Shown here: one piece after another, positions 1 through 26,760 of the stretch
Position numbering within the stretch: the first letter of the stretch is position 1
Layout: every line of letters starts with the position of its first letter
Source: a virus
Reading direction: 5' to 3' (one strand)
DNA: 26,760 nucleotides
Virus record (IMG/VR): IMGVR_UViG_3300042314_000978
Location: 1 to 26,760 of that record
Program-made: the position numbers and the translations under genes
The notes under the pieces: generated by a model
The model's database searches: none
Seen by the model: only the letters and a program-made list of their open reading frames with translations
What the model was told of the DNA's origin: nothing

Positions 1-1441
1 GCAGTTTATACAAACCTCGGTCTCCCCAGGCGCTCTTCTTGTCGGGTTCGGCATAACTTTCCAGGCTTTGCAGCTGGTACTCCTTAAGGTTCTCGCAAAA
101 AGAACGCTCAACTTCTGCATCAGGAAGGGCTTCGTCTTCATGCACCAGCTCCCATTCGTCCAGATCGATGACCTCACCGCAGTTCTTCAGGCGTTCACGC
201 CAGTACTGCTCATCGTCTGACGTCATTTCAACTGAAGAGTTAGAAAGTCCTAACTTTTTTTTTTCACCCTCAACCTGAGCGGCTACTGGAGCTTCGGTTT
301 CAGCAGGCGTTGCTTCCGGAGCAGTTACCGTTTCAGGTGCGGTTGCCGTCGCTCCTTGCTCAGTCATTATAGGAGTGTTGGGTATGATTGCAATTTTGAT
401 TTCGGGCATCTCGTAATCGAGCACATACTCGAAGCCTTGTGAGAGCTTACGCTGCTTAGGTTCCACGACCTGCTTGGTAAATATCTCCAGTCCAATGACC
501 ATCTCCTCTTTATTTGATCCAAAACCACCTGCTCCGTCTCGGATACCAAAAATAAGTGGGGTGGTACAGCGATGCGCCAGGAGAACTTCCTGCCGGGAGG
601 TGTTGGTCAGGTACTCGTACTGCTTGTCGGCATCCGAAAGTGGAAAGCTTTTGATGTCTGGCGGTGTCGCGTTCGGTTCATTGAACGTGAAGAAGGTCTT
701 ACCACTGTTCTTTGCACCTCCCAGGTGCTGCTCCATATCAGTCCGCATGCGACGGATACCGTCCGCGTCCTGTTGTCCGTTAAAGAAGGAAACAATCAAA
801 CTCGGGAACATACCGTTTAGGATATTCGAGACGTGGTAAATACCAATCTGCTTCGAGAGCTCGATGTAGTTCACCGCACTGAAGTAGTCCGGCTTCGGGT
901 ATATCTGGCCGCCTGTGTAGTCGAAGCACCAGTATACCTGTCGAGGTTCCTCTTTGGCTGTCTCCTTGTTGAATTTGGGCAGGAATTCGGGCCTGTTCTT
1001 TTTCTTGCGAGTGTTAGCCCAGTCATCGCTCTGATATATCCCAATGACCTCCTCGTCTTCACCGGTCACCGCAATGCGGCACTCTTCGTATGGCAAGTGC
1101 TGCAGCTTTGCGATGGTCTTTCGATCGACAGAGTAAATAACCTCTAGGTAGTACCCTCCGAACTTCTTTAGATCAGAAGCACATCCTTCGCGCACCTCGT
1201 CGGTGATTAGAACATCCACTCGCTCTTGATTATTTCCCGCCTTGACACCCTTTCCGGCAATCATGTCCGCAATACTAATGCAGAGCGCTCCGTGAATGGG
1301 AGAAGATTCAGCCAAGTCGCGCAGGTACATGGGGAACAGGTTATCGGTTCCGGAGGTTACCCATCCAGAGCGGTCCACCTTCTCGGTGCTCTTCACTGGC
1401 GTGTAGTCAGTGAGAGAGACGTTCATTATATTATTGGCCAT
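1..1441 (-). CDS. Phage portal protein, 3' end beyond left edge
   Basis: The frame opens with ATG at 1441 (MANNIMNVSLTDYTPVKS) and stays open to the left edge, giving 480 complete codons. The portal forms the dodecameric ring at one capsid vertex through which DNA is packaged and to which the tail is joined. Portal-type features seen are the early SGTDNLFP segment, SPIHGALCISIADMIAGKG, the YLEVIYS strand, and a stretch ending in TTPLIFGIRDGAGGFGSNKEEM that resembles the late region of PBSX/HK97-type portals. After a core of about 360 residues comes a Thr/Pro/Ala/Glu-rich linker, then a run of ten A with a dnaX-like slippery heptamer, then an acidic, Trp-containing C-terminal domain running off the window. 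The start overlaps the end of the upstream gene by 11 bases. A portal at the end of a morphogenesis operon, downstream of the capsid gene, is unusual. The family call is by pattern recognition and is fairly secure. Confidence 0.85.
   Translation of the reverse strand, partial: MANNIMNVSLTDYTPVKSTEKVDRSGWVTSGTDNLFPMYLRDLAESSPIHGALCISIADMIAGKGVKAGNNQERVDVLITDEVREGCASDLKKFGGYYLEVIYSVDRKTIAKLQHLPYEECRIAVTGEDEEVIGIYQSDDWANTRKKKNRPEFLPKFNKETAKEEPRQVYWCFDYTGGQIYPKPDYFSAVNYIELSKQIGIYHVSNILNGMFPSLIVSFFNGQQDADGIRRMRTDMEQHLGGAKNSGKTFFTFNEPNATPPDIKSFPLSDADKQYEYLTNTSRQEVLLAHRCTTPLIFGIRDGAGGFGSNKEEMVIGLEIFTKQVVEPKQRKLSQGFEYVLDYEMPEIKIAIIPNTPIMTEQGATATAPETVTAPEATPAETEAPVAAQVEGEKKKLGLSNSSVEMTSDDEQYWRERLKNCGEVIDLDEWELVHEDEALPDAEVERSFCENLKEYQLQSLESYAEPDKKSAWGDRGLYKL
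254..265 (-). promoter_or_regulatory. A10 slippery run, possible -1 frameshift site in portal
   Basis: On the minus strand the portal codons read GAA AAA AAA AAG, so the heptamer A AAA AAG sits in the zero frame, as at the E. coli dnaX frameshift site. A -1 slip would add V-R-T-F and then stop at TAA (242-240), giving a portal of 400 residues that lacks the C-terminal domain. A 6-bp hairpin (AGTTAG/CTAACT) lies immediately downstream. It is closer than usual for a stimulator, so that part is weak. Transcriptional slippage on A10 could have the same effect. Confidence 0.45.
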
Positions 1442-1823
1442 TAAAAACTATGTCGTTATTGATGTCGATGTCTGGTACGGTGAAGAAGCTCCTGTCGTCA
1501 CGAAGTTCACACAGGCCTTGCTCACATAATCCAACCACTGTTTCGTCATCTGGGTTTAAGTTACTCGCGCTGTTCTGTCCGTACACATCGTATCGGTAGC
1601 GGCCAATCAAAGTCAAGCCTGTAGTGTCGATGGCGACCTGCGTGATTCGTTGGTTTTCTGCGATGACGTCCAGCACTTGAGCCAAATATACACCTGCGGC
1701 ACTGTTCTCCTCGTGTCGAAGTATGAACAGGTAGTGCGTGAACGGCGTAGAGAAGTATTGACGAGCCTCGTCGAGTGTGAGGTACGCGTTCTGGTTTGGA
1801 GTGTCTGTAAGTAATCTGATCAT
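1431..1823 (-). CDS. Unknown virion-module protein between tail-tube candidate and portal
   Basis: A 130-residue acidic protein beginning MIRLLTDTPN. I do not recognise a named family. It looks like a compact alpha/beta protein with no membrane segment or signal peptide. The pattern is a helix-forming segment (TLDEARQYFSTPF), hydrophobic strands (HYLFILRHEE, YLAQVLDVI, TLIGRYRYDVYGQNS) and an acidic C-terminus rich in Asp and Asn. The stop overlaps the portal start by 11 bases, so the two genes are probably translated together. An intrinsic terminator-like hairpin ends only 11 bases before its ATG, so it is read through or transcribed less than the genes upstream. By position it could be a head-tail connector or tail protein, but that is inference from context only. 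Confidence 0.75.
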   Translation of the reverse strand: MIRLLTDTPNQNAYLTLDEARQYFSTPFTHYLFILRHEENSAAGVYLAQVLDVIAENQRITQVAIDTTGLTLIGRYRYDVYGQNSASNLNPDDETVVGLCEQGLCELRDDRSFFTVPDIDINNDIVFNGQ

Positions 1824-1834
1824 GCGCCGGGTTT

Positions 1835-1861
1835 AAAAAAGGAAGGCGCAGCTTCTACGCC
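1835..1861 (-). terminator. Intrinsic terminator or attenuator after tail-tube candidate
   Basis: On the minus strand GGCGTAG-AAG-CTGCGCC forms a 7-bp stem (one G-U pair), followed by TTCC and six T. It lies 38 bases past the stop of the tail-tube candidate and just before the ATG of the next gene. It fits a partial terminator that lowers transcription of the 130-residue gene and the portal relative to capsid and tube. Confidence 0.7.
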
Positions 1862-1898
1862 ACGCCGTCCCCAAATTAACAAAACATACAATGAATCT

Positions 1899-2462
1899 CT
1901 ACACAGGGTACGCAGGATCTACCACGATGTCCGGCGAGAAGTTACTGAACGGAGTGTCACCAGGTGTATACTGCTCAAGGAAGAGCGGCTGAGTTGGCTC
2001 CTCTGCGGTGAGAGTGAGCGTGTAGCCGTTAAGGTCTCCCTTCGCCTTTCCTGACTGGTAGGTACCAGCAGTCAAGAATGCACCATCAGTGGTTCCACAC
2101 ATCATGATTTGATCATCGTACAAACGAACAAACACAGCGACTTTAGCCTTCGAGAGTTCCTCGAGTTCTTTGCGCTTATCATTGTCCAGCTTTCCGAGGG
2201 TCAACTCGATAGCTTGTACGAAGTAGAGCGTCCCATTTTCAAGAGACGCTGTTGGTGTAATGGTTACAGCGCCGGTGTTACGGTTCGGCTGGTAGCGGAA
2301 CACGGTCACAGGTGAAGCTACGGTGAAGCCGGTAATAATACCGTCCCCATCCTGAGTCACCCCGGCAGAGAAGAGGTTCCATTTGGCGATGAAGATTTCC
2401 TTCACGCCACCGACCCCTTCGTTACAGTCGAGCAAAAAGCCCGTAGAAAGTACACAAGCCAT
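1899..2462 (-). CDS. Tail tube / virion structural protein candidate
   Basis: A 187-residue protein starting MACVLSTGFLLDCNEGVGGVKE. This opening is a pattern I associate with abundant virion proteins in phages of Bacteroidetes. Other features seen are a charged helix around residues 90-107 (KLDNDKRKELEELSKAKVAV), a strand-rich segment (MMCGTTDGAFLTAG), and an LNGYTLTLTAEEP block near the C-terminus, as in many phage tail-tube or major tail proteins. There is no signal peptide or membrane segment. It follows the major capsid gene by 60 bases that hold a strong UUCG-capped hairpin, and a terminator follows it, as expected for a highly expressed structural gene. The tail-tube role is inference from position and fold pattern. 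A head decoration or connector protein is the main alternative. Confidence 0.7.
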   Translation of the reverse strand: MACVLSTGFLLDCNEGVGGVKEIFIAKWNLFSAGVTQDGDGIITGFTVASPVTVFRYQPNRNTGAVTITPTASLENGTLYFVQAIELTLGKLDNDKRKELEELSKAKVAVFVRLYDDQIMMCGTTDGAFLTAGTYQSGKAKGDLNGYTLTLTAEEPTQPLFLEQYTPGDTPFSNFSPDIVVDPAYPV

Positions 2463-2491
2463 TGATTATCAAAGAGTTAAGTTTATAGTTA

Positions 2492-2515
2492 GGAGGAGAA
2501 CCGAAGTCCTCCTCC
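2492..2515 (-). promoter_or_regulatory. UUCG-capped RNA hairpin between capsid and next gene
   Basis: The minus-strand RNA reads GGAGGAGGAC-UUCG-GUUCUCCUCC: a 10-bp stem with one G-U pair closed by the very stable cUUCGg tetraloop. The next bases are UAACUAUAAAC, so there is no U-tract. The G-U pair becomes a mismatch on the other strand, so the minus-strand RNA is the one that folds best. It is more likely a 3'-end stabiliser, processing site or weak attenuator downstream of the capsid gene than a full terminator. Confidence 0.7.
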
Positions 2516-2522
2516 GTGATAA

Positions 2523-3428
2523 TTAGAACCAGGTTGAGTAGGCAACGATGTCCGAGCCAACGCCGTACTGAGTAGCTCCGAAGAACTTCGCAGAGAAGCG
2601 AACGTTGTCCTCAGCCCATGCACCCATGTCTACCACTTGGATGTTATTCCACTCGGAAGTCACGTTTGTACCGAACCACAAGTTCGAGGGCTGTGCCATA
2701 ATCATAGTTGCCGCTGGCATGCCTGGACAAACTACAATGTTGTACAATCCCATGAAGCTCTTCTGAACTTCTGGACCTGCGTATGTGTACCAACCGTTAC
2801 CGGATGCAGCGTTTGCATACATGTATGCTTCCCAAACGTCCTGACCCATATAAATGAGAGGCTTCTCAGTTGCCTTTTTCAAACCAAGAGGAGCAGCAGC
2901 GATGAGCGCCTGAATTTTAGCAAACACGTTGCTTGCGTCGATCGCTACCGGAGAAGCTACGAAGTTGATGTCGTTATCAGCATCAGCTCCGATCAACTGA
3001 AGGAATCCGTCGTACTCACCAGCAGTTGCACCGTTACCGGTCCAGATCAAGTTCTCGTTGTTCTGAGCAATACCTGCGAGCATTTCGCTGATGATGCCGT
3101 CAGTCAAAGCAGAACCCAATGTTCCGTTTTGTGCGTCTTTAGCTTCCCATGAATCCAAGAAAGTGTTTTTACAAACCTCTTCCTGGAACTGTAACTTCTT
3201 AAGCTCGATGATGCGCTCAGTCAAGTTAATGGTACCAGTTGGAGTGAACGCACAAGTTGCGTTAGCAAACGTAACGTTTGACGCGATGCGCTTCACTACT
3301 GCTTTGTATTCGATGTTCTCCTTTACGGTCACATGTTGCAGTGTCTCGTTGGCGTAGAACGCAGCCTTGATGTACTCTCCAGCGAATTTTCCGGAGTACG
3401 TAGTTGTGTTGTTTACGGTTGTTGCCAT
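2523..3428 (-). CDS. Major capsid protein
   Basis: A 301-residue protein (MATTVNNTTTYSGKFAGEY) that would form the icosahedral shell. Seen in the sequence: an N-arm rich in Thr and Asn; KENIEYKAVVKRI; a Thr/Asn-rich segment, then LTERIIELKKLQFQEEVCK; the central block NNENLIWTGNGATAGEYDGFL, where capsid proteins of this group carry the text around the E-loop and P-domain; and ALIYMG-type strands (KPLIYMGQDVWEAYMYANA) late in the protein. It lies directly after an XkdF-like protease and a coiled-coil scaffold-like gene, the usual protease-scaffold-capsid order. The ATG follows A-rich leader sequence with no Shine-Dalgarno, seven A directly before it. A hairpin follows its stop. Its length and neighbours make the call strong; assignment to the HK97 fold is expected but not shown here. 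Confidence 0.88.
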   Translation of the reverse strand: MATTVNNTTTYSGKFAGEYIKAAFYANETLQHVTVKENIEYKAVVKRIASNVTFANATCAFTPTGTINLTERIIELKKLQFQEEVCKNTFLDSWEAKDAQNGTLGSALTDGIISEMLAGIAQNNENLIWTGNGATAGEYDGFLQLIGADADNDINFVASPVAIDASNVFAKIQALIAAAPLGLKKATEKPLIYMGQDVWEAYMYANAASGNGWYTYAGPEVQKSFMGLYNIVVCPGMPAATMIMAQPSNLWFGTNVTSEWNNIQVVDMGAWAEDNVRFSAKFFGATQYGVGSDIVAYSTWF

Positions 3429-3433
3429 TTTTT

Positions 3434-4048
3434 TTACTTGTTTTGAAGGTTGTATTCGATACGCTCACGCACTGTCATGCTGTGGAACGGCTTAGTTGGG
3501 ACGGCAGGTTGTGGTTGCTTTATGCGACCAAGCTGCACGTTTTTCTCCTTGATTGAAGGAGCAGCAGCGCTTGACTTCACTTCTGAAAGTTCAGTCTTGA
3601 TGCTGCTGAGTTCGGTGGCCTTGCTGATGTTGTCAGCCTCCGACTTTGAGAGTTTGTTCAACAACTCACTGTTTTGACCTTCGAGGGCCGCAACACGTGA
3701 GCTGAGGCTCTCGATGGTTTGGATAAGATCAGCGGTGCTCATCTCTTCTTCGACTTCGACTTCCTTAATCTCTGCGATTTTGGTGTCCTCACCGATGACG
3801 ATGATGCGACCGTCCTCTAGCGTATACTCCCCGGCCTGCAAAGGCATTGAAGTACCGCTCTCGTCTTTGGTGTACACGTCTGCACCCATGCCCCACTCGG
3901 CTGCACTTGTGAAAATCACAGTGCCATCTGCGAGCTTTCCTTCGATCTCCAGGTTCACTTCTTCTTCGTCGCCGAGGAAGATTTGCTTTGGATCGATGCT
4001 GAACTGGTGAAAGATGTCGCGTACTTTTTGCGCAATGGTTCCTTTCAT
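3434..4048 (-). CDS. Capsid scaffold-like protein
   Basis: A 204-residue protein starting at MKGTIAQKVRDIF. The ATG at 4048 was chosen because an upstream in-frame extension (to 4105) is Arg/Cys-rich and unlike the rest. Residues 1-100 form an acidic strand-rich domain (PKQIFLGDEEEVNLEIEGKL, DGRIIVIGED). Residues about 105-165 are a heptad-like coiled coil (LIQTIESLSSRVAALEGQN and onward). Then comes a Pro/Lys linker and a basic C-terminal helix (MTVRERIEYNLQNK) that could bind the inner face of the capsid. Small size, coiled coil and a basic tail between protease and capsid genes are typical of scaffolding proteins that guide procapsid assembly and are then removed. The capsid ATG follows the stop by five bases. 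The role is inferred from architecture and position. Confidence 0.7.
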   Translation of the reverse strand: MKGTIAQKVRDIFHQFSIDPKQIFLGDEEEVNLEIEGKLADGTVIFTSAAEWGMGADVYTKDESGTSMPLQAGEYTLEDGRIIVIGEDTKIAEIKEVEVEEEMSTADLIQTIESLSSRVAALEGQNSELLNKLSKSEADNISKATELSSIKTELSEVKSSAAAPSIKEKNVQLGRIKQPQPAVPTKPFHSMTVRERIEYNLQNK

Positions 4049-4168
4049 TTGAATAATGTTTGAACTATTGACTCGTGTGCGTAACTTTTCCCTACAATGT
4101 AGCAAAAGAGTGACTACTTTGCATTCGATTAATAATTCCTCGGGTTAAGAGAACCTGGTTTGGTCCAT

Positions 4169-4199
4169 AAAAGGGAGCGCTAACGAGTGCTCCTTTTTT
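4169..4199 (+). terminator. Hairpin with TAACGA loop, T-tract on plus strand, partly bidirectional
   Basis: On the plus strand AAAAGGGAGCGC-TAACGA-GTGCTCC followed by T8 forms a 12-bp stem with two G-U pairs. On the minus strand those two pairs become A-C mismatches, but a GGAGC/GCTCC core and CTTTT remain. It directly follows the protease stop. It may stop minus-strand transcription weakly and plus-strand (antisense) transcription strongly. The same C-TAACGA-G loop occurs in the hairpin at 4847-4876. Confidence 0.6.
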
Positions 4200-4775
4200 T
4201 TATGCGCTCAAGGCAGCCAGCAACGCTTCGACGAAGAGGTCCTCGTTTGTGCTGCTGAGCTCTGCAACCATGTGGTCGAAGATGCCCTCGATGCTGAAGC
4301 CTTTAACCTTGCCGAGCTTTACCTCCTCCCATAAGTCGTCATTTTGCACGTAGCTCCCAACCATCCAAGTCCCAACCGGAACATCGATGCCCAGGTGGAC
4401 GCTCTTATCCTGCTCACTCTCTTTGTACCAGGTCTCAACAACGGTGCATCCTTTAACTGAATGCTCGTGCTCAAGCGTGTGGTTGTGGTGTAGATTTTTC
4501 AGCATGAACTGGTGAGCGCATTTGTATACGGTCTCCTTTTCAAAATATATGTAGTACTCTTCACCAGTTTTTTTGTCGATCCGTAGGATGTACTTCTCCG
4601 GTATAAGAGCCGGACCATAAAGCATGCGGCGCTCCTCGCTGACGGCGCTGAGCTTAACTTCGTTTAGCGCGACCCAGTTGGTTTCGATAGCCGGAAACTC
4701 TACAAGGCTGATGGCCTGCACCCCGAGCTTCATGTTATCGTCAATCACGCATTTCATAACTTTCTTTTTTTCCAT
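4200..4775 (-). CDS. XkdF-like prohead maturation protease
   Basis: A 191-residue protein that matches the pattern of the XkdF putative serine protease domain of PBSX-like phages. Seen: MKLGVQAISLVEFPAIETNW at the N-terminus; MLYGPALIPEKYILRID; YYIYFEKETVYKCAHQFM; a His-rich block (NLHHNHTLEHEH) likely to supply the catalytic His; LGIDVPVGTWMVGSYV; and KLGKVKGFSIEG, with the Ser expected to be the nucleophile. The family cleaves scaffold and capsid N-termini during head maturation. It sits directly before the scaffold-like and capsid genes, as expected. The ATG at 4775 follows a leader without Shine-Dalgarno. Hairpins lie both before and after the gene, so it may have its own transcript. Domain identification is good; catalytic residues are inferred. 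Confidence 0.85.
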   Translation of the reverse strand: MEKKKVMKCVIDDNMKLGVQAISLVEFPAIETNWVALNEVKLSAVSEERRMLYGPALIPEKYILRIDKKTGEEYYIYFEKETVYKCAHQFMLKNLHHNHTLEHEHSVKGCTVVETWYKESEQDKSVHLGIDVPVGTWMVGSYVQNDDLWEEVKLGKVKGFSIEGIFDHMVAELSSTNEDLFVEALLAALSA

Positions 4776-4846
4776 TTTTGACGGTTTTTCGTGTGTGTAT
4801 ATTGGTGGCGGTTAATCCTTAGCAGATAGCAGCAAAGGTGTGAGTG

Positions 4847-4876
4847 GGGGGCCGTCCTAACGAGGATGGCCCTTTT
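4847..4876 (+). terminator. Hairpin with TAACGA loop after tape measure gene, T4 on plus strand
   Basis: The plus strand reads GGGCCGTCC-TAACGA-GGATGGCCC-TTTT: nine pairs including one G-T, extendable by G-T pairs at the base. On the minus strand the G-T becomes A-C, and no T-tract follows. So this fits a terminator for plus-strand (antisense) RNA better than one for the operon. The hexaloop and its closing C-G pair are identical to those of the hairpin at 4169-4199, although the stems differ. Confidence 0.5.
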
Positions 4877-4879
4877 CAT

Positions 4880-7378
4880 TTAAAGTCGGGCCAGCTCCTC
4901 TACGCGTTCCCGTGCGTTTGCAGCTTTCTCCACATCGCCAGAAAGCACATAAGCGCGAGGCGTTTGTTGATCCGGGCGGTTGTTCAGGAAGTCAAGCACC
5001 AGCGGATTAAAGGCCGGTGCCGTTGGCTCAGCTCCACCACCTCCTCCTCCAGCGTCCGGTATGTTTGAGCTATCGGGCGGTGAGGTACTTTCAAACTGCG
5101 TGTTTTTAATCTTGGCTATTTGAAGTGCCCCGGCGGCAGCAGCAGCAGCCGCAGCGATTGCGCCCCGAAACACACTGGTAGGGTCACCTACTATTAGCTG
5201 TGAACCAAAAGCCGTTACTGCTGATGCCGCTGTGTTAATTATAGCCGAGGCAATTTGCATTTTTTTGTTTTTTTCAAACGCCTTTCTCTGTTCTGCTTCG
5301 ACAATATTTCGACGCTTAATCAAGTCGGCACGCTGCTGAGCTGTTCTCGCGTCTTCAATCTGTTTGTCGATCGTGCTCAGTTTTTCTCCCAGCTCGGCGC
5401 TCTTGGCTTCGTTTAAAGAGGTAAGTGCGTCCAATGCTTGCGAAGCAGTGTCGGCCCACATCTGAACTGTGTCAAAGGCAGCTTTTATACGAGCCTCTTT
5501 CTGCTTGTTGGCGAACTCTTCTTCAAGTGCTGCGGTGTCTTCACCATACTTTTTAGCCAGTTCGATGCGTGCCTCATAGTCTGCTTTGATGCCAGCGAGT
5601 TCATTGGCGAGAGCTTGTTGCCTTGTGGTAAGCCCGGCGGTCTGCGCAACAAGAACAGCCTGCTGTCTTTCCTTCTCTTTCTCGACGTCCTCCTGTGCGT
5701 ACTTGTCGGTGATGGCTTTGCGCTTCGCTTCCCATTCGGCACGGAGTGCGCTGGCATCCTGTTCTGCATCTTCGAGTTGTGTTATCTTCTCAAAGTACAC
5801 CTCTCCCAGCGCATCCAGTTCCTGTTGCTGTGCACTTTTTTGAGCGGTGAGGTTCTCCTCCACTAATCCATCCACAACTGCCTGCTGCTCCTCCTGTGCC
5901 TGCTTAGTCATTTCGATAAGCATCTGGGCATACTTCTGGCGAATGGCCAACTCCTCCTTTCCCTGCAGCTCGACGATCTGAGCCGTGTCGACCTTTGCTT
6001 TTTCTGCTTGCTCTTTAAGAGCCTTGTACTTTGCTGCAACCGCAGCAAGCTCCTGTTCTTGTGCTGTTTTTGTTGAAAGTGTCAGTTGATCCTGTGCCTC
6101 CTTAATAGCAGCGCCAACCGCTTCTTGCTCAGCAATCAAAGCCTCCCTTTTAGCTTTCGCACTTTCGCCAGCTGATTTTGCAGCATCGCGGTCCGTCTCG
6201 GCAAACCCATCACGTAGTTCTTTGACCTTCACGGCAAACACCTCACCGAGCTTGTCAAAATCCTCTGCGCTTGCACCCAGCTTTTTAAGCTCCTCCTCCT
6301 GTTTTACATACTCGCGAGTTAGTAGAGCCTCGGCCTTGGCCCGGTCATCCAGATTGCGAAGCTCAAATTCCTCTTGCAATGTTATGCGTCGAGCGTTCAA
6401 AGCATTGATGGCCTCCACCTTTATCAGTTCCCGGTCCACTTCCTGCTCTCGGTACTTCTGGCGAAGCTCAGCCAGCTCATCTTCTTGTTCTTTGCTCAAC
6501 CCATACAAGGTCCTTTGCTGCTCGACGAGCTTGTTAATCTTTAACTTTGTCGCTGCCAGGTCCTCCTCGTTAGACTTGAGTTTGAGCTTAGTTAATTTTT
6601 CAGTGTCATCAGCAGCCTGAGCAAATGCCAAGCGCTCATTGTTTTTTCGGCGCTCGGTGTACTTGTCCACCTCTTTGTTGAACTTGTCAACGTCCGCACG
6701 CTCTGAATCCAGAAACGCTTTCACCGCAAACCCAATGGCGACAATGGCAGCAGCGATGGCAAAGATTGGATTAGCCATCAGTGCCTTACCAAGAGAATTG
6801 AAAGCGCCTCCCAGACCCTTGACACCATCTATGATTCCCTTTAAAGAGAAGTTTTTAATGTTCCCGGCGACGTTTCGGATGTCCTGATTCAATCCGTCAA
6901 AGTCCAAGTTCTCTAAACGAAACTGTAACCCGCCAGCAATGTTGCTCAGGTTCTCAAGAGGTGGTCCTGCGTTTTGCCCGGCACTCTCTGCGATGTCTTT
7001 CAGTTGATCGTTAACCTCCCCAAGTCGCTGCGTGAGCTGCGTGTACTTTTGAATGCCGAGCGCTTCCTGTCCAGCAAGCAAAGCCTTTTTGAGCTCTCGC
7101 TGTTCTTGCTTTAAGTTAGCGGTCTTCGGAACCAGGTCCTCAAGACTCCCACCGAGCTTTTTGTACTGCTCGCTCAGTTCTTTATACTGGTCGCTCTTGA
7201 CATCGGTGTTCTGGAGCTGCTCGCGTAACTTGGCAAGCTGCTCGGTGACGTCCTCAGTATTCGATGCGACTTTCTTTTCGGCATTGGCTACCGCTTCCAG
7301 TCCTTTGGCGACGTCGTTGAGCGTGCCAATGGTCCCGTCTGCTTTGGTTTCGAGTTCGATTACATATTTCTTTGCCAT
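4880..7378 (-). CDS. Tail tape measure protein
   Basis: An 832-residue protein, very rich in Ala, Glu, Lys and Gln, that spans the tail lumen, sets its length and helps DNA entry. Most of residues 30-140 and 230-690 is predicted coiled coil. A hydrophobic segment at about 195-220 (ALMANPIFAIAAAIVAIGFA) and a second Ala-rich hydrophobic region at about 690-740 break it up. The second is the kind of segment tape measures are thought to insert into host membranes. The C-terminus has a Gly-rich spacer (DAGGGGGGAEP) followed by a short conserved-looking tail (PRAYVLSGDVEKA). Start ATG 7378 lies one base after the stop of a small membrane protein gene. It lies about 8 kb downstream of the tail chaperone genes, with fibre and tip genes in between, whereas these genes are usually adjacent. 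Confidence 0.88.
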   Translation of the reverse strand: MAKKYVIELETKADGTIGTLNDVAKGLEAVANAEKKVASNTEDVTEQLAKLREQLQNTDVKSDQYKELSEQYKKLGGSLEDLVPKTANLKQEQRELKKALLAGQEALGIQKYTQLTQRLGEVNDQLKDIAESAGQNAGPPLENLSNIAGGLQFRLENLDFDGLNQDIRNVAGNIKNFSLKGIIDGVKGLGGAFNSLGKALMANPIFAIAAAIVAIGFAVKAFLDSERADVDKFNKEVDKYTERRKNNERLAFAQAADDTEKLTKLKLKSNEEDLAATKLKINKLVEQQRTLYGLSKEQEDELAELRQKYREQEVDRELIKVEAINALNARRITLQEEFELRNLDDRAKAEALLTREYVKQEEELKKLGASAEDFDKLGEVFAVKVKELRDGFAETDRDAAKSAGESAKAKREALIAEQEAVGAAIKEAQDQLTLSTKTAQEQELAAVAAKYKALKEQAEKAKVDTAQIVELQGKEELAIRQKYAQMLIEMTKQAQEEQQAVVDGLVEENLTAQKSAQQQELDALGEVYFEKITQLEDAEQDASALRAEWEAKRKAITDKYAQEDVEKEKERQQAVLVAQTAGLTTRQQALANELAGIKADYEARIELAKKYGEDTAALEEEFANKQKEARIKAAFDTVQMWADTASQALDALTSLNEAKSAELGEKLSTIDKQIEDARTAQQRADLIKRRNIVEAEQRKAFEKNKKMQIASAIINTAASAVTAFGSQLIVGDPTSVFRGAIAAAAAAAAGALQIAKIKNTQFESTSPPDSSNIPDAGGGGGGAEPTAPAFNPLVLDFLNNRPDQQTPRAYVLSGDVEKAANARERVEELARL

Positions 7379-7379
7379 T

Positions 7380-7556
7380 CTATGCGATTATTAAATAAGC
7401 GATTAACGAAAGCAGTGCCCAAGCTGCTACTACAATACTCCACCTCACCAGGTAGAAAAGAACCATGCGTCGACCTTTCAGATGGCGCTGGCCGGTGTTG
7501 GTTTTATAACCTGCTTTGATCAGCTGTAGTAGTGGGGTGATAGAATTGTGCGTCAT
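7380..7556 (-). CDS. Small single-pass membrane protein before tape measure
   Basis: A 58-residue gene (MTHNSITPLLQLIKAGYKTN) too short for routine gene finding at a 60-residue cut-off. The N-terminal half is polar and basic (GQRHLKGRR, residues 22-30). Residues about 32-57 are one hydrophobic segment (VLFYLVRWSIVVAAW) that would span the membrane once, with the basic side expected in the cytoplasm. The ATG overlaps the stop of the 1058-residue tail protein in an ATGA, and the stop is one base from the tape measure ATG, so it is almost certainly translated. Function is unknown. A holin-like or entry-related role is possible, but no endolysin is visible in this window. Confidence 0.7.
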   Translation of the reverse strand: MTHNSITPLLQLIKAGYKTNTGQRHLKGRRMVLFYLVRWSIVVAAWALLSLIAYLIIA

Positions 7557-10500
7557 GCTATTTTCGTTTGTTGGTATGTTAATGATGCGGTGATGATTGT
7601 GCTCAGAGGGTACGTGCCTCCTGTTGATTTGAGCCCTATACGATGCTCGTCTGTATTGGTAGTCGTGTCAATGTCGACGCCAAAAGTATGACCACCATAA
7701 ACGCCGTTTTCACTTACGGCGGTGACGCCAGCATATAAAGCAATGCCTCCTGTTTTTAAAAGTGTAAAGTTCACCTGCGAACCGTAGTAAATTGCAAGAG
7801 AGTCGTCTATCAGCATAAGATTTAGCATGCAACTCCAAGCTGTGTCGTCCGGTATGTTCAGGTACCAGCCATCGACACCTTGAATGTTAAGGAATATCTT
7901 ATCGTTAGACGCTAAGAACTCCTCCTTGCGATGCAAAATAATTACGCCATACTGAGCCCATCCTTGATATGGCGATGTGCTGTCGCCGTCCCGATAGCCA
8001 CCTCCGACATGAAGCCCGGGCACGTTTGTGAAGACGTTTTTCCCGAACATAGCCACGCCGCCGTCTCCTGCCTTTGTCAACTTTTCACCGACCGCGATGC
8101 TCTCGGTGTTGTTCGCTTCCATCTTGATCTCAGTACCCACGGCGAGTGTGTAGAGATTCGAGGTGTCATTGTTTAGCTTGTCAGCCATCACGATTGTGTC
8201 CTCGGCGTTGCTGATTTCTCTCGTGCTCGTTCCGACTTTTGTCTGGCTTGCTGTTTGCGTGTTCTGAGGCTGTGACGTGAACCCGTAGCATGAGTTCGTC
8301 GTAGCGTCCCACGTGTAGCCGAAGCGCTCGCATGAGTCCTTCGTAGCTGCGGCAGGACTGCCAGCGCCGTCCACAAATTCGATCACGCCTCCAGCGGTGG
8401 CGCCAACTGGTCGTACACTTGTCTCAGGCACCGCATCGATCAACTTGAGGAGCGTGACCTTCGTCACTTCAGAACTGCCGATCTTATAGTCACTGATCTC
8501 AAGGATGCGCCACCACGCCACGTTGATCCAGATACGATCGGCAAAAGTGAAGCTGAGAATGTCGGCAAGATCGAGCGCCATGTAACACTCCATGATTCGC
8601 GCGTTCGGTGAGTAGAGCTGATTCAGATAGTCGCGCCAGTAAACATTGAAGAGATTCTTGTATGGATTAATGCCTTGAATGTAGAGCGGCACCTCGGGCG
8701 CCCAGTTGAGGTCCAGCGAACTGAAGAGCGGTTGAATGAACTCATAGTGATTCAGAAGCGGCACGACGTACGCGGTGTCCGGCACTTCGAGCACGTTGTC
8801 CCACAGCGTCATCTCAGCGTCACCTGCGTAAAAGAGGCAGCGAAGCTTAGGGTTCACAAAGTTGCCCTCGGTGTTCACGAATTTCGGGATCACTACGCTC
8901 GTCCCTCTGATATAGTTGCAAGGTGTCGACTGGGTTTCGAGCTGGATCTTCTGCTCGCTATCCTTGGCGAAGTCATTCGGGACGTCGGTCTCGCTGACTG
9001 TGTAATTCTCGATTTTATAGTCGCCATAAATCCGTCCGAGTCCGGTGTATATCTTTGAGCCTTCTTCCTCACCCGCGGCATACGTGAACGTCATGCGCTT
9101 GGTCTGGAAGTCGCTCGTGTTGGTCAGTGTGATGTCCTTCGAGATGTCCAGCTTCTTGCTCCAGTCTCGATCGGTGCCGCTGCCGATGTAGCTCTTGATC
9201 GGTTCCACGATCAGCTTGTTCGACTCTGTGCGATCCGGTACGATGACGCAGCAATGCATGTTTAGCACGTCGCGAAGGAACTCCGACTGAGTCACGTCTG
9301 GAGCGTTCGCAGTCCAGTCGAGAGTCAAGTCCTCGATCCAGTCCGCGTCATAGCATTCGACTCCCGAGCCTCCGACGTAACCTGATCCAGCGATATATGT
9401 CACAGCTGATCCAGCAACTGATCGGAACGTGAACTGTGCAAGGTCGCCGATCTGAAGACCCGCAGGCGCTATGATCAAGCCGCTGTCATACGTAGACGTG
9501 CCCGCTGGGCATGGTATTGAAATGTTCACGTCCAGTGCTGGGAATGGGTAGTTCGCCACGAATTGCACTGTCGTCGCTGGTCCGGTATTATTCATGGTCA
9601 GCCAGACTCTAAAATAGAAGCGAGCCGTCGCTGGTGCGACATAGCTGGCGCCGCTTAAATTACCGCCGTTATCATAATCGACTACTATGTTCGCGAACGG
9701 AACCGGGAAGCCTCCAGAGCTTGCCGCTTGATTTACGGATAGATGGTAGCGGAACTTTGCAGAGTCTTCCGGGAGTGTATAATTGAGAGTCTTCGAGTTG
9801 ATCCACGGCGCGTAGTATCGGTACAGCGCGTTGTCGAGATCGATGCCGGTATATGTGAAGCCGGCCTCCGTGAGTATTTGCTGAAAAATCCATTGCCAGC
9901 ACAGCGACGGAGTCAGATCACCGACGCGCACCGCTGTCCCGGAGCTTGCTGCGTATATGCTGCGAGAACCTTCGCTTCCTGTCTCGTCCCACTTTTGACC
10001 ATAGTCTGTGAGTGAGTACAGATAAGGGTATCCGGTCGCGTTGATCACTTCAGTGTAGTCGAGTAGTGCATTGAGATCAGCCAGCGCCGCGATGTCCTTC
10101 AGCTTTTTTCCTGCCACTTTATTGAAGAGATCAGGGCTCTCAGCGTAGAAGGTGAGCTCGAAGTCGGCCAGCTTGCCTGCTTGAGTGATGACTCTCATGA
10201 CGCGAACGTATCCGACCGCGATCGGAAGAGTCTGCACTCGTATCTCAGCCGGGAGCTTCACTTGCAAGTAGTCGATCTCGGCGTCGATGTTCACGTCTGT
10301 GAGGTAGCCTATCGCTTCGCAGTTGTTCTGAGTGGCAGGCACCCGGAACTCCCTGGAGAAGGAACCCAAAGCATCGAAGGTCTGAAGATCAGAGAACCGC
10401 CAGTTCTGAGATATCGTCTCATTCAGATAGAGCTCGAGGTACTTCGTCACGGGAAGTGTCACGCGAATCGTGCCGGTTCCGTTATCGGTATACGGGACGC

Positions 10501-10729
10501 ATGTTCGCGGAGCGATTGATATAAATGTCCCGTTCCAGATGCCGACGACGTCGTAGGTGTCCTCGATCACTCCATAGATAGCATCCTCATATATGAAGCT
10601 GCCTCCGTCGTAGTTCGTAAGATCGAAGGGTACCTTGATGCTCGTGCATGAGGCATAGCTTTGAGAGTACGCGATGCCATCGTAAATCACCTTGCTTGGT
10701 CTGACAATTAATTCTACGTCGTTGTTCAT
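7553..10729 (-). CDS. Large tail tip / baseplate hub protein with C-terminal adhesin-like domain
   Basis: A 1058-residue protein. The N-terminal two thirds look like a distal-tail or hub protein. It has a repeated-strand N-terminus (ELIVRPSKVIYDGIAYSQS), a TFDALGSFSREFRVPATQNN segment typical of proteins that insert between strands, a LCWQWIFQQILTEAGFTYTG helix, and LRDVLNMHCCVIVPDRTESN. The last two are motifs I associate with Bacteroidetes phage tail-tip proteins. From about residue 770 a low-complexity Thr/Gln/Asn linker follows a CERFGYTWD...NSCY motif. The C-terminal 200 residues are Gly- and strand-rich (GVYGGHTFGVDIDT), resembling trimeric fibre tips. It probably joins the tail tube to host recognition. 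It overlaps neighbours by ATGA on both sides. The tail role is confident; the exact position in the tip is inferred. Confidence 0.72.
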   Translation of the reverse strand: MNNDVELIVRPSKVIYDGIAYSQSYASCTSIKVPFDLTNYDGGSFIYEDAIYGVIEDTYDVVGIWNGTFISIAPRTCVPYTDNGTGTIRVTLPVTKYLELYLNETISQNWRFSDLQTFDALGSFSREFRVPATQNNCEAIGYLTDVNIDAEIDYLQVKLPAEIRVQTLPIAVGYVRVMRVITQAGKLADFELTFYAESPDLFNKVAGKKLKDIAALADLNALLDYTEVINATGYPYLYSLTDYGQKWDETGSEGSRSIYAASSGTAVRVGDLTPSLCWQWIFQQILTEAGFTYTGIDLDNALYRYYAPWINSKTLNYTLPEDSAKFRYHLSVNQAASSGGFPVPFANIVVDYDNGGNLSGASYVAPATARFYFRVWLTMNNTGPATTVQFVANYPFPALDVNISIPCPAGTSTYDSGLIIAPAGLQIGDLAQFTFRSVAGSAVTYIAGSGYVGGSGVECYDADWIEDLTLDWTANAPDVTQSEFLRDVLNMHCCVIVPDRTESNKLIVEPIKSYIGSGTDRDWSKKLDISKDITLTNTSDFQTKRMTFTYAAGEEEGSKIYTGLGRIYGDYKIENYTVSETDVPNDFAKDSEQKIQLETQSTPCNYIRGTSVVIPKFVNTEGNFVNPKLRCLFYAGDAEMTLWDNVLEVPDTAYVVPLLNHYEFIQPLFSSLDLNWAPEVPLYIQGINPYKNLFNVYWRDYLNQLYSPNARIMECYMALDLADILSFTFADRIWINVAWWRILEISDYKIGSSEVTKVTLLKLIDAVPETSVRPVGATAGGVIEFVDGAGSPAAATKDSCERFGYTWDATTNSCYGFTSQPQNTQTASQTKVGTSTREISNAEDTIVMADKLNNDTSNLYTLAVGTEIKMEANNTESIAVGEKLTKAGDGGVAMFGKNVFTNVPGLHVGGGYRDGDSTSPYQGWAQYGVIILHRKEEFLASNDKIFLNIQGVDGWYLNIPDDTAWSCMLNLMLIDDSLAIYYGSQVNFTLLKTGGIALYAGVTAVSENGVYGGHTFGVDIDTTTNTDEHRIGLKSTGGTYPLSTIITASLTYQQTKIA

Positions 10730-12021
10730 GTCCAGTAGTCTTGTGAGTATTTAACCTGAAGCGCAATGTTGTACAGCTTTCCGTTACGTTCGCGACGTTC
10801 CAGAAAGCTCGTGTCCTCAATGCTGCATGGCGTAAAGGTACCATCGTCGTTTATGATATGCACCTGGTTTGATACCAACAGGCTGCGCAAGAAGACGTAC
10901 TCGTTCTCCTGAACCCAGTCTGATGTCACGCTAAGCGTCTGTGTGACCAGGGTCTCCCGGTCGGTGAGCACCCTATCACTTGACAAGTAAAAAGGCGAAC
11001 TCGCACGCCAGCGCGTCTGCTTGTACTGCTTGCGCTCGATCGTGTCCGTGATCTCGTTTTTCTTGATGAAGTTGAAGTAGTCCCAGCCGCTTCGCGAGTT
11101 TACCCACGCAAGACGGACCGGAGTGTATCGACAGTCCCACTGACCCCAGTCCTCTGAGTTGTAGAAGACATAGCGGACGGCAGTGGCGAGATCACCCACT
11201 TCGAGCAGAGTCAGTATGTAGTACCTCCAGTTCGGGTACATGCTCGGCTTCTCGGTGACAGTTGCGTCATCGTTCAGATTTGCCGGATATGCTCCGAGAA
11301 GCGTGATAGGGTAGCCCGTGAGTGTCCCACTTGTCCATGTATGCGATGCTCCTGCACTGTCGTAAATAGTGATGCGCCACTTGACAACGTTGTTCGCTGG
11401 CATGTAGGTCTCACCGCCCGGTATAACGATCTGACCATAGTCAGCCTCGCGGACTGGAATATAGATGTTTTGAGGGAAGGGTGTGCCGACGTATGCCGAG
11501 CGGAGCTTCGTCCAAGTGTGAGTATTAGCGAAGCGATCACTCATGACTCTCGAGTTCAATCCGTTGCTGAGTGCATACTTCACGTTGATGCTGCCGAGGT
11601 TTGAGTCCGGCTTGTATCCGTCCTTCATTTGATAGTAGCCATTGACGACCACGATCTCGATGGCTGTCGTCGGTGAGCCTTGAGGAGTGAGCACGCCGCT
11701 GACGGTCCAGTACTCTTGAAAAGTCACACTGAAGCCCTCCCACGCCTTGCCGATGAGCTCCTCATTCTCGCCTGTGTATGCGTGCAGGTTTGGATCGTCC
11801 TCAAAATTGCGAAGAGTGACGAGACTGCCGAGGTCATAGATGACTCCGCTGTATGGGTCAGGACTCAAAAAGAAAGCATAAGTCTCGCCTGTGCTGGAGA
11901 CTGCCACCTCTGCACGTATACGGAAGCCCGGTTGTGCCGTCTGCGTGCTCGTCAAGTAGAAGAGTAGACGCTGACCTCGTGCGCTCCATGCTCTCGGTTG
12001 ATCTGATATTGTGATTGCCAT
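10726..12021 (-). CDS. Tail structural protein, probably tail tip
   Basis: A 431-residue protein (MAITISDQPRAWSARGQRLL) that is almost entirely beta-strand by pattern. I cannot assign a named family. The opening, with QPRAWS and then LLFYLTSTQTAQPGFRI, followed by SVTFQEYWTV and a late ERKQYKQTRWRASSPFYLSSD segment, resembles proteins encoded beside the tape measure in Bacteroidetes phages. Its stop overlaps the ATG of the 1058-residue tip protein. It is soluble, with no signal peptide. The close coupling suggests the two proteins form one tail-tip assembly; that is inference. Confidence 0.65.
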   Translation of the reverse strand: MAITISDQPRAWSARGQRLLFYLTSTQTAQPGFRIRAEVAVSSTGETYAFFLSPDPYSGVIYDLGSLVTLRNFEDDPNLHAYTGENEELIGKAWEGFSVTFQEYWTVSGVLTPQGSPTTAIEIVVVNGYYQMKDGYKPDSNLGSINVKYALSNGLNSRVMSDRFANTHTWTKLRSAYVGTPFPQNIYIPVREADYGQIVIPGGETYMPANNVVKWRITIYDSAGASHTWTSGTLTGYPITLLGAYPANLNDDATVTEKPSMYPNWRYYILTLLEVGDLATAVRYVFYNSEDWGQWDCRYTPVRLAWVNSRSGWDYFNFIKKNEITDTIERKQYKQTRWRASSPFYLSSDRVLTDRETLVTQTLSVTSDWVQENEYVFLRSLLVSNQVHIINDDGTFTPCSIEDTSFLERRERNGKLYNIALQVKYSQDYWT

Positions 12022-12024
12022 GTC

Positions 12025-12666
12025 TTAAGTCTTAAATTTTTTCTTTGTATCAAATGCGGTTTGCACTCGGATGCTAATAGCCTCCTCCAGTGCCGCGAGG
12101 AAATCGTCGTCTCGTTTCTCCAGTTCAGTCTCGATGGCGTCCCTGAAATAGAAAATGGGCTCAATGCCCTTCTTGCTAATGCTCTTTGCCATCCGTGCTG
12201 CCATACGCAGGTACAGCTTCTCCATCGTTATCTCTTTGCCGGTCTTCTTGCTCTCGCGCTCTGCCGATGTAAACTGGGAGCGTTTCATGCGGTTATCGTC
12301 GTCAACGTTGCGCGGCTTGATTCCCTTCTGCTTAATCCACTTCAGGATTGGTGAGATGGGTATCTTGCCACCTCGGAAGGAGTATGGGCTGCCCCAGTTC
12401 TTCTCTGTTCCGTTCACACCCTGTTCGATGAAATCGCCGTACTTCTCAGCTTCCCCTCCGGCGTAGAAGAATAGGTAAGAGCTACGGCCCGTGAGCTTTC
12501 GATCGAAGCGCAGGTTCTTGGCCAGCGTTCCAGAAGCGTTCCGTCGTCTATTCTTGCCACCTATCTTGCGAATGATTCGGATGTTCGAGACGGCGTTCTC
12601 CACCACTCCCTTCCCGAAGTCGTCGAGCAGGTCATAGAGCTTTTGATATTCGACAGGCCTCGCCAT
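12025..12666 (-). CDS. Head-tail connector / tail completion protein, HK97 gp10-like
   Basis: A 213-residue basic protein. The pattern LAKNLRFDRKLTGRSSYLFFYAGGEAEKYGDFIEQGVNG, followed by SFRGGKIPISPILKWIKQKG, matches the HK97 gp10-like family. These small proteins sit at the neck and help join or finish the tail. The N-terminal helix (EYQKLYDLLDDFGKGVVENA) and long C-terminal helices (ELEKRDDDFLAALEEAISIR) are also typical. It starts at ATG 12666, which overlaps the stop of the upstream gene, and ends four bases before the next ATG. Here it lies within a tail block rather than beside portal and capsid, another sign of module rearrangement. Confidence 0.7.
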   Translation of the reverse strand: MARPVEYQKLYDLLDDFGKGVVENAVSNIRIIRKIGGKNRRRNASGTLAKNLRFDRKLTGRSSYLFFYAGGEAEKYGDFIEQGVNGTEKNWGSPYSFRGGKIPISPILKWIKQKGIKPRNVDDDNRMKRSQFTSAERESKKTGKEITMEKLYLRMAARMAKSISKKGIEPIFYFRDAIETELEKRDDDFLAALEEAISIRVQTAFDTKKKFKT

Positions 12667-12926
12667 CAGGTTAGCGTCAGATTCAATTGAGTGGCTGCGA
12701 TTACATAGGCCTCGGCATTTGAGTCACCACTCGAGCCCCAGTCGAGGTAGGTCTGACCGTCCACCAGTACTTGTCCGGAGTAGATCGTTACGCCATCGAC
12801 ATCACACAAAGCATACTGAAATGCTGCACGGGTCTCCAGGTCGTCGTAGCTGATATATAAACGAATGCAGACGGCTGTCTTGGTGATGCCGTCGCTCCAA
12901 ATGTCAAGTGGTTGTATAGTTCTCAT
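12666..12926 (-). CDS. Small unknown protein in tail module
   Basis: An 86-residue acidic protein starting MRTIQPLDIWSDG. ATG 12926 was preferred. A TTG two codons upstream would overlap the previous stop and cannot be excluded. It shows alternating hydrophobic strands (AVCIRLYISYDDL, AFQYALCDVDGVTIYSGQVLV) and no membrane segment, giving a small beta-rich protein. I do not recognise the family. Its place between the fibre fusion and the gp10-like gene, with overlapping or near-overlapping ends, makes a minor virion protein or tail assembly factor likely. Confidence 0.65.
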   Translation of the reverse strand: MRTIQPLDIWSDGITKTAVCIRLYISYDDLETRAAFQYALCDVDGVTIYSGQVLVDGQTYLDWGSSGDSNAEAYVIAATQLNLTLT

Positions 12927-12928
12927 GT

Positions 12929-15358
12929 TCAAACTTTTTGTAGTTGTATGGATGTTAGGCCTGCGTATATCGTAATCGCGCTGCCAGTCGACCCGGACCT
13001 GAAGGACGGCACAAAATTGCCAGCTGTCGATCCGACGGAGATGTAGAACTGAATCTCAGCGTAGCCTGCCTGATTCTGTGCAGTTCCGAAAAGAGGAGAC
13101 AATGCCGTGCCGGATGTGACGGCGGACCACTGCATCACCTGCCCAGTCGTCGATGCTCCTGAGTTGATACGTCCAGCGCTGACAGTGGTGCCGCTCGGGA
13201 AGGTGAACGTCATCGAGAAGCCGAGAACAGGCACACTACCAGACGCGATCGTCATCTTCCCGATGTAGACTGCGTTCGCTTCCAGTGCTACCGTGCAGCC
13301 AGTGATGTCCACGCCTACCGTCGTCGAGCTATTGGTGAGCTGAGTGGCTTGTATTTGTGCGATCAGTCCGAGCTCAGCCTTGAGCTGTGCGAGTGTCAAT
13401 GTTGCGACCGTGTTGTCTGCATTGATGCGCATGTAGCTGATGACGTTCGGGTTCGCTAACTTGACAAGGCTCTGACCTACCGTGTTCGCGTCCGTGATGC
13501 GCGCAGCTGTCATCTGGCGAAGTTTGTACAGATCCGTGCTCGCCTCATAGTACAGGTAGTCGTTGTCCACCGGTGCAGTAGCGACGACGTCATGTATCTC
13601 GTTGAGCTCGTAGCCATTCTGGATGCGGTACTGTATTGTCCCGTTCGTCGGTGAAGTGCGTACTACCATTCCGACATATACGATGTGCTGAGGTGCGCTC
13701 GGCTTGATGTTCGTGATGTGTCCGGGAGTCGTCGGTGAAAGGTAGATGACGTCACCGTCTGCGAGCGTGTTACTCGTGAACGGGTTCGTCGCAGTGCTTC
13801 GCGTGTCGAGGTCGGCTATCTGCCCGAGTGTGATGACGTAGCCGTTGCTGTTGTTTGCTATGTCGGCCTTCACTACTCCGAATGTCTGGGCGCTGTTGGC
13901 GTCATTGTTGGCCTGTGCGTAGACTGCGTTCGGACGGTTGCCAGTGCTGCCGCTGAGACGCACGATGTGACCCTTGTGAAGCGTCGCTCCCGTTGAGTTC
14001 CGGACTTCAGTCTTGAGCGCTTCAGCGAAGTCTACGATCCCGTCATCATCTGTGTCGTATACGCTCTTGAGCATGTCGCCGATGACAGGAGGGAAGGTTG
14101 GCTTGTTAAGTATCTCAGCCAGTCCGCTCGTTGCGTTCCAGTCCGCGTTCACAGCTGCCGTGTATTGACTCGAAGCGTCTGGGAAGGTCAGCCCGCCTGC
14201 GTTCATGTTCATTGTGTCACCAGCTGCGTCATCGACCACAGTGACCCCAGTCTTCTCGATCTGGGAGTACTTCGTAGAGTCAGCGTTTCGCGCTGTTACG
14301 TACGAAGGAGCTATCTCTGTGAAGTCCGTCGCTGATTCAGTCTTGAGCTTATGCTCGCCGAGGTCCACGTTCTGTGTGGCTCCGGTGTACGGCACCAGTC
14401 CGTCGATTGATGGTATCGACGGCAGGTTGTCGAGATCGTCATAGTCGCCAGTGGTGGCAACTGTCGCGAGTGTTGGCTTGTTCAGTATTTGGTAGTCACC
14501 GCTGGTAGCGTTCCAATCGACAGGAGTCTGCCGCGCACGAAAGGCCGAGCCGACCAGTGTCCAGTATGAGCTGTTTGAGGGAAGGATGGCGTCATTCTGA
14601 GCGATGCACCGGTAGAGGCTGCCGCCATACCAGACGACGTCGTTCACGAGATACGGGTTGCCCGTAGCGCTGACGTGATTCTGATTGAACTCCGTGCTGA
14701 TTAGTGTGCTGGTTCCACCGCCACCTCCTGTTGAGTTGATCCGGACGCGACCGTCTCCCAGGTCTTCGATTGTGATGTTGTCTCCATCAACCAGGTCCAG
14801 GACGTTCTGTACCACGTTGTCCTCGTTGTTCACCTGCAGAATAAGTGAAGGAAACGGAGAAGGAGGTGTTCCACCACCACCACCACCACCAATACTCCAG
14901 TCCGCAGGTATATCACAAGCGGAGTAGTCGTTTGGAACCGAGATGGTTAACGCCAGGGTACATCCGCTCAGCGTGTGTGTCCACTCCTCAATGAAGGGAG
15001 TGATGGTGCTTTCGCCTTCAACTTCGACCAGACTGCTAAAAACAACCTGTCCGTTCTGGATCTCGCTCAGCAAGTCCTCCGCAAGCCGGATGCAATCCGA
15101 GATGCTCTCCTTCTGGTAGTCGGTCTTGTCCTCCTTGTCTCGAGGTATGTCCGCGAAGATAACGTCGAAGGTGAACACGCGTGCTCCTGTCGCTGCCCTC
15201 ACCTCAACCGGTGCGACGTGCATCCAAGGGAAGAGCTGGTCCTTGTCCAGGTCCGTCTGGTCAACCTGTCCATGGGTAAACCTTCTGATGAGGAAGTGGC
15301 CGTCTGCAAATGCCTTGAAGCGTTCGACAACGACGTTGTAGCTGATGTTGTTAAACAT
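12929..15358 (-). CDS. Fusion of small virion-protein domain and tail fibre
   Basis: An 809-residue protein made of clear blocks. Residues 1-156 (ERFKAFADGHFLIRRFTHG, PWMHVAPVEVR, DKTDYQKESISDCIRLAEDL) resemble a small Bacteroidetes-phage tail or neck protein that normally stands alone. A G7 linker (157-163), a short strand-rich spacer and a G5 linker (211-215) follow. Residues about 222-270 look like a small carbohydrate-binding module (YLVNDVVWYGGSLYRCIAQN and PSNSSYWTLVG, the pattern of CBM5/12-like domains). Then come two copies of a WNATSG...ILNKPT repeat (near 281 and 404), a long beta-rich shaft, and a C-terminal receptor-binding-like domain. The likely role is adsorption to host surface glycans. 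Its ATG overlaps the chaperone frame by eight bases. The fibre call is strong; the N-terminal function is inferred. Confidence 0.8.
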   Translation of the reverse strand: MFNNISYNVVVERFKAFADGHFLIRRFTHGQVDQTDLDKDQLFPWMHVAPVEVRAATGARVFTFDVIFADIPRDKEDKTDYQKESISDCIRLAEDLLSEIQNGQVVFSSLVEVEGESTITPFIEEWTHTLSGCTLALTISVPNDYSACDIPADWSIGGGGGGGTPPSPFPSLILQVNNEDNVVQNVLDLVDGDNITIEDLGDGRVRINSTGGGGGTSTLISTEFNQNHVSATGNPYLVNDVVWYGGSLYRCIAQNDAILPSNSSYWTLVGSAFRARQTPVDWNATSGDYQILNKPTLATVATTGDYDDLDNLPSIPSIDGLVPYTGATQNVDLGEHKLKTESATDFTEIAPSYVTARNADSTKYSQIEKTGVTVVDDAAGDTMNMNAGGLTFPDASSQYTAAVNADWNATSGLAEILNKPTFPPVIGDMLKSVYDTDDDGIVDFAEALKTEVRNSTGATLHKGHIVRLSGSTGNRPNAVYAQANNDANSAQTFGVVKADIANNSNGYVITLGQIADLDTRSTATNPFTSNTLADGDVIYLSPTTPGHITNIKPSAPQHIVYVGMVVRTSPTNGTIQYRIQNGYELNEIHDVVATAPVDNDYLYYEASTDLYKLRQMTAARITDANTVGQSLVKLANPNVISYMRINADNTVATLTLAQLKAELGLIAQIQATQLTNSSTTVGVDITGCTVALEANAVYIGKMTIASGSVPVLGFSMTFTFPSGTTVSAGRINSGASTTGQVMQWSAVTSGTALSPLFGTAQNQAGYAEIQFYISVGSTAGNFVPSFRSGSTGSAITIYAGLTSIQLQKV

Positions 15359-16117
15359 GTCCTTTCTTTATTCGTTTGAGCATCCTTAACTTCTCTGCGT
15401 TGTAGTCTCGCATATAGCTCAGGTGCGTGTATATCTCGTATATGTTCCGGTCAAGCACCGCGTCAAACTTTGTCACATCGTTGCTACTCAGTATCTCAAG
15501 TATGTGCAACCAGCCATAACGGTCCAAGCCGTCTGGGGTGAGGTCTATTTCGCCCTCATCTCCGTCATCGCTTCCGTCAGCTGGTCCTCGAGAGTACTTG
15601 TCACGCAGTCGCGCACGATAGTCGAAAAAAAAACCAGTGCCCCTTGCACTTGGCTCATACTCATACCCTTCATGGTTTCCACCTGGCGCTTGGCATCTTC
15701 CATTGAGTACTTCTTGATCTCGTACTGCTGGCCGAGCTGTGCAGTGATAGGACGGAAGAGCACCGCCATAAGCTGTGGCATGAAGCTCCAGTTGACTGTC
15801 GTGCCCTTCCAAATCTCTCCTGCCCACGACTCAGCGTCGACGTGCTCGCGCATGGTTATAAGATCCATGTCCGGAATGAATCCGTAAAGCTGACCGTTCA
15901 AACGGAAGGTCGGCAGGTGTATTGGCGTGCAGTCAGACACGCTTCGATCGATTAACTCGATTGTCTTGTTGACCGCTTCGACCGTCCAGTGTTCGACCAC
16001 CGCCTTCTTGATTCCTGTGTACGCGCTGATGCGTTCCACTTCGGACTTCGCGTTCATATACGCGATATAGGTCCGGAGCGTGACGTCGTCCAGTGTTTTT
16101 GGTATCTCGACTCTCAT
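15351..16117 (-). CDS. Tail assembly chaperone GT product (-1 frameshift)
   Basis: Product expected if ribosomes slip -1 at 15632-15626: 164 residues of the G protein, then 91 residues from the -1 frame (FDYRARLRDKYSRG to KRIKKGHV), 255 in all. The C-terminal part has a GWLHILEILSSNDVTKFDAVL segment and a basic tail, a pattern I associate with the T half of Bacteroidetes phage chaperones. The -1 frame has no plausible start codon near its beginning. Its sensible protein text begins right at the slip site, and it ends with an 8-base overlap into the fibre gene, so it must be reached by frameshifting. In lambda the equivalent gpGT binds the tape measure and recruits tube subunits. Its tape measure is unusually far away here. 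Confidence 0.72.
15545..16117 (-). CDS. Tail assembly chaperone G-like protein
   Basis: A 190-residue zero-frame product starting at MRVEIPKTLDDVTLRTYIAY. ATG 16117 was chosen because 20 in-frame residues further upstream overlap the previous gene and look random. Tail chaperones of this kind begin with a short beta segment followed by LxxYIAY and a helical domain. Here VERISAYTGIKKAVVEHWTV and a MDLITMREHVDAESW segment follow. The protein ends VFFSTIVRDCVTSTLEDQL unless translation slips at the U-run. It would coat the tape measure during tail assembly together with the longer GT form. The stop lies 194 bases upstream of the end of the -1 frame. Confidence 0.72.
   Translation of the reverse strand: MRVEIPKTLDDVTLRTYIAYMNAKSEVERISAYTGIKKAVVEHWTVEAVNKTIELIDRSVSDCTPIHLPTFRLNGQLYGFIPDMDLITMREHVDAESWAGEIWKGTTVNWSFMPQLMAVLFRPITAQLGQQYEIKKYSMEDAKRQVETMKGMSMSQVQGALVFFSTIVRDCVTSTLEDQLTEAMTEMRAK
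15626..15632 (-). promoter_or_regulatory. Programmed -1 frameshift site U UUU UUU
   Basis: A run of nine T on the minus strand (15633-15625) reads GTT TTT TTT TCG in the zero frame, placing U UUU UUU as a correctly phased slippery heptamer. After a -1 slip the next codons are TTC GAC TAT CGT, which enter the downstream chaperone frame. I found no convincing stimulatory hairpin by eye. Transcriptional slippage on U9 is an alternative. Confidence 0.7.
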
Positions 16118-16139
16118 CTGTATAATTGACTTTTTTGGG

Positions 16140-16481
16140 TTATATGTTCCCAATGATCTCGATAATCGGAGCACCATCGGTTCCGGTTATCTCTTGCCGC
16201 TCGATGTACCCTCGGTTCTTTCCCTGGGTCTTTAAGAAGAATATCGTTGCGGCGACGTTGCCTTCTTTGATTAGCTTGTGAAGCTGGGCCTCGGCGAAGT
16301 CGATTGTGACCTCCTTGAGCGAGGATACCTTCGCCTTGTACTCCTCGTCTGTTTGCATCCAGTTGTAATGCGTGTCTCGGTGGATGCCTGTGTTATGAGC
16401 AGCAACAGTAACGACGCCGAGAGCCTTTTCGAGGTTCTCGAGCATCGTTTTCTTGTATGTCGGTATGTCGACCTTGTTCAC
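16140..16481 (-). CDS. Terminase small subunit-like HTH protein (phBC6A51-type)
   Basis: A 113-residue protein with an N-terminal helix-turn-helix: LEKALGVVTVAAHNTGIHRDTHYNWM, followed by DEEYKAKV. This is the pattern of phBC6A51-type homeodomain proteins often annotated as terminase small subunits. The remainder (FAEAQLHKLIKEGNVAATIFFLKTQGKNRGYIERQE) also matches that family closely. It would recognise the packaging site and load terminase large subunit. The start is GTG at 16481; ATG at 16445 is the alternative but would shorten the N-terminal helix. It heads the morphogenesis operon, but the large subunit is about 6 kb away on the other strand, an unusual separation. Confidence 0.7.
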   Translation of the reverse strand: MNKVDIPTYKKTMLENLEKALGVVTVAAHNTGIHRDTHYNWMQTDEEYKAKVSSLKEVTIDFAEAQLHKLIKEGNVAATIFFLKTQGKNRGYIERQEITGTDGAPIIEIIGNI

Positions 16482-16490
16482 CGGTGGTTT

Positions 16491-16727
16491 TTATTTCACG
16501 TACTCATTAGAGACATGGTCAAGCACTGCCTCGTTGGATGTAATCAACTTTTGTACTAATGAGGTCAATTTTCCATCTTTTGCTTTACTTGCCAAAGTTT
16601 TGAGCTTAAGAATACCTTTGTTAACAACGTCAGTTATTTTGATTATTTCCATTGGATCCATAGCCGCAAGGTGAATCTCCTCGACCTGCTTACTGAGAAG
16701 AGCTACGATTTGCTTTTGTGTTTTCAT
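16491..16727 (-). CDS. Array member 6, shared N-terminus, helical
   Basis: A 78-residue protein beginning MKTQKQIVALLSKQVEEI, nearly the same as the gene at 17436-17672 in both protein and DNA over the first 50 or so bases. The body is helical (LKLKTLASKAKDGKLTSLV) and ends in a short polar tail. There is no membrane segment, no cysteine and no signal peptide. It is the last of six tandem genes sharing this N-terminus. A short A/T-rich leader without Shine-Dalgarno precedes it, and the terminase-small-like gene follows nine bases on. I do not recognise the family; function is unknown. Confidence 0.75.
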   Translation of the reverse strand: MKTQKQIVALLSKQVEEIHLAAMDPMEIIKITDVVNKGILKLKTLASKAKDGKLTSLVQKLITSNEAVLDHVSNEYVK

Positions 16728-16746
16728 GGTTTTATTTTTAATTTTA

Positions 16747-16992
16747 TTATTCTCCGAGATGTCTGTTAAGTGCGCCGTGTGCCTTATCTAAAGCTGTAAT
16801 CAAGTCCTGCATCTTCTTGTGGCCTCCTTTGCTTGCAAATGCTTTTAAGTCTACAATTCTGTCGTATATTTCGTACATGACCTTTGCTGCAGCATTTGCG
16901 TCTTTTATTGCAAGGTTAACATTTTCTTGAGAGAGACGGATCTCTTCGACCTTCTCCTGCATTTTGGTGATGAATTCTGGTTGGTTTTTCAT
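16747..16992 (-). CDS. Array member 5, shared N-terminus, helical
   Basis: An 81-residue protein beginning MKNQPEFITKMQEKVEEIRL, the most diverged copy of the shared N-terminal segment. The KVEEIRL ending aligns with KQVEEIHL of member 6. The body (VDLKAFASKGGHKKMQDLI, then LDKAHGALNRHLGE) lines up with LKTLASKAKDGKLTSLV and the C-terminus of members 3 and 6, so these are true full-length paralogues. All-helical, soluble, function unknown. Confidence 0.72.
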   Translation of the reverse strand: MKNQPEFITKMQEKVEEIRLSQENVNLAIKDANAAAKVMYEIYDRIVDLKAFASKGGHKKMQDLITALDKAHGALNRHLGE

Positions 16993-17010
16993 ATTATTTG
17001 AGTTGTTTAA

Positions 17011-17418
17011 TTAATCGTACTCGTTTGGGCCTCCGCCGTACTGGACGTTTCTTTTCTCCTTTAACCACATCTTCAGGACCTTTTCATAGTCGGATGCGGT
17101 TTGATTTTGCTGCACGCCTTTTTTCTTAGCGATGTCGTACAGCTTTTTAGCAAAACTTGACACTTGACTGCTGTCGGTGAAAGTTATTTTTTCAGATCGA
17201 CTGCGCGTTCTCCCGTCACTAATCCAAAGTGTAAAGTTATCGTCTCCACTTGGTTTGTCCCATCCCGCTCCATTTTTAAGGGTAAAATAAACGTTGTCTG
17301 CATCCTTAAAGACTCCGATAGAATACTTGCCGGACTCCTGTTTACGATAACCGGGAGCAGCAGGTAGGTTCTGTTCGTTTCTACCTAAGAGCTGTGCAAG
17401 TTCTTTTTTTGACCTCAT
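17011..17418 (-). CDS. Array member 4, shared N-terminus with beta-rich body
   Basis: A 135-residue protein beginning MRSKKELAQLLGRNEQNLPA. ATG 17418 was chosen because it aligns with the other array starts; a GTG at 17442 is the alternative. After the shared segment the body is different: strands (KYSIGVFKDADNVYFTLKNG, FTLWISDGRTRSRSEKITF), then a Lys-rich helix and a Gly/Asn tail. The N-terminal LLGRNEQNLP matches LLADNSANPP of member 2, so members 2 and 4 form a second class. No enzymatic motif is recognised. The two-class pattern suggests a shared leader joined to different cargo domains. Confidence 0.72.
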   Translation of the reverse strand: MRSKKELAQLLGRNEQNLPAAPGYRKQESGKYSIGVFKDADNVYFTLKNGAGWDKPSGDDNFTLWISDGRTRSRSEKITFTDSSQVSSFAKKLYDIAKKKGVQQNQTASDYEKVLKMWLKEKRNVQYGGGPNEYD

Positions 17419-17435
17419 GGTGTTTTTGTTTTTTA

Positions 17436-17672
17436 TTACCACTGGTAGTTTGCGTTCAAGTGACTTACAAGCTCTTTATTAACGGCTTCCAGTTTTTTTA
17501 TGATGCTATTTAATTTTGAATCCTCTCGAAGTTTCGCTGATCCTTGCAAGTTGGTAATAGCATTGTCGATATTACCCACAGCTTTACCTGCGCTCATCAT
17601 TTTGTCCTTTGCCAGGTTAACCTCTTTGACCTGCTTACTGAGAAGCGCTACGATTTCTTTTTGTGTTTTCAT
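17436..17672 (-). CDS. Array member 3, shared N-terminus, helical
   Basis: A 78-residue protein beginning MKTQKEIVALLSKQVKEVNL. Over the first 18 residues it differs from member 6 at few positions, and the DNA carries the same CTTCTCAGTAAGCAGGTC, pointing to recent duplication or conversion. The body is helical (AGKAVGNIDNAITNLQG, KLNSIIKKLEAVNKELVSHL) and aligns with members 5 and 6. Function unknown. Confidence 0.75.
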   Translation of the reverse strand: MKTQKEIVALLSKQVKEVNLAKDKMMSAGKAVGNIDNAITNLQGSAKLREDSKLNSIIKKLEAVNKELVSHLNANYQW

Positions 17673-17676
17673 GTGG

Positions 17677-18045
17677 TTATTTAAATATGGTTACTGTCAT
17701 TTGATACAACTCGCTTCCGGTGCGGTTGCTTGGCTTGAGCGCATAAATCGATGCGTACATGTTCTCGTCGTTTACCAAGCCAGCACTCTTTCCTGTAATT
17801 CGTGGAGCGTTAAAGCTGCCAGCATCTTCGTTGGGACCTTGCTCTACAATAACGCTGACACGAACCTCGCCACCTGATTTTGGCAGGCTGAAGCGGTAGA
17901 AGTTGTCCTTATCCGATGTAAGCCCCTTCATTCGCGGTGCAATCCCCTTTAGTTGTTTCAAGGCTTCCTTGACAATACTGTCGTTCATCGGTGGGTTCGC
18001 GCTGTTGTCTGCCAGAAGCTCGGCAATTTCCTGTTTGGTTCTCAT
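17677..18045 (-). CDS. Array member 2, shared N-terminus with beta-rich body
   Basis: A 122-residue protein beginning MRTKQEIAELLADNSANPP. After the shared N-terminal helix it has a short linker and helix (IVKEALKQLKGIAPRMKGL) and then a strand-rich domain (FYRFSLPKSGGEVRVSVIVE, MYASIYALKPSNRTGSELYQ). It shares the MRxKxE and LL..N..NxP pattern with member 4, but not its body. Its ATG overlaps the stop of member 1, so the two are probably co-translated. I do not recognise the domain; function is unknown. Confidence 0.72.
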   Translation of the reverse strand: MRTKQEIAELLADNSANPPMNDSIVKEALKQLKGIAPRMKGLTSDKDNFYRFSLPKSGGEVRVSVIVEQGPNEDAGSFNAPRITGKSAGLVNDENMYASIYALKPSNRTGSELYQMTVTIFK

Positions 18046-18284
18046 TTCACTTTGGATAATAGTTTTTTTAATGCTGCTGAAGCTTCGTCAATCTCTGATG
18101 GTTGTGCTCCTTTGGGTGCATACTTTCCTTTAGTTCTTAGAATATCCTTTTTTAGGAAATCCAACTCCTTAATCAAATCCTTCATCAAACTCGTGTGCGG
18201 TTCCATGTACGAGTAATCATTTTCCATTTGAATTTCACGAACTTTTTTGCTAAGCAAGTCAGTCAGTTCTTTCTGGGTTTTCAT
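18042..18284 (-). CDS. Array member 1, shared N-terminus, helical
   Basis: An 80-residue protein beginning MKTQKELTDLLSKKVREIQM. ATG 18284 was chosen by alignment with the other array members; the 16 in-frame residues upstream are unlike them. The rest is helical and Lys-rich (LMKDLIKELDFLKKDILRTK, ASAALKKLLSKVK). It is the first gene of the array and directly follows a candidate promoter at 18306-18337. Function unknown. Confidence 0.72.
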   Translation of the reverse strand: MKTQKELTDLLSKKVREIQMENDYSYMEPHTSLMKDLIKELDFLKKDILRTKGKYAPKGAQPSEIDEASAALKKLLSKVK

Positions 18285-18305
18285 AACGGTGTTTATAATA
18301 TAGAC

Positions 18306-18337
18306 CAAAAATGGCATGCTTTTCCCAATCACGCAAG
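18306..18337 (-). promoter_or_regulatory. Candidate Bacteroidetes-type promoter for small-gene array
   Basis: On the minus strand CTTG is followed after 20 bases by CATTTTTG, 7 of 8 matches to the Bacteroidetes -7 element TAnnTTTG at the known spacing of about 19-21 from a TTTG-like -33 element. A start site would fall about 20-15 bases before the array's first ATG. The elements are short, so this is a candidate only. Confidence 0.35.
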
Positions 18338-19516
18338 TTAATTCGGATTAGTTTCAAGCACCGCCTTGTTACCTGTTAGGTTCTCCCAGCGCTTGACGAT
18401 GACGTCACAGTACTTCGGATCCAACTCCATGCTGCAGTTGCGGCGACCCGTCTGTTCGCAGGCTATCATTGTCGACCCGGAACCTCCAAAAAGGTCCAGG
18501 ACCAGGTTCCCGGCACGTGAACTATTGTTGAGAGCCCGGGCGATGAGTTCGATTGGCTTGGTCGTTGGGTGTAGATCCGATACGTGCGGACGGTCCACTT
18601 CCCATACGTCTGATTGCTTACGATCTTCGACGGTCATCAGGCGAGCGGCCTTTTCATTCCAGCCATACCAAATCGGTTCGTACTGGGTGTGGTAGTCCTT
18701 GCGGCTGATAACCAGGCGGTCCTTGACCCAGATGATTGTCGATGACCAGTGGAACCCGGCGTTTATCAGATTGGTTTGAAGCGATGGCCATTCCTGAGCG
18801 GACATCACCACGTAGATTGGAGCACCAGGCTTTGAGGCAATGGCGAAGCTGGCACAAAAGCCGGAGACGAACTCATCCCACTTGTCGTCCTCCATGTGGT
18901 CGTTCATTATGGTTCTCTGCTTCCAGGGTGTCTTTCCTGTTTGACCTCCATAGTTCACGTTCCAAGGTGGGTCGGTAAAGATCAGGTCAGCCAATTCTTT
19001 ATTCATCAAACGATCGACGTGCTGAGTGTTTGTTGAGTCACCGCAAAGCAATCGGTGCTGGCCAAGTAGGTAAAGGTCGCCTGGCTTGGTGATAGGCTCC
19101 TCGGGTACTTCCGGAACCTCGTCTTGATCAATCTCTGCCGTCTTGAACAGGTCCTTTGGAAGGTCCATGCCCCATTCGTCAAGCTCGGCGACGTCCCACT
19201 CGTTCGCGAGCATGTCCCAGTCCCAGTCTCCGAAGCCGACGTTGTCTTTGATAATAAACTGGCGCTGTTCGTCTTCGCTCAGGTCGCTGGCCTTAATGAC
19301 CGGCACCTCCTTGATGCCTGCCTCCTTGCAAGCCTTGAGGCGCATGTTGCCTCCAAGGACAATCATGTCGTCGTTGACAACGATCGGACGCAGTTCGAGC
19401 ATCTTTGGAAAGGTCCGGATGGATTCCACCAGGCGTTTGAACTTCGCGTCCTTAATAGTTCGCGGGTTGTTTGGGTTCGCTTTGATCTGAGCAAGCGGTG
19501 TGAGTGTGCTGTTCAT
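18338..19516 (-). CDS. ParB-like domain fused to beta-class DNA methyltransferase
   Basis: A 392-residue protein. Residues 1-90 are a ParB/sulfiredoxin-like nuclease-fold domain (LAQIKANPNNPRTI and IVLGGNMRLKAC with the GGNxR motif). Residues 91-140 form an acidic linker. The rest is an adenine-N6 or cytosine-N4 methyltransferase: PGDLYLLGQHRLLCGDS, motif IV TDPPW at about 181-185, a target-recognition region, HPTTKP, and motif I LDLFGGSGSTM near residue 345, the beta-class order. It transfers methyl from S-adenosylmethionine to DNA. No restriction enzyme is next to it, so it is probably an orphan that shields phage DNA or marks it for the phage. Its ATG overlaps the stop of a 48-residue gene. 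Family call is strong; target sequence is unknown. Confidence 0.9.
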   Translation of the reverse strand: MNSTLTPLAQIKANPNNPRTIKDAKFKRLVESIRTFPKMLELRPIVVNDDMIVLGGNMRLKACKEAGIKEVPVIKASDLSEDEQRQFIIKDNVGFGDWDWDMLANEWDVAELDEWGMDLPKDLFKTAEIDQDEVPEVPEEPITKPGDLYLLGQHRLLCGDSTNTQHVDRLMNKELADLIFTDPPWNVNYGGQTGKTPWKQRTIMNDHMEDDKWDEFVSGFCASFAIASKPGAPIYVVMSAQEWPSLQTNLINAGFHWSSTIIWVKDRLVISRKDYHTQYEPIWYGWNEKAARLMTVEDRKQSDVWEVDRPHVSDLHPTTKPIELIARALNNSSRAGNLVLDLFGGSGSTMIACEQTGRRNCSMELDPKYCDVIVKRWENLTGNKAVLETNPN

Positions 19517-19659
19517 TTGTTACTGTCTTTGTATGATGCGATGCAGATAGCGTAGCGCTGGCTGGCATCGGTGTATTCGCTGAGCATTTTTGAGTCGGAC
19601 ATGCAGCGAGCCATAAAGTCCTCGCGCTTCTCTTCCGGCTTGGGTGTGGGTATTGGCAT
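19513..19659 (-). CDS. 48-residue RCM..EY..QRYA.C motif peptide
   Basis: A tiny gene encoding MPIPTPKPEEKREDFMARCM, then SEYTDASQRYAICIASY. The pattern PxPKPxE...F..RCM.D..M..EY.D..QRYAIC is one I recognise as a small conserved phage segment. It is often found as a short stand-alone protein or at the front of larger virion proteins such as proteases or portals. Two cysteines are conserved-looking. The ATG overlaps the upstream stop (TAATG) and the stop overlaps the methyltransferase ATG (ATGA), so translation is very likely. Function is unknown. Confidence 0.7.
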   Translation of the reverse strand: MPIPTPKPEEKREDFMARCMSDSKMLSEYTDASQRYAICIASYKDSNK

Positions 19660-19760
19660 TATTTACGTTTTTTGGTTTGATTGAACAAGTCCATCAGGGA
19701 CATCACGATGACGGTTGCGATGGCAATCCACAGGACATATACGATGTAGAGCTTCCACAT
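19659..19760 (-). CDS. 33-residue single-pass membrane peptide
   Basis: A 33-residue protein, MWKLYIVYVLWIAIATVIVM, followed by SLMDLFNQTKKRK. Residues 3-22 form a single membrane segment, and the basic tail should stay in the cytoplasm. Its ATG lies four bases after the upstream stop, and its stop shares a base with the next start, so it sits naturally in the operon. Such peptides in phages can be antiholin-like or act on host membrane proteins; nothing here picks one. Function unknown. Confidence 0.55.
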   Translation of the reverse strand: MWKLYIVYVLWIAIATVIVMSLMDLFNQTKKRK

Positions 19761-19764
19761 AACT

Positions 19765-20061
19765 TTATGCTTTGTATGAGATTAGGGCTTCGACGTACTC
19801 ATACGGCGCTTTGAGCCGGTGGACGTAACCGTTTGACAATTCAATCATCGTTATATCGTGGATGCCGCTTTCATATACTCCAACGACGTGTTCGAGGCGG
19901 AGTGCGATGCGGTGCTCACTGTACTGCTTCGGACGATGGATGGCCAGGTCTCGGAGTACCTTATCTGTTATCTCGTCGTAGTCGATTTCTTGCTTCTCCA
20001 GGAGCGAGATGGCAAACAAGGTGTTGTTCTCGATGTATATTTGATGACCGTTGTGTTTCAT
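19765..20061 (-). CDS. Small unknown protein
   Basis: A 98-residue protein, MKHNGHQIYIENNTLFAISL. ATG 20061 was chosen because it overlaps the upstream stop in ATGA. It mixes strands and helices (ITDKVLRDLAIHRP, HRIALRLEHVVGVYESGIHD, YVHRLKAPYEYVEALISYKA) without membrane segments or recognised motifs. It lies in the operon led by the sigma-like factor, just after the zinc-ribbon protein. I do not recognise the family. Confidence 0.7.
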   Translation of the reverse strand: MKHNGHQIYIENNTLFAISLLEKQEIDYDEITDKVLRDLAIHRPKQYSEHRIALRLEHVVGVYESGIHDITMIELSNGYVHRLKAPYEYVEALISYKA

Positions 20062-20564
20062 ATCTGAACGTCCTGTTTGTTTCCTATTTGAAGCTGGAGC
20101 TCCTTTACTACTGCCCGGACGCATTCGTCGCAGCGTCTCATTGGACGACCACTTGCTCTCTCAAACCACTTCAGCACTTGATTGACCTGGTCACCAGTCA
20201 GCTGTCCCTTTGTGGGTAGAGTCTTAATAAACTCCTCCAGCATGTTGGTTTCGGTATCAGTCAAGCGGTACTTACCCCAGCGACCGATTGGGCAGGACTC
20301 GAAGCTGAACTTAGTCTTTTCCTTCACATAGCATCCGCAGAGTCTGACCTTCTTCTTGTAGTACTTCACCAGGTTGAATTCTTGTGTCTCGGTGTCGACA
20401 TCAACCTCTTCCGGATCCACAAGACCGCCATGCGTACCATCTACGAGCCCCTTAAGGCTCATGGGTTTGCCGCAGGTCTCATGCTCGGCGTTGTAAAACT
20501 TGCACTTGCCACACTCATTCAGGCGTGCTGTGCGGACCCTCGCAGGGACGTTGAGCTTGAACAT
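20058..20564 (-). CDS. Zinc-ribbon protein of Bacteroidetes-phage type
   Basis: A 168-residue protein with two Cys clusters. The first is NECGKCKFYNAEHETCGKPM (Cys 18, 21, 31). The second is RLCGCYVKEKTKFSFESCP (Cys at about 75, 77 and 90), with IGRW after it. Spacing and context suggest one or two bound zinc ions. The last third is helical with another CDEC pair (ERASGRPMRRCDECVRAVV). I associate the CxxC...C...LCGC...CPxxxW pattern with small proteins in Bacteroidetes phages, but no activity is known to me. The start overlaps the end of the sigma-like gene by 50 bases. No alternative ATG fits, because the first Cys pair lies only 17 residues in. Confidence 0.72.
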   Translation of the reverse strand: MFKLNVPARVRTARLNECGKCKFYNAEHETCGKPMSLKGLVDGTHGGLVDPEEVDVDTETQEFNLVKYYKKKVRLCGCYVKEKTKFSFESCPIGRWGKYRLTDTETNMLEEFIKTLPTKGQLTGDQVNQVLKWFERASGRPMRRCDECVRAVVKELQLQIGNKQDVQI

Positions 20565-21066
20565 TGTCTCGTATTTTTTTAATTGCGTTCTCCACTAATT
20601 TATACAATGCCTTTTTTGGTATTCCGGTCTCCTTGGCGACGACGTCATACTTGAAGTCTTGCATGGCGTACAGCCTGAGGACGACCGCATCCAGCTCCGG
20701 CATCATTGAGATGTAAGCATCCACATACTCATTGTCGATCCGGGCACCAATCCATGCTTTCTCAGGCTCCATGTTTGAGACGTCTGCCTCGGTGCTCCAT
20801 TGAGCCGCGAAGCGTTTGTAGGTCTGCGCATACTTTGTGTGCTTGCCTATCTTCATAAGATAGAGCGACCGGTTGACGTACTCGTACAGCTTGCCGCGAC
20901 TGGCGACCTCTTCGGCTTGAGCGCGATGTTTATCAAATATCTTGAGCAGAGTCTCAGAGAGAAGGTCCTCACCGCGCACCACATCCCTTTCGAGTCGGAT
21001 GGCGTTCTCCCTCCACTGGGCGAGGTGTCTGTTCACAAGTGTCTCCAATATTTCGCGCTGTTGCAC
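20515..21066 (-). CDS. Sigma-70-like (ECF-type) RNA polymerase factor
   Basis: A 183-residue protein with a sigma-2-like region (VVRGEDLLSETLLKIFDKHR) and a sigma-4-like HTH at the C-terminus (YISMMPELDAVVLRLYAMQD, then VVAKETGIPKKALYKLVENA). It could direct host RNA polymerase to phage late promoters. The start is GTG at 21066, with an in-frame TAA six bases upstream. It is preceded by a TACATTTG box and an inverted repeat, so its expression is probably controlled together with the divergent HTH gene. The two-region layout is clear; it could instead be a sigma-like regulator that does not replace the host factor. The C-terminus is unstructured and overlaps the next gene. Confidence 0.75.
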   Translation of the reverse strand: MQQREILETLVNRHLAQWRENAIRLERDVVRGEDLLSETLLKIFDKHRAQAEEVASRGKLYEYVNRSLYLMKIGKHTKYAQTYKRFAAQWSTEADVSNMEPEKAWIGARIDNEYVDAYISMMPELDAVVLRLYAMQDFKYDVVAKETGIPKKALYKLVENAIKKIRDNVQAQRPCEGPHSTPE

Positions 21067-21084
21067 TTTTTAGGCATATCTTCG

Positions 21085-21092
21085 CAAATGTA
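21085..21092 (-). promoter_or_regulatory. Bacteroidetes -7-like box before sigma-like gene
   Basis: The minus-strand TACATTTG matches TAnnTTTG exactly and lies about 18 bases before the GTG start at 21066. No good -33 TTTG lies 19-21 bases upstream; the position is occupied by part of the inverted repeat. That would fit an activator- or repressor-controlled promoter. Confidence 0.45.
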
Positions 21093-21103
21093 ATGACGGC
21101 GGT

Positions 21104-21117
21104 AGTGGTTTACCACT
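21104..21117. promoter_or_regulatory. Inverted repeat, candidate operator in divergent region
   Basis: AGTGGT-TT-ACCACT is a perfect 6-bp inverted repeat between the divergent sigma-like and HTH genes. It lies 11 bases upstream of the TACATTTG box, covering the -33 position for the minus-strand promoter. It is a natural candidate binding site for the HTH protein encoded 24 bases to the right. Confidence 0.45.
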
Positions 21118-21140
21118 TGAGCCGAGTGCAAGTTGTAAAC

Positions 21141-21410
21141 ATGACCCTCGAAACATTCATTCTCGACCACTTCGGCACGAAGGAGCTCGCAGCACGTCGG
21201 CTCAAGATTGCCCGCTGGACGATGTACCGGTGGCTTAAAGATCCTGATATCATCCAACTCCGGTACTATAAACGTCTCGCCCTTATAACTGAAACCGATG
21301 TCAACACTCTCATCACATACGGCGCAGCCACTACTCGACGAGCTGCAATCCCTCGAAAAGGACCAGGCTCAGCGACTACTCACCAGGCTCATGCCGATAG
21401 TGTCCAGTAA
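21141..21410 (+). CDS. Small helix-turn-helix regulator-like protein
   Basis: An 89-residue protein: MTLETFILDHFGTKELAARR, then LKIARWTMYRWLKDPDII. This is an HTH in which the AARRLKIARWTMYRWL stretch is the recognition part, followed by LRYYKRLALITETDVNTLI. Such small phage HTH proteins act as Cro-like repressors. The ATG at 21141 was chosen over an upstream in-frame ATG at 21090 because the HTH begins directly there. The last 35 or so residues are Ala/Arg/Thr-rich and overlap the next gene by 113 bases in another frame, so they look overprinted rather than folded. Regulation by self-binding at 21104-21117 is inference. Confidence 0.65.
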   Translation: MTLETFILDHFGTKELAARRLKIARWTMYRWLKDPDIIQLRYYKRLALITETDVNTLITYGAATTRRAAIPRKGPGSATTHQAHADSVQ

Positions 21411-21861
21411 GTATTACAAGGACATCAACCATGCACTTTTAAAACTTATGCACGACGATGAGGTGACACGGGAAGCTATCGTGCGCACACCAGCCGAGCT
21501 CTTTGATATTGCATGCAAGTGTGTGGGTATGGTAACTGGTGTCAAAGACGTAGCCCACAGGCTTGATAAGAAAGCAGACGTGGTTCTGAGTAGATATTAC
21601 GTGATGTTTGTTATGCTGGAGGAGATGCACCGGTTTGCCTTCATCACATACGGGAAGGTCGGGTCTATGTTTGACAAAAAATTGAACCATGCCAGTGTCA
21701 TTCACGCCAGGCACATGCTACAAAGCTATCTTGAAAGCGATGAGATGGTTCGCCAGGAGATGGAGGCCATCGCTCGACTACTAACTAAGCACGGACATTG
21801 GAGAACGCTTGAGGCTCTTGAGCGCGTGGTCCCCTTGAAAAGTAAACACATAACCCTATGA
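21298..21861 (+). CDS. Unknown helical protein upstream of terminase
   Basis: A 187-residue, almost all-helical protein. N-terminus: LLDELQSLEKDQAQRLLTRL. Centre: ELFDIACKCVGMVTGVKDVA, then DVVLSRYYVMFVMLEEMHRF. C-terminus: MEAIARLLTKHGHWRTLEAL. ATG 21298 gives a sensible amphipathic helix from residue 10, which supports it despite the 113-base overlap with the HTH gene; ATG 21390 is an alternative. The VKDVAHRLDKKADVVLSRYY part could be a helix-turn-helix. It lies two genes before the terminase large subunit, a place often taken by a small terminase subunit, but I see no family match. Confidence 0.65.
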   Translation: MSTLSSHTAQPLLDELQSLEKDQAQRLLTRLMPIVSSKYYKDINHALLKLMHDDEVTREAIVRTPAELFDIACKCVGMVTGVKDVAHRLDKKADVVLSRYYVMFVMLEEMHRFAFITYGKVGSMFDKKLNHASVIHARHMLQSYLESDEMVRQEMEAIARLLTKHGHWRTLEALERVVPLKSKHITL

Positions 21862-22112
21862 GCAAATACGAACAGAAGCCGAACACCGGCGTTTTATTCA
21901 AGAACAACAGAAAGGAGAAGGAGTCGCATCCAAACTCAAACGGCACCGCTTTAATCGACGGAAAGAGCTACCGGATCAGTGGCTGGACAAAAGAGAAGAA
22001 CGGAGAGAAGTATCAGTCACTCTCGTTCACCCTTGTCGAGGCTCCGAAGGAAGGAGCTCCGGCACCAGCACCCAAATCTGAAAAGACCGACGACGACGAC
22101 CTCCCATTCTAA
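21858..22112 (+). CDS. Small SSB-like protein with acidic DDDDLPF tail
   Basis: An 84-residue protein. The core NTGVLFKNNRKEKESHPNSN, then IDGKSYRISGWTKEKNGEKY, matches a widespread small phage family whose members read GALFKNxxKEKxxHPDYxG...W.KEGKKGK.LSLS. After an Ala/Pro linker (APAPAPKSEKT) it ends DDDDLPF, which resembles the C-terminal tip by which bacterial SSB recruits replication and repair enzymes (E. coli ends DDDIPF). This suggests a compact single-strand-binding or SSB-mimicking protein. The fold is not proven. ATGA and TAATG overlaps tie it to the genes on both sides. Confidence 0.7.
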   Translation: MSKYEQKPNTGVLFKNNRKEKESHPNSNGTALIDGKSYRISGWTKEKNGEKYQSLSFTLVEAPKEGAPAPAPKSEKTDDDDLPF

Positions 22113-23413
22113 TGTCAAAGATCGACTTCCTTCCGAAGCAACTCGAGTGCTTCAGAGCGCTCACTGTCGACTCCCCGGTCGAGTGGGTGCTCTTTGGAGG
22201 TGGTCGAGGCGGGGCGAAGTCGTTCACTGGATCCGTCTGGCAAATTTGGCGCAGGTTAAAGTATCCTGGCACGCGTGGACTGATAGGACGTTCCAAGCTC
22301 GACACGCTCAAGAAGACAACCTTAAAGACATTTTTTGAAGTTGCCGGCATGTACGGATTGCGAATGGACAAGGATATCACCTTCAATGCGCAGTCGAACG
22401 TCATCAGTTTTTCAAATGGGTCCGAGATACTACTCAAGGACCTGTTTGCCTACCCTTCAGACCCGGAGTTCCAACAACTGCAAGGTCTCGAGTTGACGGA
22501 TGCTTGGATTGACGAAGCCGCCCAGGTTTCGCGTCGTGCTGTTGAGGTCTTAAGCTCCTGCTTCCGTTATCGAATGAAGGAGTACAACCTTGGTCCCAAG
22601 ATGCTCCTCACCTGCAATCCGCACAAGGGCTGGTTGTATCACGAGTTTTACCTCCCCTGGCGAGACAATATCATTAGCCAAAAGCGAGCCTTTATCCAGT
22701 CCCTGGCATCTGAGAACCCTCACCTCCCATCCAGCTATCTTGAAACTTTGGAAAACCTGCACGAGATTGACCGGCAGCGTCTGAAGTATGGAATCTGGGA
22801 ATACGACGAGAGTGCCGACGGTCTTTTCGGTTATGAAGACATGAGTCATGCTTTTCGGGATGAGCAAATGAAAGGCGATATGTACCTCACTTGCGACGTC
22901 GCCAGGCTTGGCAAAGACAGGACGGTTATTGCTGTGTGGCGTGGGCTCCAGTGCCTGGAGATTCATGAACTTAGAAAGCATCGCGTAGATGAAGTGGTGA
23001 GAGAAATCAGGACCTTGCAATCCAAACACCAGGTGGAAACCCGAAACGTTGTGGCCGATGCTGACGGAGTTGGCGGAGGTCTTTGCGACGTCCTGCGCTG
23101 CCGGGAGTTCATGAACGGATCCAGAGCAGTGCATCCGGAGCGCTTTGTTCACCTGAAAGCTGAGTGCTATTATAAACTGGCCGAGCGTATAGAGGCTCGA
23201 GGCATTGTCCTTCCGGTTAGCCACCGTGACACGATTATGCGAGAGCTGGACATGATACGCCGGAAGCGACCCGAAGCCGATGGTAAGCTCTCGGTGTCTT
23301 CCAAAGAGGAAATCAGCCGCCAGCATGGTGTCTCACCTGACTACGCTGATGCCATTATGATGCGCATGTTCTTTGAGCTTTACCCGAACTACGGAAAGTA
23401 CAGTTACGGATAA
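22112..23413 (+). CDS. terL: Terminase large subunit
   Basis: A 433-residue packaging ATPase-nuclease that pumps DNA into the procapsid and cuts the concatemer. Walker A is GGGRGGAKS (29-37), Walker B AWIDEAA (131-137), and the coupling motif TCNP is at 167-170. The nuclease domain has CDVARLGKDRTVI (Asp at about 262), VVADADGVGGG (about 314-323), and SPDYADAIMM near the end, the usual metal-binding acidic positions. Length is normal for the family. It is the last gene of a plus-strand unit converging on the replication operon, while its presumed small subunit is on the minus strand about 6 kb left. The stop is followed by a bidirectional terminator. Confidence 0.93.
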   Translation: MSKIDFLPKQLECFRALTVDSPVEWVLFGGGRGGAKSFTGSVWQIWRRLKYPGTRGLIGRSKLDTLKKTTLKTFFEVAGMYGLRMDKDITFNAQSNVISFSNGSEILLKDLFAYPSDPEFQQLQGLELTDAWIDEAAQVSRRAVEVLSSCFRYRMKEYNLGPKMLLTCNPHKGWLYHEFYLPWRDNIISQKRAFIQSLASENPHLPSSYLETLENLHEIDRQRLKYGIWEYDESADGLFGYEDMSHAFRDEQMKGDMYLTCDVARLGKDRTVIAVWRGLQCLEIHELRKHRVDEVVREIRTLQSKHQVETRNVVADADGVGGGLCDVLRCREFMNGSRAVHPERFVHLKAECYYKLAERIEARGIVLPVSHRDTIMRELDMIRRKRPEADGKLSVSSKEEISRQHGVSPDYADAIMMRMFFELYPNYGKYSYG

Positions 23414-23433
23414 AAAAAGGGCCCGAAGGCCCT
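23412..23433 (-). terminator. Strong intrinsic terminator of replication operon
   Basis: On the minus strand A-GGGCC-UUCG-GGCCC-U7: a 5-6 bp GC stem with a UUCG loop followed by seven U, a textbook terminator 31 bases after the stop of the 115-residue gene. It separates the right-hand operon from antisense reading of terminase. Confidence 0.85.
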
Positions 23434-23434
23434 C

Positions 23435-23465
23435 TGTAACAAGTTACAACCTGTTACAACTTTTT
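23435..23465 (+). terminator. Plus-strand terminator after terminase
   Basis: TGTAACA (23435-23441) pairs with TGTTACA (23452-23458) and is followed by AC and T5. An alternative, shorter pairing TGTAAC/GTTACA uses the same left arm. It lies just after the terminase stop and the GC hairpin, and overlaps the last bases of the converging gene. Confidence 0.5.
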
Positions 23466-23811
23466 ACCAAAGAAACCGAATGCGAGAATATTTGCGACCA
23501 TTCATTTCTGAAATCAAACCTCCGCGTTTCTCCAGAATCTGAAAGTTCTGTCCGTAGTTGCTGATTTGGTGCCGAAAACGAATCTCCTGAAAACGTTCAC
23601 TTTTCATGTCGATCCATGTGCGGTCGTAACGATGGCGCAATTCGTCAACAAAGGCAATGCTGTGCTCGCGTAGGCCTTTGTAGATATTTTCACAGACCGG
23701 AGCCGGTTCTTCAAAAAGCTGAGTCTGTTGTGAGGCTTTGAGGATTGCACCGACCTCTTCGGCGCTGAGGGTAAGCATAACGCCACCGTCATTTGTTGTT
23801 GTGATTTTCAT
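23464..23811 (-). CDS. Small unknown protein ending the replication operon
   Basis: A 115-residue protein, MKITTTNDGGVMLTLSAEEV. ATG 23811 overlaps the upstream stop in ATGA, which decides the start over the in-frame ATG at 23841. The N-terminus has a short strand and an LSAEEVGAILKASQQ helix. The centre has ENIYKGLREHSIAFVDELRH, and the C-terminus is basic (ISEMNGRKYSRIRFLW). No recognised motif. It could be a small nucleic-acid binding protein by charge alone, which is weak evidence. Confidence 0.7.
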   Translation of the reverse strand: MKITTTNDGGVMLTLSAEEVGAILKASQQTQLFEEPAPVCENIYKGLREHSIAFVDELRHRYDRTWIDMKSERFQEIRFRHQISNYGQNFQILEKRGGLISEMNGRKYSRIRFLW

Positions 23812-23969
23812 CTGTATGCTGGGTTTTGAGTTATTTGCCAAAGTTCGCCGTTGATGGTTTGTAGGCGTTTGTGGTGTGAGCTTCGCGGGTTTTCGTCACT
23901 CAGGAGTTGGATCCGGAGCTTACGGAGGTGCACGATGCGTTCCACCTCGTTTTCTGTGTATATTCTCAT
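23808..23969 (-). CDS. 53-residue unknown basic protein
   Basis: MRIYTENEVERIVHLRKLRI, then LSDENPRSSHHKRLQTINGE. A short, Arg- and His-rich, mostly helical protein. Both ends overlap their neighbours in ATGA, which supports translation although it is too short for routine calling. Its opening resembles small phage helical proteins with a RxYTExEVE start, but I cannot name a family. Confidence 0.65.
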   Translation of the reverse strand: MRIYTENEVERIVHLRKLRIQLLSDENPRSSHHKRLQTINGELWQITQNPAYR

Positions 23970-24184
23970 GGTGTTAAAATTTGCAATTCACTTTCGACGT
24001 CTCGCCAGTACTGGGTCATCTCATGGCCGCAGTGGTTCTGCATCTGCTCAGCAAAGAGGAGCGCGCAGCGCTGGGCGGCTTCTGATCTGTTTCGTCGACC
24101 TCGGAGCGACATGTCCGGCACGACTTCACTGAGCATGTCGTAGAACTCGTCGTAGATGTTCAGCGCGTGATCTTTAGCTGTCAT
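23966..24184 (-). CDS. 72-residue unknown helical protein
   Basis: MTAKDHALNIYDEFYDMLSE, followed by a basic patch (SLRGRRNRSEAAQRCALLFA) and HEMTQYWRDVESEL. The sequence fits a small three-helix protein, probably soluble, with His and Cys scattered without a metal pattern. The ATG lies three bases after the methyltransferase stop and the stop overlaps the next start. Function unknown. Confidence 0.68.
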   Translation of the reverse strand: MTAKDHALNIYDEFYDMLSEVVPDMSLRGRRNRSEAAQRCALLFAEQMQNHCGHEMTQYWRDVESELQILTP

Positions 24185-24187
24185 GAT

Positions 24188-24844
24188 TCAAAAAAGTATG
24201 TTTAATCGAGTTTTTATTGTTATGTAGTATTTCGGGTCAATTTCATAGCCAACTGCATTGTAACCGAGCTTTTTTGCTACAACTAAGGTAGTCCCACTTC
24301 CAGCAAAAACGTCGATAATTGTCTCGTTCTCTTTTGCTGTTGTGAGTATTATTCGACGAATAATTTCTTCAGGTATTTGACATGGATGGTCTGTTTTCTC
24401 AGCACTAACATTTTTTACTTGATGCACTTGCCACCAGTCGTAAAGTTTTGCTCCAGTTTTACCTTCCTGAATTCTTTTGACAATTCGTTTGTCATTTGGG
24501 TTTTTGTATGGTTGGCGTACTTTTGAGAAGTCTGGCTTGCATCCCCACCAGCTTATCAAACGGCTCTGTTTGCCTGTGTTGCTGTTATACACCCAGCACA
24601 CTACCTGTTCGCATTTTGCCTTAATTGCTTGAGGCAAAATGTTAATTGTCTCTTCCGGATAATGAATTATTACGCAAGGCGTAGGTATTTTAGAGAGCAG
24701 TTCTATGTACTCTTGAGTGCTCAACTTGTCATTGTATCCGTCGTAATGATATCCTTGATTATACGGCGGGTCTGTTATAACTAAGCCATTCGGTATAAAC
24801 TCAGCATCCCGAAAGTCTATGTTTCCTAAAGTGATAGTGCTCAT
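24188..24844 (-). CDS. Orphan DNA methyltransferase, beta-class order
   Basis: A 218-residue protein beginning MSTITLGNIDFRDAEFIPNG. ATG 24844 overlaps the previous stop in ATGA; a longer open frame upstream is only the shadow of neighbouring genes. Motif IV TDPPYNQGY is at residues 24-32, a short target region follows (WGCKPDFSKVRQPYKNPNDK), and motif I IIDVFAGSGTTLVVA is near 177-190, with GYEIDPKYY after it. This is the compact N4-cytosine or N6-adenine type. It lacks a partner endonuclease. Its DNA is visibly richer in A and T than the genes around it, a sign of recent acquisition. It is a second methyltransferase in this phage and differs greatly from the ParB fusion. Confidence 0.88.
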   Translation of the reverse strand: MSTITLGNIDFRDAEFIPNGLVITDPPYNQGYHYDGYNDKLSTQEYIELLSKIPTPCVIIHYPEETINILPQAIKAKCEQVVCWVYNSNTGKQSRLISWWGCKPDFSKVRQPYKNPNDKRIVKRIQEGKTGAKLYDWWQVHQVKNVSAEKTDHPCQIPEEIIRRIILTTAKENETIIDVFAGSGTTLVVAKKLGYNAVGYEIDPKYYITIKTRLNILF

Positions 24845-25104
24845 GACTTGCCCTCCTTCTCTTGTGGTCTCCAGTTGACCTGCTCCTTCGCAAGGTTCGC
24901 CAGGATTGTCTTGACCAGGATGTCCCGGTGTGCATCGCTGAGCTCGTAGCTCGGATCGATGACGACCTCGTACTTGATGCTGCCGTTTGTGTGTCTGAGA
25001 AGCTCGAAGCCGTAGCTCGGCTGCGCTTCGTCTGATAGCGCCAGGGTGATGCTTCCTCGGAAGTGCTCCGTGCGCTTGTGGGGTTTGTTGTCGATTGTGA
25101 TCAT
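24841..25104 (-). CDS. Small unknown protein between methyltransferase and NinG
   Basis: An 87-residue acidic protein, MITIDNKPHKRTEHFRGSIT. It has strands (LALSDEAQPSYGFELLRH, SIKYEVVIDPSYEL) and one C-terminal helix (RDILVKTILANLAKEQ). The start abuts the NinG stop with no gap and the stop overlaps the methyltransferase ATG. No recognised domain; possibly a partner of NinG or the methylase by position only. Confidence 0.68.
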   Translation of the reverse strand: MITIDNKPHKRTEHFRGSITLALSDEAQPSYGFELLRHTNGSIKYEVVIDPSYELSDAHRDILVKTILANLAKEQVNWRPQEKEGKS

Positions 25105-25650
25105 TTATGTATGTTTTAATTGTTTGAGCTTTGCCTTGTAGAGCTTGATCTGCCACTGAATCTCGTCGACTGTTAAGGAGAGCCGTCCATTTTTCGCCTC
25201 GTGCAGCGCCTCGTACTCCTTCATTCCAATCCGGAAAATGAGCTTGGCTCCATATTCTATAAGGTTCCCGTGCTTATGCTGGTTGCATTCCACGCACTGT
25301 CCATGAACGTTCGACTCGGTAAATCGTAGGTTTGGGTAGCTGCCGACGCTGAAGTAGTGCCCGGCGTCGTACTTGCCTCTCAGAGGCTTGCCGCAGCTGA
25401 TGCATGTGTACATCTTGTCGCGTTCCCTTATGTAAGCGTTAAAGACCGTCTGCAGCTCCTTCAGGTAGTCCTGCCTGGTCTTGAGCTTTTGGCGCATCTC
25501 CTGTATCTTTAGCTTGTTCAGTTTTGCATTCACAACCTTGGCATTGGCCAGGATGCAGCTGACCTTTGTGCAGGTCGCCTGAAGCGTACTCACTGTGGGC
25601 GTGAATGGATCTTTGCAGACCTTGCATTTTTTGCGTTTTGCTGTTTTCAT
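25105..25650 (-). CDS. ninG: NinG-like recombination protein
   Basis: A 181-residue protein matching the lambda NinG (Rap) family. It has an N-terminal zinc finger CKVCKDPF...CTKVSC (residues 9-34), a Lys-rich helical linker, then CISCGKPLRGKYDAGHYFSV, NVHGQCVECNQHKHGN and LIEYGAKL. This CxxC-H-N-CxxC-H arrangement is related to HNH nucleases. NinG proteins promote recombination and process branched DNA. It lies between a 60-residue gene and an 87-residue gene in the replication operon, in tight overlap with the former. Length is close to the family norm. Confidence 0.85.
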   Translation of the reverse strand: MKTAKRKKCKVCKDPFTPTVSTLQATCTKVSCILANAKVVNAKLNKLKIQEMRQKLKTRQDYLKELQTVFNAYIRERDKMYTCISCGKPLRGKYDAGHYFSVGSYPNLRFTESNVHGQCVECNQHKHGNLIEYGAKLIFRIGMKEYEALHEAKNGRLSLTVDEIQWQIKLYKAKLKQLKHT

Positions 25651-25829
25651 GGCTCAATAATGTGTACCAGGTTCATTACGTGCTTTGGTATGCGGGTCAG
25701 CTGCCTGCGGTGGTGCTTCCAGAGCGTGGTCACATGTCCGACCTTCTTAGCTGAATGCACAATATGGTAAAGTTCGTTTTTTGAGTTGATGACGTCGTAG
25801 CTGCCATCGCTGTTTCGGTATACTTTCAT
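25647..25829 (-). CDS. 60-residue unknown basic protein
   Basis: MKVYRNSDGSYDVINSKNEL, then basic residues (KKVGHVTTLWKHHRRQLTRI). ATG 25829 was preferred over an in-frame TTG at 25835 that overlaps the DnaB stop. It overlaps NinG in ATGA. The short beta-hairpin start and a basic HHRR helix could bind nucleic acid; family unknown. Confidence 0.62.
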   Translation of the reverse strand: MKVYRNSDGSYDVINSKNELYHIVHSAKKVGHVTTLWKHHRRQLTRIPKHVMNLVHIIEP

Positions 25830-25831
25830 TT

Positions 25832-26760
25832 TCAAAAAGGTAAAGGTTCGTGTTGGGTTTGATTATTAAATTCGACGTAGCGCATCACACTTGGCAAGAA
25901 GCGCATTCGTGCAATACCTGTCGATCCGTTTCTTTGCTTGGCGACGATGTATTCGCCGAGACCTTCGACGCTGTTTCCGGCTTCGTCTGCGGTCACCCCA
26001 TAATATTCTGGGCGATATAGGAAAACCACAATGTCCGCGTCCTGCTCCAGGCTTCCTGATTCCCGCAGGTCGGAGAGCATCGGTCTTTTTTCGGAGCGTG
26101 CTTCGACCGCTCGTGAAAGCTGGCTCAAAGCGATGACCGGAACGTCGCATTCCTTTGCAATCAGCTTCAGGTTCCGGCTGATGAGGCTAAGTTCCTGCTC
26201 ACGATTCTGTCCTGGCTTCCGAGTTCCAGAACCCAGGAGCTGAACGTAGTCGATGTAAACAATACTGACCGAGTGCTTTTCAACCATGGTCTTTACCCGG
26301 GTGCGAAGATCAAAAACCGAAAGGCCAGCGGTGTCGTCGATGTAAATGGGAAGCATATTCAGGTAGTCCTTTTTCGATTGAAAAAGCCGCAACTCGTCGG
26401 TGTCAAGTTTGTACTTCATCAGTTTGGATCCGTCAATGCCCGTGAGCATGGCCAGGAGGCGAAGTATAACCTGCGAGCTGGACATCTCCAGGCTGAAAAA
26501 TGCAACCGGAACCCCGTGCACCGCCATCGAGAGCATTTCGCTTAAGGCCATTGCAGTTTTTCCCATCCCGGGACGTCCTGCCATGTACATCAGGTCGCTT
26601 TTTTGATGCCCGCCGATTATCCGGTCAACCGATCCGATGCCGGTAGTTAGGCCGCTGACGCCGTTGGTCGTTGTTTCCCGTGAAATAACCATTTCGGCTA
26701 TCTTCTCGGTAAGCTCGCTAACGTGCGACATCGTGGTTTTGACCGACTTATTGAAAATTT
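25832..26760 (-). CDS. dnaB: Replicative DnaB-type helicase, 5' end beyond right edge
   Basis: The C-terminal RecA-like motor of a DnaB family helicase. Seen from ATG 26731: GLTTGIGSVDRIIGG, Walker A AGRPGMGKTA, FFSLEMSSSQVILRLLAM, Walker B-type IVYIDYVQLLG, and VIALSQLSRAVEARSEKRP, followed by DLRESGSLEQDADIVVFLYR and VAKQRNGSTGIARMRF with the arginine finger region. It unwinds DNA at the phage fork as a hexamer. The frame stays open past ATG 26731 to the window edge with no stop. A full DnaB is about 450 residues with an N-terminal collar domain that is missing here, so the true start probably lies outside. Confidence 0.93.
   Translation of the reverse strand, partial: IFNKSVKTTMSHVSELTEKIAEMVISRETTTNGVSGLTTGIGSVDRIIGGHQKSDLMYMAGRPGMGKTAMALSEMLSMAVHGVPVAFFSLEMSSSQVILRLLAMLTGIDGSKLMKYKLDTDELRLFQSKKDYLNMLPIYIDDTAGLSVFDLRTRVKTMVEKHSVSIVYIDYVQLLGSGTRKPGQNREQELSLISRNLKLIAKECDVPVIALSQLSRAVEARSEKRPMLSDLRESGSLEQDADIVVFLYRPEYYGVTADEAGNSVEGLGEYIVAKQRNGSTGIARMRFLPSVMRYVEFNNQTQHEPLPF

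Follow-up and report, generated by a model that had tools for sequence, protein, structure and literature searches.

The internal proteins of phage T4, IPI, IPII and IPIII, have only an N-terminal leader in common, and it is this leader that directs their packaging (PMC12373910); in IPIII, the first ten residues are enough for entry into the head (PMC9026906). They are injected proteins that inhibit restriction enzymes of type IV (PMC12373910; PMC9026906), and in the same phage gp67 and gp68 are proteins of the prohead core (PMC9026906). Two further systems can be set beside the locus studied here by description. In phage P1, the first 30 residues of DarB act in its targeting (PMC9024508), a signal of about 30 residues that sends a defense-blocking protein to the head, though DarB is large and the part of that source dealing with its targeting describes no shared-leader array for Dar. 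The inner head and ejection proteins of phiKZ-like phages and SPN3US are likewise head-internal and carry removable propeptides, whereas these are giant phages and cleavage in phiKZ falls at S/A-x-E.

The locus reported here lies in a 26.8-kb viral contig, analyzed in full and referred to as the window. Bordered by a ParB-N/methyltransferase gene on one side and the small terminase gene on the other, six small minus-strand genes follow one another in tandem (Table 1); their span is exactly that given by the original prediction, which had described six tandem ORFs starting with variants of one leader. The long leader, present in four members, covers about 20-24 residues and reads MK(T/N)QKE(I/L)xxLLSKQVxE(I/V)xLA or an MKNQPE variant. 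Members 2 and 4 carry a short leader, MR(T/S)KxE(I/L)AxLL, on bodies unlike each other, in agreement with the MRxKxE(I/L)AxLL version proposed for them. Three other predicted properties were borne out: members 3 and 6 are near-identical in their starting DNA, with 48 of 54 leader nucleotides the same; the array is richer in AT than its flanks (local GC 0.40-0.44 vs ~0.51-0.54 nearby); and it has its own candidate promoter upstream of gene 1, a region that occurs once in the window and is conserved in 8/8 of the arrays described below. With a promoter of its own, the array need not be late.

Table 1. Features of the window; all positions are numbered along the 26.8-kb contig.
Feature	Position	Strand	Remarks
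Head maturation protease, XkdF type	4200..4775	-	Peptidase_S78_2, E 1e-15; candidate leader-processing enzyme
Probable scaffold	3434..4105	-	Adjoins protease and major capsid protein; candidate binding partner of the leader
Small terminase subunit	16140..16481	-	Flanking gene, downstream border of array
Member 6	16491..16727	-	78 aa; long leader 16656-16727 and helical body
Member 5	16747..16992	-	81 aa; leader version MKNQPEFITKMQEKVEEI 16921-16992 and helical body
Member 4	17011..17418	-	135 aa; short leader MRSKKELAQLL 17383-17418, linker, beta-rich domain and two C-terminal helices (predicted, AlphaFold2 pLDDT 60)
Member 3	17436..17672	-	78 aa; long leader 17601-17672 and helical body
Member 2	17677..18045	-	122 aa; short leader MRTKQEIAELL 18010-18045 and mixed helix/strand body
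Member 1	18042..18284	-	80 aa; long leader 18213-18284 and small helical body
Array promoter region	18292..18336	-	TTGC-N20-CATTTTTGG at 18305-18336, then GGTCTATATTATAAA at 18292-18306
ParB-N/N6-N4 DNA methyltransferase	18338..19516	-	Flanking gene, upstream border of array

Searches with neighboring genes, array members and leader patterns located arrays at the same place in seven further contigs, namely G001 (IMG/VR 3300020048_000448), G002 (3300008259_000103), G003 (3300042540_001487), G004 (3300037041_000990), G005 (3300042884_000649), G006 (3300005805_000958) and L280; IMG/VR 3300043775_002225 is a near copy of the window. Within the borders of the arrays, virtually all genes start with some version of the leader, giving a set of 36 leader modules in seven phages, plus L280. 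No protein start outside the arrays carried it among the related contigs examined whole, and an exact degenerate pattern search of bacterial genomes found none. The array is absent from L010 and L008, and it therefore behaves as a cassette. In the close relative L010, the methyltransferase and terminase genes overlap by four bases and both the array and its promoter are missing (3174-4711), which appears to be the empty site. The G005 array is probably longer than assembled, since the contig break (L186 1-116, L187 16477-16661) falls inside two copies of one array gene; the apparent circularity of this contig was rejected as a repeat artifact. By capsid protein, the nearest named relatives are the Nonlabens phages P12024L/S, at 30% identity, and member 3 has no match in P12024L.

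Comparison of these arrays reveals exchange between leaders and bodies in both directions. The same leader stands on unrelated bodies in G005_2 and G005_3 (54/54 leader nucleotides identical), in G004_2 and window member 5 (53/54), in G004_2 and G006_4 (52/54), and in G004_3 and G006_5 (49/54). Conversely, the same body follows different leaders in G004_2 and G006_6 (body 57/61 identical, leader 7/18), G002_3 and G006_4 (body 42/67, leader 7/18), G002_4 and G006_1 (body 32/63, leader 4/18), and G003_4 and window member 5 (body 24/55, leader 7/18). The body type of member 3 also occurs in G001, there on a different leader, and member 2 has homologs in G001 (99%) and in G004, in the latter as the second of the modules fused in one gene (55%). 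Such fused genes (G004_1, G005_1 and a two-module gene in L280) contain two or three modules with a leader heading each, and in two of these leaders the start codon is changed. Rather than vanishing in homologs, the leader is kept, and at this locus in related phages it has been recombined onto other bodies, as the original prediction of one leader joined to different cargoes envisaged.

The bodies are mostly 50-115 residues long and mainly helical, with some beta-rich. They have no convincing match in Pfam, PHROG or PDB and none to known internal proteins, and no bodies of the types of members 2, 3 and 4 were found outside this phage group. The predicted model of member 4 is without a PDB match, and its best match in BFVD (E 0.006) was not trusted; the model of member 2 was too poor to define a fold (pLDDT 47). 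The array proteins are basic, with a median pI of 9.25 vs 7.1 for the remaining small ORFs in the same phages, and cysteine is almost absent from them. A RiPP-type leader peptide was rejected on the basis of this scarcity of cysteine and of bodies ~50-220 aa in length. The leader as an amphipathic helix was likewise set aside, its hydrophobic moment being not unusual (mean z 0.57).

The idea of a relationship with the T4 internal proteins was framed before its test, in which a profile derived from array leaders only was used to rank the T4 ORFs (n=372). IPIII came first, IPII second and IPI fourth, and among the seven T4 ORFs that start with MKT the profile puts the three internal proteins first. 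When K2 and T3 were kept and the other columns shuffled, 0.1% of permutations attained the summed T4 score and 2.2% the rank sum; with K2 and T3 left out, the ranks fall to 1, 13 and 20. In a background of 2,612 ORFs, the three T4 scores were reached by 0, 1 and 7. A further pattern, fitted with the T4 leaders already in view, matches 24/36 modules, exactly IPI-III in T4, and 0/2,742 other ORFs. The resemblance covers about 8 residues, of which MKT is part, and because IPII and IPIII have one leader in common, T4 counts as no more than one or two independent cases. Applied to all of IMG/VR, a degenerate DNA pattern for the leader recovered, besides the array group, T4-like contigs with an MKTFKE(L/M)xxLL gene at the prohead-core (gene 67-68) position, adjoining genes for the gp20 portal or gp21 protease, gp22 scaffold and gp23 capsid protein; its other matches were unrelated genes, such as those for a methyltransferase and a helix-turn-helix protein. 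Three of these T4-like genes (L231 3481-3858, L252 379-756, L238 484-720) lie at the gene 68 position and have no match in the annotated phage collection.

Like IPI, IPII and IPIII, the array proteins are small and basic, have unlike bodies, form a lineage-variable gene set and have only a short N-terminal leader in common, and the T4 leaders MKTYQEF and MKTFKEF are similar to MKTxKE(I/L) of the array. There are also differences. The array phages are of an unrelated type, with an XkdF/S78 protease in place of gp21/gp22; neither a gp21-type protease (Peptidase_S77) nor a gp22 core was found in the window phage. A cleavage motif like that of T4, L/I-x-E, is present in 16/36 of the array leaders and so is not universal, and an XkdF-type protease may cut at other sites. 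In most members the leader is also longer than in T4, and the array is one fixed locus with fused modules and leader swaps. The layout had originally been thought to be undescribed, a view that the T4 internal proteins overturn as a precedent; what this locus adds is a different type of phage, one array at a fixed place, a demonstration that leaders and bodies are exchanged, genes with fused modules, and cargo of no recognized family.

Several other genes of the window phage bear mention. The scaffold candidate matches only an uncharacterized PHROG, and its real start is probably an internal ATG, MKGTIAQKVRDIF. We considered whether the leader is homologous to the start of the scaffold (MKGxIAQKVRDIF) and rejected this, the best rank of 10 among 115,357 windows being not significant. 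The order of the head genes is unusual, with the tape-measure gene preceding those for the head protease, scaffold and capsid (2523-7378, minus strand). At 20515-21066 on the minus strand, a 183-aa protein conserved in the group has a match to sigma-70 region 4 just below the Pfam cut-off (E 9.6e-6), and is possibly a phage sigma factor. A NinG-like recombination protein (25105-25650, minus strand; Pfam E 2.8e-46) is encoded near a DnaB-type helicase and might take part in recombination of the array.

Leaders this short invite the suspicion of chance or of an annotation artifact. As a control, pairs of ORFs on the same strand were taken from 154 other phage loci, and an N-terminal similarity score of at least 28 was reached by 27/77 within-array pairs vs 2/10,834 control pairs, one of the latter consisting of genuine paralogues along their full length. 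In a scan of 1.2 Mb of related loci, the leader profile gives array genes at least 19.1 bits and everything else at most 12.4. As the same locus is moreover occupied in eight arrays, we consider the likelihood of a chance or artifactual origin to be negligible. A conserved start could also reflect a DNA or mRNA element, such as a recombination site or a translation start, in place of a protein tag, and the pairs with near-identical leader DNA would suit such an element. Between most leaders, however, synonymous sites are saturated and the residues are kept, and leaders inside fused genes have survived the loss of the start codon, all of which makes this explanation very improbable. Pairwise comparison of the MKT-type long leaders gives pS 0.67, pN 0.28 and dN/dS 0.21, that of the short leaders pS 0.69, pN 0.27 and dN/dS 0.18, and the bodies in ungapped comparison look random (pN 0.70). 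Taken with the synonymous saturation, these values indicate that selection keeps the leader as a protein sequence. Together with the swaps in both directions and the excess of similar pairs over the control, this provides good support for the original proposal of a constant protein tag on interchangeable cargoes.

Two explanations accept a conserved protein start and give it another role. The genes may be ordinary tandem paralogues, in which the first helix is part of the fold and evolves more slowly, with no function as a tag; many of the helical bodies do align over part of their length. The same start is nonetheless found on unlike beta-rich bodies, one body type occurs with different leaders, and at the DNA level leader identity jumps to unrelated bodies, so we regard this as quite unlikely. 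Alternatively, the leader may be a docking or oligomerization helix that joins the bodies to one partner in the infected cell, be it a host protein, a membrane site or a phage complex, with no packaging involved. Conservation at the protein level and swapping suit any tag, and the conserved promoter of the array makes early expression possible, but a docking helix predicts neither the match to the T4 internal proteins and to genes at the prohead-core position nor the strong basic bias, and we think it rather unlikely. The observations are explained most economically by a tag that targets the capsid and carries exchangeable cargo for injection, and targeting to the virion is also the best of the roles that the original prediction had offered for the leader. 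It has indirect support from the resemblance to the capsid-targeting sequences of T4 and from the genes at the T4-like prohead-core position; packaging, injection, processing and counter-defense are all inferred. That variable cargo enters the head by means of the leader and is then injected, probably for counter-defense as in T4, has in our estimation about an even chance of being correct.

If the leader is a capsid-targeting tag, it would bind the prohead core, either the scaffold or an inner shell, during head assembly and carry each small basic protein into the prohead, where the XkdF-type protease may remove it. The cargo proteins would remain with the DNA and be injected at infection, and the different bodies would then act on host factors, most likely first-response defenses. 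Recombination through the leader would reshuffle tag and cargo within the cassette, allowing quick turnover of cargo with retention of the tag. We further propose, tentatively and at somewhat less than an even chance, that small non-T4 phages, probably infecting Bacteroidota, have independently evolved a modular system for head cargo, in which a universal, recombination-exchangeable tag serves rapidly changing injected effectors with uncharacterized folds, and fused modules are possibly processed into separate effectors.

Should this reading be correct, the leader would provide a searchable signature for injected phage proteins outside the relatives of T4 and a pointer to small uncharacterized proteins likely to block host defenses. 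It would also represent a modular tag for packaging that occurs naturally in a small phage, and would suggest that the loading of tagged cargo arose or spread well beyond T4.
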